The position numbers were made by a program, and so were the translations under genes. From the NCBI RefSeq assembly GCF_000282095.2, contig NZ_AKKC02000011.1, positions 1 through 64,000 of the forward strand: DNA of 64,000 nucleotides. Reading direction: 5' to 3'. This DNA comes from Rhizobium sp. CF080 (GTDB taxonomy: Bacteria; Pseudomonadota; Alphaproteobacteria; Rhizobiales; Rhizobiaceae). Under the pieces are notes generated by a model. It saw only the letters and a program-made list of their open reading frames with translations. It was not told the origin of the DNA and did not search any database. Below, one piece after another: positions 1 through 64,000 of this stretch (positions are counted from its first letter, which is position 1; each line of letters begins with the position of its first letter).

Positions 1-500
1 AAGGTCATGCCGACGGAGAGTTCGGTCAGTTCCGGCGGGAAATAAGCGAGCCGAGCCATCCGCCAGTCGGGCTGCGCATCGGTGCGGTACTGGACGAAGA
101 GGGCGTCGCCCATGCGGGTGACGCGGACCGAGATTTGCTCGAAATCGTCTGCCAGGCGGAAGGCGGACCAGTCGGAATGGCCATTGGTCACCACCACGCT
201 GAAATGGCGCGCGCCGTCGGTGAATTCGATGCCGCATTTCATCCAGTGTTTTTCGTCGTGGCGGATCATCAGCCCGGCCTGGTCGTAGAGCGCTTCATAA
301 CGGCCCACGAAAGAAGTCTCGGCGGTGAAATCGCCGTTTCGGGTCCGATGCAAGAAGTGGCCGGTGTCGCGGTGAAAGCCGTAATAGGTGCCCTGCCAGA
401 AATCGGTCTCAAAGCCGGAGCGGGCGATCAGGCGGCCGTTACCCTCACGGCTTTCCGGCGGCGGGTTCAGCCAGGACATGCGGGACAGGTCGATGGGCAT
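1..500 (-). CDS. DUF1349 family protein, 3' end cut by window edge
   Basis: Reading the minus strand from ATG at 500 gives an open frame to base 1 with no stop, so at least 166 residues are present and the C-terminus is missing. The protein begins MPIDLSRMSWLNPPPE and carries the W-Q-G-T-Y-Y-G-F and H-W-M-K-C-G-I-E-F segments typical of the DUF1349 (concanavalin A-like beta-sandwich) family. No catalytic role is established for this family. The start is 17 bases after the stop of the sensor kinase upstream, so it is probably the last gene of that operon. No signal peptide is visible. Confidence 0.8.
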   Translation of the reverse strand, partial: MPIDLSRMSWLNPPPESREGNGRLIARSGFETDFWQGTYYGFHRDTGHFLHRTRNGDFTAETSFVGRYEALYDQAGLMIRHDEKHWMKCGIEFTDGARHFSVVVTNGHSDWSAFRLADDFEQISVRVTRMGDALFVQYRTDAQPDWRMARLAYFPPELTELSVGMT

Positions 501-517
501 CGGTTCCTCGTCGATGA

Positions 518-1897
518 TCAGGCGGGCACGCGCACGACGGCGCGTAAGCCGCCGCGGGGGCTGTCGGCGAGCGTGACGTTGCCGCCATGGGCGCGGGCGA
601 TGTCGCGGGCGATTGCAAGGCCGAGGCCGGTGCCGGAGGAGTCGAGGTTGCGGGCCTGATCCAGCCGGTAGAACGGCTTGAAGACATCCTCGCGGGCGTC
701 GGCCGGAATGCCGGGGCCGTCGTCGTCGAGCGTCAGCGTCAGCCACTTGGCGCTGTGCCTTGCATCCACATGCAGCGATTTGGCGTAGCGCTCGCTGTTC
801 GAGACGAGATTGCCGACCAGCCGGGTGAAGGCGTTGGGGCGCACGGCGATCTCGTCTTCGCCGTCGATCTCGTAGGTCATGGTCTTGCCGTGCAGGGTAA
901 ATTCCAGGCACAGCTTTTCGAGCAGTTCGCTCAGGCGCAGTTCTCCGAAATCCTCCTCCGCTTCGCCCTTGGCGAAGGCGAGATATCCTTCCAGCATCGA
1001 CTGCATGTCGTCGACATCCTGGCCCATGCCGGCCAGTTCCGGCTTGTTGCCAGCGAGTGCCAGCTGCAGTTTGAAGCGGGTGAGGATGGTCCTCAGATCG
1101 TGGCTGATGCCGGCGAGCATGGCGGTGCGCTGTTCCATCTGCCGCTCGATGCGCTCGCGCATCTGGATGAAGGCAAGGCCGGCGCGGCGAATCTCATCGG
1201 CGCCGCGTGGCGAAAACCCGTCGGTCTTCTGTCCCTTGCCGAAACTTTCGGCGGCGCTCGCGAGCGTCAGGATCGGCCGGATCTGGCCGCGCAGGAAAAG
1301 GATGGAGATGATCACCAGCACCAAGGCGGCGCCGATCATCCAGACAAGGAAGATATGGGTGTTGGAGGCGTAAGTTGAGCCGCGGCGGACAAAGACGCGC
1401 AGCACCCTCGTGTCGAACTTGATGCGGATCTCGACGAGCCGGCTGTCGCCCACCGTGTCGATCCAGAAGGGCATCTGGATCTGGCGGGTGATCTGGTCGG
1501 CGAGGATATCGTCGAGGATCTCGAAGAAGGGGCGGGAGCGGGGCGGCGGTAATTGGCCGTTTTCCTCGACCGCGATGGTAAGGTTCAGCGCGTCGCTGGC
1601 GATGCGGCTGATGGCGTCATAGTTGCTGTCCTGCGGATAGGCTTGGATCACCTCGATAATGCCGGCGATATCGCGCACCGTGCTTTCCGACAGGCGTTCG
1701 GTCACCATGCGCCAGTGCCGCTCCATGAAGACGGAGGCGACGACGCCCTGCAGCAGCAGCATCGGCAGGATGACGATCAGCAGCGAACGGGTATAGAGGC
1801 CGGTCGGCAGGCGGCGGCGCAGCCAGCGGGTCATCGGCCGCCAGCCCGGCAGGGTCAGCCGATCCATGTCGCGCTTCAGAGAGTCGAAAAGTGCCAT
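518..1897 (-). CDS. EnvZ-type membrane sensor histidine kinase
   Basis: A 459-residue two-component sensor. Two membrane segments (about residues 37-58 and 183-203) flank a periplasmic sensing loop of about 125 residues. A HAMP-like linker follows, then the phosphoacceptor H266 in GISHDLRT, and an HATPase domain with DDDGPGIP and GTGLGLAI. It should autophosphorylate on H266 and pass phosphate to the response regulator encoded 31 bases upstream in the same operon. The signal it senses cannot be read from sequence. The order MarR, regulator, kinase, DUF1349 on one strand with short gaps suggests one transcript. Confidence 0.93.
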   Translation of the reverse strand: MALFDSLKRDMDRLTLPGWRPMTRWLRRRLPTGLYTRSLLIVILPMLLLQGVVASVFMERHWRMVTERLSESTVRDIAGIIEVIQAYPQDSNYDAISRIASDALNLTIAVEENGQLPPPRSRPFFEILDDILADQITRQIQMPFWIDTVGDSRLVEIRIKFDTRVLRVFVRRGSTYASNTHIFLVWMIGAALVLVIISILFLRGQIRPILTLASAAESFGKGQKTDGFSPRGADEIRRAGLAFIQMRERIERQMEQRTAMLAGISHDLRTILTRFKLQLALAGNKPELAGMGQDVDDMQSMLEGYLAFAKGEAEEDFGELRLSELLEKLCLEFTLHGKTMTYEIDGEDEIAVRPNAFTRLVGNLVSNSERYAKSLHVDARHSAKWLTLTLDDDGPGIPADAREDVFKPFYRLDQARNLDSSGTGLGLAIARDIARAHGGNVTLADSPRGGLRAVVRVPA

Positions 1898-1928
1898 CCT
1901 GCCTTCAGCCTGTGCCGTCTCTTCCCGG

Positions 1929-2627
1929 CTAATCGATACTCAGCCTGTATCCGATGCCGCGCACCGTCTGGAGATAGACGGGGTTGGCCGGATCCTCTTC
2001 GATCTTACGCCGCAAACGATTGATCTGCACGTCGATCGTGCGTTCGCCGACTTCGGCGTCGTCGCCGATCAGCTCGTGACGGGGAATGGTGTCGCCGGCG
2101 CGCAGCGCAAACAGCAGCATGATCTCCTGTTCGCGATCGGTCAGCCGGATGGTCTCGGCGGCCTTGCGCAATTCCTTGCGTGGGATCGAGAAGGTGAAGG
2201 GGCCGAACATGATCTGCTCGATCTTCGGTGTGTCGGGCGAGGTGCTGCGGCGCAGGATGTTGTTGATGCGCAGCACCAGTTCGCGCGGATCGAAGGGTTT
2301 CGACAGATAGTCGTCGGCACCCGCTTCGAGACCGGCAATGCGGGATTCCGATTCGGCGCGCGCCGTCAGCAGGATCACCGGCACCGTCTTCTTCTGGTAA
2401 AGCGACTGGGTGAGCGAAATGCCGGATTCGCCGGGCATCATCACGTCGAGAATGATCAGATCGAAATGCAGGCCTTCGAGCTTGCGACGGGCTTCGGCGG
2501 CGTCGCCGGCGACGGTGATGCGAAACCCCTGTTCCATCAGATAGCGGTTGAGGAGATCGCGGATGCGGGTGTCGTCGTCGACCACGAGAAGATGAGGCGC
2601 ATCATCGGAAGGGGGCAGTGTCGTCAT
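1929..2627 (-). CDS. petR: OmpR-family response regulator (PetR-like)
   Basis: A 232-residue DNA-binding response regulator. The receiver domain has the acidic pocket D17-D19, the phosphoacceptor D61 in LDVMMPG and the conserved K110 in LSKPFDP. The C-terminal winged helix contains RTIDVQINRLRRKIEEDP and ends with TVRGIGYRL, the standard OmpR/PhoB signature. It lies between a MarR-type gene (14-base gap upstream) and an EnvZ-like kinase. That MarR plus OmpR-type pairing is what is called petP-petR in Rhodobacter and many Rhizobiales. Assignment to the family is firm; the symbol rests on context and overall resemblance. Confidence 0.9.
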   Translation of the reverse strand: MTTLPPSDDAPHLLVVDDDTRIRDLLNRYLMEQGFRITVAGDAAEARRKLEGLHFDLIILDVMMPGESGISLTQSLYQKKTVPVILLTARAESESRIAGLEAGADDYLSKPFDPRELVLRINNILRRSTSPDTPKIEQIMFGPFTFSIPRKELRKAAETIRLTDREQEIMLLFALRAGDTIPRHELIGDDAEVGERTIDVQINRLRRKIEEDPANPVYLQTVRGIGYRLSID

Positions 2628-2641
2628 CTCAAAGGTCCCAC

Positions 2642-3232
2642 TTATTCCAGGTCGCTGTCGATAGGCTCGAGACTTTCGTCGCGGCCGCGCATGTGGCGCA
2701 GGAATTCCTTGACCGAGGCCCGCGTGTCCGGGGTCAGCTCCTCCATGGCGCGAGCGATACGGCGCGATTGCGGCTCGGAAAGGGCGAGCGCCAGTTCACG
2801 GCCGGCAAGCGTCGGGTAGAGCCTGCGCTGGCGGCGATCCTTGGCGCCGGCCATCTGGCGAATATAACCCGATTCGATCAATTGCTTGAGGACGCGCGCC
2901 AGGCTCTGCTTGGTGATCTGCAGCGTATCGAGAAGGTCGGTGACCATCATGCCCGGCTGGCGGCTGACGAAATAGACGACGCGGTGGTGGGCGCGGCCCA
3001 TGCCGATCTTGGCGAGGATCGCATCCGGATCGGACACGAAATCGCGGTAGGCGAAGAAAAGCAGTTCGATGGTCTCGAAGTCGATCTGGGCTTCGTCGAC
3101 TGCCGGCATTGTCGGCAGGACCTTCTTGACGGCCTTTCCCGTCGATGCGCGCGACACTCGCGTTTCCTTTCCCTTTTTGGCTCCTTGCCCCCCGGAGTTC
3201 TGGAGGCCGAAGCTCTTTTTTGCTCGCTTCAC
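2642..3232 (-). CDS. petP: MarR-family transcriptional regulator (PetP-like)
   Basis: A 196-residue protein with a basic N-terminal tail of about 40 residues and a MarR winged-helix core. The recognition region reads TDLLDTLQITKQSLARVLKQL, followed by a wing with AKDRRQRRLYPT. The frame opens with GTG at 3232 and no strong Shine-Dalgarno precedes it. An internal ATG at 3109 (MPAVDEAQ) sits at the edge of the conserved core and is an alternative start. It is the first gene of the petP-petR-kinase cluster and probably controls or co-acts with that two-component system; this is inferred from position. Confidence 0.83.
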   Translation of the reverse strand: MKRAKKSFGLQNSGGQGAKKGKETRVSRASTGKAVKKVLPTMPAVDEAQIDFETIELLFFAYRDFVSDPDAILAKIGMGRAHHRVVYFVSRQPGMMVTDLLDTLQITKQSLARVLKQLIESGYIRQMAGAKDRRQRRLYPTLAGRELALALSEPQSRRIARAMEELTPDTRASVKEFLRHMRGRDESLEPIDSDLE

Positions 3233-3319
3233 AGTGTAACCTGACGCACGTCATAAAGCGCGAACAGGCTGAACAATCAACAGCATTTGTTGGGGAAGGG
3301 CGGATGCGCGGCTGGCGCA

Positions 3320-3350
3320 AAGGGAAAGGGCGCCGTCCGGCAGCGCCCCT
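3320..3350 (-). terminator. Probable intrinsic terminator of the SH3/DUF1236 gene
   Basis: On the minus strand, just past the stop at 3363, GGGCGC and GCGCCC arms (3343-3348 and 3328-3333) enclose a GC-rich loop and are followed by a T-rich tract (CCCTTTCCCTTT). The tract is interrupted by C, so efficiency is uncertain. Confidence 0.5.
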
Positions 3351-3362
3351 TCATGGGAATGC

Positions 3363-3995
3363 TCAATCGTAGATGTGGACAATGCGGCGGGTGCCGGGAT
3401 CGACGAGCACGGGCCGGTCGTTGACCACGACATAATCGTAATCGTAGTCCGGTACCTGCCGGACAACGACGCCTGGCGGCAGCGTGGCACCGATCGCCAC
3501 TTCGTTGCGGACATAGACCGGCTGGACCGGGTGCTCCTCGATGTAGCTGATGACGGTTTCCGGCGGTTCCACGGCGTCGACGGCGCCGACAGGGCCGAGC
3601 AGGATATCGCCCGGACCGGGGACGGGTGCCGGCGGAACGACGCTTGCCGTCGTCTCGTAGGTGACGTTGGGGACTTCATACTGAGTGCGGTATTGCTCAA
3701 CCGCGACCGGCGCGCCGTTGTGGCGAATGGTCAGGTATTCCGCATAGACCCAGCCGCGCATGCCGTTGACATCGATGCGGCACCATTTGCTGCCCTGAAG
3801 GCAGCCATCCATCATCGCCGGGCTGCCGCGGGTGGCAAGGCCGATTTCGGGATAGTCCTGGCCGGGGCCGGAGCGGACGATGATGTCCGAGGCGGTCGTG
3901 GTGGTCATCTGCGCCTGGGCGGGCAGGGCGAGCGTCGCAAGGACGGCGCCGAGGCCCAGCCACTTCAATTCCGGGCATTTCAACCAAGTCGTCAT
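3363..3995 (-). CDS. Exported SH3b-domain protein with DUF1236 C-terminus
   Basis: A 210-residue protein beginning MTTWLKCPELKW, then a hydrophobic stretch ending ALPAQAQ, which fits a cleavable signal peptide. Residues from about 35 to 95 form a bacterial SH3 domain (DIIVRSGPGQDYP, WCRIDVNGMRGWVYAEYL). The C-terminal part (LPPGVVVRQVPDYDYDYVVVND, RRIVHIYD) matches the DUF1236 pattern common in Rhizobiales. The start at 3995 was chosen because GAGGAG lies 8 bases upstream; the ATG at 4010 directly abuts that site and has none of its own. A cell-envelope role is likely, but the exact function is unknown. Confidence 0.83.
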   Translation of the reverse strand: MTTWLKCPELKWLGLGAVLATLALPAQAQMTTTTASDIIVRSGPGQDYPEIGLATRGSPAMMDGCLQGSKWCRIDVNGMRGWVYAEYLTIRHNGAPVAVEQYRTQYEVPNVTYETTASVVPPAPVPGPGDILLGPVGAVDAVEPPETVISYIEEHPVQPVYVRNEVAIGATLPPGVVVRQVPDYDYDYVVVNDRPVLVDPGTRRIVHIYD

Positions 3996-4162
3996 GGATT
4001 TTCTCCTCATGTTGACTGGCGGGGTAACCCCTGCCTCTCCTGGTGGTTCCGCCGGACGGGAGTGGATTCTACAAGCTGTGGCGGGGGTGCCACAGATAAA
4101 AAGGGCAGGGAACCTTTACGCCGCGAGTCCATTGATCCCGCCAGAAGCACCGGAGATATCCC

Positions 4163-4369
4163 ATGACGACCCAGACGATGACCGCCCAGACCTTTGCCGC
4201 ACTGCCCCCGATCAGAATGGAAACATCGAGCCCGACCAATCCGTTGAAAGGTCTGCTGGTGACGGTTTTTGCGCTGAAGATCGTGGTTGCGGCCTTCCTG
4301 ATCGCCACGGTATCGCTCGCACCGCCGGTTTCAGCCGGCACCCCCTACACGACCCTTGCCTCGAATTGA
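4163..4369 (+). CDS. Possible small single-pass membrane protein
   Basis: A 68-residue frame starting ATG at 4163 with a weak GGAG about 9 bases upstream. Residues 28-57 (LKGLLVTVFALKIVVAAFLIATVSLAPP region) are strongly hydrophobic and could be a transmembrane helix or uncleaved signal. The composition is protein-like, but no family was recognised. It lies between the divergent SH3 gene and the metallo-hydrolase gene. It could be a chance frame. Confidence 0.42.
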   Translation: MTTQTMTAQTFAALPPIRMETSSPTNPLKGLLVTVFALKIVVAAFLIATVSLAPPVSAGTPYTTLASN

Positions 4370-4440
4370 TCTTTTTGGCTGAAATGCCTTCCGTTTAGCG
4401 ATATACCCCGGCGGACATTATCGCTTGAGACCGAGGCATC

Positions 4441-5088
4441 ATGGGCAAGCTACAAGCCGGTATCATCCCGGTTACGCCATTCCAGCAGAACTGCACGATC
4501 CTTTTCGACGACGAGACCAAGCAGGGCGTGGTCGTCGATCCAGGTGGCGACGTACCGACCATTCTTCAGGTCATCACGGAAAACGGCATCACGCTGAAGG
4601 AAATCTGGCTGACGCACGGTCATATCGACCACGCAGGTGGCGCCGACGAATTGCGCGAGGCGCTCGGCATCCCGGTGATCGGGCCGCATGAAGCGGACTT
4701 GCCGCTGCTGCAGCGCCTGGAGACGCAGGCGGAAAAATTCGGGGTCAAGATGGAGGTGCGCAATGTCGTGCCGGACCGCTGGCTCAACGAAGGCGATACG
4801 GTTTCTTTCGGCGACCATGTCTTCGAGATTTTTCATTGCCCCGGGCATGCGCCGGGTCACGTGATCTACTATAACCGGGCTCAAGGGTTCGCGCATCTCG
4901 GCGACGTGCTGTTCAACGGCTCGATCGGGCGCACAGACCTGCCGGGCGGGGATCACGATACTCTGCTCGCCTCGATCCGCGACAAGGTCCTGCCGCTCGG
5001 CGACGAAGTCGGGTTCATCTGCGGCCATGGGCCGGGGAGCCGGATCGGCGACGAACGCCGCACCAACCCGTTCCTGCGCGGTCTCTGA
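4441..5088 (+). CDS. Metallo-beta-lactamase fold hydrolase (glyoxalase II-like, YcbL type)
   Basis: A 215-residue hydrolase with the binuclear metal motif THGHIDHAGG near residue 60, a second metal histidine in FHCPGHAPGHVIYY, and the aspartate in HLGDVLFNGSIGRTDLPGGD. The order and the short length match the YcbL-like branch of the glyoxalase II family, which hydrolyses thioesters such as S-lactoylglutathione. It lacks the C-terminal helical domain of true GloB. The substrate in this organism is not determinable. It is a single-gene unit, convergent with the cold-shock gene. Confidence 0.88.
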   Translation: MGKLQAGIIPVTPFQQNCTILFDDETKQGVVVDPGGDVPTILQVITENGITLKEIWLTHGHIDHAGGADELREALGIPVIGPHEADLPLLQRLETQAEKFGVKMEVRNVVPDRWLNEGDTVSFGDHVFEIFHCPGHAPGHVIYYNRAQGFAHLGDVLFNGSIGRTDLPGGDHDTLLASIRDKVLPLGDEVGFICGHGPGSRIGDERRTNPFLRGL

Positions 5089-5114
5089 GGTCGAAGTCGC
5101 GGCATGGCTTGATC

Positions 5115-5141
5115 AAAAAAAACCCGGCATCTCTGCCGGGC
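5115..5141 (-). terminator. Intrinsic terminator of the cold-shock gene
   Basis: On the minus strand a perfect 7-bp stem CCCGGCA/TGCCGGG with a 4-base loop is followed by eight T residues (5115-5122). It lies 31 bases past the cspA-type stop codon at 5172. Confidence 0.85.
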
Positions 5142-5171
5142 TTCAACTCGAAATGGTAAGCCTCGAGAGGC

Positions 5172-5387
5172 TTAACCGGCGATCTGCAGATTGACGGCCT
5201 TGGGGCCTTTGCCGCGACGATCCGGTTCCGTGTCGAAGCTTACTTTCTGGTTTTCCGACAATCCGGACAGGCCAGAAGCCTGTACGGCAGAGATATGAAC
5301 AAAGATATCGGCGCCACCATTGTCAGGCTTGATAAAGCCGAAGCCTTTGTCGGTATTGAAGAATTTTACAGTGCCAGTCTCGGCCAT
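5172..5387 (-). CDS. Cold-shock domain protein
   Basis: A 71-residue CspA-family protein containing RNP1 (KGFGFIKP) and RNP2 (DIFVHISAV), the two nucleic-acid-binding motifs of the five-stranded OB barrel. Such proteins bind single-stranded RNA or DNA and act as RNA chaperones. The start at 5387 (MAETGTVKFF) follows AAGGACC at a normal distance and matches the usual CspA N-terminus; an upstream ATG at 5435 would add an atypical 16-residue tail. Monocistronic, with a strong terminator. Confidence 0.95.
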   Translation of the reverse strand: MAETGTVKFFNTDKGFGFIKPDNGGADIFVHISAVQASGLSGLSENQKVSFDTEPDRRGKGPKAVNLQIAG

Positions 5388-5912
5388 GCGCAGGTCCTTT
5401 TCTCTCTGTCCGTGTTCAGCGGCGGACAGCATCACAGTGTAGCCCCGAAGGGCGGCGGCAGGCAGCTTTAAGAAAGGGTCCCTGTCTTTACCGCGATGAC
5501 CGGCAGGAATTGCTTTGAAATCTCCGCCCCCGGCCTACCGCCCGAAGTCTTAGCGCCTTCGGAGCGCGTCATTATAGGTCTTCCCATGCTCGTAAATTGC
5601 CCGAACTTGCACAGAGTGCTGTGTTTATCGAAAATTGGCAAGAAAAAGTTTTTTGAACAGTGGCTACAATGCGAAATTGCAAATCACGAGAACGCCTGAA
5701 AATGCGGGCTTTGCGCCTTTCCTGACGCCTCGGGAACGCGAATCCATCGCTGGCAATGCTTCGCTAACCCTCTTCTGTGCGATTTTGAGGCAAATGGCGC
5801 GAAAAGAAAAATTTTAGTCGCACCTGTATTCGAGGGGGCGTCAGGGCGTCTTTCTTGGCGGTCATTGCGGTAAATCGCGGCAGGCGTTCGTCGCGTGAAG
5901 GTTGTTTTCTGG
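5388..5912. other. Intergenic stretch, no gene supported
   Basis: This 525-base region separates the cold-shock gene and the EAL gene, both on the minus strand. Two short plus-strand frames (5496-5699 and 5635-5817) show no recognisable domain and no Shine-Dalgarno. The cold-shock promoter and 5' leader must lie at the left end. A more A+T-rich patch spans 5620-5700. Nothing else could be assigned. Confidence 0.5.
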
Positions 5913-6866
5913 TTATTCGCCGCTCGATTGCCGACGGCCGAAGGCGCGGGCGGGCCTGGCGAATACCGGCTTGGCGGGAACCGGAGGAGGCGCCGCCATC
6001 GCGGCCCGGCTGAGGCCGAGCGTGATGTCGTTGCCGCCTGCCTGGAGCGGCGGCGCAAGGTCGGCGAGGCTTTCCGGAAAACTCTCGTTGAATGTCGTCG
6101 GTGCAAGTTCCGGCCGTGCAAGCGCATAACCCTGCATCAGCGGCACGCCGAGTTCCTCGCAGAGATCCACCTGCCACAGTTCTTCGAGCCCTTCGAAGAT
6201 CGGTTCGATACCATCGTCGAGCATCTGCCGGACGATGACGCGCAGCAGCGCGTAACCGGCGGAATTGTCGAGGAAGTCGCGCACCCAGGCGGCCTCGAAC
6301 TTCACATAGTCCGGCCGGATGCGCTTCAGCCGGTCGAGATCGGAATCGCGGGCGCCATAATCGTCGATCGCGATGCGGAAACCGATCGCCTGCATGTGTT
6401 CGGTAAAGGCGACGACGATGTCGTCGGCAGCGCCGGATCTTTCGGAGATTTCGCAGACGATGCGGTCCGGGGCGAGGCCGGCCTCATGGCTGGCGACCTT
6501 GATGCGATCGACTTCCTGGCGCATTTCCTGGGGCGTGCGGAAGAGGCCCGGATGGAACTTGACGAAAATCCCGGCGCGCGCGCGGTTCAGCCGGCCGGTG
6601 TTGAGGATGTGGATCGTGCGCAGGATGCTGTCGACATCGGCCATGTCGACCGGCGACACGAGCGGAAAAAACTCGGCAGGCGAGACCGGCTCGTTATCCC
6701 GGGAGGCACGCAGAAGGCCCTCGAAGGCTTCGATATCGAGGCCGGTTTCGGGGCCTGAGCGAAAGATCGGCTGCAGCGCGGATTGCAGCAGGAAAGGACC
6801 GTAGACGGTGGAGAACGACCCGTTGTCGCTGCGAACCAGATTGGCGAAGATGCTTCTCGGCGTCAT
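5913..6866 (-). CDS. EAL-domain protein, probably degenerate c-di-GMP phosphodiesterase
   Basis: A 317-residue cytoplasmic protein with an EAL domain over about residues 28-250 and a proline/alanine-rich tail. Recognisable catalytic positions are E49 (EGLLR in place of EALLR), E139 (CEISE), D168-D169 (DDYGAR in place of DDFGTG), K189 (VKFE) and E225/E228 (EGLE), plus a QGYALARP motif. The position that is normally the metal-binding Asn after strand 2 appears to be K103 (IFVKFHP). Activity is therefore doubtful and it may act as a c-di-GMP sensor or an inactive regulator. There are no membrane or receiver domains. Divergent from aatA. Confidence 0.85.
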   Translation of the reverse strand: MTPRSIFANLVRSDNGSFSTVYGPFLLQSALQPIFRSGPETGLDIEAFEGLLRASRDNEPVSPAEFFPLVSPVDMADVDSILRTIHILNTGRLNRARAGIFVKFHPGLFRTPQEMRQEVDRIKVASHEAGLAPDRIVCEISERSGAADDIVVAFTEHMQAIGFRIAIDDYGARDSDLDRLKRIRPDYVKFEAAWVRDFLDNSAGYALLRVIVRQMLDDGIEPIFEGLEELWQVDLCEELGVPLMQGYALARPELAPTTFNESFPESLADLAPPLQAGGNDITLGLSRAAMAAPPPVPAKPVFARPARAFGRRQSSGE

Positions 6867-7025
6867 GCCCTTGCCCGTCGATTTCCGTTATCCATCCCTC
6901 CTGGTTGTAGCAGCCAAGGGTTACGCGGCTGTAAACAAGGTTTCGAAGGTTTTAATCAGCTTCTTTCATGGCTCACATTCAAGCTTTGTGCTTGAAACGG
7001 AGTCATAGTTTAGACATAGAGCTAA

Positions 7026-8285
<1,260 letters not shown>

Positions 8286-8304
8286 GTAGCCCCGATATTC
8301 CTGG

Positions 8305-8337
8305 AAAGCCCGCCGGCGACGGCGGGCTTTCTTGTTT
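8305..8337 (+). terminator. Intrinsic terminator of aatA
   Basis: A 10-bp perfect stem AAAGCCCGCC/GGCGGGCTTT with a 6-base loop, followed by CTTGTTT. It starts 19 bases after the aatA stop. Confidence 0.85.
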
Positions 8338-8384
8338 CGAGTACTCGCGTTGACGATGACAGCAACCGGACGTACATTTCAGGC

Positions 8385-8666
8385 ATGAAAACCGTATCAA
8401 TCCGCGAAGCCCAGGACCGTCTCGACGAACTTGCCCAGGATGTGGAGCAGGGTGAAACCGTGACCGTGACACGCGACGGAAAGCCGGTGTTTGATATCGT
8501 GCCGCATATCGAGGCAGTGGAACCGGCTGAGAAGAAGGGCGGTATCGATCTCGATGCCCTCCAAGCTCATCTTCGTGCTCGCGGCATTACCAACCCTGTT
8601 CCATATATCGCGGATGATTTCGATGATCCGCTGCCGGAAGATTTCTTGCTGAGACCGCTGCCTTGA
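8385..8666 (+). CDS. Phd/YefM-type antitoxin
   Basis: A 93-residue protein with the Phd/YefM N-terminal fold (KTVSIREAQDRLDELAQDVEQGETVTVTRDGKPV) that dimerises and binds operator DNA, and a flexible acidic C-terminal tail that should wrap the toxin. Its stop overlaps the start of the PIN-domain gene by three bases (TTGA), the usual sign of translational coupling in type II toxin-antitoxin operons. It is likely autoregulated; no clear palindrome was assigned. Confidence 0.88.
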   Translation: MKTVSIREAQDRLDELAQDVEQGETVTVTRDGKPVFDIVPHIEAVEPAEKKGGIDLDALQAHLRARGITNPVPYIADDFDDPLPEDFLLRPLP

Positions 8667-9055
8667 CGAAGCGGTGTCTTCTCGACACCCATATCATCCT
8701 CGCGATTTTGCGGGCCGACACGCGTCAACGTTTCCCAAACATCAGCAAGCTGGTGGGCGCCGCGGATTTTTCCGGTTTCGTGAGCGTCGCCAGCCTTTGG
8801 GAGATCGCCATCAAGTCCCGCCTCGGAAAGCTCGATCCGGGCGTACCGCTGGAAGACATGCAGATCGTTCTGGAAGGTGCAGGCCTCACCATCCTGCCCA
8901 TCGATATCCCGCATGTCATCACTGCCGCCGAACCGGAGCCCGATACGCGGGATCCTTTCGATCGGCTGCTTTTGGCGCAGTGCCAGGTCGAGGGGTTGCT
9001 GCTCGTCACGATCGACCGGGCGCTTGTGGGGCATCGCCTCGCATTCAAATTCTAG
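8663..9055 (+). CDS. PIN-domain ribonuclease toxin (VapC family)
   Basis: A 130-residue PIN protein, probably an Mg-dependent RNase that cleaves RNA when released from its antitoxin. Acidic catalytic residues are seen in CLLDTHI (D8), SLWEIAIK (E), RDPFDRLL (D) and VTIDRAL (D). The subtype with LWEIAIK...DPFDRLLLAQ usually pairs with Phd-like antitoxins, as here. The start is TTG at 8663, overlapping the antitoxin stop, with no in-frame ATG near the conserved first strand. The weak start may keep toxin output below antitoxin output. Confidence 0.9.
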   Translation: MTKRCLLDTHIILAILRADTRQRFPNISKLVGAADFSGFVSVASLWEIAIKSRLGKLDPGVPLEDMQIVLEGAGLTILPIDIPHVITAAEPEPDTRDPFDRLLLAQCQVEGLLLVTIDRALVGHRLAFKF

Positions 9056-9095
9056 GAAAACAGCGCCCGGAGCGCCGCGTTGCCCGAACTGTCGA

Positions 9096-10322
9096 TTACC
9101 CTTTCGTCAACTTCACGATCGTCGATTCCCCGCCGCCGCGTTGTTCGGTGACGGCATAGACGGCGCCGTCGGGGCCGACCTTGACGTCGCGGATGCGGTT
9201 GCCGAGCGGGACGCGCTCTTCATAGGCGACCTTGTCGCCATCCATGTGAACAACCACGACGGCCTGGGCGACAAGTCCGCCGATCAGGAAGGAATTCTTC
9301 CATTCGGGGATGGCGTCGCCGTCATAAAAGGCCATGCCGGACGGGGCGATGACCGGGTCCCAGAAATAGACCGGCTGTTCGGTCTCCTTCATGGCGGTGA
9401 TGCCCTTGCCGACCGGCCGGCCGCTGTATTCGATGCCGTAAGTAACTTCCGGCCAGCCATAGTTCTTGCCGGCTTCCGGGCGGTTCAGCTCGTCGCCACC
9501 GCGCGGGCCGTGTTCGACGGTCCAGAGACGGCCCTGGCCGTCGAGGGTGGCGGATTGCAGGTTGCGGTGTCCGAGCGACCAGATTTCCGGCCGGGCGCCC
9601 TGACGGTTGACGAAGGGGTTGTCTGCTAAGGCCTTGCCGTTCATGTCGATGCGAAAGACCTTGCCGAGGCCGCTGGCGATATCCTGGGCCTGCACGCGCG
9701 GCTGCGGGTCGGAGCGTTCGCCGACGGTAACGTAGAGTTCCCTGTTGGGGCCGAAGACGAGGCGGGAGCCGAAATGGTTGTTGCCGTCATAGCTCGGCAT
9801 CTGGCGGAAGATGACCTTGACGTTTTCGAGCTTGCCGCCGCCGCGGTCATCCGGGACCAGTTTTGCCGAGGCGACCGATGTGCCGTTGCCGTCGTCGCGC
9901 TGCTCGGAGAAGGAGAAGAAGATCATGCCGGAGGAGGCGAAATCCGGGGCGAGCGCCACGTCGAGCAGGCCGCCCTGGCCCCTGGCGAGCACTTTCGGCA
10001 CGCCTTCGATCTTCGGTCCGGCTTCGCCTTCCTCCGAGATTATGTGCATGGCGCCCTGCTTGGCGGTCACCAGCATGCGACCGTCGGGCAGGAACTCCAT
10101 GGCCCAGAGATGCGGCAGGCCGTCGGCGACCACTTCCTGGGCGATCTTCGGCATCCGGGCGGGCTGCGGCGCGCGCGTCTGGTTGGCGAAGGCGGGTTTC
10201 TGGTCCCGGGCGTTCGGCGCCCTGGTTTCGGCAGGCTGTCCGGCGTTCTGAGCGGGAACGGGGCCGGCAGCCAGCGCGATGGAGAGGGCCGAGCCGGTCA
10301 GGAGAAGACTGAGGCGTTTCAT
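9096..10322 (-). CDS. Exported PQQ-type aldose sugar dehydrogenase (YliI/sorbosone dehydrogenase family)
   Basis: A 408-residue protein with a signal peptide (MKRLSLLLTGSALSIALAAGPVPAQ), a linker rich in Pro/Arg/Asn, then a six-bladed quinoprotein beta-propeller. Family landmarks are LPHLWAMEFLPDGRMLVT, QGGLLDVALAPDF, NNHFGSRLVFGP, GHRNLQSA, VEHGPRGGDELN and APSGMAFYDG. Members oxidise aldoses in the periplasm with PQQ. The start at 10322 is preceded by AAGGGAG; the frame extends further upstream, but that region lacks signal-peptide character. No PQQ synthesis genes are in the window. Confidence 0.9.
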   Translation of the reverse strand: MKRLSLLLTGSALSIALAAGPVPAQNAGQPAETRAPNARDQKPAFANQTRAPQPARMPKIAQEVVADGLPHLWAMEFLPDGRMLVTAKQGAMHIISEEGEAGPKIEGVPKVLARGQGGLLDVALAPDFASSGMIFFSFSEQRDDGNGTSVASAKLVPDDRGGGKLENVKVIFRQMPSYDGNNHFGSRLVFGPNRELYVTVGERSDPQPRVQAQDIASGLGKVFRIDMNGKALADNPFVNRQGARPEIWSLGHRNLQSATLDGQGRLWTVEHGPRGGDELNRPEAGKNYGWPEVTYGIEYSGRPVGKGITAMKETEQPVYFWDPVIAPSGMAFYDGDAIPEWKNSFLIGGLVAQAVVVVHMDGDKVAYEERVPLGNRIRDVKVGPDGAVYAVTEQRGGGESTIVKLTKG

Positions 10323-10470
10323 CGTGGACTCCCTTTCATGGGGCGGCATTGACCGCCGAGGCATGGAGCGACACCCTCGCACGCGGCGAAAGAGTATCGG
10401 TGATGGCCTTCATCTAGGGCGTTCATCCGCAAGCGCCGAACACGGTTCGTTCAAGATTATTTTATTGGGG

Positions 10471-10505
10471 CGTCAGAAAGAAAGCCCGCCGGCAAGGCGG
10501 GCTTT
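10471..10505 (-). terminator. Intrinsic terminator of the DUF3597 gene
   Basis: On the minus strand a 10-bp stem AAAGCCCGCC/GGCGGGCTTT with a 5-base loop runs into TCTTTCTG. It lies about 40 bases past the DUF3597 stop. The same arm sequence is used in the aatA terminator. Confidence 0.75.
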
Positions 10506-10546
10506 CTATATCGGGATGCGCCAGTCGTCGGGCGAGGCGCCGCTGC

Positions 10547-10981
10547 TCAGTCGGCGAGATCTGCCGGGACCTTGCCGCCGTTTTCGGCGAGTTTCTTCAT
10601 CAGCGCCTTGTGGAGCCACACGTTCATCGTCGCGGAGTCGTTAGTGTCGCCGGTATAGTGCAGTTCGGCGGCCAGTTCCTTGCGGGCGGTAAGGCTGGAA
10701 TCCAGATCGAGCGCCTTCATCAGGTCGACGATCGACTTGCGCCAATCGAGCTTCTGGCCACTCTTCTTGACGGCGGCGTCGAGTATCGGGGTGATGTCGA
10801 CGGGCGTGGAGGAGGAGGGGGCGGCTGCAGACGTTGCCGAAGGGATGGGCGTCGGATTGCCCGCCGGGGCGGCGGATGCGGAAACCGGAGCGGCCGGCTT
10901 CAGCGGTTCGGCGGGCTTGGCAGCGGGTGCTGCTTCATCTGCGCCCCAAATCGCATTCTTAATCTTGTCGAAAATACCCAT
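10547..10981 (-). CDS. DUF3597 family protein
   Basis: A 144-residue protein: a short MGIFDKIKNAIWG helix, a low-complexity Ala/Pro/Ser linker (residues 15-62), and a conserved C-terminal half starting at VDITPILDAAVKKSGQKLDWRKSIVDLMKALDLD. This is the DUF3597 pattern; some members resemble LysM-associated or BON-like cytoplasmic proteins, but no function is known. ATG at 10981 with an upstream GGGAG. It has its own terminator. Confidence 0.83.
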   Translation of the reverse strand: MGIFDKIKNAIWGADEAAPAAKPAEPLKPAAPVSASAAPAGNPTPIPSATSAAAPSSSTPVDITPILDAAVKKSGQKLDWRKSIVDLMKALDLDSSLTARKELAAELHYTGDTNDSATMNVWLHKALMKKLAENGGKVPADLAD

Positions 10982-11087
10982 TGTTGCAGTCTCCCTCGGG
11001 TTAAATCCGAATAGGAACCTAAGCTAGAACAATGATTTCTCAAGTGGCGGCCGCGGGTTATTCGACCCGCGGCCCACGAATATCGGA

Positions 11088-12206
11088 TCAGGCCGTGCCC
11101 CAGATGGCTTCGGCGGTCTGGACGACGAGTTCCAGCTTGCGCTTCTGGTCGTCCTCGGTGATCGAGTTGCCTTCCTCGGTCGAGGCGAAACCGCATTGCG
11201 GTGCGATCCCGAGCTGGTCGATATCGACGAACTTGGAGGCTTCGTCGAAGTGGCGACGGAGGCTGTCGAGGGTTTCGAGCTCACCGGTCTTGGTGGTGAT
11301 GAAGCCCGGATAGACGCGCTGCTTCGAACCCTTCTGGAGCAGGCTCAGCGGCTGCAGGCCACCGGAACGCTCGGTGTCGTATTCCATGAAGAACATGTCG
11401 ACACCGGTCTTGTTGAAGATCGCGTCGGCCGCCGCATCGTAACCGCCTTCGGCAGCCCAGGTGGAGCGGAAGTTGCCGCGGCACATATGCATGCCGATCA
11501 GCATGTCCTTCGGACGATCCTTGATCGCTTCGTGCATGGTTTCAGCATACTTCTGGATCAGCCAGTCCGGATCGTAGCCTTCCTCGCGCTTCATGGCGCG
11601 CTGCTTCTCGTCGCCGAGATAGGCGAAGTAGATGTCGTCCATCTGCAGGTAGCGGCAGCCGGCTTCGTAGAACTTCTGCACGGCCTTGGCATAGGTGCGG
11701 GCGAGAGCGGCGAAGAGCGCTTCGGGATCCTGGTATTCCGGATAGGTCACGTCGGCGCGGGCGGTGCGGTAATGCGCGACGCTCGGGCCGGGGATGGAGA
11801 TCTTCGGCGTCACCTTGGTATTGGCGGCGAGGAACTTGAAGTGTTCCAGATGCGGGTGATCATCTGGGAAATCGAGCTTGCCGTTGATGGTCGGGAAGGT
11901 CGGCGGCAGCTTGACGCCGTGGAAGGTGACGCCCTTGTGGGCTTCGCGGGTGACGAATTCCAGGCCATCGAGCAGGCCCATGAAATCGTAGTGCCAGAAG
12001 TGGCGACGGGCTTCGCCGTCGGTCACGACCTTCAGGCCGACGCTTTCCTGCAGCTTGATGAGATCCTTGATGCCTTCGTCTTCGACGGCCTTCAGTTCCT
12101 CGGCGGAAATGCTCTTGTCTTCGTAGAACTTCTTGCGGGCGTCCTTGATGGAAGCGGGACGCAGGAGCGAACCGACGTGGTCGGCTCTGTAGGGAGGTGT
12201 AGACAT
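11088..12206 (-). CDS. MetE-like cobalamin-independent methionine synthase C-terminal-type protein
   Basis: A 372-residue protein matching the catalytic half of MetE (UROD/MetE superfamily TIM barrel) without the N-terminal duplicate. Features include DHVGSLLRP at the start, VTDGEARRHFWHYDF, the zinc region GMHMCRGNFRS (H, C) and the late GIAPQCGFAS cysteine. Stand-alone proteins of this type are often called 5-methyltetrahydropteroyltriglutamate-homocysteine methyltransferase, but the methyl donor is not proven. Start at 12206 follows AAGGAG. The 170-base leader was inspected for a SAM-II type element and none was recognised. Confidence 0.88.
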   Translation of the reverse strand: MSTPPYRADHVGSLLRPASIKDARKKFYEDKSISAEELKAVEDEGIKDLIKLQESVGLKVVTDGEARRHFWHYDFMGLLDGLEFVTREAHKGVTFHGVKLPPTFPTINGKLDFPDDHPHLEHFKFLAANTKVTPKISIPGPSVAHYRTARADVTYPEYQDPEALFAALARTYAKAVQKFYEAGCRYLQMDDIYFAYLGDEKQRAMKREEGYDPDWLIQKYAETMHEAIKDRPKDMLIGMHMCRGNFRSTWAAEGGYDAAADAIFNKTGVDMFFMEYDTERSGGLQPLSLLQKGSKQRVYPGFITTKTGELETLDSLRRHFDEASKFVDIDQLGIAPQCGFASTEEGNSITEDDQKRKLELVVQTAEAIWGTA

Positions 12207-12376
12207 TTGAAAATCTCCTTCATGCGCAACACGGGGGCCGCGCCAGACGCTGGACGACCGGCGGATAGGCCGGCCTTCGCCGCGGCGGACACGACCATAT
12301 TTCAGACATTGATTCAACCTCTTCCCGATCCGATTCCGCTCCCGCGCGCAAGTCTTTGATCCGGAATCTCTTTCGC

Positions 12377-13480
12377 CTACAGACCAAGGGCAGTCAGCAT
12401 CACGAATGTCGCAAAGAGAACGAAATGGGTCATGCCTTCGATGGCATTCGTCTGGCCGTCGTTGAGGTTGATCGCGGCGACGACGAGGGTGATCGCGACC
12501 ATCACCGTCTGCACCGGAGTCATGGCCATCACGAAGGGCTGGCCGCTGTAGAGCGCGATGCTCTCCATGACGGGAACCGTGAGGATGACGGTCGAGAGCG
12601 AGGCGCCCATGGCGATGTTGACCACGGACTGCATGCGGTTGCGCAGTGCGGCGCGCAGTGCTGTCAGGATTTCGGGAGCTGCGGAGATCGCCGCGACCAC
12701 GACAGCCATCAATGTCAGCGGCGCGCCGCTGCCCTCCAGTCCGGCATTCATGAGCGCGGACATGAACTCGGCGAGGAAGCCGATGATCAGCACGCCGGCC
12801 AGAATGACGCCGATGGAGATCGCGGCGGATTCTTGCTTGGTGTCCTCTTGCTGCGTCCCGGTGCCCGTGGCCGGCTTGGCGCGCGGATAGCTGTAACTGA
12901 AGAAATAGCTGTGCGGACCGACCTGCATCTTCAAGAAGACCGCATAGAGCGCGATCATTGCGCAGATCGTGAAGGCGGAATAATAGTGCCAGCGATCGCC
13001 GGGGATGAATTCCGGGACGATCATGGAAATGCCCATGGCGGTCAGGATCATCACGCTGTAGGTGCGGCTGGAATCGTCGTTATAAGGCTGTTCGCCATGG
13101 CGCAGGCCGCCGAGCAGGGCGGCGAGGCCGAGGATGCCGTTGATGTCCAGCATGACGGCCGCATAGATCGTGTCGCGCACCAGGGTGGGCGAGCTGGTAT
13201 TGCCCATCATGATGGCGAGGATCAGCACCTCGACCGCCACCGCCGACAGCGTCAGGATCATCGTGCCATAGGGATCGCCGACCTTGTGGGCGAGCATTTC
13301 GGCATGGTGGGCGACGCGGGTCGAGGCGAGGATGATGATGCCGATCAGGACAGCTGCGGCGATCAGCGAAGCCGTCTTGCCGGCCTCGAGCACGGAATGC
13401 TCGACGGAATAGGCGACGAAGCCTGAGGCCAAAGCGACGATGAGAGATCTTTCCTGCTTCAGCAGGGACAACAAACCCAC
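12377..13480 (-). CDS. chaA: ChaA-type calcium/sodium:proton antiporter
   Basis: A 367-residue inner-membrane cation exchanger of the CaCA superfamily with about 11 hydrophobic segments. The two inverted alpha repeats are visible as SAVAVEVLILAIMM in the first half and AAISAAPEILTALRAALRNR in the second, each with the conserved glutamate. A charged hydrophilic loop (residues about 195-220) separates the halves. It should exchange Ca2+, Na+ or K+ for protons. The start is GTG at 13480 with AGGAG 7 bases upstream. Confidence 0.88.
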   Translation of the reverse strand: MGLLSLLKQERSLIVALASGFVAYSVEHSVLEAGKTASLIAAAVLIGIIILASTRVAHHAEMLAHKVGDPYGTMILTLSAVAVEVLILAIMMGNTSSPTLVRDTIYAAVMLDINGILGLAALLGGLRHGEQPYNDDSSRTYSVMILTAMGISMIVPEFIPGDRWHYYSAFTICAMIALYAVFLKMQVGPHSYFFSYSYPRAKPATGTGTQQEDTKQESAAISIGVILAGVLIIGFLAEFMSALMNAGLEGSGAPLTLMAVVVAAISAAPEILTALRAALRNRMQSVVNIAMGASLSTVILTVPVMESIALYSGQPFVMAMTPVQTVMVAITLVVAAINLNDGQTNAIEGMTHFVLFATFVMLTALGL

Positions 13481-13713
13481 GTTCTACTCCTGACCTTACC
13501 CTCGGCGCTTATCTAACGCGGCAACCTGCAGCATCAAGCACCGTTCAGTCTGGCCTCAAGGATTTGCGGTCATCGGCCTTTGATGACATAATTTGCGACG
13601 TGATTTGCGATGTGGCTTGGAAGTCGTGGCACCTTTTTCGATTTTTCACCCCGATGCCGCGACAGGACGAGGATCCGATTGGATCGAGGCAGCCATGAAA
13701 GACAGGAGGGAGT

Positions 13714-13977
13714 ATGACCAAGGTTACCTATAAAGTCGTGCCGCATGACGGCGGCTGGGCCTATCGCCAGGGCGACGTCTATTCCGAAACTTTTCCCAGC
13801 CATTCCGATGCCTTGCAGGCAGCCCGCATCGTGGCGGCCGAACAACAGGTCGGCGGGGATGCGGAAGAGATCAGCTGGCAGGACGAAAAGGGCATCTGGC
13901 ACACCGAATACAGCGAGGGTGGCGACCGGCCCGAGGCCGAGGTCATGGATGGCGACGAGGGTACGACCACCCACTGA
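13714..13977 (+). CDS. DUF2188 protein
   Basis: An 87-residue protein with the DUF2188 pattern: YKVVPHDGGWAYRQGDVYSETFPSHSDALQAARIVAAEQ. Members are small soluble proteins of unknown role, common in Rhizobiales. Start ATG preceded by AGGAGGG. The tail is acidic (ISWQDEKGIWHTEY then DGDEG). Convergent with the LysR gene, whose stop is only 5 bases away. Confidence 0.85.
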   Translation: MTKVTYKVVPHDGGWAYRQGDVYSETFPSHSDALQAARIVAAEQQVGGDAEEISWQDEKGIWHTEYSEGGDRPEAEVMDGDEGTTTH

Positions 13978-13982
13978 AAGCG

Positions 13983-14891
13983 TCAGCCGCGGACATAGTC
14001 CAGCAGGCCTCTGACGAGCGCGTCGAAGGTGACGCGCCAGCGGGGCGACGATTTCAGGTTTTCGTGCATGGCGATCCAGGTGTCGAGAGGCAGCTCGAAA
14101 ACATCCGGCAGCACCCGGACCAGATCTCGATCACGTCGGGCGATGCCGACCTGGCAGATGCCGATGCCGACACCGCCGCGGATCGCCGCCAGTTGGGCGA
14201 GATTGCTGTCGGCGCGGTAGCTCCAGCGGATCTGCTCGATATCGGGGAAGGCCGGAGAGGTCATGCGGATACGGTCCGCAGCGGCGCGAACAAAGGCGGT
14301 GCGGCGGTCGAAACCGATCAGCCGGTGGGTTGCGAGATCGCCGGGGTTTTGCGGAGCACCATGCCGATCGAGATAGCGGCGATGCGCAAAAAGCCCCAGC
14401 GGAATGTCCCCGATATGGCGGGTGACGAGCGCATCCTGGGCCGGGCTAGTCATGCGCACGGCAATGTCCGACTCGCGTCTTAAAAGATCTTCCAGCGAAT
14501 CCGACAACGACAGTTCCAGCTCCAGCCCGGGATGTTCGTCCTGGAGGGCGGCCAGGATCGGCGGAAGGACTTCGACGCCGATCACCTCGCTGGCGCTGAT
14601 CCTCACAGTCCCCTTGATCGCGCCGATCTCGCCCGAGGCCAGCCGCTGCATGGCGGCGGCCGTGATGGCGAGGTTTTCCGCATAGGGCTTCATCGCCAGC
14701 GCCGGCTCGGTGGGCAGCAGGCCCTGCTGCGAGCGGGTGAAGAGCTGGTAGCCCACCGCCTCTTCCAGTGCGTCGATATGGCGGCCGACGGTCGGCTGGG
14801 TCAGGCCGAGTTCGCGCGCGGCCGCCGAGAGTGAGCCGAGCCGCAGGACGGCGAGGAAGGTGCGGTAGAAGTCCCAACTGATGTCATTCAT
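13983..14891 (-). CDS. LysR-family transcriptional regulator
   Basis: A 302-residue LTTR. The N-terminal helix-turn-helix reads RLGSLSAAARELGLTQPTVGRHIDALEEAVGYQLFTR, followed by an effector-binding domain of the periplasmic-binding-protein fold. Start at 14891 (MNDISWDFYRTF) was chosen because it gives the standard LTTR length; the frame extends to 15002 in non-conserved sequence that overlaps the divergent gene. No strong ribosome site precedes it. It is divergent from the epimerase gene with 99 bases between, the typical arrangement for an LTTR controlling its neighbour. Confidence 0.9.
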   Translation of the reverse strand: MNDISWDFYRTFLAVLRLGSLSAAARELGLTQPTVGRHIDALEEAVGYQLFTRSQQGLLPTEPALAMKPYAENLAITAAAMQRLASGEIGAIKGTVRISASEVIGVEVLPPILAALQDEHPGLELELSLSDSLEDLLRRESDIAVRMTSPAQDALVTRHIGDIPLGLFAHRRYLDRHGAPQNPGDLATHRLIGFDRRTAFVRAAADRIRMTSPAFPDIEQIRWSYRADSNLAQLAAIRGGVGIGICQVGIARRDRDLVRVLPDVFELPLDTWIAMHENLKSSPRWRVTFDALVRGLLDYVRG

Positions 14892-14990
14892 TTTTGTATG
14901 GATGCCAAAGAAATTCTGCCAATTCCGTATAGAAGCAAAAGGCGCGATAGTCCAGCCAGCGAAACGCAACCAACCGGAAGGACTATCGCA

Positions 14991-16001
14991 ATGTCCGAAC
15001 AATCAACCTCAAAACCCGTCGCCCTCGTCCTCGGTGCCACCGGCGAGATCGGCGGCCATGTGGCGCGCGGCCTTGCCGCCCGCGGCTGGACCGTCCGGGC
15101 GCTCAATCGCAAGGCCGGGGAAACGGCCAAGCGCGAGCCGCGTTTTCACTGGCTTCAGGGCGATGCGATGAATGCCGCCGACGTCCGCCGGGCTGCCCAG
15201 GATGCGAAGCTCATCGTCCATGCGGTCAATCCGCCGGGCTACAAGGACTGGGAAAAGCTGGTCCTGCCGATGCTCGACAATACGATCGCTGCTGCCCGCG
15301 CCGTTGGTGCCCGTATCCTGCTGCCCGGCACGGTCTACAATTACGGGCCGGACGCCTTTCCCGAGATCACCGAGGAGAGCCCGCAGAACCCGGTGACGCG
15401 CAAGGGCGCGATCCGGGTGGAGCTGGAGCGGCGACTTGAAGCCGCGTCGAACGACGGCGTGCCGGTGCTGATCGTCCGGGCGGGTGATTATTTCGGTCCG
15501 GGCGCTGCCAATAGCTGGTTTGCCCAAGGTTTGGTGAAGCCCGGCAAGCCGGTGACATCGGTCAGCCGGCCGAATGCCCGGGGTGTCGGGCATCAATGGG
15601 CCTATCTGCCGGATGTCGCCGAAACCATGTTGCGGCTGATCGACCGCCACGCGGAGCTGCCGCGTTTCGCCCGCTTCCAGATGCGCGGCTTCTGGGACCG
15701 GGATGGCGGCGAGATGATCGCGGCGATCGGCCGGGTGGTCGGGCACGAGGTCAAGGTGAGGGCATTCCCGTGGTGGCTGCTGAAGCTCGGTTCGCCCTTC
15801 GTGCCTGTATTCCGCGAGCTCGGCGAGATGCGTTATCTCTGGAAGGTGCCGGTGCGGATGGGCAATGAAAAGTTGCTCGCCTTCCTCGGTGAAGAGCCGT
15901 CGACGTCGATCGATGAGGCGGTGAGGGCGGCGCTTGTTGATCTCGGCTGTATCGAGCCGAAGCCAACCAAGGCCGCCAAGCCGGTGGCGCTTCTTGCCTG
16001 A
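14991..16001 (+). CDS. NAD(P)-dependent epimerase/dehydratase (extended SDR)
   Basis: A 336-residue extended short-chain dehydrogenase. It has the Rossmann motif LGATGEIGGHVARGL at the N-terminus, HAVNPPGYKDWEK in the middle and VYNYGPD in place of the usual YxxxK region, followed by a variable C-terminal substrate domain. The substrate is not predictable. Start at 14991 is preceded by GGAAGGA; an in-frame ATG at 14898 would place 31 atypical residues ahead of the Rossmann fold. Its divergent LysR neighbour probably regulates it. Confidence 0.85.
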   Translation: MSEQSTSKPVALVLGATGEIGGHVARGLAARGWTVRALNRKAGETAKREPRFHWLQGDAMNAADVRRAAQDAKLIVHAVNPPGYKDWEKLVLPMLDNTIAAARAVGARILLPGTVYNYGPDAFPEITEESPQNPVTRKGAIRVELERRLEAASNDGVPVLIVRAGDYFGPGAANSWFAQGLVKPGKPVTSVSRPNARGVGHQWAYLPDVAETMLRLIDRHAELPRFARFQMRGFWDRDGGEMIAAIGRVVGHEVKVRAFPWWLLKLGSPFVPVFRELGEMRYLWKVPVRMGNEKLLAFLGEEPSTSIDEAVRAALVDLGCIEPKPTKAAKPVALLA

Positions 16002-16015
16002 ACAATAATGTTAAA

Positions 16016-16045
16016 TGGAAAAGGGCCGCTTTTGGGCGGCCCCTT
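16016..16045 (-). terminator. Probable terminator between convergent epimerase and nemA genes
   Basis: A GGGCCGC/GCGGCCC stem with a short TTTTGG loop at about 16023-16041. On the minus strand it is followed by CCCTTTTCCATTT, on the plus strand by CCTTCC, so it serves mainly nemA. Confidence 0.6.
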
Positions 16046-16055
16046 CCGAGGTTCA

Positions 16056-17177
16056 TCAGGCCACCGCTTCGAGCACCGGGTAGTCGGTATAGCCCTTGGC
16101 GCCGCCGCCGTAGAAGGTGGACTTGTCGGCCTGGTTGAGCGGCGCATTGTCCCTGAAGCGCTGCACGAGGTCCGGGTTGGCGAGGAAGAGCTTGCCGAAG
16201 GCGACTGCATCGGCATAGCCGCTTTCGACGGCTTCGATGGCGCTTTCGCGGTCGTACCCGTTGTTGACCAGCCAGCCGCCGGTGCCGCCGGCCTTGCGGT
16301 AGATGCTCTTGAGCTCCTGGTAGTCGAAGGGCTTGTCGCCCTGGAAGAAGGCGCGGTCACCGCCGGTCGCACCTTCGACGACGTGGATGAAGGAGAGGCC
16401 GCGGGGGCCGAGCTGCTCGACGACATAGTTGAAGACGGCCTGCGGGTCCGGATCGCTGACGCCGTTTGCGGGCGTGACCGGCGACAGGCGGATGCCGACG
16501 CGGCCGGCGCCGATTTCCCGGGTGACGGCATCGACGACTTCGAGCACGAAGCGGGCGCGGTTCTCGATCGAGCCGCCATATTCGTCGGTGCGCTGGTTGG
16601 CGCCCAACTTGAGAAACTGGTCGATCAGGTAGCCATTGGCGCCGTGCAGCTCGACGCCGTCGAAGCCGGCGTCGATCGCGGCGCGGGCACCCTTGGCGAA
16701 GTCACCGACGATGCCGGCGATTTCGGAGGTTTCCAGTGCGCGGGGGGCGGAGGTATCGGCGAAGGCGCCGCTGCCATCGGGATTGAGGATATAGGTCTTG
16801 CCGCCGGCGGGAATGGCCGAGGGTGCGACCGGGGCCGCGCCATTCGGCTGCAGCGAGACATGCGAGACGCGGCCGACATGCCAGATCTGAGTGACGATCT
16901 TGCCGCCCTTGCGATGCACGGCCTCGGTCACCTTCTTCCAGCCCTCGATCGCCTGCGGCAGGTAAAGGCCCGGCACATCCGCATAACCCTGGCCCTGCTG
17001 GGTGACCGGCGTGCCTTCGGTGATGATGAGGCCGGCGGTGGCGCGCTGTTCGTAATAGGTGACGTTGAGGTTGTTGGGGATCGCTTTCGGCGAGCGGTTG
17101 CGCGTCAGCGGAGCCATGACGATGCGGTTCGAAAGTTCGATATCGCCGAACTTGGTCGGATCAAAAATGCTGGCCAT
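16056..17177 (-). CDS. nemA: Old yellow enzyme family reductase (N-ethylmaleimide / glycerol trinitrate reductase)
   Basis: A 373-residue FMN-dependent ene-reductase with MAPLTRNRSP near residue 21, WHVGRVSH, HGANGYLIDQFL (catalytic His/Asn pair), NQRTDEYGGSIENR and GIRLSP, and YTDYP at the C-terminus. It closely follows the NemA/NerA branch known for reducing electrophilic alkenes and nitrate esters with NAD(P)H. It sits 39 bases downstream of an ArsR-type gene on the same strand, preceded by a shared operator, so it is probably induced by electrophiles through that repressor (inference). AAGGAA precedes the start. Confidence 0.93.
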   Translation of the reverse strand: MASIFDPTKFGDIELSNRIVMAPLTRNRSPKAIPNNLNVTYYEQRATAGLIITEGTPVTQQGQGYADVPGLYLPQAIEGWKKVTEAVHRKGGKIVTQIWHVGRVSHVSLQPNGAAPVAPSAIPAGGKTYILNPDGSGAFADTSAPRALETSEIAGIVGDFAKGARAAIDAGFDGVELHGANGYLIDQFLKLGANQRTDEYGGSIENRARFVLEVVDAVTREIGAGRVGIRLSPVTPANGVSDPDPQAVFNYVVEQLGPRGLSFIHVVEGATGGDRAFFQGDKPFDYQELKSIYRKAGGTGGWLVNNGYDRESAIEAVESGYADAVAFGKLFLANPDLVQRFRDNAPLNQADKSTFYGGGAKGYTDYPVLEAVA

Positions 17178-17216
17178 CGGAAATTCCTTATACGGTTGAG
17201 GGGCGGCGGGCCGGAT

Positions 17217-17513
17217 CTAGAGGGTCGATCGGAGCTCGTCGAGGAAGGCCGCGATGTTCTTCTCGTCGCGGTGGTAAAATGCCCATTGGCCGACCCGGTC
17301 GATTTTCACCAGGCCTGCCTTTTCGAGCGTCGAAAGATGCGCCGAGACCGTGGATTGGGAGAGGCCGCAGCGTTTTTCGAACTGGCTGGCGCAGATGCCC
17401 ATTTCGAGCGGGTGCGCCTGATCGGAGAAATGGCGTTCCGGCTCCTTCATCCATTCCAGGAATTCGACCCGGGCCGGATGCGCCAGCGCTTTCAGAATTT
17501 CCGTCTTGTCCAT
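17217..17513 (-). CDS. ArsR-family repressor upstream of nemA
   Basis: A 98-residue winged-helix protein: ILKALAHPARVEFLEWM, then the recognition helix CGLSQSTVSAHLSTLEKAGLV and a beta wing with DRVGQWAFYHRDE. Cysteines in GICASQFEKRCGLS could sense thiol-reactive compounds. The start at 17513 (MDKTEILK) is supported by a palindrome at 17527-17546 that would otherwise be inside the coding sequence. First gene of an arsR-nemA operon. Confidence 0.9.
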   Translation of the reverse strand: MDKTEILKALAHPARVEFLEWMKEPERHFSDQAHPLEMGICASQFEKRCGLSQSTVSAHLSTLEKAGLVKIDRVGQWAFYHRDEKNIAAFLDELRSTL

Positions 17514-17526
17514 CGTCAGGATCCAA

Positions 17527-17546
17527 ATATCGGAGTTTCCCGATAT
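17527..17546. promoter_or_regulatory. Inverted-repeat operator of the arsR-nemA operon
   Basis: Perfect 7-bp arms ATATCGG and CCGATAT separated by 6 bases, located 14 bases upstream of the arsR start. The size and position fit a dimeric ArsR-type operator overlapping the promoter (inference). Confidence 0.65.
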
Positions 17547-17602
17547 ATAGATCGTCTGAAGCCGATTTAAAGGAAGCGGTTTGCGGAGACGCGAATGATT
17601 GT

Positions 17603-17713
17603 AAAAAAAATGGGCCGCCGGATCGCTCCGAGGCCCAATAATTGTGAAGGTCAAAACCTCCAGAGGGGAACAGCCAGCACAGACAACAGGGACGTCGTCG
17701 AAGCGCGCCGGCT
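17603..17713 (-). ncRNA. abcR: AbcR-like trans-acting sRNA, promoter-distal copy
   Basis: A minus-strand transcript of about 111 nt is predicted between a promoter at 17720-17749 and a strong terminator: stem GGGCC...GGCCC (17612-17636) followed by eight T. Its core, CTGTTCCCCTCTGGAGG, TTTTGACCTTCACAATTAT and the terminator, is nearly identical to the second copy 240 bases away. In Sinorhizobium, Agrobacterium and Brucella the tandem Hfq-dependent AbcR1/AbcR2 sRNAs, which repress ABC-transporter mRNAs, lie next to this LysR gene and near trxB. Family assignment rests on synteny, tandem duplication and the C-rich anti-Shine-Dalgarno motif; which copy is AbcR1 or AbcR2 is not decided. Confidence 0.82.
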
Positions 17714-17719
17714 GACCTT

Positions 17720-17749
17720 AATATGGGGAGACCGGTTCCCCTCGACAAG
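17720..17749 (-). promoter_or_regulatory. Predicted sigma-70 promoter of the distal AbcR-like sRNA
   Basis: On the minus strand CTTGTC (17744-17749) and CATATT (17720-17725) are separated by 18 bases, giving a start near 17713 and an RNA length in the known AbcR range. Confidence 0.6.
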
Positions 17750-17845
17750 GGTGCGGCTGAGATATTGAACGGAAGTTTCGAGGTGGATTATGACGGGTGA
17801 AAACTAGCCGAATGATCCAATGCCGGTTCGGGGCAGATCCAGGGC

Positions 17846-17962
17846 AAAAAAGAGGGCCACTGGATTGCTCCAGGGCCCTATAATTGTGAAGGTCAAAAAA
17901 CCTCCAGAGGGGAACAGCTGCTGCGGCGGAACTGGGAGGAAAAGCCGCCATGTGCATCAGCT
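17846..17962 (-). ncRNA. abcR: AbcR-like trans-acting sRNA, copy nearest lsrB
   Basis: A second minus-strand sRNA of about 115-120 nt. The terminator stem AGGGCC/GGCCCT (17853-17858 and 17874-17879) is followed by CTTTTTT. It shares CTGTTCCCCTCTGGAGG and TTTGACCTTCACAATTATA with the other copy, and also has a TCCTCCCAG motif near its 5' end, which the distal copy's predicted transcript lacks. Both C-rich motifs could pair with ribosome binding sites. The start near 17962 is inferred from CATATC at 17969-17974. Confidence 0.82.
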
Positions 17963-17968
17963 GTGTGC

Positions 17969-18012
17969 GATATGGTGGTTTTTTGTGCAGCGAACAATAG
18001 TCTTTTGTGCAG
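17969..18012 (-). promoter_or_regulatory. Promoter region of lsrB-proximal sRNA with paired CTGCACAAAA repeats
   Basis: Candidate -10 CATATC (17969-17974) and weak -35 TTGTTC (17992-17997). CTGCACAAAA occurs twice on the minus strand, at 17981-17990 and 18003-18012, exactly 22 bases apart. That is two helical turns, so both sit on one face of DNA. Because LsrB/VtlR is known to control AbcR2 in related bacteria, these may be its binding sites (inference). Confidence 0.5.
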
Positions 18013-18141
18013 GCCAGCCATGCGCAGGCCGCAATGCTTTTGTTTGATGCGCTCAATGGTTACATATCAGGCAACCGCAGAATCGTGAAAACCCCTTGGT
18101 TTCTGGGCTTTAACGGGCCGGCCAGGTCTGGGCGCGCGGGG

Positions 18142-19044
18142 TCAGAAGTTCCAGTTGCGCGCTTTGCCGACCACGAAATCGCGGAAGACTTTCAGCTTCG
18201 CCGCGTTCTTCATTTCATCCGGGTAGCAGAAATAGGTATCGAAGGACGGGATGTCGGCATTGATCGCCAGCTGAATGAGGCCCGGGTCGCGGCCGACGAT
18301 ATAATCCGGCAGGCAGGCGATTCCGATTCCCAGCAGGCAGGCGCGCTTGATCGAGGTCTGGCTGTTGATCTGCAGATGCGGCGTGCGGGTATTGTCCGAT
18401 GACCGGCCGGCATATTCCAGCCAGTTGACGTCGAGCAGGTAGTTCGGCGCCGGTTCCCCGAACGAGATGATGCGGTGGTTGTCGAGATCCTCGACGGACT
18501 GCGGCTCGCCATAACGGTTGATGTAGGAGGGGGCCGCATAGACGTGCATATGCACGGTGAAGAGCTTGCGCTGGATGAGATCGGACTGGACCGGCTGACG
18601 CAGGCGAATGGCGCAATCCGCATGGCGCATGTTCACGTCCACCTCCTCGTTGTCGAGGATCAGTTGGATCGACATTTCCGGATAGAGCTGCAGGAATTCC
18701 TGCACCTTGTCGGTGAGCCAGCCCTGGCCGAGGCCGACCGTGGTGGTGACGCGCAGCTTGCCGGACGGCTTTTCAGTCGTTTCGGTGAGCTGCATCTTCA
18801 CGGTTTCGAGCTTCAGTAGCACGTCGTGGGCGGTGCGGTAGAGCAGTTCGCCCTGTTCGGTGAGGATCAGGCCGCGCGCGTGGCGATGGAAGAGCTTGAC
18901 CCCGACATCCTGTTCCAGCGCGCTGACCTGGCGGCTGATCGCCGACTGGGAAAGATGCAGCTTGTCGGCCGCATGGGTGAAAGACCCTGCCTCCGCCGCC
19001 GCGTGGAAAATGCGCAGTTTATCCCAGTCGAGCGGCACACCCAT
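18142..19044 (-). CDS. lsrB: LysR-family regulator, LsrB/VtlR type
   Basis: A 300-residue LTTR with HTH AEAGSFTHAADKLHLSQSAISRQVSALEQDVGVKLFHR and an effector domain containing a cysteine in MRHADCAIRLR and others in RACLLGIGIACLPD. Sequence style and location (9 bases downstream of trxB, upstream of two AbcR-like sRNAs) match LsrB of Sinorhizobium, a redox-responsive LPS and glutathione regulator, and VtlR of Agrobacterium/Brucella, which activates AbcR2. It probably forms an operon with trxB. The symbol is by synteny plus family. Confidence 0.88.
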   Translation of the reverse strand: MGVPLDWDKLRIFHAAAEAGSFTHAADKLHLSQSAISRQVSALEQDVGVKLFHRHARGLILTEQGELLYRTAHDVLLKLETVKMQLTETTEKPSGKLRVTTTVGLGQGWLTDKVQEFLQLYPEMSIQLILDNEEVDVNMRHADCAIRLRQPVQSDLIQRKLFTVHMHVYAAPSYINRYGEPQSVEDLDNHRIISFGEPAPNYLLDVNWLEYAGRSSDNTRTPHLQINSQTSIKRACLLGIGIACLPDYIVGRDPGLIQLAINADIPSFDTYFCYPDEMKNAAKLKVFRDFVVGKARNWNF

Positions 19045-19053
19045 CGTTCAACG

Positions 19054-20028
19054 TCACTCCGCGGCTATGGCGACCGGCTGGATGCCGGAGAGGTAGCGTT
19101 CGGCCTCGAGCGCTGCCATGCAGCCCATGCCGGCGGCGGTGATCGCCTGGCGGAAGGTATCGTCGGTCACGTCGCCGGCGGCGAATACGCCGGGCACGTC
19201 GGTGGCGGTCGAATCGGGAGCCGTCCACAGATAGCCGTTCGGCTTCATCTTCAATTTGCCCTTGAAGAGCTCGGTCGCCGGCGCATGGCCGATCGCCACG
19301 AAGACGCCGTGGATCGGGAAGTCGGTCACCGCACCCGTCTGGGTGTTGCGCAGCTTGACGCCCTCGACGGAGGGCGGCATCGGCGCCTTGGCCGGCTTGC
19401 CGGTGATCTCGGCGATTTCGGTGTTCCACAGCACGCTGACATTCGGGCGCTGGAACAGGCGTTCCTGCAGAATCTTTTCCGAGCGGAAACTGTCGCGGCG
19501 GTGCACGACCGTCACGGACTTGGCGATGTTCGACAGGTAGAGCGCTTCCTCGACAGCGGAATTGCCGCCGCCGACCACGATCACGTCCTTGTTGCGATAG
19601 AAGAAGCCGTCGCAGGTTGCGCAGGCGGAGACGCCAAAACCCTGGAACTGCTGCTCGGTTTCGATGCCGAGCCATTTTGCCTTGGCGCCGGTCGAGATGA
19701 TGATCGTCTCGGCGGTCCAGACCTGGCCGGAATCGGTGCGCACCGTGAAGGGACGATGGTTGAGCTCGACTTCGGTGACGAGATCGTTGACGATTTCGGC
19801 GCCCACGTGGGTCGCCTGCTTGAGCATCTGCTCCATCAGCCAGGGGCCCTGGATCGGGTCGCCGAAGCCCGGATAGTTCTCGACATCCGTGGTGATCATC
19901 AACTGGCCGCCCTGTTCCATGCCGGCGATCAGCACCGGTTTCAGCATGGCGCGCGCTGCATAGATGGCGGCCGTATAGCCAGCCGGGCCGGAGCCGATGA
20001 TCAGGACCTCGGTGTGACGGGAGGACAT
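19054..20028 (-). CDS. trxB: Thioredoxin-disulfide reductase
   Basis: A 324-residue flavoprotein with the FAD motif GSGPAGYTAAIYAAR, the redox-active ACATCDGFF pair, the NADPH motif VVGGGNSAVEEALYL with HRRDSFR, and the C-terminal FAD motif PGVFAAGDVTDDTFRQ. It reduces thioredoxin using NADPH in the cytoplasm. ATG at 20028 was preferred over TTG at 20034 because AAGGAAA is well spaced only for the former. It precedes lsrB in the same direction and is divergent from lrp. Confidence 0.96.
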   Translation of the reverse strand: MSSRHTEVLIIGSGPAGYTAAIYAARAMLKPVLIAGMEQGGQLMITTDVENYPGFGDPIQGPWLMEQMLKQATHVGAEIVNDLVTEVELNHRPFTVRTDSGQVWTAETIIISTGAKAKWLGIETEQQFQGFGVSACATCDGFFYRNKDVIVVGGGNSAVEEALYLSNIAKSVTVVHRRDSFRSEKILQERLFQRPNVSVLWNTEIAEITGKPAKAPMPPSVEGVKLRNTQTGAVTDFPIHGVFVAIGHAPATELFKGKLKMKPNGYLWTAPDSTATDVPGVFAAGDVTDDTFRQAITAAGMGCMAALEAERYLSGIQPVAIAAE

Positions 20029-20262
20029 GGACAATTTCCTTTCAAAGACCGGTCGACGTTTCGTTGCCCCTCATATAGGTGGTCGATGTCCGGTCTGCCG
20101 CTTTAGAAGCGCCATGTAAGATTGATCCATGCAGCAATGCAAGGGCAGCCTTGCACTAACAACAGATCAGTTGGCATGGAAACGGCGCTGAACCGCTTGA
20201 CGACATATTCTTGCTTAAAATTCGTCTTGCGATAAAAGCACTGCAGAATGAAGGGGACTTCC

Positions 20263-20730
20263 GTGCTTCGCGCCGATCTTGATGCCATCGATCTAAAAAT
20301 CCTCCGGGAATTGCAGCGCGACGGGCGCATGACCAATGTCGAGCTCGCGGAACGCGTCGGCATTTCGGCGCCGCCCTGCCTGCGCCGGGTGCGCAAGCTC
20401 GAGGAAGCCGGCATCATCGAGGGTTATCACGCGCTGCTCAGCGCCCCGAAACTGGGCGTCGATCTCGTCGCCTTCTGCATGGTCGGGCTGAAGCGCCAGT
20501 CGGACGCGGACCTCAAGGCCTTCGGGGCGAAGGTCCAGCAATGGCCGATGGTGCGCGAGGCCTGGATGGTCAACGGCGACAGCGACTTCCTGCTGCGCTG
20601 CGCTGCCCAGAACCTTACCGTCTTCCAGGACTTCGTGATCGAGGTGCTGACCGCCGACCAGCATGTGGACACGGTGCGCACCATGCTGACGATCCGGCAG
20701 GTGAAGCAGCTGGGTCTGGTCGAGATCTGA
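20263..20730 (+). CDS. lrp: Lrp/AsnC-family transcriptional regulator
   Basis: A 155-residue protein with N-terminal HTH (LDAIDLKILRELQRDGRMTNVELAERVGISAPPCLRRVRKLEEAG) and a C-terminal RAM/ligand domain (AFCMVGLKRQ, VREAWMVNGDSDFLLRC, TMLTIRQVKQ). It should bind DNA as an octamer and respond to amino acids. GTG at 20263 follows AAGGGG with 6-base spacing; an ATG at 20248 overlaps that site and was not chosen. In Sinorhizobium an lrp gene occupies the same place beside the lps/greA cluster and trxB. Confidence 0.9.
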   Translation: MLRADLDAIDLKILRELQRDGRMTNVELAERVGISAPPCLRRVRKLEEAGIIEGYHALLSAPKLGVDLVAFCMVGLKRQSDADLKAFGAKVQQWPMVREAWMVNGDSDFLLRCAAQNLTVFQDFVIEVLTADQHVDTVRTMLTIRQVKQLGLVEI

Positions 20731-20756
20731 AGCGCACCGGCGCCGCCGACGTTTCG

Positions 20757-21536
20757 TCACTTGCTCCCGGCAGGGCGGAACCGCTTCTTGTGAATGAAGG
20801 CGATCAGCTTGTCTTCCATCAGGCGCCGCTGCTTGGCGAGCGCGTAGAACCATTTCCGCTTGTTGGTTTTTCTGGCGCGGCCGGAGCTTGCGAGGATTTC
20901 GCTTTGCGCGTCGGTCGTGGTGACGGGCGAGGGCCAGAAGGAGTAGCCATGGCCGGTGCGGGTCAGCCAGTGGCGGAAATAATTGTCAACGGGGGCGAAC
21001 ATCTTGCGATGCTCCTCGATGAACAGCCGGGCGCCTTCGCGCGACCAGACGATGGCGCTGGTCGTCATCGGAAAGTAATGGGCTGCTACCAGTTCGCAGT
21101 CGTGGCCGCCGATGCCGTAGCGGGCGAGCGGCGTTGCGATCTTCAGCTTGTTGTTGCCGATGTTGATCAGCCGCCAGTCGGGATCGACCTTTTCCAGATC
21201 GGGGAGGGCGGCTTGAAGCAGTTCAACCGGATTGCAGAGCGGCAGGGCGTCGTCTTCCAGCACCAGCGCATAACGAGCATCGGACTTCAAAAAATGTTCG
21301 GCGACCTTCAGGTGGCTGCGATAGCAGCCGATTTCGCCGCCCACAAGAGTGCGGCCCATGTAGCTCTCAGCGCGTTCCGCGTCGTAGTCCTGGATCGTCG
21401 AGAGATCGAACTTGCGGCCGTCGACGGCGGAAATCCGCTCGAAGGCGATGCCATAGGCCGAAAGCCGGTCGCTGATGGCTTTCAGGCGGTCATTGCTGCC
21501 ATCCAGATTGATGACATAGGTCTCAAGCGATTGCAT
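20757..21536 (-). CDS. Glycosyltransferase family 25 (LPS biosynthesis)
   Basis: A 259-residue protein beginning METYVINLDGSNDRL-like sequence (YVINLDGSNDRLKAI) with ISAVDGRKF, GEIGCYRSH and the donor-binding VLEDDALP, all GT25 hallmarks. Such enzymes add galactose or related sugars to LPS or lipo-oligosaccharide. The start at 21536 follows AAGGG; the upstream ATG at 21575 lacks a site. It faces lrp convergently and is grouped with two further glycosyltransferases, so an LPS-core role is likely. Confidence 0.88.
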   Translation of the reverse strand: MQSLETYVINLDGSNDRLKAISDRLSAYGIAFERISAVDGRKFDLSTIQDYDAERAESYMGRTLVGGEIGCYRSHLKVAEHFLKSDARYALVLEDDALPLCNPVELLQAALPDLEKVDPDWRLINIGNNKLKIATPLARYGIGGHDCELVAAHYFPMTTSAIVWSREGARLFIEEHRKMFAPVDNYFRHWLTRTGHGYSFWPSPVTTTDAQSEILASSGRARKTNKRKWFYALAKQRRLMEDKLIAFIHKKRFRPAGSK

Positions 21537-21866
21537 TTTACCCTTTTCCGGCAGGCAGGCGCAGCGGCGTTTCACCCGCTATGGCCGCTTCCGTTGCCGG
21601 TAGACTTGTGATGGTCGAAGCTTTTCGACGTTGCTATATCGTGGCCGGACGGTTTTTGGAACAGCGCGGGTCTTATGCCGGATAGCATCGTTGGCGGGGG
21701 TGCTGAAGTCCTGCGACAGGCATCCTGGGCAGGTTCAACATTTCAGGGACAAGCATTCCCGCCCCCCCTTGCGCGGGGTTTTCAACCGTAACATATAGGC
21801 GGCGCTGCCTATAGATGCTGGTTTCAGGTATAAAGCGGCGGAAACAGACAGGCGAGGCGACGATCG
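21537..21866. other. Intergenic region with a small inverted repeat upstream of the GT4 gene
   Basis: 330 bases between two divergent glycosyltransferase genes. No coding frame is convincing. A perfect inverted repeat TATAGGC-N6-GCCTATA lies at 21794-21813, about 55 bases before the plus-strand start. It could be an operator or part of a leader hairpin. The rest shows nothing clear. Confidence 0.4.
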
Positions 21867-22892
21867 ATGCGGGTTCACCAGTATATTTTCGGCAAGGACG
21901 GCGGGGCGGAGAAATTCTTCGTGCACCTGGTCGGCGCGCTTGCACGGCGCGGCGTCGAGCAGACGGCCGTGATGCGCTGGAACCGCCGCTGGAAGCCGGA
22001 TGTCGAGGCTCATGCCAAGGTGATCGAGAGCAATTTCCGCAACCTGTCGATCGATCGTATCCTTCTGCCGATGAAGGTGCTCTCCATGGCAAAGCGGGAC
22101 AAGGCCGACGCGATCATTTCCTGGTCCACCCGCGGTGCCCGCCTGATGCCGGACTATAAGGGCGGTATCAAGCTCTCCCGTCTCGGCGACTACCCCACCC
22201 ATCTCGGCTATTTCAAGAATTCTGACATTCTCGTCTGCAACACGCCGGGCATTGCCGACCATGTGCGCAACAATCTCGGCTGGACCCGCGGCGTCGAGGT
22301 GATCTCGAACTTCACCGATACGTCGGTCGTGGCGCCCGTCTCGCGCTCGGTTGCCAACACGCCGGAAGGCGTGCCGCTGATCATGACGATGGGGCGTTTC
22401 GTCAAGCGCAAGCGTTTCCACCTGCTGATCGAGGCGATGGCGGCGGTGCCGGACGCCTATCTGTGGATCGCCGGCGACGGCGAGGAACGGGAAGCGCTGG
22501 AGGCGGTCATGCGCGAGCACAAGATGGAGAACCGGGTCCGCTTCCTCGGCTGGCACAAGGATACACGCCCCTATCTTGGGGCCGCAGACATCTTCATCAT
22601 GCCGTCCAGCCACGAGCCGCTCGGCAACGTGATTTTCGAGGCCTGGGCGCAGAGCAAGCCGGTGATTTCCTCGCGTTCGGAAGGGCCTTCGTGGTTCATG
22701 CAGCACGGCGAAAACGGTCTGCTTGTCGATATCGATGACGTCGCCGGTTATACGCGCGCCATCAACCAAGTGATCGCAGATCCTCAGCTGGCTGCGAGCC
22801 TCGGCGAAAAGGGCAGGGCGACGCTGGTGGGGCAGTTTTCGGAAGAGGCGATCGCCAACGCCTATATCGAACTGTTCAAGCGGAAGCCGTGA
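21867..22892 (+). CDS. Glycosyltransferase family 4 (LPS core)
   Basis: A 341-residue GT-B fold transferase. The N-terminal acceptor domain starts MRVHQYIFGKDGGAEKFFVHL. The C-terminal donor domain has MGRFVKRKRFHLLIEAM, LWIAGDGEERE, FLGWHKD and the E-x7-E type motif PSSHEPLGNVIFEAWAQSKPVI. It likely adds a sugar to the LPS core on the cytoplasmic face. Its stop overlaps the end of the convergent LpsB-like gene by 17 bases. In Sinorhizobium the equivalent positions are held by lpsE/lpsD; which one this corresponds to is not resolved. Confidence 0.88.
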   Translation: MRVHQYIFGKDGGAEKFFVHLVGALARRGVEQTAVMRWNRRWKPDVEAHAKVIESNFRNLSIDRILLPMKVLSMAKRDKADAIISWSTRGARLMPDYKGGIKLSRLGDYPTHLGYFKNSDILVCNTPGIADHVRNNLGWTRGVEVISNFTDTSVVAPVSRSVANTPEGVPLIMTMGRFVKRKRFHLLIEAMAAVPDAYLWIAGDGEEREALEAVMREHKMENRVRFLGWHKDTRPYLGAADIFIMPSSHEPLGNVIFEAWAQSKPVISSRSEGPSWFMQHGENGLLVDIDDVAGYTRAINQVIADPQLAASLGEKGRATLVGQFSEEAIANAYIELFKRKP

Positions 22893-23958
22893 TCCGGTAG
22901 ATATTGCCGAGCAGCTTTGCTTCGCCCTCGATGCTGAAATTTTCGAGCGCGTGGGTGCGGGAGCGGAGCGCGGCGGCCTTGCGGCGAGCCTCGTCGTCCA
23001 TGAAGGCGGCCGCCGCCTCGGCCATGGCATCGACGCTGTCGCGGGCGATGATCAGGCCGGTTTCCTCGTCGCCTGTCACCAGAAGTTCAGGGAAGGCGCC
23101 GACGTCGGTAGCGATCACCGGGACCGCGGTCGCCATAGCTTCGAGCGGCGTCAGCCCGAAACCCTCCCAGCGCTGCGGCGCGATGAACAGGTCGAGGGCG
23201 CGATACCATTCGTTGATATCGGTGTGTTCGCCGACGAACAGGATGCGGTCAGCAAGGCCGGCGGCAGCGACCTTCTTCTTCAGGCCGTCCTCGAAATCCA
23301 CATGCGGGCCGGTGGCGCGGCCGGCGACGATCACCGACCAGTCCTTGCGGTCGGCAAGCACCTTGATCATCGAATCCACGAAAAGATCGGTGCCCTTCTG
23401 GCGGCGCACGCGGCCGAAACAGCCGACGATCTTCTTATCCGGATCGAGGCCTTTGGCGCGCTTTGCCTCGGCCTTGTCGGAGGGCGGCGAGAAGCGGTCG
23501 GTGTCGATGCCGTGCAGCACGACGGTGTTCTTGACGGCCAGATAATCCGCCGTCTTGCCGCTGGTGGCGATCACGGCGTCCATCTTCGAGACCAGCCATT
23601 TTGTCCAGCCGGTGTGATGGCGCTGAGAGGCGGAGGTGAAGACGATCTTCATCGGCATGCGCAACACGTCGCGCATGAAAACTGCCGGGAGCATCTCGAT
23701 ATTGCGGCGCGCGTGCCAGATCCGGCACCGCCGGCCGCGCGGCGGCGACCAGAGGCGGAAGAGGTCCCGATAGCGGATATGGGCCAGGTCGGCGGGCAGG
23801 CCGGGGCCAAGCGCCGCCACCTTCTGGCCGAGCGATCTCTGGACGGGAACGAGCTGGATGATCGTCGATGTGACGCCGGAGAGGCGCCGCTTGAAATTCG
23901 GCGCGATCACTTCGACGTCACGGATATCGATGATGGCGGGGTCGCCTTGTTTGCCCAC
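22876..23958 (-). CDS. lpsB: LPS core mannosyltransferase, LpsB-like (GT4)
   Basis: A protein of about 360 residues with DIRDVEVIAPNFKRRLSGVTST at the N-terminus, CFGRVRRQKGTDLFVDSMI and the nucleotide-sugar motif PQRWEGFGLTPLEAMATAVPVIATDVGA. These match rhizobial LpsB, which adds mannose (with broad donor tolerance) to the LPS inner core. It follows greA on the same strand, the order known in Sinorhizobium meliloti. GTG at 23958 is the likely start, 7 bases after the greA stop; the longer frame from 24021 overlaps greA. The start is uncertain because no clear ribosome site is visible. Confidence 0.85.
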   Translation of the reverse strand: MGKQGDPAIIDIRDVEVIAPNFKRRLSGVTSTIIQLVPVQRSLGQKVAALGPGLPADLAHIRYRDLFRLWSPPRGRRCRIWHARRNIEMLPAVFMRDVLRMPMKIVFTSASQRHHTGWTKWLVSKMDAVIATSGKTADYLAVKNTVVLHGIDTDRFSPPSDKAEAKRAKGLDPDKKIVGCFGRVRRQKGTDLFVDSMIKVLADRKDWSVIVAGRATGPHVDFEDGLKKKVAAAGLADRILFVGEHTDINEWYRALDLFIAPQRWEGFGLTPLEAMATAVPVIATDVGAFPELLVTGDEETGLIIARDSVDAMAEAAAAFMDDEARRKAAALRSRTHALENFSIEGEAKLLGNIYRITASA

Positions 23959-23965
23959 GGGCGTA

Positions 23966-24442
23966 TCAGCCCCAGGAAATGGCGAGGATTTCGTAGGCCT
24001 TGGAGCCGCCGGGGGCGACAACTTCGATGGAATCGCCCTTTTCCTTGCCGATCATCGCACGCGCGATCGGCGAGGAGATGGAGATGCGGCCAGCCTTCAC
24101 GTCGGCTTCCTGGTCGCCGACGATCTGGTAGATCTTTTCCTCGTCGGTGTCCTCGTCGATGAGCTTCACGGTGGCGCCGAACTTGATCTTCGAGCCGGAC
24201 ATCTTCGACAGGTCGATGACTTCTGCACGCGCGGTCAGGTCTTCCAGCTCGGTGATGCGGCCTTCGTTGTGGCTCTGGGCCTCCTTGGCGGCATGGTATT
24301 CGGCATTTTCCGAAAGGTCGCCATGGGCGCGCGCTTCCGCGATTGCCTCGATGATACGGGGACGCTCCTCCTGCTGACGCCAGCGCAGCTCCTCTTGCAG
24401 CTTGGAAAAACCACTCTGCGTCATCGGTACCTTTTCAACCAT
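23966..24442 (-). CDS. greA: Transcription elongation factor GreA
   Basis: A 158-residue GreA, the normal length. The N-terminal coiled coil contains [20 protein letters not shown] with the acidic tip that stimulates RNA polymerase cleavage of backtracked RNA, and the C-terminal FKBP-like domain has [15 protein letters not shown]. Start at 24442 ([12 protein letters not shown]) is preceded by AAGGACAAGGAA. Upstream gene of the greA-lpsB pair. Confidence 0.96.
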
Positions 24443-24681
24443 TTCCTTGTCCTTCAGGCGCATGCCCGCGGATACCGCGGACACAAAAAGAAACAGGTTC
24501 CGGAGCGAAACTTCGGAACCATCGTAAAATCAGAATGTAGGTCACTATAACAGAATTTCGACAGCGAACGCTAGGAATTTCGAAACCTTGTCCGTGTGCC
24601 CCTCCTTCACCATGAGATTGCAAGCGGCACCGTTTGTCAATGACTTGACGGGCTGAAAAAGAACATTTAGTGAACACTCTA

Positions 24682-25914
24682 ATGAAGAAGTCGCTGAAAG
24701 AACGCCTGGCGATCCTTTCGGATGCCGCCAAATACGATGCATCCTGTGCCTCCAGCGGGACCGTGAAGCGGGACTCGTCCGCGACAGGCGGGCTCGGCTC
24801 GACGGAGGGTTCGGGCATCTGCCATGCCTATGCGCCGGACGGGCGCTGCATATCGCTCCTGAAGATCCTGCTCACCAATTTTTGCATCTACGACTGCGCC
24901 TATTGCATCAACCGGTCGTCCAGCAATGTGGAGCGAGCCCGCTTCACGCCGGAGGAGGTGATCTGGCTGACGCTGGAATTCTACCGCCGCAACTATATCG
25001 AGGGCCTGTTCCTCTCCTCCGGCATCATCCGCTCCTCCGACCACACGATGGAGGAGATGGTGCGGATCGCCAGGGAACTCAGGACAACCCATAATTTCCG
25101 CGGCTACATCCACCTGAAGAGCATTCCGGAAGCGTCCGCGCATCTGATCGAGGAGGCGGGGCTTTATGCCGACCGGCTGTCGATCAATATCGAGTTGCCG
25201 ACCGACAGCGGCATCAGCCGGTTCGCGCCGGAAAAGCGGCCGGAGAACATCCGCCGGTCGATGGGCAAGCTCAGGCTGAAGATCGAGGAAATGGCCGATC
25301 CGACGCTACAGACGAAACGGAAGAAGACGTTCGCGCCGGCCGGGCAGAGCACGCAGATGATCGTCGGCGCCGACGGCGCCAGCGACGCGACCATTCTCGG
25401 CACCAGCGCCCGGCTTTACGGCAGTTATGGTCTGAAGCGCGTCTACTACTCCGCCTTCAGCCCGATCCCGGATTCGTCGAAGACCCTGCCGCTGATCAAG
25501 CCGCCTTTGATGCGCGAGCACCGGCTCTACCAGGCGGACTGGCTCTACCGGTTTTACGGTTTCGAGATCGGCGAGATCACCGCGACTCAGGCGGGCGGCA
25601 TGCTCGACCTCGATCTCGACCCGAAGCTCGCCTGGGCGCTCGGCCATCGTGAACGGTTCCCGGTGGACGTCAACCGAGCGGAGAAGGAGATGTTGCTGCG
25701 GGTGCCGGGTTTCGGCGCCAAGACGGTGAAAGGCATCCTCTCGTCGCGGCGGTTCGGGCGGCTGCGGCTCGACGATCTGAAGCGGCTCGGCGTGTCGCTC
25801 CGGAAGGTGCAGCCGTTCATCACGGCGGAGGGCTGGACGCCGCACCGGCTGGTCGATCGGACGGATCTCAGGGCAATGTTCGAGCCGAAGCCGGAGCAGT
25901 TGTCGTTGTTATGA
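24682..25914 (+). CDS. Putative DNA modification/repair radical SAM protein
   Basis: A protein of about 410 residues with the radical SAM cluster motif FCIYDCAYC (cysteines at about 68, 72, 75), a TIM-barrel core (GLFLSSGIIRSSDHTMEEM, GYIHLKSIPEA) and a C-terminal helix-hairpin-helix (LLRVPGFGAKTVKGILSSRRFG) that suggests DNA binding. This architecture belongs to a family always found with a UdgX-type gene, as here: its stop overlaps the next start as ATGA. The reaction is unknown. GTG at 24670 is an alternative start; neither has a strong ribosome site. Confidence 0.88.
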   Translation: MKKSLKERLAILSDAAKYDASCASSGTVKRDSSATGGLGSTEGSGICHAYAPDGRCISLLKILLTNFCIYDCAYCINRSSSNVERARFTPEEVIWLTLEFYRRNYIEGLFLSSGIIRSSDHTMEEMVRIARELRTTHNFRGYIHLKSIPEASAHLIEEAGLYADRLSINIELPTDSGISRFAPEKRPENIRRSMGKLRLKIEEMADPTLQTKRKKTFAPAGQSTQMIVGADGASDATILGTSARLYGSYGLKRVYYSAFSPIPDSSKTLPLIKPPLMREHRLYQADWLYRFYGFEIGEITATQAGGMLDLDLDPKLAWALGHRERFPVDVNRAEKEMLLRVPGFGAKTVKGILSSRRFGRLRLDDLKRLGVSLRKVQPFITAEGWTPHRLVDRTDLRAMFEPKPEQLSLL

Positions 25915-27380
25915 GGTACCGGTTTTCGCTGCGGGGCAGGGGGGATCTTACCGAATGGCGCGATGCCGCCCGCGCCTTCCTCATGGCCGGGATCGTGCCG
26001 GAATATGTCGAATGGCGGACGATGGACGATGCCGACGGGCTGTTCGGTTTCGACGAGAACCACCTGCCGCCGCCGCACCCTGACTGCGAGCCGATGACGG
26101 TGTCGCCCGCCTTCATCCGGCTGGCGCAGGCGGTGCTCTGCCATTCCGACCCGACCCGGTTCGCGCTGCTCTACCGCATGCTGTTTCGGATGATGCATGG
26201 CGGGGTGATCCATGGCCGGCATCTGCTGCAGATGGCGACCGACCCGGACGTGGTTGCCGCCAGCCGCATGGCGAAATCGGTCGGCCGCGACTATCACAAG
26301 ATGACCGCTTTCGTGCGCTTCAAGGAACTGCCGCTCAGGGAAGGCACGGCCGGACGGCGGCGCTTCATTTCCTGGTTCGAGCCGGATCATTTCATCGTCG
26401 CCCGGGTGGCGCCGTTCTTCCAGCGGCGCTTCACCGACATGGACTGGCTGATCGCGACGCCGAAGGGCTCGGCCTCCTGGGACGGCGAGACGCTGCGCAC
26501 GACCGACGAGCCGGCGGAGAAGCCCGACCTGCGAGACGAGACGGACGAGCTTTGGCGCACTTACTACGCCTCGATCTTCAACCCGGCGCGGCTGAAGGTG
26601 AAGATGATGACCACCGAGATGCCGAGGAAATACTGGAAGAACCTGCCGGAAGCGGAGCTCATTCCGGGGATGATCGCCAATGCCGAGGCCAATGTGATCG
26701 AGATGGCGCGCAAGGCGGCGAGCGAGCCCTTGCCCTTCCATCACCGCATCCAGAAGGCGGCCGCCAGGGCGCCGGCGGAGCCCATGGCTGCTGCCGGTAC
26801 GCTTGCGGCGCTGAAGCAGGAGGCGCGGCACTGCACGCGCTGCGACATCCATTGCTTCGCGACCCAGACGGTGTTCGGCGACGGTCCGCCGGACGCTCGG
26901 GTGATGTTCGTCGGGGAGCAGCCCGGCGACCAGGAAGACCTGGCGGGAAAACCCTTCGTCGGGCCGGCGGGAAAACTGTTCAACGACGTGATCGGCGAGG
27001 CCGGCATCGACCGGCGGTCGCTCTATATCACCAATGCGGTGAAGCACTTCAAATACGAGCCGCGCGGCAAGCGGCGCATCCACCAGAAACCGAATATGGG
27101 CGAAGTCAGGCAATGCCGCTGGTGGCTGACCCAGGAGCTGGAACTGGTGAAGCCAAAACTGGTGGTGGCGATGGGCGCGACGGCGCTGTTTGCGCTGACC
27201 GACATGCGCCAGAAGCTGGAGGATATCAGGGGCGAGCCCATTGCCATGGACGAGGGGCGCATGCTCTTCGTGACCGTGCACCCGTCATACTTGCTGCGCA
27301 TTCCCGACGAAGGGAGAAAGGCGGAGGAGCTGGTCCGGTTCAGGGAAGACATGCGCCGGATCAAGCGCTTGGCGGCGTGA
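25911..27380 (+). CDS. DUF4130-UdgX fusion, uracil-DNA binding/cross-linking protein
   Basis: A 489-residue two-domain protein. Residues about 1-260 form the DUF4130-type domain linked to the radical SAM partner. Residues 295-489 are a family-4-like uracil-DNA glycosylase with GEQPGDQEDLAGKPFVGPAGK and VHPSYLLRIP. The loop RGKRRIHQKPN contains KRRIH with H391, the UdgX signature; in mycobacterial UdgX that histidine becomes covalently attached to the abasic product. Cysteines C308, C311 and C402 probably hold an Fe-S cluster. Translation is coupled to the radical SAM gene by ATGA overlap. Confidence 0.9.
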   Translation: MRYRFSLRGRGDLTEWRDAARAFLMAGIVPEYVEWRTMDDADGLFGFDENHLPPPHPDCEPMTVSPAFIRLAQAVLCHSDPTRFALLYRMLFRMMHGGVIHGRHLLQMATDPDVVAASRMAKSVGRDYHKMTAFVRFKELPLREGTAGRRRFISWFEPDHFIVARVAPFFQRRFTDMDWLIATPKGSASWDGETLRTTDEPAEKPDLRDETDELWRTYYASIFNPARLKVKMMTTEMPRKYWKNLPEAELIPGMIANAEANVIEMARKAASEPLPFHHRIQKAAARAPAEPMAAAGTLAALKQEARHCTRCDIHCFATQTVFGDGPPDARVMFVGEQPGDQEDLAGKPFVGPAGKLFNDVIGEAGIDRRSLYITNAVKHFKYEPRGKRRIHQKPNMGEVRQCRWWLTQELELVKPKLVVAMGATALFALTDMRQKLEDIRGEPIAMDEGRMLFVTVHPSYLLRIPDEGRKAEELVRFREDMRRIKRLAA

Positions 27381-27403
27381 ACGGAGAGAATGATTCAGGC
27401 CGC

Positions 27404-28612
27404 TTAAGGGACGAAAGTGGGGTTGTTCGGCAGGTTGGGTGGGGTGTAGGTGCCAGCGTCCAATCGGGTTTTGACCGACTCGTGAAGCTTCGCTCCGTCC
27501 GGAATGAAGCGCCGGTCTTCGAGCGGCAGATAGATTCCGCTGCGATCCCCACGCTTGCGCCACGAGCTTTCGGGAACGCGCCGCGGCAGGTATTCGAGGA
27601 TTTTCCAGCCCTTCGACATCGAGTCGTGAAGATCGGCTTTCGGATCCAGGGGCACATATTTATTGGCGTTCCTGCCGAGGACGATATTGTTGATCGTGCG
27701 GGTCACATAGAAGAGGCCGGTCGGGCCGGTTTCGCGGATCATCCAGTCGAGCGGGATCTTGATCTGGCTGCTCTGCGCCTCGGGGTAACCGCCGCCGATA
27801 TCGCCGTGCACGCCGGCAAACCAGACTTCCTTGAAATCCTGTTTCACGACGGTTTTCGGCTTGAACGGGCCGCCCCAATAGTCCTGGTCCGCCATCCACA
27901 ATTCCGGCTGGAACATGGTGCGCCGCTCGTCGATCGCCACCGCGTGGCGCACGCATTCGACGCTCGGGTTCTTGCGGGTGAAGGGATGGGTCTTCAATTG
28001 CGGGCGCCACTTGCCCGATTCGATGACCGAAGCCACGGTATCGAAAAGGCCGAGGAGCGCGATCGGCGGACGGTCGTTGCGGAGCATTCTCTCATAGAGG
28101 CGCATACTGGCAAATGCCGACGATGCGTCCTCGTCCTCGACCGCATCTTCCTTGCGCTGTTCCTGCTCGGGAATGCCCTTGTAGGTCTTGTAGGCGTAAT
28201 CCAGCAGGTTGAGGTGATATTTCGTGGTCAGGCCGAAGGCATGGATGAAGCCGGCAAGCACACGTGCGGAATAGGCGCCGCGGCTGAAGCCGAAGATATA
28301 GAGGCGGTCGCGATCCGAATGCCGGCCATCCACGTTTTTGGGGCCGCGATCATAGTTTTCGACGAGGAAACGATAGGCTTCCTTGACGTTCTCGTCCAAA
28401 CCCCAGCCGGTGGCGAGGCCCCAGACTTCGAAGGCCTTGCGATAGAATCTCGACCAGGAATTTGCAGCCCCGAAGGTGCCGACGCCGGGGTCGTAATAGA
28501 CGATCTGCCTCTCGGACCGCTCCAGCGTTCCGAACAATCTGAGGATATTGGTGCGGTCGGCGGATATTTCGTTCGACGTACCGTCGAACAGAATGACGAT
28601 ATTCCTCGACAT
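27404..28612 (-). CDS. DUF2235 alpha/beta-hydrolase protein
   Basis: A 402-residue protein with NIVILFDGTSNE at the N-terminus, the nucleophile elbow LYIFGFSRGAYSARVLAG, LLGLFDTVAS and WFAGVHGDIGGGYPE, all DUF2235 hallmarks. The Ser in GFSRGA with Asp and His from the later motifs would form a hydrolase triad. Some family members are phospholipase effectors of type VI secretion; no secretion genes are seen nearby and there is no signal peptide, so a housekeeping or immune role is equally possible. Start at 28612 follows GGGGGA. Divergent from the EEP gene. Confidence 0.85.
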   Translation of the reverse strand: MSRNIVILFDGTSNEISADRTNILRLFGTLERSERQIVYYDPGVGTFGAANSWSRFYRKAFEVWGLATGWGLDENVKEAYRFLVENYDRGPKNVDGRHSDRDRLYIFGFSRGAYSARVLAGFIHAFGLTTKYHLNLLDYAYKTYKGIPEQEQRKEDAVEDEDASSAFASMRLYERMLRNDRPPIALLGLFDTVASVIESGKWRPQLKTHPFTRKNPSVECVRHAVAIDERRTMFQPELWMADQDYWGGPFKPKTVVKQDFKEVWFAGVHGDIGGGYPEAQSSQIKIPLDWMIRETGPTGLFYVTRTINNIVLGRNANKYVPLDPKADLHDSMSKGWKILEYLPRRVPESSWRKRGDRSGIYLPLEDRRFIPDGAKLHESVKTRLDAGTYTPPNLPNNPTFVP

Positions 28613-28718
28613 GGTTTCCCCCGGATGATCCCGACCGAAGAGTATCATCACCCTGTCATGTTTACAATTTTAAGTAGCTGTATCAGTCTTGGCATTCGTC
28701 GTTTTGCGGGAGGCAGGC

Positions 28719-29759
28719 ATGGCCGATTTCAGATTCGCGACCTTCAATCTCTATCATTTCGCCGAGCCGGGCATTTTCTGGCACGAGCGGGATCCCAAAT
28801 CGACCTACACGCCGGAGCAGTGGCAGGCCAAGCAGGCCTGGATCATCGGCATGCTGGCGCAGATGAATGCCGATGTGGTCGGGTTCCAGGAAGTGGTTTC
28901 ATTCGAGGCGCTGAAGGACCTGGCTGCCGCTGCCGGTTATCCGCATTTCTACAATGCCGGCGCGCCGATTTTCGACGACCAGGATCCGGCGATCTATGTG
29001 AACGCCACCGTTTCGATCGCCTCGCGCCATCCGTTCGCGCAGGTCGGCGACCTGATCGGCGTTGCCGATATCGACGTCGATACGGTCGTCGATCCCGGTT
29101 TCAGGTTTTCGCGGACGCCGGTCGCCGCACGCATCGACCTGCCGGGGATCGGCGGGGTGGACATCTATGTCTGCCATCTGAAATCACAGGGCGCATTCGT
29201 CGATCCCCGCGACGTCGATCCGATCACGGACTGGGCTGCGAAGATCAAGACCTATTATGCGCTGCGCAATGCCGCCGGCGTCGACCAGGTCGCCAAGCGT
29301 GCGGCCGAAGCCGGCGTCGTCTACCGGCTCTTCCGCCGCGCCATCGATCGCGACAACGATGCGCCGGTCCTGCTGCTCGGCGACCTCAACGAGGGGCCGG
29401 ATTCGCACACGATCGGCATTCTGACCCAGGGCGAGCGGGTGTTTTCCTGGGGCAGCATCCCGGGCAACGGTGTTCCGCCGGAATTCGCCTTCCTCAAACA
29501 TGTCTACAAGCTCTACGACACGTGGCCCCTCGTGCCGACCCAGCTTCAGGGCCGGCCGATCACCCATAGCAGTTCGGGCCACGGATCGATCCTCGACTAC
29601 GCGATCGTTTCCAACGGGCTCAATCCGAACAATCCGCGCCGGCGCGGCACGGTGACCAAGGTGGAGATCTTCGACGATCATTTCCGGGATGGGCCGCCGA
29701 AGGGCATTGCCTCCGACCACGCGCCGGTCATCGTCACCATCGCGGGACGCGACACTTGA
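28719..29759 (+). CDS. Endonuclease/exonuclease/phosphatase (EEP) family protein
   Basis: A 346-residue protein of the DNase I-like fold: FRFATFNLYHF at the N-terminus, the metal-binding E in VVGFQEVVSFEAL, VCHLKS (catalytic His), LLLGDLNEGPDSHT (Asp/Asn) and the final SDHAPVIVTI. It could hydrolyse nucleic acids, phospholipids or inositol phosphates; the substrate is unknown. No signal peptide. The start at 28719 has GGGAGG 7 bases ahead. It is divergent from a DUF2235 hydrolase with 106 bases between, so the two may be co-regulated. Confidence 0.87.
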   Translation: MADFRFATFNLYHFAEPGIFWHERDPKSTYTPEQWQAKQAWIIGMLAQMNADVVGFQEVVSFEALKDLAAAAGYPHFYNAGAPIFDDQDPAIYVNATVSIASRHPFAQVGDLIGVADIDVDTVVDPGFRFSRTPVAARIDLPGIGGVDIYVCHLKSQGAFVDPRDVDPITDWAAKIKTYYALRNAAGVDQVAKRAAEAGVVYRLFRRAIDRDNDAPVLLLGDLNEGPDSHTIGILTQGERVFSWGSIPGNGVPPEFAFLKHVYKLYDTWPLVPTQLQGRPITHSSSGHGSILDYAIVSNGLNPNNPRRRGTVTKVEIFDDHFRDGPPKGIASDHAPVIVTIAGRDT

Positions 29760-29907
29760 AGGCAGGAGGGCGTCGAGCCGCTCTCCCTTCGATCGCATCG
29801 CCTCTTCGCCGAGTTTTGCAGGCGCCGTTCAGGTGGATGTCGCGGAAATCAAGGCTGAAGGCAAAGGTGCGCGCGGCCGAAGGTCTCCCTCGGCTGCGCG
29901 ATCAATG

Positions 29908-33396
<3,489 letters not shown>

Positions 33397-33640
33397 GGGG
33401 TATCTTTCCGCTTTTTTCCTGCGCGGAAAACCGGCGCGGTGTGGAGAGGCACCGGTCGGGTCGCGCGCGCATGTCTTTTCAGGCTAGACGCGGCTTATAG
33501 GCAAATGTTCTGGCGAACGGAACCCCATAAATCGCCAAATCGACAGGAAAAGCGTTCGGCATCACTTGCCGACAAACCAGCTTTTCGACAACGTCGCCAC
33601 CGGCGTTCCGGCGGCAACGCTTCCTCGTGCCGGTCACCGC

Positions 33641-34468
33641 CTAGCGGGAGAGGTCGCCGAAGCGGGCGCGCACCGTATCGGCATAGGTGCGGCTCACGGG
33701 GATCTCGGTGCCGTCCTTCACAATGACGAAAAGCTTGCCTTCAATACGTTTCAGCGTCTCGACATGGGCATCCGCCACCCAATGGGAGCGGTGCACCTGC
33801 AGGCCGAGCGTGGGTCCAAGTTCCTTCAGGGCGTCGGCGAAGCGCAGGAGGACCAGTTCATGGCCGCGGCTGGTGACCACGTCGGTATAATGGTCCTCGA
33901 CCGAAAGCCGCAGGATTGCGCCGCGGTTCTGGGGTTTCAGCCGGGCGAGGATCTCGGGTTGGGCTGGGGGCGAAGCGGCCGGCACCACGGCAGGCGAAGG
34001 CGATACAGGCGGGGCTGGTGCGGAAACCTCGGCGATCTGCCGGTGCATGGCCGTGTAGGTCAGAAGACAGAAGAGGGCGCAGAGCGGCAGCGCGAACAGC
34101 GCGCGGTGGAAGCCGGTCTCCATCTCGGCCCAGCGGCCGAAGAAGGCGAAATCGATGGCGCCGAGAGCGAAGCCGATCGGCAGGGCCGCGGCCAGCGACC
34201 CGATCATCATGCGGGCGAGCGTGTGGTTGAGATGCGGGCGCAGCAGGATTTCAGCCATCAGCGCGAAACAGATGGCGATCGTCCAGGTAACCGCGTGGAC
34301 GGTCAGCCAGTAGCCGAACCGGATGCCGAGGGTCATGCGCTCGAACGTGCCGTAGGGGCCGGTGACGACGAAGATCAGGATGACCAGCGTAAAGGTCGCC
34401 CAGAAGCGCCAGGAGCGGGTGAAGAGCTGCAATTCACGAAGCGTGGAGCTCAAAAACGGGTGATTCAC
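33641..34468 (-). CDS. Membrane-bound LytTR-type transcriptional regulator
   Basis: A 275-residue protein with four hydrophobic segments in residues 20-155, a Pro/Ala/Ser linker (170-195) and a C-terminal LytTR DNA-binding domain (LRLSVEDHYTDVVTSRGHELVLLRFADALKEL, HRSHWVADAHV, EIPVSRTYADTVRARFG). No receiver or kinase domain is present, so it may sense a membrane or envelope signal directly as a one-component system (inference). It lies downstream of nothing obvious on its strand and is divergent from the DUF2306 gene. Confidence 0.86.
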   Translation of the reverse strand: MNHPFLSSTLRELQLFTRSWRFWATFTLVILIFVVTGPYGTFERMTLGIRFGYWLTVHAVTWTIAICFALMAEILLRPHLNHTLARMMIGSLAAALPIGFALGAIDFAFFGRWAEMETGFHRALFALPLCALFCLLTYTAMHRQIAEVSAPAPPVSPSPAVVPAASPPAQPEILARLKPQNRGAILRLSVEDHYTDVVTSRGHELVLLRFADALKELGPTLGLQVHRSHWVADAHVETLKRIEGKLFVIVKDGTEIPVSRTYADTVRARFGDLSR

Positions 34469-34571
34469 GAAGTTTGTCCGTTGTCTGCGCCATTCCGGTT
34501 GAGGGTGAGCCAGTCATGGCGGAAACAGGCGATCAATTCAATCGCTTGGTGATTTCGAACAGGTATTCCCC

Positions 34572-35054
34572 ATGAACCTCCAACCGCTTCTCGATGCGCC
34601 GCTTGCCGTCCAGATCCATGTCGCGGCCGTGCTGCCGGCCTCGGTGCTCGGCGCCTATATCCTGCTCAACCGCAAAGGCACGCCGATACACCGGCTGCTC
34701 GGCAAGATCTGGATGGCGCTGATGGTCATCACCTCGCTCTCCAGCTTCTTCATCCACGAGATCAACCTCTTCCACGGTTTCAGCCCGATCCATCTCCTGT
34801 CGATCTCCGTGCTCGTCGGGGCGTGGCAGGCGATCAGTTCGGCGCGCGCCCACAATATCCGGGCGCATAAGGCGGCCGTCATCGGCATGTATTTCGGCGG
34901 CATCGTGATCGCCGGCCTGTTCACCCTGATTCCGGGGCGGATCATGAACGCGGTGGTCTTTTCCGGCGGGCCAAGCTGGATCCTGATCCTGACACTGCTC
35001 GGTATCGCCGCAATGCTGTTCCTGCAACAGCGGCTGGTGACGCGCCGGTTTTGA
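34572..35054 (+). CDS. DUF2306 membrane protein
   Basis: A 160-residue integral membrane protein with four to five hydrophobic helices. Conserved elements HVAAVLPASVLGAYILLNRKGTPIHRLLGKIW and NIRAHKAAVIGMYFGG, with histidines, match the DUF2306 family. Function unknown. It is divergent from the membrane LytTR regulator with 103 bases between, an arrangement seen for LytTR regulators and their targets. Confidence 0.83.
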   Translation: MNLQPLLDAPLAVQIHVAAVLPASVLGAYILLNRKGTPIHRLLGKIWMALMVITSLSSFFIHEINLFHGFSPIHLLSISVLVGAWQAISSARAHNIRAHKAAVIGMYFGGIVIAGLFTLIPGRIMNAVVFSGGPSWILILTLLGIAAMLFLQQRLVTRRF

Positions 35055-35199
35055 AATTGCGTATCAAGAATTTCCTCGAAGCGTACCGTTCGGCGCCTTG
35101 CTGTCATGGACAGGCCCGGCTTACGGGACTAGAGCTGCCCTCAAGTAACTTGCAGCAACGGCCATCCGCGATGACGACCGCTTGCGCGGAGGAAATTCC

Positions 35200-36411
35200 A
35201 TGGCCGATGCAACATCCAAACCCGTTTCCGCCACTGCCGCCGAAGTGACGGTGCTGCCAATCATCCTGGCCGTCAGCTTCTGCCACATGCTGAACGACAT
35301 CATGCAGTCGATGATCGCGGCAATCTATCCGATGCTGAAGACCGATTATGCCCTCGATTTCTGGCAGATCGGCATCCTGACGCTCGCCTTCCAGTGCACG
35401 GCCTCGCTGCTGCAGCCGGTGATCGGCATCATCACCGACAAGAAGCCTTTCCCGTATTCGCTCCCGGTCGGCATGGGCTCGACTTTCATCGGCCTCTTCA
35501 TGCTGGCCGCTGCCCATTCCTACGTCATGCTGGTCGTTGCGGCATCGCTGATCGGCATCGGCTCGGCGGTCTTCCATCCGGAATCCTCGCGCGTCGCGCG
35601 GCTGGCTTCCGGCGGCCGCTATGGTTTTGCGCAGTCGGTCTTCCAGGTCGGCGGTAATTTCGGCCAGTCGATCGGCCCGCTGCTCGCTGCCTTCATCATC
35701 GTGCCGAACGGGCAGGGGAGCGTCGCCTGGTTCTCCGGCATCGCGCTGCTCGGCATCGTCATCCTGTCCTGGGTAGCGCGCTGGTACAAGGCGCATATGC
35801 TCGCCAACAAGGGCCGCAAGCGCATTCTCAACGCGCATAACCTGTCGAAGCGCACGGTGGCGATTGCGCTGACGGTGCTGGCGCTGCTGACCTTCTCCAA
35901 GAACATCTACATGGCGAGCATCGGCAGCTACTACACGTTTTTTGTCATCGAGCGTTTCGGCGTGACGGTGCAGCAGTCGCAGATCATGCTCTTCGTCTTC
36001 CTCGGAGCTGTCGCGCTCGGGACCGTCATCGGCGGGCCGATCGGCGACCGGTTCGGCTCGAAGGTGGTGATCTGGTTCTCGATTCTCGGCGTGCTTCCAT
36101 TCACGCTAGCCATGCCCTTTGCCAACCTGCCGGTGACGATCGGGCTTTCGGCCATCGTCGGCTTCATCATGGCCTCGTCCTTCCCGGCGATCGTGGTGAT
36201 GGCGCAGGAACTGGTGCCGGGCCGGGTGGGCATGATCGCAGGCATCTTCTTCGGGCTGGCTTTCGGCATCGGCGGCATCGCCGCGGCAGTGCTCGGCATC
36301 CTCGCTGACCAATACGGCATCACCTTCGTGTACAATGTCTGCGCCTTCCTGCCGGCGCTCGGGCTGCTGGCGGTTTTCCTGCCGGGGAAAAAGGCCCTGC
36401 GGGTCGCCTGA
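35200..36411 (+). CDS. MFS exporter, fosmidomycin-resistance (Fsr) family
   Basis: A 403-residue 12-TM transporter. It has the Fsr-type features HMLNDIMQSMIAAIYPMLK, TDKKPFPYSLPVGMG and FHPESSRVARLASGGRYGFAQSVFQVGGN, and a central loop at about residues 190-215. Likely a proton-driven drug or metabolite exporter in the inner membrane. Start at 35200 follows GGAGGAAA. No regulator gene is adjacent except the upstream LytTR. Confidence 0.88.
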   Translation: MADATSKPVSATAAEVTVLPIILAVSFCHMLNDIMQSMIAAIYPMLKTDYALDFWQIGILTLAFQCTASLLQPVIGIITDKKPFPYSLPVGMGSTFIGLFMLAAAHSYVMLVVAASLIGIGSAVFHPESSRVARLASGGRYGFAQSVFQVGGNFGQSIGPLLAAFIIVPNGQGSVAWFSGIALLGIVILSWVARWYKAHMLANKGRKRILNAHNLSKRTVAIALTVLALLTFSKNIYMASIGSYYTFFVIERFGVTVQQSQIMLFVFLGAVALGTVIGGPIGDRFGSKVVIWFSILGVLPFTLAMPFANLPVTIGLSAIVGFIMASSFPAIVVMAQELVPGRVGMIAGIFFGLAFGIGGIAAAVLGILADQYGITFVYNVCAFLPALGLLAVFLPGKKALRVA

Positions 36412-36505
36412 GGGCGAATCTTCGGCTATGTGATGCTGGGACGGATCGCTTTTGCGGCCGCCAGCGTTATATCGGCTAAAGTACAGTCGAACAGGAGGGC
36501 AGGAC

Positions 36506-37414
36506 ATGGAATGGAAAGGGCGGCGGCAATCCGACAATGTCGAGGACCAGCGTGGCGCTTCCATGGGTGGGAGCCCGCTTGGGCGGGGCGGATTTCGCAT
36601 TCCGGTGGGCGGCGGTGGCCGGCGCGGCGGCGGGCTCGGCATCGGCGGGATCATCGTTATCCTGATCATCTGCTGGATCACCGGCATCAACCCGCTGTCG
36701 CTGCTATCTGGCGAACTCGGCATGGATGGGTCGGGCTTCGAGCAGCAGCAGACGACCGGCAATCGCACGCCGGCCAATGACGACACGACGGCGTTCGTGC
36801 GCACTGTGCTCGCCGAGACGGAAGATACCTGGAACGGCATTTTCCAGGCGAACGGCCAGCAATATCAGGAGCCGGTGCTGGTGCTGTTTTCGGGCCAGGT
36901 GAATTCCGCCTGCGGATTTGCCTCTTCCGCGACCGGGCCTTTCTATTGCCCCGGCGACCACAAGCTTTATCTCGACACCAATTTCTTCAAGGAACTCGAG
37001 CAGCGCTTCGATGCGGCCGGCGACTTTGCCGAGGCCTATGTGATCGCCCATGAAGTCGGCCATCACGTGCAGAACCTGCTCGGCATCCTGCCGAAATTCA
37101 ACCAGGCACGCCAGCGCATGAGCGAGGCCGACGCCAACCGCATGTCGGTGCGCGTCGAGCTGCAGGCCGACTGCTTTGCCGGTGTCTGGGGTAAGTTCAC
37201 CCAGCAGAAGGGCATTCTCGACACCGGCGATCTCGAAGAGGCGCTGAACGCCGCCCAGCAGATCGGCGACGATACGCTGCAGAAGCGCAGCCAAGGCTAT
37301 GTCGTGCCGGAAAGTTTTAACCACGGCACCTCGGCGCAGCGCGCGCGCTGGTTCAAGCGCGGGTTTGATACGGGCGACATGAAGTCCTGCGATACGTTTT
37401 CGGGGAATGTGTAG
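36506..37414 (+). CDS. Neutral zinc metallopeptidase (YpfJ/KPN_02809 family)
   Basis: A 302-residue protein with a short charged N-terminus, a Gly/Arg-rich stretch, one membrane helix (GIGGIIVILIICWITGI), and a peptidase-like domain with HEVGHHVQ (HExxH zinc site), SACGFASSATGPFYCPGD and ELQADCFAGVWG (third ligand E). Located in the inner membrane with the domain outside or inside undetermined. Start at 36506 follows AGGAGG. Substrate unknown. Confidence 0.9.
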   Translation: MEWKGRRQSDNVEDQRGASMGGSPLGRGGFRIPVGGGGRRGGGLGIGGIIVILIICWITGINPLSLLSGELGMDGSGFEQQQTTGNRTPANDDTTAFVRTVLAETEDTWNGIFQANGQQYQEPVLVLFSGQVNSACGFASSATGPFYCPGDHKLYLDTNFFKELEQRFDAAGDFAEAYVIAHEVGHHVQNLLGILPKFNQARQRMSEADANRMSVRVELQADCFAGVWGKFTQQKGILDTGDLEEALNAAQQIGDDTLQKRSQGYVVPESFNHGTSAQRARWFKRGFDTGDMKSCDTFSGNV

Positions 37415-37450
37415 CTTTCAGGCCCGAAGGAGAGGGCGGAGCCAGATCGC

Positions 37451-37619
37451 CCCCCTCTGACCTGCCGGGCATCTCCCCCTCAAGGGGGGAGATCACAAGC
37501 GGGACGATCCCGGCATCCAAATAGCCACTGCGAAGGATGTGACGTTCAATCCCGGGCGATGAGCAGGCTCCAGCCGATCTCCCCCCTTGAGGGGGAGATG
37601 CCCGGCAGGGCAGAGGGGG
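37451..37619. repeat. Rhizobial intergenic mosaic palindrome (RIME-like)
   Basis: Two 44-base inverted arms at 37451-37494 and 37576-37619 are near-perfect reverse complements (one mismatch seen), flanking an 81-base centre. Each arm contains its own CTCCCCCTCAAGGGGGGAG hairpin and GCCGGGCA. This matches the type of palindromic intergenic repeat (RIME) that is abundant in Rhizobiaceae. It lies between the convergent metallopeptidase and SRPBCC genes. Confidence 0.8.
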
Positions 37620-37643
37620 TGAGCGGCACCCTCAGGAGCCAAA

Positions 37644-38126
37644 CTACTTATACATCCCCTCGCGGAGGTTGATGCCGTATTCGACAAAGGCCTTCATGGC
37701 GCAGAGCATCTGCGACCAGCCCTGGCAGTTGCCATAGGAGGCTTCGAGCCCGCCCTTCGTTTCGCGCCAGCCTTCCTCGGCGATCGTCACCAGCGTGCGG
37801 TTTCCGTCAAGCGGCTCGAACGTCATGGTCACCGTCGTCTTGTAGTTGGCGGGTGCGACGTTTTCCGGGCCCTGTTCGGCCGCATTGCCCTCCGTCGCAT
37901 CCCAGCGCAGCACGATCTTCCTGTTCTTTTCCACCTCGACCACGTCGACCGGGAAGGCGCCCGGAAAGTCGTGAAAATCCCAGGTGACCGTCGCGCCGGG
38001 TTCGAGCCGTCCCTTGGCGCCGCCTGTGGTGAAATAACCCGACAGCTTCTTCGGATCTGCGACGGCTTCGAACACGTCCTCGACCGGTTTAGAGATCCGG
38101 CCCGATACCTTGAACTTCAGTTCCAT
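37644..38126 (-). CDS. SRPBCC/AHSA1 domain protein
   Basis: A 160-residue START-like protein: VSGRISKPVEDVFEAVADPKKLSGYFT, then VTWDFHDFPGAFPVDVVEVEKNRKIVLRW and a C-terminal helix with GWSQMLCAMKAFVEYG. The AHSA1 branch binds hydrophobic ligands and is often encoded with an ArsR-type regulator, which is the divergent neighbour here. The specific ligand is unknown. Confidence 0.88.
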   Translation of the reverse strand: MELKFKVSGRISKPVEDVFEAVADPKKLSGYFTTGGAKGRLEPGATVTWDFHDFPGAFPVDVVEVEKNRKIVLRWDATEGNAAEQGPENVAPANYKTTVTMTFEPLDGNRTLVTIAEEGWRETKGGLEASYGNCQGWSQMLCAMKAFVEYGINLREGMYK

Positions 38127-38158
38127 GATCTTTCTCCCTTGTTTCTCCCTGCCTTATT

Positions 38159-38178
38159 ATGTTATAAAAATATAACAT
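38159..38178. promoter_or_regulatory. Palindromic operator overlapping the arsR start codon
   Basis: Perfect 8-bp arms ATGTTATA and TATAACAT with an AAAA centre. The right arm ends in the first two bases of the arsR ATG. Candidate -35 TTGTTT (38139-38144) and -10 TTATAA (38162-38167) place the plus-strand start at or beside the ATG. It would let ArsR repress both itself and the divergent SRPBCC gene (inference). Confidence 0.65.
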
Positions 38179-38500
38179 GTCAAGCGATGAAAAAAATGAC
38201 CTGATTTTCAAGGCCCTGGCGGCGACGGTTCGCAGGGAGATTCTGGACGAGTTGAAGGATCGGCCGCAGACGACGGGCGATCTCTGTGCCCGGTTTCCCA
38301 AGCTCGACCGCTGCACAGTGATGCAGCATCTGAAGGTTCTGGAAGGTGCGGACCTGGTGCTGGTGAGGCGCGAAGGGCGGGAGCGTTGGAACCACCTCAA
38401 TCCATTGCCGATCAAGGCGATCCACGACCGCTGGATCGGTGCCTATGCGGCGCATGCGGTCGACATGCTCGACCGGATGAAGCGGGATCTGGAAGGTTAG
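38177..38500 (+). CDS. ArsR-family regulator paired with SRPBCC gene
   Basis: A 107-residue winged-helix protein: IFKALAATVRREILDELKDRPQTTGDLCARFPKLDRCTVMQHLKVLEGADLVLVRREGRERWNHLN-type ArsR sequence, with no classical metal-binding cysteine box. The start ATG at 38177 has no Shine-Dalgarno and is overlapped by the operator, so the mRNA may be leaderless. The stop overlaps the end of the convergent DUF2938 gene by four bases. Confidence 0.9.
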   Translation: MSSDEKNDLIFKALAATVRREILDELKDRPQTTGDLCARFPKLDRCTVMQHLKVLEGADLVLVRREGRERWNHLNPLPIKAIHDRWIGAYAAHAVDMLDRMKRDLEG

Positions 38501-38976
38501 CGGATCAGCAGGGCGGCGCCGTAAAGCCCGAGCGCGAAAACGGTGTGGGCGGCGAAATTGAGGAGGCGGACCTTGCCCGGCTTCGGCGTCTTCGAGGCGG
38601 CCCAACCGAGTCCCATGCCGGGCTGCATCAGGAACCAGCCGGCGCCGATGGTGACGATGCCGAGGATCCAGGCGGGAATGAAGGTCGGCGCGGCAAACCA
38701 GCCCGGTCCCATGATGAAGGCGAGGATTACTCCGTAGAGAAGACCGACGGCATAATGGCCGGCCCAGCCCAGGGCGAGTTCATGTTCGTAAGGGTCGGCG
38801 GCAGCAATGCTGTCGTGGAAGACCTTTCCCCGGGGCAGGTGCCAGAACCAGCGCCCGGCCGGCGCCCAGTTGGGTTTTGGCTGGCCGAAGGCGCGGTAAA
38901 GCAGGATCGCCCAGAGGTCCATGAGAATGGTTGCGCCGAGGCCGATCAGGATGCCGCGCCAGAAAAGTTCGAACAT
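38497..38976 (-). CDS. DUF2938 membrane protein
   Basis: A 159-residue protein with about four membrane helices. The pattern LIGLGATILMDLWAILL, PAGRWFWHLPRGKVFHDSI, ELALGWAGHYAVGLLYG and GMGLGWAASKTPKPGKVRLLNFAAHTVFALGLY is that of DUF2938. Function unknown. Start at 38976 gives the usual family length; the frame continues upstream without membrane or family character. Confidence 0.87.
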   Translation of the reverse strand: MFELFWRGILIGLGATILMDLWAILLYRAFGQPKPNWAPAGRWFWHLPRGKVFHDSIAAADPYEHELALGWAGHYAVGLLYGVILAFIMGPGWFAAPTFIPAWILGIVTIGAGWFLMQPGMGLGWAASKTPKPGKVRLLNFAAHTVFALGLYGAALLIR

Positions 38977-39049
38977 GAAGAATCCGCCGGAAGAGGAAGG
39001 TGAGCCAATCTCTAAGGGCTCCGGTTTGGGCTGTCGAGATCTTCCGGAC

Positions 39050-39421
39050 TTAAGGAAACATCTTGTCGGAGGTGGCGGTCGCAAGCGTCTTGCCGCCGGC
39101 ATCGAGTGCCTTCACCGTGAAGCGGTATTTGTGCTTGCCGGACGGCGGGCAGGGGCCGGTATAGCTGAAGGCGCCGTAGGCCAGCGACTTCTGGCCGGAA
39201 AAATCCACCTTGCCGCCGCCGTGGTTATAATCCGGCACGTCCATATCCTTCATGCGGATATCGAGCGCCTTGGTGCCGGCGGGTACGCCCGAGAGCGAGA
39301 TCGGCGGAGATTTCGAATCGAAACATTTCTTTGTCGGCCCCCAGTCGAAGGAGACCTTCATGTCCGCCATCGCGGCGGTACCCGATGTCAAGAGGAATGC
39401 GATTGCCATCAACCCGCGCAT
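39050..39421 (-). CDS. Exported YbhB/YbcL (PEBP-like) protein
   Basis: A 123-residue protein with a signal peptide (MRGLMAIAFLLTSGTAAMA) and a compact PEBP-like domain: SPPISLSGVPAGTKALDIRMKDMDVPDY, then a conserved histidine, and GPCPPSGKHKYRFTVKALDA. YbhB/YbcL proteins resemble phosphatidylethanolamine-binding proteins; their bacterial role is unclear. Start at 39421 follows GGGGGA. Confidence 0.85.
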   Translation of the reverse strand: MRGLMAIAFLLTSGTAAMADMKVSFDWGPTKKCFDSKSPPISLSGVPAGTKALDIRMKDMDVPDYNHGGGKVDFSGQKSLAYGAFSYTGPCPPSGKHKYRFTVKALDAGGKTLATATSDKMFP

Positions 39422-39757
39422 GATAATCCCCCAATCGATCATGACCGAAACAACCGGACGCGAGCCTATGTGTTTGATTGCGGCTGTCAACGGAGATCGC
39501 GCAAAAATGGCGGAAGGGCAGGCGGCAGAGCTTTTCGGAGCCGTTCCTTTCTTGTAATCACCGGCGCCATTGCGCGCATTCGTTGATTTTCTCGAAGCCA
39601 ACTGGCGTGGAGCCGCTTGAATGATGCGTTACGGTTGTACCGTTCATCAAAAACTTTGAAATGTTCACGGATTGTTTCCGTTTTCTTTTGCCGCTATGTA
39701 AGCAGCCCGGCGAGCTGATCGTCTTTCCAGAAAACGCCATTGCTAGAGAGACATCGT
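39422..39757. other. Intergenic region, no gene supported
   Basis: 336 bases between the divergent PEBP-like gene and the MFS exporter gene. It is somewhat more A+T-rich than its surroundings near 39640-39690. A 60-residue minus-strand frame (39558-39740) has no family features or ribosome site. No operator was convincing. Confidence 0.45.
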
Positions 39758-41017
39758 ATGCTCGACCCGAAATTTGTCCGCCGCGGCCTTTTCCTCGTCT
39801 TCATGATCCTGTTCCTCGATATCATCGGGATCGCGATCATCATGCCGGTGCTGCCGACCTTCCTGCGCGAGCTGACCGGCGACGACATGAGTGCGGCGGC
39901 TGTCGATGGCGGCTGGCTGATGCTGATCTATTCCGGCATGCAGTTCCTGTTCGCGCCGCTGCTCGGCAACCTCAGCGATCGTTTCGGCCGCCGGCCGATC
40001 CTGCTCGCCTCGGTGCTCACCTTTGCGCTCGATAACCTGATCTGCGCGGCCGCCACCAGTTTCTGGATGCTGTTCGTCGGCCGGGTGCTGGCCGGCATTT
40101 CCGGCGGCAGTTTCGCCACCTGCTCGGCCTACATCGCTGACATCAGCAATGACGAGAACCGCGCCAGGAACTTCGGGCTGATCGGGATCGCCTTCGGCGT
40201 CGGCTTCACGGTGGGGCCGGTGATCGGTGGCCTGCTTGGCGAACTCGGGCCGCGCGTGCCTTTCCTCGGCGCCGGGCTTCTGTCGCTTGCCAATTTCGTC
40301 GCCTCCTGGTTCCTGCTGCCGGAGACGCTCGACAAGGCGAACCGCCGCAAGTTCGAGCTGAAGCGCGCCAATCCGCTCGGCGCGCTGCGCCAGATGCGGC
40401 ACTATCCGGGCATCGGCTGGGTCATGCTGGTGATGTTCCTCTACTGGCTGGCGCATGCGGTCTATCCGTCGGTCTGGTCCTTCGTCTCCGCCTATCGCTA
40501 CGGCTGGAGCGAGGGGCAGATCGGCTTGTCGCTCGGGCTCTTCGGCATCTGCGCGGCTTTTGTCATGGGCTTCATCCTGCCGAAGCTGGTGCCGGTGCTC
40601 GGCGAATGGAGGACGGCGGTGCTCGGGCTGTGCTTCTCCTGCCTTGGCCTCACCGGCTATGCCTTCTCCTGGCAGGGGTGGATGGTCTATGCCGTCATCC
40701 TGGTGACAACGATCGAGAACGTCGCCGATCCGGCGCTGCGAAGCATCGCTTCGGCCAAGGTGCCTCCCTCGGCTCAGGGCGAGCTGCAGGGTGCCATGAC
40801 CAGCCTCACAAGCCTGACGACGATCATCGGTCCGGTGATCTTCACGCAGCTCTTCAGCGCCTTTACGGGCGGGCATGCGAAAGTGGAGTTCGCAGGCGCC
40901 CCCTACCTGATGGCGGCGATCTTCCTTGCTTGTGCGACTGTGGTGTTTTTGAGCCGGATTTCACGAAAAACGCCGGTCGTTCCGGCCGAGAACGAGCTCA
41001 CTCATCAGATTTCTTGA
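39758..41017 (+). CDS. MFS exporter, TetA/TCR-like
   Basis: A 419-residue 12-TM transporter of the DHA1 class. It has IIMPVLPTFLRELTG in helix 1, the motif A loop GNLSDRFGRRPILLAS, motif C-like GFTVGPVIGGLLG, and VPPSAQGELQGAMTSLTSLTTIIGP as in TetA(A/B)-type proteins. It may export drugs or native metabolites; tetracycline specificity cannot be assumed because no TetR-type repressor is adjacent. The ATG at 39758 is the likely start. Confidence 0.88.
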   Translation: MLDPKFVRRGLFLVFMILFLDIIGIAIIMPVLPTFLRELTGDDMSAAAVDGGWLMLIYSGMQFLFAPLLGNLSDRFGRRPILLASVLTFALDNLICAAATSFWMLFVGRVLAGISGGSFATCSAYIADISNDENRARNFGLIGIAFGVGFTVGPVIGGLLGELGPRVPFLGAGLLSLANFVASWFLLPETLDKANRRKFELKRANPLGALRQMRHYPGIGWVMLVMFLYWLAHAVYPSVWSFVSAYRYGWSEGQIGLSLGLFGICAAFVMGFILPKLVPVLGEWRTAVLGLCFSCLGLTGYAFSWQGWMVYAVILVTTIENVADPALRSIASAKVPPSAQGELQGAMTSLTSLTTIIGPVIFTQLFSAFTGGHAKVEFAGAPYLMAAIFLACATVVFLSRISRKTPVVPAENELTHQIS

Positions 41018-41095
41018 ACCGACGTCCAAAAATTCTGCTGAATCGCCTGTAAGTGTTGCCGCACGGATGATGCTCCTCTATAGGCTGCATCATCC

Positions 41096-41127
41096 GCCGC
41101 TCGCCAGTTTCTGGAAGCGGCTTTTTT
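41096..41127 (+). terminator. Intrinsic terminator of the MFS gene
   Basis: Stem GCCGCT/AGCGGC with a nested CCAG-TTT-CTGG, followed by six T. A second, 9-bp inverted repeat CGGATGATG/CATCATCCG (41064-41096) lies directly before it. Confidence 0.8.
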
Positions 41128-41145
41128 CGTCTGCGGAGGAGTGTC

Positions 41146-42543
41146 ATGTCGAGCCTTTCCCCCACCATGGCTGTGGCGGTGACGGACAATTCCTGGTCCG
41201 CGCATATGCGCGCGACCTTTGCGCTGGGCGTGCCGCTGGTCGGCGCCCAGCTTGCGCAGATGGCGATCAACACGACCGACGTCATCCTGGTCGGCTGGCT
41301 CGGCACAACCGAACTCGCCTCGGTGGTGCTCGCCACCCAGATGTTTTTCCTGGTCTTCATCTTCGGCACCGGGTTTACCAGCGCCGTGGTGCCGATGGTA
41401 GCGCAGGCGCTCGGGCACGGCGATACCCGCTCGGTGCGCCGTTCGGTGCGCATGGGGCTGTGGATCGCGCTTGCCTTCGGCGTGCTGACGGCGCCGCTCC
41501 TGTGGTTTTCCGAACCCATCCTTCTGACGCTCGGGCAGCAGCCGGATGTTGCGGCGAATGCACAGAGTTATCTGCGCATCGCCCAATGGGGCATTTTCCC
41601 GGCACTCGGGCTGATGGCGCTTCGAAGCTTCGTCACCGGGCTCGAGAAGGGCGGCATCGTGCTCTACGTCACGATCGCGATGTTCTTCATCAATGCCGGT
41701 CTCGCCTATCTGCTGATCTTCGGCCATTTCGGCGCGCCGGAAATGGGGCTGCACGGGGCTGCGATCGCTTCCGTTGCCGCCAACCTGTTCGGGTTCGTGG
41801 CCGCTCTCCTTTATGTGGAAAGCCAGCCGAAGATGCGGGCCTACGAGATCTTCGTGCGCTTCTGGCGGCCGGACTGGAGCATGGTGCGCGAGATCATCGT
41901 GCTCGGCCTGCCGATCAGCTTCACCATCCTGGCGGAGACCAGCCTGTTTTCGGCCGCGTCCCTGCTGATGGGCGTCATCGGCAAGCTGGAGCTCGCAGCC
42001 CACGGCATCGCGCTGCAGCTCGCGGCGATCGCCTTCATGATCCCGCTCGGCCTGTCGCAGGTGGCGACGGTGCGCGTCGGGCTCGCCGACGGCCGCGGCG
42101 ATCTTCTGGGCGTCAAGCGGGCGGCGATCGCCGTGCTCGTGGTCAGCGTGCTCTTCACGACGATCGGCAGCGTGCTTTATGCGACGATCCCGCGCTTCTT
42201 CGGCAATCTCTTCCTGGATATACGCAAGGAGGATGCCGCGACAGTGCTGGAATTGGCGGTGCCGCTGATCGTGATCGCCGGCGCTTTCCAGCTGGTCGAC
42301 GGATTGCAGGTGGTCGGTGCCAGCCTGTTGCGTGGCCTGAAAGACACCAGGGTGCCGATGGTGCTGGCGCTGATCGCCTATTGGCCGATCGGTTTTTCCT
42401 GCGCCTGGGTGTTTGCCTTCCCGCTCGGTTTTCGCGGCGAGGGCGTCTGGTTCGGCTTTGTGACCGGACTTGCGGCCGCGGCTGCTTTGCTTTGCGGCCG
42501 CTTCTGGCTGCTGGTGAACCGCCGGACGATGGCGGCCCGCTGA
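41146..42543 (+). CDS. MATE-family multidrug efflux protein
   Basis: A 465-residue 12-TM antiporter of the NorM branch. Two MatE repeats begin at about residues 25 (LGVPLVGAQLAQMAINTTDVILVGWLG) and 250 (LGLPISFTILAETSLFSAASLLMG), with conserved FQLVDGLQVVGASLLRGLKDTRVPM near the end. It should expel cationic compounds using Na+ or H+. The start follows GGAGGAG. No regulator is encoded beside it. Confidence 0.92.
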   Translation: MSSLSPTMAVAVTDNSWSAHMRATFALGVPLVGAQLAQMAINTTDVILVGWLGTTELASVVLATQMFFLVFIFGTGFTSAVVPMVAQALGHGDTRSVRRSVRMGLWIALAFGVLTAPLLWFSEPILLTLGQQPDVAANAQSYLRIAQWGIFPALGLMALRSFVTGLEKGGIVLYVTIAMFFINAGLAYLLIFGHFGAPEMGLHGAAIASVAANLFGFVAALLYVESQPKMRAYEIFVRFWRPDWSMVREIIVLGLPISFTILAETSLFSAASLLMGVIGKLELAAHGIALQLAAIAFMIPLGLSQVATVRVGLADGRGDLLGVKRAAIAVLVVSVLFTTIGSVLYATIPRFFGNLFLDIRKEDAATVLELAVPLIVIAGAFQLVDGLQVVGASLLRGLKDTRVPMVLALIAYWPIGFSCAWVFAFPLGFRGEGVWFGFVTGLAAAAALLCGRFWLLVNRRTMAAR

Positions 42544-42567
42544 GTTTCAGCGGGCTCTCCGTGTTGG

Positions 42568-42918
42568 TCAGGCCGGCAGGAGTTCCTGTAGAACCGCCCT
42601 GTGGTAGAAGCCGATGTTGGTCTCTACGCCGAGGCGTCGGCTCAACGCCTGCCGATCGATGCCTTCCTCCTCATCCGATTTTGCGACTGCGGCGATGACC
42701 GGCTGAAGGACGTGTTCGCCTTCGAACTGGAGGATGGTGATGACGTTGAACAATCCGGCGATGGAAGCCTGTTCAAGGATCAGATCCTCGATGAATCCCG
42801 GCTGGGCGCGGATCACCTCATGCGTCCTGTGAACCAGCGCCATAAATTCTTCGCGCCCTTCGACCGGAACCGCAAACCTGTTGACGCGAAAGATGCGTCG
42901 ATTCTGTATTTCGCTCAT
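42568..42918 (-). CDS. Antibiotic biosynthesis monooxygenase (ABM) domain protein
   Basis: A 116-residue dimeric alpha/beta-barrel-type protein: FRVNRFAVPVEGREEFMALVHRTHEVIRAQPGFIEDLIL and FNVITILQFEGEHVLQPVI. ABM proteins include cofactor-free quinone-forming oxygenases and small stress proteins. The only ribosome site is AGGGG 8 bases before ATG, and it is part of the carA terminator stem. A SoxR-like promoter (42953-42983) lies just upstream, suggesting induction by redox-cycling agents (inference). Confidence 0.85.
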   Translation of the reverse strand: MSEIQNRRIFRVNRFAVPVEGREEFMALVHRTHEVIRAQPGFIEDLILEQASIAGLFNVITILQFEGEHVLQPVIAAVAKSDEEEGIDRQALSRRLGVETNIGFYHRAVLQELLPA

Positions 42919-42921
42919 ATG

Positions 42922-42950
42922 AAAAACCCCTGCTCTTTTCTGAACAGGGG
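42922..42950 (-). terminator. carA terminator that also contains the ABM gene's ribosome site
   Basis: Minus-strand stem CCCCTG/CAGGGG (42945-42950 and 42927-42932) with a 12-base loop is followed by TTTTT. The 3' arm supplies AGGGG, the Shine-Dalgarno for the ATG at 42918. Confidence 0.72.
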
Positions 42951-42952
42951 CG

Positions 42953-42983
42953 TTTATGGGACCTCAACCAATGTTGAGGTCAA
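42953..42983 (-). promoter_or_regulatory. SoxR-type promoter and operator of the ABM gene
   Basis: Minus strand: -35 TTGACC (42978-42983) and -10 CATAAA (42953-42958) are separated by 19 bases, the overlong spacing of MerR-family-activated promoters. Inside is CCTCAACATTGGTTGAGG, which has the same CCTCAA-N6-TTGAGG frame and phase as the E. coli soxS site. Predicted start near 42946. Confidence 0.72.
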
Positions 42984-43017
42984 TAGGCGTCTGCGGATTT
43001 TTTAAGGGCGCCGGAAA

Positions 43018-44223
43018 TCAGCGTTCCGCAAGGGCAGGCTCGCCCTTCTTCTCGCGCACCATGTTGATGAAGCGGCGGAAGAGATAGTGGCTGTCCTGCG
43101 GGCCCGGCGAGGCTTCCGGGTGATGCTGGACGGAGAAGACCTGCTTGCCTGTGACGCGCAGGCCGCAATTGGTACCGTCGAAGAGCGAAATGTGAGTCTC
43201 CTCAACGCCTTGCGGCAGAGACTTCGAATCGACCGCGAAGCCGTGGTTCATCGAGACGATCTCGACCTTGCCGGTGGTGTGGTCCTTGACCGGATGGTTG
43301 GCGCCGTGATGGCCCTGGTGCATCTTCTCGGTTTTTGCGCCGAGAGCGAGACCGAGCATCTGGTGGCCGAGGCAGATGCCGAAGGTCGGGATGTCGGTCT
43401 TGATGACGTTCCTGATGACGGGCACGGCATATTCGCCGGTGGCGGCCGGGTCGCCCGGGCCGTTCGACAGGAAGACGCCGTCGGGCTTCAGCGCCAGGAT
43501 GTCTTCGGCCGAGGTCTGGGCCGGCACGACGGTCACCTTGCAGTCGAGGCCGGCAAAGAGGCGCAGGATGTTGCGCTTCACGCCGTAATCGACGCAGACG
43601 ATGTGATATTTCGCGTCTTCCGGCTTCAGTTCGCCGTAGCCTTCGTTCCAGACCCAGGGCTTCTGGTCCCATTGCGACGACTGGCCGGATGTCGCCTCCT
43701 TGGCGAGGTCGAGGCCTTCGAGGCCGCTCCAGGCGCGGGCTTCGGCCTTCAGGGCCTCGACGTCGAAGACGCCGTTCGGGTCATGGGCGATGACGGCGTT
43801 CGGGGCGCCGTTCTGGCGGATCCAGGCGGTCAGCGCACGGGTGTCGATGCCGGACAGGCCGATGATGCCGCGGGCCTTCAGCCAGCCGTCAAGATCCTTG
43901 GCGGCGCGGTAGTTGGAGGGCTCGGTGATGTCGGCCTTGAAGATCGTGCCGACCGCGCCGCGGCGGGCTGCCGGCGTCAGGTCCTCGACGTCTTCCTCGT
44001 TGGTGCCGATATTGCCGATATGCGGGAAGGTGAAGGTGACGATCTGGCCGAGATAGGAGGGGTCGGTCAGGATTTCCTGGTAGCCGGTCAGTGCGGTGTT
44101 GAACACTACTTCGGCTGGCACCTTGCCGGTTGCGCCGATCCCGGTTCCTTCGATCACGGTGCCGTCGGCCAGAACGAGCAATGCGGTGGGTTTCTTGGTG
44201 GTCCAGGGAGCGGTCGCGGTCAT
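43018..44223 (-). CDS. carA: Carbamoyl-phosphate synthase small chain
   Basis: A 401-residue glutaminase subunit. The N-terminal CPSase_sm domain (FNTALTGYQEILTDPSYLGQIVTFTFPHIGNIG) is followed by a class I amidotransferase with the nucleophile cysteine in PTFGICLGHQMLGLALG and the His/Glu pair in QHHPEASPGP. It supplies ammonia to CarB. ATG at 44223 is favoured over 44229 because AAGGA is correctly spaced only for it. A good promoter lies at 44354-44382. Confidence 0.97.
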   Translation of the reverse strand: MTATAPWTTKKPTALLVLADGTVIEGTGIGATGKVPAEVVFNTALTGYQEILTDPSYLGQIVTFTFPHIGNIGTNEEDVEDLTPAARRGAVGTIFKADITEPSNYRAAKDLDGWLKARGIIGLSGIDTRALTAWIRQNGAPNAVIAHDPNGVFDVEALKAEARAWSGLEGLDLAKEATSGQSSQWDQKPWVWNEGYGELKPEDAKYHIVCVDYGVKRNILRLFAGLDCKVTVVPAQTSAEDILALKPDGVFLSNGPGDPAATGEYAVPVIRNVIKTDIPTFGICLGHQMLGLALGAKTEKMHQGHHGANHPVKDHTTGKVEIVSMNHGFAVDSKSLPQGVEETHISLFDGTNCGLRVTGKQVFSVQHHPEASPGPQDSHYLFRRFINMVREKKGEPALAER

Positions 44224-44353
44224 ATCCATCCTTCTGCCTCACCGGTCCCGTCCCTTGAAGGAACAGGCTGTGAGGGCCATCTATGGTCGTGAGAGACGGG
44301 CGCGCGGAAATCCCGGCGCAAGCCCAAACCTCTAAATCTCGTGCAGGTGCCGG

Positions 44354-44382
44354 AAAATAGACAAAGCGGGCGAGGTGGTCAA
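44354..44382 (-). promoter_or_regulatory. Predicted carA promoter
   Basis: Minus strand TTGACC (44377-44382) and TATTTT (44354-44359) with 17-base spacing; start near 44347, leaving a leader of about 125 nt before carA. Confidence 0.65.
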
Positions 44383-44447
44383 TCTCGCAGCCCAAGAATT
44401 CCATGGAGATTATAGATCATGGGATTCAACGGTTTGGGTGATTTGAT

Positions 44448-44476
44448 TTGATCGCCCCCGAACCGTCGTCTATGAC
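44448..44476 (+). promoter_or_regulatory. Predicted promoter of the YqeY-domain gene
   Basis: TTGATC (44448-44453) and TATGAC (44471-44476) with 17-base spacing; start near 44483, about 67 bases before the coding sequence. Confidence 0.55.
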
Positions 44477-44549
44477 AGCGGTGTGAATGCCAAGGAAAAG
44501 CCACAATTCACCGTGCCTGCGCCAGAGCTTTTCCCAAGGAGAAAAAACG

Positions 44550-45002
44550 ATGTTGCGCGACAAGCTTTCCGATGCGCTCAAGGAATCCATGAAGGCCAAG
44601 GACACCCGCCGGCTTTCGACCGTGCGGCTGATCCAGACTGCGATCAAGGATCGCGACATTGCCAATCGCGGTCTCGGCAAGGACCCGGTCAGCGATGACG
44701 ACATCCTGCAGATCCTGCAGAAGATGGTGAAGCAGCGCGAGGAATCGGCGAAGATTTATCAGGATGCCGGACGCGCCGAGCTTGCGACGCAGGAGCGCGA
44801 GGAAATCGAGATCATCAAGGGATTCATGCCCGAACAGCTCTCGGACGAGAAGGTGCAGGACCTGATCAAGGCGGCGATCGCCGAGTCCGGCGCGCAAGGC
44901 CTGCGCGACATGGGCAAGGTCATGGCGGTGCTCAAGGAAAAGCATCCGGGCCAGATGGATTTCGCCAAGGCTTCCGGCGTGGTGAAAGAGCTTTTGAAAT
45001 AA
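44550..45002 (+). CDS. GatB/YqeY domain protein
   Basis: A 150-residue protein: MLRDKLSDALKESMKAKDTRRLSTVRLIQTAIKDRDI, then KMVKQREESAKIYQDAGRAELATQEREEIEIIKGFMPEQLS and MGKVMAVLKEKHPGQMD. This is the stand-alone YqeY form of the GatB tRNA-binding tail domain; its role is uncertain but may involve tRNA or amidotransferase function. It commonly sits beside dnaG-rpoD in proteobacteria. Start preceded by AAGGAG. Confidence 0.93.
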   Translation: MLRDKLSDALKESMKAKDTRRLSTVRLIQTAIKDRDIANRGLGKDPVSDDDILQILQKMVKQREESAKIYQDAGRAELATQEREEIEIIKGFMPEQLSDEKVQDLIKAAIAESGAQGLRDMGKVMAVLKEKHPGQMDFAKASGVVKELLK

Positions 45003-45030
45003 GCGGCCATTTTTGAGGTCGGTCAACGAA

Positions 45031-45066
45031 AGGCGGGAATCCGGTGACCGGATTTCCGCCTTTTTG
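45031..45066 (+). terminator. Intrinsic terminator of the YqeY-domain gene
   Basis: A 14-bp stem with one mismatch (AGGCGGGAATCCGG against CCGGATTTCCGCCT), 3-base loop, then TTTTT. Confidence 0.88.
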
Positions 45067-45284
45067 CTCTCCTGGATCCCGCCGGCCGACTGCGGACTTG
45101 CCGCCGGTGAGACGGCCCGAGGTGCTGCGATACGCTGCGACACGCCTCGTCCCGAAGAGCGAAGGAAATTCTTGCCGTTGCGTGTCTGTACGCGGCCGGC
45201 ATTTCCGAATTCGGAAAGGAGCTAAATCCCGCAGGGTCCGTCTGGCAAATTACAAAAAGATAATCTTGCCCCCTGCTGATCTGC

Positions 45285-45311
45285 CAAAAATTTGCCCCAC
45301 GTTGGGGCAAA
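45285..45311 (-). terminator. Terminator downstream of the frameshifted membrane gene
   Basis: Minus-strand stem TTTGCCCC/GGGGCAAA with a 5-base loop followed by TTTTT. It lies 28 bases past the stop at 45340. The 220 bases to its left, back to 45066, hold no recognisable gene. Confidence 0.75.
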
Positions 45312-45339
45312 CGGGAGCGCCGGACTCACGCTGGGCTGA

Positions 45340-45701
45340 TCAGGCGGCGACCAGCCATCCACCCAGAAATGCTCCGCCGATGATGGCGAGCAGCGCGCCT
45401 CCGATGAAGGCCACGAAGGCGATGGTCGCAGCGATCGGTTTCCGCGACTGGAAGAAATAGATGAGCAGCCCCAGAGGCGCGAGAAAAACGGTGGCGGTCT
45501 GGGTCAGGATCGCGGCGGTGCCGCCCCGCAATTTCGCGTCCTCCATCTCCCACCAGACGCGGAGGACAATGGTCGCGATCAGCTGACCGGCATCGTTGAG
45601 GGTCAATCCCACCGCGTCGGCACCCCGGTGAAGGCGTCGATGATCGGGCCGGTGGCAAGCGCGATCAGCAACGCCACATAGATGAAATCGCGTTTCGTCA
45701 T
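45340..45701 (-). pseudogene. Small membrane protein gene with an apparent -1 frameshift
   Basis: From ATG at 45701 (after AAGGCC) the frame reads MTKRDFIYVALLIALATGPII then DAFTGVPTRWD and stops. In the next frame a coherent membrane protein continues as VGLTLNDAGQLIATIVLRVWW, then two further hydrophobic helices ending GGWLVAA at 45340. The two parts join smoothly if one base were added near 45618-45622 (a CCGAC that would be CCGGAC). The whole would be about 120 residues with three helices. It is either a true frameshift mutation or a sequencing error. No family was recognised. Confidence 0.62.
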
Positions 45702-45895
45702 GAAATATCTTGGCCTTTGAAAACCCATTGCGCGGATGATGGTAGGTCACCGGAAAAGAGATTCAAGCTTGGACCGAGTGGTGCCGGCGAGCCGGTTGCC
45801 CCGTTCGCTTCCTGTGAATAGCGGGTAGCATTTCCCTTGGCGGTGGCGTTCCTGAAGGTCTGCGCTTATATGGAAGCTGACCCCAAGAGGTAGAA

Positions 45896-47899
45896 ATGCG
45901 CTTTTCCAACAGTTTTCTCGACGAGATTCGCGATCGCGTGCCGATATCGGGCGTGGTCGGCCGGCGGGTGACGTGGGATCGCAAGAAGACCAACGTCTCG
46001 CGTGGCGACTACTGGGCCTGCTGCCCTTTCCATGGTGAGAAGAGTCCGAGCTTCCATTGCGAGGACCGCAAGGGCCGCTACCACTGCTTCGGCTGCGGCG
46101 TCACAGGCGACCATTTCCGGTTCCTGACCGATCTCGAAGGGCAGAGTTTTCCTGAAGCGGTGCAGACGGTCGCCGACATGGCCGGTATCGCCATGCCGCA
46201 GCCGGACCCCCAGGCCGAGAAGCGCGAGAAGGAACGCACGACGCTGCTCGACGTCATGGAGCTGGCGACGCAGTTCTTCCAGGACCAGCTCCAGAGCGCC
46301 GTCGGCGCCAAGGCGCGCGCTTACCTGCGCGACCGCGGGCTGACGGGCCGCACGATCGAGACCTTCCGTCTCGGTTACGCGCCCGAAAGCCGCAATGCGC
46401 TGAAGGAACATCTGGCGGCCAAGGGCGTGCCGAAGGACCAGATCGAAGCTTGCGGCCTGGTCGTGCACGGGGAGGGGATCGCCGTCTCCTACGACCGTTT
46501 TCGCGATCGCATCATGTTTCCGATCCTGTCCTCGCGGGAAAAGGTGATCGCCTTTGGCGGCCGGGCCATGGCGCCGGATGCGCCGGCGAAATATCTCAAC
46601 TCCAACGAGACCGAGCTCTTCCACAAGGGGCAGGTGCTCTACAATTTTTCGCGCGCCAGGCGGGCTCAGGGGGTCGGAAAGCCGGGGCAGGGCGAGGGTA
46701 CGATCATCGCCGTCGAAGGGTACATGGACGTCATCGCGCTGCACCAGGCGGGCGTCGAGAATGCCGTGGCACCACTCGGGACCGCGCTCACCGAAAACCA
46801 GCTCGAGTTGCTCTGGCGGATGACGTCGCAGCCGGTGCTCTGCTTCGACGGTGACGGTGCGGGCCTGAGGGCCGCAAGCCGTGCCGCGGATCTGGCGCTT
46901 CCGTTCCTGAAGCCGGGAAAATCGGTGCGTTTCGCGCTGCTTCCCGATGGCAAGGATCCGGACGATCTCGTCCGCCATGAGGGCCGCGCGCCCTTCGACA
47001 AGGTGCTCAACGAAGCCCGGCCGCTGGTGGAGATGATCTGGCAGCGCGAAGCGGCGTCTGCCAGTTTCGACACGCCGGAAAAACGCGCCGAGCTCGAGGC
47101 ACGGCTGAAGCAGATCGTTTCCGTCATCGCCGACGAGAATGTGCGCCGCCATTACCAGCAGGCCATCCGCGAGCGACTGAACAGTTTCTTTGCACCGGCT
47201 CCGCGCGGTGGCGGCGACCGGCGCCAGAATTTTCAGCGTGGTGCCGGCGGTGGCAAGCCGGGGCAGGGCGGCCCTCCGCAGGGACCGCGTGCTGCGGGAA
47301 GGGCCGCGGGGGTTTCCGACCGGCTTGCGCGTTCCGGTCTGGTGCGTGGTTATGGGGATCTTCCGGCGCTTCGGGAAAGCGTGCTGGCGCTCACCATCGT
47401 CAACCATCCGCAGCTTCTGCTGGAGGAGTATGACGAGATCGCCGCGATCGATTTCGAGAACCGCGACCTGCAGCGTTTCTGGTCGGCCATGCTGCCGGCG
47501 GCCGCGACATCAGGCGCCAATCTTTCGCGCGAATACCTGATGCAGCGGCTTACCGGCGAGGGGTTCGACGTGATCCTGAAATCCCTCGACCAGCAGGTGC
47601 GCAACGCGCGTCTCTGGACCGCGACGGAGATCGCCGCACTGGAGGATGCCCGAGAGGGCTATCGTCAGGCGCTTTCGCTGCACAAGCGCACCAAGGCGCT
47701 CAGGCTCCAGAAGATCGAGCTGGAGCGGGAGATCGCCGAGACGACGGAAGCAGGCGATGCCGGCGAGATCGAGCCGCTGCTGCGCGCACTTTCCGAGGTC
47801 CAGCTCGAAATCGTCCGCATGGAAAACCAGGAAGCGATCATCGACGGGTTCGGGGTGCTTTCCGGCCGGGTGAAGGGGGCGGCGGTCAGCCACGGCTGA
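45896..47899 (+). CDS. dnaG: DNA primase
   Basis: A 667-residue primase making RNA primers at the replication fork. The N-terminal zinc-binding domain has CCPFHGEKSPSFHC and YHCFGCG. The RNA-polymerase-like catalytic core has SRFRDRIMFPI-type sequence (YDRFRDRIMFPI), FGGRAM, NSNETELFHKG and TOPRIM motifs VEGYMDVIALHQAG and CFDGDGAGLRAA. The C-terminal helicase-interaction domain follows a Gly/Gln-rich linker at about 440-475. It is near rpoD, as in the ancestral macromolecular-synthesis operon, though a GFA gene now sits between them. Confidence 0.97.
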   Translation: MRFSNSFLDEIRDRVPISGVVGRRVTWDRKKTNVSRGDYWACCPFHGEKSPSFHCEDRKGRYHCFGCGVTGDHFRFLTDLEGQSFPEAVQTVADMAGIAMPQPDPQAEKREKERTTLLDVMELATQFFQDQLQSAVGAKARAYLRDRGLTGRTIETFRLGYAPESRNALKEHLAAKGVPKDQIEACGLVVHGEGIAVSYDRFRDRIMFPILSSREKVIAFGGRAMAPDAPAKYLNSNETELFHKGQVLYNFSRARRAQGVGKPGQGEGTIIAVEGYMDVIALHQAGVENAVAPLGTALTENQLELLWRMTSQPVLCFDGDGAGLRAASRAADLALPFLKPGKSVRFALLPDGKDPDDLVRHEGRAPFDKVLNEARPLVEMIWQREAASASFDTPEKRAELEARLKQIVSVIADENVRRHYQQAIRERLNSFFAPAPRGGGDRRQNFQRGAGGGKPGQGGPPQGPRAAGRAAGVSDRLARSGLVRGYGDLPALRESVLALTIVNHPQLLLEEYDEIAAIDFENRDLQRFWSAMLPAAATSGANLSREYLMQRLTGEGFDVILKSLDQQVRNARLWTATEIAALEDAREGYRQALSLHKRTKALRLQKIELEREIAETTEAGDAGEIEPLLRALSEVQLEIVRMENQEAIIDGFGVLSGRVKGAAVSHG

Positions 47900-47985
47900 G
47901 GGCACTTGGCCGATAAAATACTGCTCTTGCCGAATGATGACGCGGCCCTATTGTATCCGCATGAGTCGGCTGAGTAGGGAGCCTG

Positions 47986-48333
47986 ATGCGGATTGCGGGA
48001 AGCTGTCATTGCGGCAATATCGCCTTCGAGGCGGAGGGCGAGTTCGCTACGGCGATGGAATGCAACTGTTCCCTCTGCCGGCGAAAGGGCGTGCTGCTGG
48101 CCTTCGTTCCGCGCAGTCAGTTCCAGCTTGCGACCTTGCGGGAGAACCTCTCCTCCTATCAGTTCAACAAGCATGTCATCACGCACTACTTCTGCGCCAA
48201 TTGCGGTATCGCTCCCTTCAGTGAGGCGACGATGCCGAATGGTACGGAGATGGCCGCGATCAACCTGAGATGCGTGCCGGAAATCGACATCGCCACACTG
48301 ACGGTAACCCAGTATGACGGCGCTTCTCGCTGA
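47986..48333 (+). CDS. GFA family (glutathione-dependent formaldehyde-activating-like) protein
   Basis: A 115-residue zinc protein. Cysteine motifs GSCHCGNIAFEA, CNCSLCRRKG and FCANCGIAPF supply the two zinc sites of the Mss4-like GFA fold. Despite the family name most members are not proven to act on formaldehyde. Start follows GGGAGCC. Located between dnaG and rpoD on the same strand. Confidence 0.9.
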   Translation: MRIAGSCHCGNIAFEAEGEFATAMECNCSLCRRKGVLLAFVPRSQFQLATLRENLSSYQFNKHVITHYFCANCGIAPFSEATMPNGTEMAAINLRCVPEIDIATLTVTQYDGASR

Positions 48334-48748
48334 GGAATATGCCGAACGAAAAGCATAGGTCTTTGTGTCTACGCAAACCCTTGTCTTTCAGGGTCTACCG
48401 CCTACATAACGGTTAATTCTGGTGAGCGTACCCCTATTAGGCCCGTCAAAGGGCATATTTTCGACTTTTCCTGGGTATGACCTCTGGAAAGGCTTGACGG
48501 AACGTTAATTTGTGGGAATCACCATCTCAAGGCAAAATAGGCGGAGTGGGTCAATAGCACCGAACATGGCCGGTGATCCTCTGACAGGCGATCCTCGAGT
48601 CAAAAACGACCGCCGAATGGTAATCGGGAATTAAAGGTCATTCCGTTACGTGTTGGACAATGATTCGCGGCTAAGGCGGCCAAACCCGTCTTCGGCCGGT
48701 GGCCACGAAGCGCGGCGAAAGTAGCGTTCAGGGAAAGCGACTAAATAC
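48334..48748. other. rpoD leader/promoter region
   Basis: 415 bases without a convincing gene. It must contain the rpoD promoter(s) and leader. CTTGAC at 48493-48498 is a possible -35, but no well-spaced -10 or RpoH-type CCAT element was identified, so no promoter is called. Confidence 0.5.
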
Positions 48749-50818
<2,070 letters not shown>

Positions 50819-50845
50819 GCGGTTTCAGCCATTGGAAAAGAAGAG

Positions 50846-50877
50846 ACCCGGTTTGCGAGAGCAGGCCGGGTTTTTTG
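50846..50877 (+). terminator. Intrinsic terminator of rpoD
   Basis: Stem ACCCGG/CCGGGT with a 14-base loop followed by TTTTTT, 28 bases after the rpoD stop and directly against the end of the convergent PIN gene. Confidence 0.8.
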
Positions 50878-51300
50878 TTACAGGAGGATGCTGCGCCCGC
50901 CGAGGGTGTTTGCCGCGGAAGCGAACCGCTTGTCGAGGGTGACGATTTCAGCGCCGGCTTCCATTGCGACGGCGAGATGGAGTGCATCGCCCGAGCGGAG
51001 GCCAACGTCGATATCATCGGCGAGCCGTGCGGCCGCGACGAAGTGGCGAGAGAATATTGGAAGTATTTCGAGGGATTGAGAGGTCATGCGATTGAAGCCA
51101 GCCAGCGCCAGTTGCCGCAGTTCCTGGGGCATTCGTTCGTGTCTCGCTTTTACGGAGAGCGCGGACGAAAACTCGGTGATTGTCCATTCGCTCACGAGAG
51201 TTCGCTGGTCTGCGTTCTTCGCAAACCAGTCGAGCACTCTTTCGACGGATGTCTCTCCCACCAGCAAAGCAATCAGAGCTGATGTATCGACGTAGAACAT
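50878..51300 (-). CDS. PIN-domain toxin (VapC family)
   Basis: A 140-residue PIN protein with FYVDTSALIALL (D5), SEWTITEFSSAL (E), LRSGDALHLAVAM (D) and VTLDKRFA (D) as the acidic active-site set. A probable RNase toxin. Its start overlaps the antitoxin stop by one base (TGATG). It is of a different PIN subtype from the toxin at 8663. Confidence 0.92.
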   Translation of the reverse strand: MFYVDTSALIALLVGETSVERVLDWFAKNADQRTLVSEWTITEFSSALSVKARHERMPQELRQLALAGFNRMTSQSLEILPIFSRHFVAAARLADDIDVGLRSGDALHLAVAMEAGAEIVTLDKRFASAANTLGGRSILL

Positions 51301-51542
51301 CAGTAGCGTTCGTCGTCCCTGAAACGTCGCATGAATGTTCCGGCGTCTTCACTTTGCGGAGGCATTTGCTCCCGGATCGCCTTGAGCATCTCGAAGTCGA
51401 TTGGCTGCTTTTTCGACCGTGGTGGCGCCAGCTGCGCGACCGGCTGACCGTCGCGCAGAATCTCGACCGTCTCGCCTTGGGCGACGCGGTCGATCAGTTC
51501 GCCGAGTTTTTCTTTCGCTTCCGCCAGAGTGATCGCGGTCAT
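51300..51542 (-). CDS. Phd/YefM-type antitoxin
   Basis: An 80-residue protein: ITLAEAKEKLGELIDRVAQGETVEILRDGQPVAQLAPP as the DNA-binding dimer domain and a charged C-terminal tail (DAGTFMRRFRDDERY) for binding the toxin. It is translationally coupled to the PIN toxin downstream and probably autoregulates the pair. Confidence 0.9.
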   Translation of the reverse strand: MTAITLAEAKEKLGELIDRVAQGETVEILRDGQPVAQLAPPRSKKQPIDFEMLKAIREQMPPQSEDAGTFMRRFRDDERY

Positions 51543-51594
51543 CGTGATCTCCGAATTGTCCCTGAAGTATAGGTCGGAAGTCCTGCTTTCGCAA

Positions 51595-51939
51595 TCAATG
51601 CCCGACCGAGCTCGAAAACACGTTGACCACCACGACGCCGGAGATGATCAGGCCGAGGCCGATGATGGCGGCGGTGTCGAGGGTCTGGCGGAACAGGATG
51701 GTGCCGACGGCCGAGATCAGCACGATCCCGAGGCCGCTCCAGATCGCGTAGGCGATGCCGACCGGCAGGGTGCGCAAGGCGATCGACAGGAGATAGAAGG
51801 CGGTCGCATAGCACAGCCCCATGAGGATGGTGGGCAGGGCGCGGGTGAACTGCTGGCTTTGCTGCAGGAAGGTCGTGCCGATGACTTCCAGCACGATTGC
51901 ACAGGCAAGCGAGCCGTAGGTGAGGATTGCGGGGTTCAT
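51595..51939 (-). CDS. Small multidrug resistance (SMR, EmrE-like) exporter
   Basis: A 114-residue four-helix protein with the essential membrane glutamate in AIVLEVIGTTFL (E18), then YAIWSGLGIVLISAVG and IIGLGLIISGVVVVN. SMR proteins dimerise to export quaternary ammonium compounds and other cations by proton exchange. It starts five bases after the TetR gene's stop, so the two form one operon. Confidence 0.92.
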   Translation of the reverse strand: MNPAILTYGSLACAIVLEVIGTTFLQQSQQFTRALPTILMGLCYATAFYLLSIALRTLPVGIAYAIWSGLGIVLISAVGTILFRQTLDTAAIIGLGLIISGVVVVNVFSSSVGH

Positions 51940-51944
51940 TTTCG

Positions 51945-52508
51945 TTACTCTTGTTTCGTAAGGCTTTGAAGGTGGTCGCGGAGTTCGGCAAGTTCTTTTG
52001 CCGGTAAACCGTCCGCCTCCATGAGATTGGCGAGCCAGATGCCATCCGCCGCGTAGCGCGCGAGCCTGAAGGCCGGGTGACTGTCGGTCTGCGCATGGCG
52101 TTCGAGCCGGTCGCGCATCCATTCCGACCAGAGCTGCCTGAGCCGCCCATCGGTCATGCAGGAGATCGACAGCGCCGCCCAGGGGCTTTCGGCTCCATCG
52201 CGGGTCACCTGGAAAAAGGCGTCGACATAGGCGCGGGTGAACCGGCCCCGATCGGTTTTGTCCTCGCTCATCAGCCGGTCGATTTCCACGTCGAGCTTTC
52301 CGAGCAGGTCTTCGAAAACGGCTTCGATCAGAGTCTGCTTGCTCGGGAAATGATGCAGCAACCCGCCTTTGGTGACGGAGGCCGCATCGGCGACCGCTTG
52401 AAGCGTGAGGCTGCCGAGACCTTCGTCCACGGCACATCGCGCTGCATGATCCAGAAGGGATCGCCGTACCTGTTCGGGCTGTTTTTCGCGTCTGTGAGCT
52501 TTTGACAT
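51945..52508 (-). CDS. TetR-family repressor of the SMR exporter
   Basis: A 187-residue regulator. The HTH is LTLQAVADAASVTKGGLLHHFPSKQTLIEAVFED; the C-terminal half is a TetR ligand-binding domain. Start at 52508 (MSKAHRREKQPEQ) has no Shine-Dalgarno and lies 12 bases from a palindrome, so the mRNA may have a very short leader. The next ATG upstream (52550) is beyond the operator. It likely represses the tetR-SMR operon until a drug-like ligand binds (inference). Confidence 0.9.
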   Translation of the reverse strand: MSKAHRREKQPEQVRRSLLDHAARCAVDEGLGSLTLQAVADAASVTKGGLLHHFPSKQTLIEAVFEDLLGKLDVEIDRLMSEDKTDRGRFTRAYVDAFFQVTRDGAESPWAALSISCMTDGRLRQLWSEWMRDRLERHAQTDSHPAFRLARYAADGIWLANLMEADGLPAKELAELRDHLQSLTKQE

Positions 52509-52519
52509 AAGATAAAAAT

Positions 52520-52529
52520 ACCATATGGT
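52520..52529. promoter_or_regulatory. Candidate TetR operator
   Basis: Perfect 10-bp palindrome ACCATATGGT, 12 bases before the tetR ATG, in A+T-rich sequence that would carry the promoter. Confidence 0.5.
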
Positions 52530-52673
52530 CGGTTTGTTTGCAATGAGCAAACTCGTTCCAAATCCCTTGGAAGAGTGGTGGCAGTGCAGCTCGCTCCCCG
52601 AAAGTGGGATTTTGCGGTGTTTTGATCACTCGGGGACTCGATCCGGGCGGCTTTCCATCTTACATCCGCTGCC

Positions 52674-53837
52674 ATGACGGATTTACCTGGAAAGCCGCGC
52701 GGCGACATAAGATGGGGCATCCCTGCCTCCATCCTCGTGCATGTCGTGTTCGTGGCGGCCCTGTTCTTCCACCTGCCGGTCGATCAGTCCGAGCCGGAGA
52801 AGGAGGAGAGCGTCCAGGTCGAGATCGTGCCTCCGCCGGAAGAACCCGAAAAGAAACCGGCAGAGCAGAAGGCCGAAGAAAAGAAGTCCGAAGAGAAGAA
52901 GCCGGCCGAAGAGGCGAAACCGGAGGAAAAGAAACCTCCGGAACCTGCAAAACAGGAAGAGGCCAAAAAGGCGGAGCCGCCCCCGCCGCCACCTGAGCCA
53001 CCGAAGCAGGAGGAGGCCAAGAAGCAGGAGCCACCTCCGCCGCCTCCGCCGGCACCTGAGGAGAAACCCGCCGAACCGCCGCCCTCGGCCGAGCAGGCCA
53101 AGGGGCAGCCCTTGCCGGTTCTGCGTCCTGTCTTCGAATTCGGCGAGAAGGATGGGGGGCCGAAGAAATCCGAAACCGGCAATGCATCGAAGGAAACGAC
53201 CAATCCCACCGCCGAGAGCAAAGCGGATGCGGAGCCCGTCGAGCCGGTAAAGCAGGCGAAAGAGGCGCCTACTGTCGTGGAGGCGCCACCGGCCAATCCG
53301 GTGCCTGACGATATTCAACTGCCGGAGGTCGGCATTGCGGCAGCCAACGGATTGCGAAGCGGTCCGGTCGCTGGGATTTCGCCGGATGCGACCAAAACCG
53401 AAATCGTAACAGCGCCACCGACCGCGTCGCCCAAGAGCGACCCTTCCAAGACACCGACCCCCGGCAAGCCGCTCGAACTGAAGGAGGCAAAGACGCTGTT
53501 TTCGCAGACCGAGACGGGCGATCCGATTGCCACGACGGCGATGGGCAGCATTCCACGGGGCGTGCGTGCCGGCCAGCTCTGCGCAACGGAACTGGGCCAG
53601 CAGTTACGGCATTCGTCGCAATCCTACAGACTGGAAATAGTACCGGCTTATGAACTGCCGAGTGGCAGGGTTCTCGAGATCAAGCGCGGCTCGTTTCGGG
53701 CCAATGCGCAATGGTACGACTTCAGCTTCCGATGCGAGGTCAATGAGAACGCCACCAAGATCGTCTCTTTCGCATACGATGTCGGCGCTCCGGTGCCGCG
53801 GAGCGAGTGGCGCAAGCGCGGCTTTCCGGATTTGTGA
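52674..53837 (+). CDS. DUF930 protein with proline/lysine/glutamate-rich spacer
   Basis: A 387-residue protein with three parts. A single membrane helix (ASILVHVVFVAALFFHLPV, residues 18-36) is followed by about 110 residues of Pro/Glu/Lys repeats and then a Thr/Pro-rich linker. The C-terminal 110 residues (RAGQLCATELGQQLRH, YELPSGRVLEIKRGSFRANAQWYDFSFRCEV) form the DUF930 domain with two cysteines. The layout resembles TonB or TolA, with a periplasm-spanning rod, but no TonB C-terminal motif is present. Function unknown. No strong ribosome site precedes the ATG. Confidence 0.82.
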   Translation: MTDLPGKPRGDIRWGIPASILVHVVFVAALFFHLPVDQSEPEKEESVQVEIVPPPEEPEKKPAEQKAEEKKSEEKKPAEEAKPEEKKPPEPAKQEEAKKAEPPPPPPEPPKQEEAKKQEPPPPPPPAPEEKPAEPPPSAEQAKGQPLPVLRPVFEFGEKDGGPKKSETGNASKETTNPTAESKADAEPVEPVKQAKEAPTVVEAPPANPVPDDIQLPEVGIAAANGLRSGPVAGISPDATKTEIVTAPPTASPKSDPSKTPTPGKPLELKEAKTLFSQTETGDPIATTAMGSIPRGVRAGQLCATELGQQLRHSSQSYRLEIVPAYELPSGRVLEIKRGSFRANAQWYDFSFRCEVNENATKIVSFAYDVGAPVPRSEWRKRGFPDL

Positions 53838-53936
53838 TCGGCCGATCTGCAAATGTGCCTCAGGTAGGGGATCACCCTTGGTTGACCGGTAGATTGCTGC
53901 GACTATGTTTCACCCGCTTTGTGATGGGGGTCTCCA

Positions 53937-54977
53937 ATGAAAGCCATGTTCTACGATGCCTTTGAAAAGGCGCCGGAAATCCGCAATCTTCCCGACCCGG
54001 AACCGACCTTTGGCGGGGTCGTGGTCAAGGTCGGCGCGACCGGGCTTTGCCGCAGCGACTGGCATGGCTGGATGGGGCACGATCCCGATATCCGCCTGCC
54101 GCATGTGCCGGGCCATGAGCTGGCTGGCAAGGTGGTGGCGACCGGCAAGGGCGTCATGCGCTTCAAGATCGGCGACCGGGTGACGGTGCCTTTTGTCTCC
54201 GGCTGCGGCCATTGCTCGGAATGCCATTCCGGCAACAGCCAAGTCTGCCCCAACCAGTTCCAGCCGGGTTTCACCCATTGGGGCTCGTTTGCCGAATATG
54301 TGGCGATCGACTATGCCGACACCAACCTCGTGCACCTGCCCGAGGAGATCGACGATGCCACGGCGGCGAGCCTCGGCTGCCGGTTCGCGACTTCCTTCCG
54401 TGCGGTTGCCGACCAGGCCCGCACCGGGCCTGGCGATTGGGTGGCGGTGCATGGCTGCGGCGGGGTAGGGCTCTCTGCCATCATGATCGCTACGGCACTC
54501 GGCGCCAACGCGATCGGCATCGATCTTTCCGAGGACAAGCTGGCGCTCGCCCGCCAGTGCGGTGCGGTTGCAACGATCAATGCGAGTGCCGTGCCGGACG
54601 TGGTCGAGGCGGTTCGCGAGATCACCAAGGGTGGCGCGCATGTGTCGATCGATGCACTCGGCCATCCTGTCACCTGTTTCAACTCGATCAAGAACCTGCG
54701 CCGCCGCGGCCGGCATGTGCAGGTCGGGCTGATGCTCGGCGAACATGCAACGCCCTCGATCCCGATGGCGCAGGTAATCGGTCACGAGCTCGAAATCTAC
54801 GGCAGCCACGGCATGCAGGCCTGGCGGTACGACGCCATGCTCGCCATGCTGACGGCCGGCAAGATGAAGCCGCAGCAGCTCATTTCCAGGCGCATCAGCC
54901 TGGAAGAGGCGGTGCCGGGGCTGATGACGATGGACAAGTCGGAAACACCCGGCATCAGCGTGATCACCACCTTCTGA
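53937..54977 (+). CDS. Zinc-dependent alcohol dehydrogenase
   Basis: A 346-residue MDR enzyme. Catalytic zinc ligands are in [10 protein letters not shown] and GHELAG; the structural zinc lobe is [15 protein letters not shown]; the NAD Rossmann motif is [14 protein letters not shown]. It should oxidise an alcohol with NAD(P). The specific substrate is unknown. Start ATG follows GGGGGTCTCCA. It stands alone between the DUF930 gene and the DUF427 gene. Confidence 0.92.
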
Positions 54978-55086
54978 TGTTCGGAATTGTTCGTCAGCCC
55001 TGGCCGGAGCATTCCGCTTCGGCCGCTTGGTGACGGTTAGGCGCGCCCTATATGCAAGGCATGCGTCGAACCCGAAAGGACGAGCC

Positions 55087-55485
55087 ATGAACGCCAGAGC
55101 CCAGAGAATTCCAGGACCGGATCATCCGATCACCGTCGAGCATAACCCGGCGCGGGTGGTGGTGAAGCTGGGCGACAAGGTCGTCGCCGACAGCATCAAC
55201 TCGCTGACCTTGCGCGAGTCCTCCTATCCGCCCGTCCACTATATTCCGCGCAAGGATGTGGATATGGCGCTGCTCGAGCGGACCGACCACCAGAGCTATT
55301 GCCCGTACAAGGGTGAGGCATCGTATTTCAGCATTCTGGCCGGTGGTGAGCGTTCGAAGAATGCCGTCTGGTCCTATGAGAATCCTTACGACGCCGTTTC
55401 CGGGATCCGGGAACATCTCGCCTTCTATCCGGACCGGGTCGATTCCATCGAGGAACTTGGTTCGCCTGAGGTCGGGCAGTTCTGA
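55087..55485 (+). CDS. DUF427 protein
   Basis: A 132-residue protein with the DUF427 signature: ITVEHNPARVVVKLGDKVVADS, YPPVHYIPRKDVDM, YCPYKGEASYFSI and AVWSYENPYDAVSGIREHLAFYPDRV. The family is small, soluble and of unknown activity. Start at 55087 follows AAGGACGA; upstream in-frame starts fall in non-conserved sequence. Confidence 0.92.
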   Translation: MNARAQRIPGPDHPITVEHNPARVVVKLGDKVVADSINSLTLRESSYPPVHYIPRKDVDMALLERTDHQSYCPYKGEASYFSILAGGERSKNAVWSYENPYDAVSGIREHLAFYPDRVDSIEELGSPEVGQF

Positions 55486-55621
55486 CGCTGCCACTGCAAT
55501 AGTATGACCTCGCCATCATCCGCCCGTCATATGGATTGACAAGTCCGCATTTCGGGCGGAACAGGAACCTATAAGTTTCCTATAGATGGCAGGCTCCGCG
55601 AGCCGGCAGGCGACGGCTGGA

Positions 55622-56845
55622 ATGGATACAGGGCAACCGATCAAGCAAAGCGTACTGCATCACCCTGCCTATCTGCATCTTGCCGCATCGCGGGTCCTGA
55701 CCGCCCTTGCTTCCCAGGCGATCACGATCGCCGTCAGCTGGATCATCTACGACATGACCCAGAGCGCCTTTGCGCTCGGTTTCGTCGGCTTCTGCCAGTT
55801 CCTGCCGCGCTTCTTTCTGACGCTGGTCGTCGGCCACGTGGCGGACAGCTTCGACCGGCGGTTGATCGTGCTGATCTGCCAGCTCGTCCAGGCGGCGATC
55901 GCCGCGATGCTGGCGGTGGCGATCTTCGAACAGTGGATCACGCCGACGCTGATCTTCGTCGCCGTGACCCTGCTCGGCGCGGTCAATGCCTTCCAGCAGC
56001 CGAGCACGGTCGCGCTGCTGCCGAACGTCGTGCCGCCGTCGCTGCTTCAGCAGGCCGTCGCGACATCGACCTCTCTGCAACAGGCAGCCTTCATCATCGG
56101 CCCGGCGGCGGGCGGTCTTCTCTACGGCCTGCATCCGACCGCGCCTTTCGTCATCTCGGCGGCGCTGCTGCTGATCGGCAGCGTCAACGTCGCGCTCCTC
56201 CATGTGGAGCGGCGTGCGGCGGTGCGGGAACCGGCGACGATTGCCTCGGTCTTTGCCGGCGTTGCCTTCATCCGCAGCCGGCCGGTGATCCTCGGCGCCA
56301 TCTCGCTCGACCTCTTCGCGGTGCTGCTCGGCGGCGCCACCGCTCTGATGCCGATCTTTGCCCGCGACATCCTGCATGCCGGCCCCTGGGGTCTGGGTTT
56401 CCTGCGTGCAGCGCCGGCGATCGGTGCGCTCGGCATGGCGCTGCTCCTGGCACGCCGGCCGCTGAAGACCCATGTCGGGCGACGGATGATGGTGGCCTGC
56501 GCCGTCTTCGGCGTTGCGACGATCGTCTTTTCGCTCTCGACCAATATCGTGCTGTCGATCGTCTGCCTGGCGATTTTGGGTGCAGCCGACACGATCAGTG
56601 TCGTGGTGCGCAGCTCGATGGTGCAGCTGATGACCCCGGACGAGATGCGCGGGCGGGTGAGTGCGGTGAATTCGCTCTTCATCGGCACCTCCAACCAGCT
56701 CGGCGAGTTCGAATCCGGCGTGCTCGCGGGCTTCCTGGGGCCTGTTGCGACCGGTGTCATCGGCGGTGTCGGCACGCTGATCGTCGTGCTCCTGTGGATA
56801 CGGCTCTTCCCGGAGCTTGTGCGGGTGAAAACCCTCGAGGGGTGA
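55622..56845 (+). CDS. MFS transporter (EntS/MFS_3-like)
   Basis: A protein of about 407 residues with 12 membrane helices. Motifs: LASQAITIAVSWIIYDMTQSAFALGFVGF, then the motif A loop GHVADSFDRRLIVL, and IGPAAGGLLYG, and VRSSMVQLMTPDEMRGRVSAVNSLF, typical of the enterobactin-exporter branch. It may export a siderophore or other metabolite. ATG at 55622 was chosen with low confidence; ATG at 55586 directly follows CTATAAGTTTCCTATAG and could start a leaderless mRNA. Confidence 0.88.
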   Translation: MDTGQPIKQSVLHHPAYLHLAASRVLTALASQAITIAVSWIIYDMTQSAFALGFVGFCQFLPRFFLTLVVGHVADSFDRRLIVLICQLVQAAIAAMLAVAIFEQWITPTLIFVAVTLLGAVNAFQQPSTVALLPNVVPPSLLQQAVATSTSLQQAAFIIGPAAGGLLYGLHPTAPFVISAALLLIGSVNVALLHVERRAAVREPATIASVFAGVAFIRSRPVILGAISLDLFAVLLGGATALMPIFARDILHAGPWGLGFLRAAPAIGALGMALLLARRPLKTHVGRRMMVACAVFGVATIVFSLSTNIVLSIVCLAILGAADTISVVVRSSMVQLMTPDEMRGRVSAVNSLFIGTSNQLGEFESGVLAGFLGPVATGVIGGVGTLIVVLLWIRLFPELVRVKTLEG

Positions 56846-56923
56846 AGAAAAATCTGCTGCCCTTGTCGGCTCTGGTTTTGCTCCCACGTCCTTGGGGTGT
56901 TGACGCAACCAAGGAGGAAAACC

Positions 56924-57277
56924 ATGCCCTATGTCGACGGGTTTATTCTCGCCGTGCCCAAGGCCAATCTGGAACGCTACAAAGACATGGCGCGCCTTGC
57001 CGGCACCGTGTGGATGGAACATGGCGCACTGTCCTATGTGGAATGCCTCGGGGACGATGTACCTTATGGAGAGCTCACCTCTTTCCCGCGGGCGGTACAG
57101 GCCAAGGAGGACGAGATCGTCATCTTCTCCTGGATCACCTATGAAAACCGGGCGCGCCGCGACGAGATCAATGCCAAGGTGATGAAGGACCCGCGGTTTG
57201 ACGGAGACGAGTGGACGAAGGTCTTCGACGGCAAGCGGATGATCTACGGTGGCTTCGAGCCATTCCTGACATTGTAG
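56924..57277 (+). CDS. DUF1428 protein
   Basis: A 117-residue protein with YVDGFILAVPKANLERYKDMARLAG, ALSYVECLGDDVPYGELTSFPRAVQAKEDEIVIFSWI and VFDGKRMIYGGFEPFL, the DUF1428 (dimeric alpha/beta-barrel) pattern. No activity is established. AAGGAGG precedes the ATG. Downstream of the MFS gene with a 78-base gap. Confidence 0.92.
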   Translation: MPYVDGFILAVPKANLERYKDMARLAGTVWMEHGALSYVECLGDDVPYGELTSFPRAVQAKEDEIVIFSWITYENRARRDEINAKVMKDPRFDGDEWTKVFDGKRMIYGGFEPFLTL

Positions 57278-57334
57278 CCAACCGATGATAGGAGTTGCCG
57301 TTCCCTGCAGGCACTCTTAATCAAGGACGCTCCC

Positions 57335-57757
57335 ATGCCCCAGACCGTGATCTCGATCTCCACAAGCGGCCAGGGGCTCTACGAATTCACCGACGCGGCG
57401 CAGGACTTTTTGCGCCGCGCGCCAGCGGGCGAAGGGCTGTTGACGGTGTTCGTGCGCCACACATCCTGTTCCTTGATCATCCAGGAAAATGCCGATCCGG
57501 ATGTGCGCCGGGATCTGAAGACCTTTTTCTCCCGCCTGGTGCCGCCGACCACCGATCCCGACATGCGCTGGGTCACCCACACGACTGAAGGGCCTGACGA
57601 CATGCCGGCCCATATCAAGGCGGTGCTGACCGCCGTCTCGCTCGGCATTCCGGTCCGGGACGGCCGGCTGATGCTCGGCACCTGGCAGGGCCTCTATCTC
57701 TTCGAACATCGCGACCACCCGCATGTCCGCCAGGTCGTGCTGCATTTGTCGCCGTGA
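57335..57757 (+). CDS. YjbQ/UPF0047 family protein
   Basis: A 140-residue protein with the conserved GLLTVFVRHTSCSLIIQENADPDVRRDL, HTTEGPDDMPAHIKAVLT and LGTWQGLYLFEHRDHPHVRQV, including the three histidines that form the metal/phosphate site of UPF0047. YjbQ is reported to have a weak thiamine-phosphate synthase activity in E. coli; the physiological role is unresolved. Well-formed single gene. Confidence 0.93.
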   Translation: MPQTVISISTSGQGLYEFTDAAQDFLRRAPAGEGLLTVFVRHTSCSLIIQENADPDVRRDLKTFFSRLVPPTTDPDMRWVTHTTEGPDDMPAHIKAVLTAVSLGIPVRDGRLMLGTWQGLYLFEHRDHPHVRQVVLHLSP

Positions 57758-57910
57758 CCTTTTCGCCAGGAGTACGGATGAATACCGGCTGAATGACAGG
57801 TTAGGATCTTGTTCAGACGCTCCGGGCTAGGGTCGCGCCAATCGCTGGGGAAGGCGAGAAGAACAACCCTTGGGCCGCAGAACCTGGCCCGGATTTCGGA
57901 GAAACATCCT

Positions 57911-58267
57911 ATGACCAGCATGATCGTCAAAGCCGGCGTGGCCGCTCTCATCGCGCTCACCGGTCTTTCCGCCACAGCCCCGACGGCTGCTGCCGCCGGC
58001 CCGGACTTTGCCATCCAGGTGCAGTACCGCGACCGTGATCGCGATTGGCGCCCGGATCGTGGCGGCGATCGCGACTGGCGTCCGGATCGCGGCCCGCGCG
58101 GTTGCGCTCCCGGGCTGGCAGAAGAAAAGGCAAGCCGCATGGGCCTGCGCCGCGCCCGCGTCGTGGATGCTGGCCGCCGCGTCGTGGTCGTTGCCGGTTT
58201 CGGCCGCCGCGGCCCGGACCGCATCATGTTCGCCAACGAGCGCGGCTGCCCGGTCATCCGCCGCTAA
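57911..58267 (+). CDS. Secreted arginine-rich repeat protein
   Basis: A 118-residue protein with a signal peptide (MTSMIVKAGVAALIALTGLSATAPTAAAA), then DWRPDRG repeated twice in an Arg/Asp-rich stretch (residues 40-62), and a C-terminal half with one cysteine pair (GCAPGLAEEKASRMGLRRARVV and ERGCPVIRR). Similar small secreted proteins occur in Rhizobiales but the function is unknown. GGAG lies 9 bases upstream of ATG. Confidence 0.8.
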   Translation: MTSMIVKAGVAALIALTGLSATAPTAAAAGPDFAIQVQYRDRDRDWRPDRGGDRDWRPDRGPRGCAPGLAEEKASRMGLRRARVVDAGRRVVVVAGFGRRGPDRIMFANERGCPVIRR

Positions 58268-58318
58268 ATTTTACCAGAAAGCCCCTTCCGTCTCCATCGC
58301 CCGTTGACGGAGGACAAG

Positions 58319-58360
58319 CGCCCCCGCCAGGTCTGACGACCTGGCGGGGGCGTTTTATTT
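58319..58360 (+). terminator. Strong intrinsic terminator
   Basis: A 14-bp perfect stem (GCCCCCGCCAGGTC with its complement) and a TGAC loop, followed by GTTTTATTTT. It ends the Arg-rich protein gene and separates it from the convergent SIMPL gene. Confidence 0.92.
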
Positions 58361-58427
58361 TCCGTTATTGCTCCGAGGCGGGCGCCATTGCGAGAAGGCG
58401 CCCGGCTCTTGTTCAGGAGCGCGCCAT

Positions 58428-59177
58428 CTATTGCTCAAGGGCAAAGGTGACGTTGACGGTCACCGTATAGGTGTTTTCGCCGCCGGCGACAGGAACCGCC
58501 TCGGCGGCCATATCCTTGGCCATCGCCATGCGCACCATCGGCTGAGGGGCCGGGCGCATGGAATTCTCGCTGATTTCAAGAATCCGCCCGAGCTTGACGC
58601 CGGCCGCTTCCGTCAGCGTCTTTGCCTTGGCGAGCGCCTCGGCGACAGCCTTCTTGCGGGCCTCGGTCATCGTGTCGTCCGGCTTGTCGTTGGTGAAGGT
58701 GATCTGACCGCCCTGGTTGACGCCGAGCTTCACCGAACGGTCGATCAGGCCGCCGAGCTTCTGGAGATCACGGACCTTGAGGGTGAGCGTGTTGGAAACC
58801 TCATAACCGACCACCTGCGGCGGCTCCATGACACCATTTTTCGGCTCGGTATGGCGGTATTGCGGAAAGATCGAGAAATTGCTGGTCTGGATATCGCGAT
58901 CGGCGATGCCGTCGCCCTTCAGCGCGACAAGCACATCCTTCATGGCGGCGCTGCTGGCCGAAAGTGCGGCCTGCGCCGTCTGGCCGTTGCGAACCACCGA
59001 GAGCGTCAGGACCGCCATGTCCGGCGCAACGGAGGCCTGGCCTTCGCCGAGCACGTTGATGACCGGTTCGCGGGGGCGGATATCCTGCGCGAAACCCGGG
59101 GCCGCAGAAGAGACGGCGACCGCACCGGCAAATACGGCAGCAAGGACGAGACGTGACGACGAAAGCGCTCTGCGCAT
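58428..59177 (-). CDS. Periplasmic SIMPL (DUF541) domain protein
   Basis: A 249-residue protein with a signal peptide (MRRALSSSRLVLAAVFAGAVAVSSAAPGFAQ) and a SIMPL domain: INVLGEGQASVAPDMAVLTLSV, VGYEVSNTLTLKVRDLQKLGGLIDRSV, KAVAEALAKAKTLTEAAGVKLGRILEISE. The family is linked to envelope or oxidative stress in some bacteria (e.g. BP26 of Brucella). Start at 59177 follows GGGGAGAA. Confidence 0.92.
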   Translation of the reverse strand: MRRALSSSRLVLAAVFAGAVAVSSAAPGFAQDIRPREPVINVLGEGQASVAPDMAVLTLSVVRNGQTAQAALSASSAAMKDVLVALKGDGIADRDIQTSNFSIFPQYRHTEPKNGVMEPPQVVGYEVSNTLTLKVRDLQKLGGLIDRSVKLGVNQGGQITFTNDKPDDTMTEARKKAVAEALAKAKTLTEAAGVKLGRILEISENSMRPAPQPMVRMAMAKDMAAEAVPVAGGENTYTVTVNVTFALEQ

Positions 59178-59419
59178 GGATGTTCTCCCCGATTGTCCGG
59201 GCGGGGGGACGCTGTTTCCCCGGACCGGCCCGTCATGTTCCATCTGCCGCGCGAACAGACTCAAACCGGGAATCGGCTCGGCATGTTCGCGCCAGACGAG
59301 CCTACCTGCCGGTTGATTGTGAAGCTATTGCGGCAACGGCTTGTAGCATCTCGTGAATTGCGTTAGAGCGGACCTCCGGGTGACGGCGGACCATTGCGCC
59401 CCACTTCTGCCGGATCGGC

Positions 59420-59495
59420 GGGCCTGTAGCTCAATGGTTAGAGCCGGCGGCTCATAACCGCTTGGTTGGGGGTTCGAGTCCCTCCGGGCCCACCA
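59420..59495 (+). tRNA. tRNA with CAT anticodon, probably tRNA-Ile2
   Basis: A 76-nt cloverleaf with encoded CCA. Acceptor GGGCCTG pairs with CGGGCCC (one G-T); the anticodon loop is CTCATAA with CAT at 59453-59455; the T arm is GGGGGTTCGAGTCCCTC-like. C4-G69 and C5-G68 and the variable region CTTGGTT resemble tRNA-Ile2, whose C34 is converted to lysidine, more than elongator or initiator tRNA-Met. This rests on a few positions. Confidence 0.85.
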
Positions 59496-59806
59496 TTCAG
59501 TCCAGCGGTATTCGCGGATTTTGCACCGTATCGAAATAGCGGCGACATTTCCGTATGTTAGGGTGGGGCCTGTTAATCGACTTGGTTAGTTGGTCACGGA
59601 ATTCGGGCTTCGTCACTGTTTTCAGCACGGCCGTCTCAGTTCGCTATTTTCCGTATCCAAGTCGTTTTCGGCGAGGGGCTATGTCGGCGCCTCTGCATTA
59701 CCGGAATCGGATAGCTCGATGAAATAGCACGCCCGAATCCATACGGCGCCCCCGGTGAGTGAGGCGCCGCATGGATTGGACGTTTCGGTGACGCAAGAGG
59801 CGCGTC
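59496..59806. other. tRNA-recombinase junction region
   Basis: 311 bases between the tRNA and the end of the serine recombinase gene. No gene is supported. Its main structure is the imperfect palindrome at 59736-59777. No duplicate of the tRNA 3' end was seen inside the window. Confidence 0.5.
59736..59777. repeat. Imperfect 42-bp inverted repeat beside the recombinase
   Basis: 15-bp arms AATCCATACGGCGCC and GGCGCCGCATGGATT with one mismatch and a 12-base centre, ending 30 bases from the recombinase stop. No T-run follows on either strand, so a recombination site is as likely as a terminator. Confidence 0.6.
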
Positions 59807-61495
59807 TCAAGCGACGCGGTCGATCTGCTCGTCCCACATCAGCGGTAGATCGGACATGCGGAGCAGCCGTTGGGTTGTCAGCGATGCTGGCTGGCGACCG
59901 GCGAGTATGGCCTCGGTAATTGATGGGGCGAGGAAAGCGAGCGGCAGGATTCGGCTGACCTCCGAGAGCTCGGTCTGGTAGCGACGCGCCACATCCGTGA
60001 GGCTTCGCCCTGAGCCGTCGGTGAGGCTGGCCAGATAACAATGGGCTTTCGCGATCAATTGCACCAGCGATGGATCTGGCCTCCGGTTAGGAGCGTCACC
60101 GTTGGTGACGACCATGCGGAACTCAACACCGCGTCGCTTCATCGCGATGGGAAGTACTAGCGTTTCGAGGCAGTCGGCGTCTTCGCTCGAATCCTGGCCT
60201 TTCTCTTTGACCCTTCCCGTGAGAGCATCGATCAGCGCTCTACGATCCCAAGTGAACGTGATCGCATTACTGCCGAGGTCGATCCGCTTGAATACCTGGC
60301 GGAGGGTGTCTCGTAGTTGGTTTTCGGTGCTGCTCGGCTTGTCGGCATCCAGTATCTTCTCTGCCATGGCGATACCCTTGCCGATCTGCTGTTCATTCCC
60401 GTCCGCCTCCAACCACCGTGTTAGTCGTGCTTTATCGGTGAGGAGGTGTTTGAACTGCGAGATGGCGATACGGTCCAGTTCAGGCGCGGGAACGCGCCAC
60501 GCGCTATCGTCTTTCTCCTTGGGCCGCTTCAGTCGCGACGAGCTGTAGTAGCGGTAGCGCTTCCCCCTTGGCGACGCATAAAATGTGATAAGTTTGTCGC
60601 CGATATCATCAAAAACGATGCCCGTGAGCAAATGCGGATAATGCTGATTGGTGGATGAAAATCGCTTCGATCTTTGGTCCGCCAGACACTGTTGAACCTG
60701 CGCGAAGAGATCTGGATCGATAATCGGCACATGCTCGCCGTCGTAAATATTGGTCTTGTGACGGATCTTGCCGATGTAAATTGGATTGGTCAGGAGGTGG
60801 CTGAGGTTCCCGCGGCCGAAGGGGCTGCCCAACGTTCCGCGTCGTTCGGATCGAAATGGTTTGACCCTCCCGCATTCGTCAACAAGCCCCCTTATAGACC
60901 GCAGGTGCAGGTATCGTTCGAAAAGATAGCGGACAGTCTCAGCTTCCTCTTCATCGACGATCAGCTTGCGCCCCTGCACTCGATACCCAAGCGGCACGAC
61001 ACCGCCCATCCACATGCCCTTCTTCTTGGAGGCAGCGATTTTGTCGCGAATTCGCTCGGCGGTCACCTCGCGCTCGAACTGAGCAAAGGAGAGAAGCACG
61101 TTGAGGGTCAGTCTTCCCATAGACGTGGTTGTATTGAATTGCTGAGTGACGGAGACAAAGGAGACTGATTGTTTGTCGAAGATTTCGACGATACGAGAAA
61201 AGTCCGTGAGCGACCGAGTGAGGCGGTAGATCTTATAGACCACCACCACATCAATCTTGCGATCCTCAATATCCTGGAGAAGGCGCTGCAGGGCAGGGCG
61301 CTCCATCGTGCCCCCCGAGATACCTCCGTCGTCGTAACGGTCAGGGACGAGCGTCCAGCCGAGACCGCTCTGCGAGACGATGAAGGCGCTGCATGCTTCC
61401 CACTGGGCGTCCAGGGAGTTGAAAACCTGGTCGAGGCCCTCCTCAGTGGATTTACGGGTATAAACGGCGCAGCGAAGTTTCGGGATCGTACTCAT
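59807..61495 (-). CDS. Large serine recombinase
   Basis: A 562-residue site-specific recombinase. The resolvase catalytic domain has AVYTRKSTEEG with nucleophile S16, DDGGISGGTMERPALQRLL, VVYKIYRLTRSLTDF and FAQFEREVTAERIRDKIAASKKKGMW; the recombinase domain has LLTNPIYIGKIRH. The zinc-ribbon region (LLTGIVFDDIGDKLITFY) lacks the usual CxxC pairs. The start at 61495 overlaps the DUF2924 stop (ATGA). It probably moves the element bounded by the tRNA, together with DUF2924 and DUF3489. Confidence 0.93.
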   Translation of the reverse strand: MSTIPKLRCAVYTRKSTEEGLDQVFNSLDAQWEACSAFIVSQSGLGWTLVPDRYDDGGISGGTMERPALQRLLQDIEDRKIDVVVVYKIYRLTRSLTDFSRIVEIFDKQSVSFVSVTQQFNTTTSMGRLTLNVLLSFAQFEREVTAERIRDKIAASKKKGMWMGGVVPLGYRVQGRKLIVDEEEAETVRYLFERYLHLRSIRGLVDECGRVKPFRSERRGTLGSPFGRGNLSHLLTNPIYIGKIRHKTNIYDGEHVPIIDPDLFAQVQQCLADQRSKRFSSTNQHYPHLLTGIVFDDIGDKLITFYASPRGKRYRYYSSSRLKRPKEKDDSAWRVPAPELDRIAISQFKHLLTDKARLTRWLEADGNEQQIGKGIAMAEKILDADKPSSTENQLRDTLRQVFKRIDLGSNAITFTWDRRALIDALTGRVKEKGQDSSEDADCLETLVLPIAMKRRGVEFRMVVTNGDAPNRRPDPSLVQLIAKAHCYLASLTDGSGRSLTDVARRYQTELSEVSRILPLAFLAPSITEAILAGRQPASLTTQRLLRMSDLPLMWDEQIDRVA

Positions 61496-62055
61496 AAGCC
61501 AAAGAACCGCGGGCCGGACCAATGTGCGCCGGTGATTTTGCGCGCGATGGCGGAAAGCGACCTGTAGGTCTTGCCATCGAAGATGAAGCCTTTATCGCCG
61601 ACATCGACACAGTGCCGCCGACCATTCCAATCCCGCACAAGCCGCGTGCCGGGGGAGAGCATTACCCCTTGTCGTGCTTTTTTTGGAAGCCGCGGCTTTT
61701 GAGGTGCTGGTTGGAGATGCGATTCTGAAGTCATGTTGGTCTTGCTTTCCGACACCATACCCTTAGACTCATTGAGCTCTCTAAAGAGCATACCTGTGCG
61801 ATCCTCGGAAAGCTGGCGCGTCGCAGCATATGTTCGCATCGCTGATTTCAGCTCTTTACGAGCGGCCCTTGATAATGTGCCATAGGCCTTGACCTGCAGA
61901 TCGAAGGATATCGAGCGTTCTAATAACCGCCGCTTCGCGCCCTTTGGTGGCGCGAAGCCATGAGATTTAACCCACATTGCTGTTAGTTCCGCATAGGAAA
62001 GATCGCCGAGGGCGGCGACCTTCTGTTCGATTGTTGTTCTGGCCTTCATTGTCAT
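61492..62055 (-). CDS. DUF2924 protein
   Basis: A 187-residue protein: IEQKVAALGDLSYAELTAMWVKSHGFAPPKGAKRRLLERSISFDLQVKAYG at the N-terminus and, at the C-terminus, SPGTRLVRDWNGRRHCVDVGDKGFIFDGKTYRSLSAIARKITGAHWSGPRFFGL-type sequence, the DUF2924 pattern. The family is found next to serine recombinases in alphaproteobacteria and may be a recombination accessory factor (inference). Start at 62055 follows GAGAG; the stop overlaps the recombinase start. Confidence 0.9.
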   Translation of the reverse strand: MTMKARTTIEQKVAALGDLSYAELTAMWVKSHGFAPPKGAKRRLLERSISFDLQVKAYGTLSRAARKELKSAMRTYAATRQLSEDRTGMLFRELNESKGMVSESKTNMTSESHLQPAPQKPRLPKKARQGVMLSPGTRLVRDWNGRRHCVDVGDKGFIFDGKTYRSLSAIARKITGAHWSGPRFFGL

Positions 62056-62057
62056 CG

Positions 62058-62564
62058 TTAGGCTCTCGGTGCCGATACCTGGCTCTGGGAGAGGACCGCA
62101 CACCTTACGCGGGGTCTTTCCGACCTCCGTGGTTCAGCGGGTGGTACGGCGGGATTGGAAGCCGACTGGCCGGCGGCTGCGACTGTCGGTGTAATCTCGG
62201 AGCTCACGCCCTCGACGATCCGGTAATATGCTACCCCGTCGGCTCGTGAGCCCCGTGTGACGTCAAAACCAAGCTTCTTCCTGACCGTTCCGGAGAGGAA
62301 GCCGCGAACCGAATGTGCCTGCCACCCGGTCATGGCCATGATGGATTCAAGCGAAACGCCGTCTTTGCTGCGGAGGGCCTCGATCACGTTAGAAGCTTTC
62401 GTGACCCTTGCGGCCTTTGTGGCTAGTTCCGTAGGCGAGCTAACTTCCTCAGCCACCACTGTTTCCGCGCCAGCTATTTGGCGGTCGTGACCGCGCTTCG
62501 CATGCCCCGCAAATTTGCTGTACTTCGCTACGTTGAAGTCCATGGGTTGATTCGTCTTGATCAT
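62058..62564 (-). CDS. DUF3489 protein
   Basis: A 168-residue protein whose core TKASNVIEALRSKDGVSLESIMAMTGWQAHSVRGFLSGTVRKKLGFDVTRGSRADGVAYYRIVE-type sequence is a winged-HTH-like DUF3489 domain. It is first in the DUF3489-DUF2924-recombinase run, with two bases to DUF2924. It likely binds DNA. Start at 62564 follows GGAGAAG. The C-terminal tail is Pro/Ser/Arg-rich and poorly conserved. Confidence 0.9.
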   Translation of the reverse strand: MIKTNQPMDFNVAKYSKFAGHAKRGHDRQIAGAETVVAEEVSSPTELATKAARVTKASNVIEALRSKDGVSLESIMAMTGWQAHSVRGFLSGTVRKKLGFDVTRGSRADGVAYYRIVEGVSSEITPTVAAAGQSASNPAVPPAEPRRSERPRVRCAVLSQSQVSAPRA

Positions 62565-63092
62565 CGTCTTCTCCGGGATCGAGGGAGCCGGCCGATCCGG
62601 TCCCTGTACTGACGCAAGCCCGCGAGCAGGCGGGCGGATGATCCGAGAGGGCGGTGCTGCGCTCCCGATGACGACAGCAATGCTTGCCTTGCGCCGCAAG
62701 TCCAGTGGAAGGTTCGCGAACGATGTCGAATTCAGCAGAGGCATAACGGGTGGATTCTTTAGTAATGAAGCGCCGACGGGCGTGATTTCGTCTGGACTTC
62801 ACAGCGCATAAGCGGAAGCATTGAGTGCGAGTTAGGTGTTGTGTTGAGGGTTAATTTGACGAACACTTAGTAAAATCTAATTAATACACTGAACTATTGA
62901 TCCGATTGCCGGAGTGCGATAGATCTCTTATCACAACCGCAACTGCGGTTGGTCACAGGCAGCATCAAAGGACGGCTTCGTCCACGGAAGCAGCCAACTT
63001 CACCCAGGCTCGAGGGCCGGGGACAGTTGGTATGTTTCCGCCTGTCTCTTCCTTCGAGCCGGATCTGTTCCGCCTCCAGAAGGTCATAGACA
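62565..63092. promoter_or_regulatory. Divergent promoter region of the element
   Basis: 528 bases between the divergent DUF3489 and ParB-methylase genes, A+T-rich around 62820-62920. A plausible plus-strand promoter is TTGACG (62857-62862) with TAATTA (62879-62884), 16-base spacing. No convincing gene lies inside. Confidence 0.5.
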
Positions 63093-64000
63093 ATGAATGA
63101 TGCTTCCCATCCCCAATTCCGGAAACGGTTCAGAGGCTCGCGCAACCCTGCGAAGCCGGTAAAGAGCGACCATCGGCGCCTGCTGCCCGCCGAGATCAAG
63201 GCCTTCACCAACAGGATCGTCGATCGGGTCGAACTCCAGCCGCTCGACTGCCTGAAGCCGCATCTGCGCAAGACCCGCGTTCACAACGAACGTCTGATCG
63301 GTGCCCTGATGGGTTCGTTCAACCAGTTCGGTTACCTGATCCCGATCGTCATCGACGAGAAGGGCGTCGTCCTTGCCGGTGACGCGCGTGTCGAAGCAGC
63401 CCGCCGACTCGGCATCACCCATCTGCCCTGCGTAGAGGTCAATCATCTGTCGGAGGACGACAAGCGTGCCTTCAAGATCGCCGACAACCGGCTGGCCGAG
63501 CTCGCCGAGTGGGACTTTCCCGAGCTGAAGGCCGAACTCGACTTGCTGGTGACGATCGACTTCAACCTCGATGCGATCTCGTTCACGACGCCGGAGATCG
63601 ACCTGATCGGCCAGCAGGCCGAGGCGGCTAAACCGGCCAAGCCGGATGAGGCGGACAGGTTGCCCGAGGCCGCACCGGGACCGGCCGTGACCGAACCTGG
63701 AGATATCTGGCAGCTCGGCAAGCACCGCATCATCTGCGGGAGCGCCCTCGATCCGGCGGTCCTGGAGGCGCTGATGGACGGCCGGACAGCGCGCATGGTG
63801 CTGACGGACGCGCCCTACAATGTCGCCGTGCAGGGCTTCGTCAGCGGTCTCGGCAAGTTCAGGCACCGCGAGTTCGCGATGGCTTCCGGCCAGATGTCGA
63901 AAGAGGAGTTCCTCGAATTCCTGACCAAGGCTTCGGCGCTCGCCTGCGAATACCTGATCGACGGCGGCCTGTTTTACGGCTTCATGGATTGGCGCGGCGC
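63093..64000 (+). CDS. ParB-like nuclease domain fused to DNA methyltransferase, 3' end cut
   Basis: At least 302 residues are visible before the window ends. An N-terminal ParB/Srx-like domain (residues about 46-140) has VVLAGDARVEAARRLGITHLPCVEV and IADNRLAEL. A DNA methyltransferase domain follows with the amino-MTase motif IV at 239-243 reading DAPYN instead of the common DPPYN, and GDIWQLGKHRIICGSALDP before it, so it is of the class that modifies adenine-N6 or cytosine-N4. The remaining motif I (SAM binding) should be beyond the window. AGAAGG precedes ATG at 63093. Divergent from DUF3489. Confidence 0.88.
   Translation, partial: MNDASHPQFRKRFRGSRNPAKPVKSDHRRLLPAEIKAFTNRIVDRVELQPLDCLKPHLRKTRVHNERLIGALMGSFNQFGYLIPIVIDEKGVVLAGDARVEAARRLGITHLPCVEVNHLSEDDKRAFKIADNRLAELAEWDFPELKAELDLLVTIDFNLDAISFTTPEIDLIGQQAEAAKPAKPDEADRLPEAAPGPAVTEPGDIWQLGKHRIICGSALDPAVLEALMDGRTARMVLTDAPYNVAVQGFVSGLGKFRHREFAMASGQMSKEEFLEFLTKASALACEYLIDGGLFYGFMDWRG

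Follow-up and report, generated by a model that had tools for sequence, protein, structure and literature searches.

Here, we propose that the 66 bases before a gene for an ABM-like small monooxygenase in Rhizobium sp. CF080 form one compound element, in which a SoxR-type promoter, the terminator of the upstream carA gene and a lid over the ribosome site would work together; we put the probability of this reading at roughly three in four. The element lies on the minus strand of the window (the whole 64,000-nucleotide stretch of DNA that was analysed). All of its parts, their register and their conservation are present in the sequence, as is a soxR gene in the genome. The parts and the neighbouring genes are as follows.

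42978 to 42983, minus strand: -35 element TTGACC, sharing two bases with the start of the SoxR box; TTGACC is found in 22 of 22 Neorhizobium loci.
42962 to 42979, minus strand: SoxR box CCTCAACATTGGTTGAGG, between the -35 and -10 elements, in the 19-base spacer.
42953 to 42958, minus strand: -10 element CATAAA, read directly from the sequence.
42945, minus strand: predicted transcription start, the G of a TG step 8 bases past the -10 element.
42942 to 42950, minus strand: hairpin 5' arm CCCCTGTTC, whose CCCC (42950 to 42947) precedes the predicted start and would stay untranscribed from there.
42927 to 42935, minus strand: hairpin 3' arm GAGCAGGGG, containing the sole candidate Shine-Dalgarno sequence.
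42922 to 42926, minus strand: terminator T-run TTTTT, between the Shine-Dalgarno sequence and the start codon.
42568 to 42918, minus strand: gene for the ABM-like small monooxygenase (116 amino acids), ATG at 42918 to 42916.
43018 to 44229, minus strand: carA, carbamoyl-phosphate synthase small subunit, upstream of the ABM gene and co-directional with it.
41146 to 42543, plus strand: convergent MATE transporter gene, the next gene after carA in Neorhizobium genomes that lack the ABM gene.
42535 to 42555, no strand assigned: 9-bp GC-rich inverted repeat without a T-run, overlapping the MATE stop codon.

The stop codon of carA ends at 43018 and begins 41 bases ahead of the SoxR box. We argue that oxidised SoxR would activate the long-spacer promoter and that the RNA would begin near 42945, within the 5' arm of the hairpin. 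Such RNA would be made without the CCCC half-arm, would not terminate and would not hide AGGGG firmly, and the ABM protein would be translated from it. A polymerase coming from carA would write the full hairpin and stop at the T-run, and any read-through RNA that escaped termination would hold AGGGG in the stem and go untranslated. The enzyme would be made solely upon SoxR activation, despite the position of its gene directly behind a housekeeping gene with no other good terminator evident. The register of start and hairpin would not be optional in this scheme because a whole terminator in its own leader would stop the ABM gene. The start site, the redox response, the efficiency of termination and the translational silence are what we infer from the sequence; translational hiding was likely selected in its own right, beyond termination.

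The sequence-only reading of the window had described a SoxR-type promoter, and the description is borne out. TTGACC, the 19-base spacer, an exact SoxR box and CATAAA can all be read, and the window box fits the 18-bp CCTCAA-N6-TTGAGG palindrome placed between -35 and -10. The box is present in all 22 carA-ABM loci of Neorhizobium, where it matches 11 or 12 of the 12 arm bases. A generic promoter scan, which is blind to 19-base spacers, did not list the ABM promoter. In the 7.05-Mb genome CCTCAANNTNNNTTGAGG occurs at two places and its reversed control at none, and a search for TTGACCTCAANNNNNNTTGAGG that allowed up to one mismatch returned three sites, all of them exact: at the ABM locus, next to soxR and ahead of an MFS transporter gene. 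The predicted SoxR regulon of this genome therefore consists of soxR, the MFS pump and the ABM gene. The soxR homologue on which the earlier proposal depended was indeed found: one SoxR in the genome scores above the curated cut-off of TIGR01950 (222.4 bits against 116.9), and its translation carries the cysteine pattern CIGCGCLSMQDC, whose cysteines presumably ligate the iron-sulphur cluster.

The two other predicted sites have features of their own. The third, before the MFS transporter gene, is an exact TTGACC-SoxR box (L009:1501-1522; G000:C1:472126-472147, minus strand). On the soxR strand, the box beside soxR (L002:1497-1518; G000:C7:268705-268726) comes shortly after a -10-like TATAAA, an arrangement that would fit autorepression; a promoter of TTGACC, 19 bases and TATAGT points in the opposite direction, antisense to a SpoU-methylase gene.

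We call the window protein ABM-like on its profile matches. It scores 19.3 bits against the ABM profile (PF03992), whose gathering cut-off is 23.1, and the profile matches 10 of 12 aligned proteins, including that of the window, with E of 0.01 or better (best 2e-9). Against solved structures, profile searching gave weak matches only, with SnoaB (E 0.016) placed after two armadillo-repeat/designed proteins (E 0.0097 and 0.014) that look like chance matches.

It had further been claimed that the carA terminator directly follows the promoter and that its 3' arm is the ABM Shine-Dalgarno sequence. This stood: both arms, TTTTT and the sole ribosome-site candidate can be read in the window, and all 22 Neorhizobium loci have a hairpin with a T-run between the box and the gene and a candidate Shine-Dalgarno sequence in its 3' arm. 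The features of an intrinsic terminator on the 3' side of carA, a stable GC-rich hairpin followed by TTTTT, are likewise seen in 22 of 22 loci. The 60-base stretch has a folding energy of -18.8 kcal/mol; shuffles gave -8.35 (sd 2.59), and 0 of 200 were as stable. Because a generic terminator scan gave 2 matches in 2 kb against 1.7 expected, its match here is not significant by itself. The hairpin is the sole terminator of at least 5 pairs that the scans found between carA and the ABM gene; in the stretch that runs from the stop of carA to the far end of the box, no stem of at least 5 pairs with a T-run was found in the 22 ABM-bearing Neorhizobium loci. L065 and L067 have a terminator-like 4-bp stem between carA and the box, and one locus of the 22 has a stem of at least 5 pairs within the 250 bases upstream of the -35 element, a region that reaches back into carA.

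Covariation gives modest support to the stem as an RNA structure, and the independent events are few because the 22 genomes are related. Of the pair cells in an alignment of 20 distinct rows, 95.5% are standard; changes on both sides are seen in 8 cells, and the covariation score reaches 0.174, compared with 0.118 for shuffled alignments. Each of these three values was matched by 0 of 500 shuffles. The other two of the five measures are not unusual: 2 pairs have a change on both sides, which 95 of 500 shuffles reach, and there are 8 further pair types, which 361 of 500 reach. Five of the 11 stem pairs are invariant. The outermost pair supplies 6 of the 8 double changes, yet is unpaired in 9 of the 20 rows. 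An inner pair has gone from C-G to U-A in L069 and L071, and the base of the stem is extended by TA..TA in L064 and L072 and by TG..CA in L069 to L071.

Where the SoxR-activated RNA would begin can be predicted from the distance of starts from the -10 element and from the preference for a pyrimidine-purine step at transcription starts. The sole such step 6-9 bases past the -10 element is TG in 22 of 22 loci, its G falling at 7 or 8, inside the 5' arm, and the C's that pair with the G-run precede the predicted start. A start near 42946 had been said to remove most of the 5' arm; it would remove only 4 or 5 of the 9 bases (from 42946 or 42945), all four C's facing GGGG among them. In the window, the predicted openness of GGGG is 0.00 for every 5' end tested over 42985 to 42950; it then rises to 0.11 at 42949, 0.29 at 42948, 0.45 at 42947, 0.67 at 42946 and 0.65 at 42945, and is 0.48-0.49 across 42944 to 42937. 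Consistent with the claim that read-through RNA hides the ribosome site, the G-run of the long RNA has a predicted openness of 0.00 in all 22 genomes. The companion claim, that its own start would free the site, is supported in direction and in part: predicted openness from the predicted start goes up to 0.24-0.86 (median 0.62), being at least 0.5 in 16 of 22 and below 0.5 in 6. For a less specific 6-base window it is 0.00-0.08 in the long RNA and 0.27-0.74 in the short (median 0.50; above 0.6 in 5 of 22). The folding models predict that the ribosome site opens from the SoxR start, only partly. For the short window RNA, refolding is predicted at -7.9 kcal/mol, and AGGGG is an imperfect Shine-Dalgarno sequence. 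An alternative fold of the short RNA places AGGG in a loop.

The predicted hiding was compared with that given by other discriminators. With random discriminators in place of the locus's own, the ribosome site was almost never predicted to be hidden as well (percentile at most 0.015 in 22 of 22), and with real discriminators swapped in from other genera the percentile was at most 0.05 in 20 of the 22 Neorhizobium loci. Taken together, these sequence tests support the regulatory logic of the sequence-only reading, which we continue to infer.

The window genome is taken as Neorhizobium because the four named loci with the protein are N. galegae (97% identity), N. tomejilense (93%), N. sp. (92%) and N. 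petrolearium (67%). Among the 57 Neorhizobium genomes searched, 22 hold the ABM gene, wedged between carA and the convergent MATE gene, with a gap of 87-103 bases between the carA stop and the ABM match. The box, the -35 element and their spacing are preserved across ABM proteins as low as 54% identical. A soxR gene accompanies the ABM gene in 22 of 22 genomes and is found in 17 of the 35 without it (Fisher p 1.8e-5, a statistic that ignores relatedness). In all of these 35 the convergent MATE gene follows carA at 25-262 bases; a terminator was found within 200 bases after carA in 31, with no match in L095, L101, L116 and L117, and no exact SoxR box was found in the 600 bases past carA.

The history of the gene may be one of insertion in Neorhizobium or of loss in the 35. 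A simple insertion as the sole history was considered and set aside, as L050 and L082, from other genera, share the order carA, ABM gene, convergent MATE gene, with gaps of 617 and 496 bases; because of these two loci, the genomes without the gene may be losses. Nine of the 22 loci have a perfect inverted repeat of at least 6 pairs after the ABM gene, and these repeats are not all alike. In many ABM-less genomes GGCCCGC/GCGGGCC repeats resembling the one at 42535 to 42555 form the carA/MATE terminator, and the window repeat is possibly a remnant of such a terminator.

How far the arrangement extends was surveyed in 394 genomes of the bacterial family, an even draw from a larger group, next to the genus set of 57. 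There were 56 family matches, of which 6 were left out and L051 to L054 were dropped as repeats of genomes L056, L057, L058 and L062; outside Neorhizobium, 46 of 52 family matches were analysed. Since 36 of these 46 loci carry a box matching at least 10 of 12 bases, predicted SoxR control of the ABM-like gene appears common in the family. The terminator is another matter: one between the box and the ABM gene was found in 0 of the 36 SoxR-box loci of other genera, against 22 of 22 in Neorhizobium. In L050, one terminator follows carA and a second stands shortly ahead of the SoxR promoter, with none in the leader, which is conventional insulation of the ABM gene. L088, for which no start was found, is counted among the 36 and absent from the discriminator tests and the survey of starts and openness; by eye, its ABM leader has a CCGGTTGC/GCGACCGG hairpin without a T-run directly after the SoxR box, overlapping the -10 element, and carA is close there too. 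Four ABM homologues without a SoxR box (L026, L029, L037 and L039) are instead preceded by repeated TTGACAAcatgTTGTCA-like palindromes, suggestive of a different regulator.

A lid mechanism across the whole family was also considered. At the 0.1 level, 12 of 35 other loci stood out against random discriminators (binomial p 9e-5), but only 5 of 35 did so after the swap (p 0.27). The claim was dropped because the enrichment vanished when real discriminators were swapped between loci, and it is most simply ascribed to the base make-up of the discriminators.

The Neorhizobium leader could be explained in other ways. The most serious of these holds that a SoxR promoter and an ordinary carA terminator share a short gap; compaction would account for the overlap with the ribosome site, and the hiding would have no selected role. 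A terminator alone would account for the conserved stem and the T-run, carA usually has one in genomes without the ABM gene (31 of 35), and a gap of just 87-103 bases in the 22 favours compaction. We nevertheless consider this unlikely. A full hairpin downstream of the start would terminate the gene's own RNA, so that on this argument the register would be needed for function; moreover, the arms in L069 and L071 have changed jointly to CCTCTG/CAGAGG, with the 3' arm still purine-rich.

We would be considerably more surprised if the SoxR-activated RNA began further upstream and kept the full hairpin as an attenuator or a translational brake on its own message. The 5' end of this RNA is a prediction, and starts 3-6 bases past the -10 element of the window would retain part or all of the stem; however, those positions in the window are C's, TG is the sole pyrimidine-purine step at 6-9 in 22 of 22, and a complete terminator in its own message would silence the ABM gene. 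Even less weight, close to none, goes to expression mainly by read-through from carA with the SoxR box as a relic. A co-directional carA at short distance would permit it, but the box, the -35 element and their spacing have been retained in loci whose proteins are down to 54% identical, soxR is there in all 22 genomes with the gene, and the ribosome site is predicted to be closed in read-through RNA. Among these explanations, the compound element is the one that we prefer.

Protection of a gene against outside promoters is familiar from IS10 and IS50, and the likeness to our locus would be that transcripts arriving from outside are stopped and the ribosome site is covered. The same likeness, predicted for the window, holds for the IS200 leader, in which one stem-loop terminates incoming RNA and a second occludes the ribosome site, according to the part of the source available to us (PMC3196728); there, two stem-loops guard a transposase, whereas here one hairpin would serve both ends at a chromosomal stress gene and would be bypassed by the gene's own inducible start. 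The closest parallel is the lysozyme gene e of phage T4. In the accessible part of its description (PMC3014915), longer upstream RNAs bury the ribosome site in a stem, while gene e RNA from the immediately upstream late promoters is made without the 5' portion of the stem and is translated efficiently; the I-TevI leader is described there as similar. The window would resemble gene e in having a split stem; its long RNA is predicted to be closed, and its own start is predicted inside the 5' arm. It differs in that the short RNAs of gene e come from phage late promoters, whereas the window has a SoxR box between its promoter elements. The available text of PMC3014915 does not describe the T4 hairpin as the terminator of an upstream gene, and the window hairpin has a T-run.

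On the side of regulation, PA2274 of Pseudomonas aeruginosa and SCO1909 (ecaB) of Streptomyces coelicolor are SoxR-controlled monooxygenases, and the predicted window regulon resembles the transporters and PA2274 of P. aeruginosa, a likeness by description of SoxR control in the part available (PMC4146615). In the accessible account (PMC4411124), the mfsA promoter of S. maltophilia likewise combines TTGACC with a 19-bp spacer, and its SoxR box lies between the -35 and -10 elements. Unlike the window, mfsA, PA2274 and SCO1909 come with no mention of a start-spanning terminator and ribosome-site hairpin in the portions available of these two sources. A literature search found no paper on the carA-ABM locus, and the literature searched, which covered few subscription papers, yielded no single hairpin that does both termination and occlusion with an inducible start inside it. 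That SoxR can control such monooxygenases is already known, as is split-hairpin silencing in T4 gene e; as far as searched, their joining with the terminator of an upstream gene is new.

We lean, by a small margin over an even chance, towards the following account of its origin. A Neorhizobium gene under SoxR control, placed between carA and its convergent neighbour and without a separate carA terminator, would have acquired one hairpin that is terminator, lid and promoter discriminator at once. Half of the stem would be written only by transcription from outside, and the start chosen by a redox activator would set both elongation and translation. It would be a chromosomal, non-mobile form of T4-gene-e-type silencing fused to a terminator, under selection across 22 genomes of the genus's species.

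If this is right, the start site of a promoter decides whether a terminator and a ribosome-site lid are present in the RNA, and no separate insulator is needed for a tightly inducible gene to adjoin a constitutive housekeeping gene. The signature is searchable, as a promoter discriminator with complementarity to the Shine-Dalgarno sequence of the same gene, followed by a T-run, and may lead to more cases. The leader of the Neorhizobium ABM gene would then be a compact natural design for insulated inducible expression.
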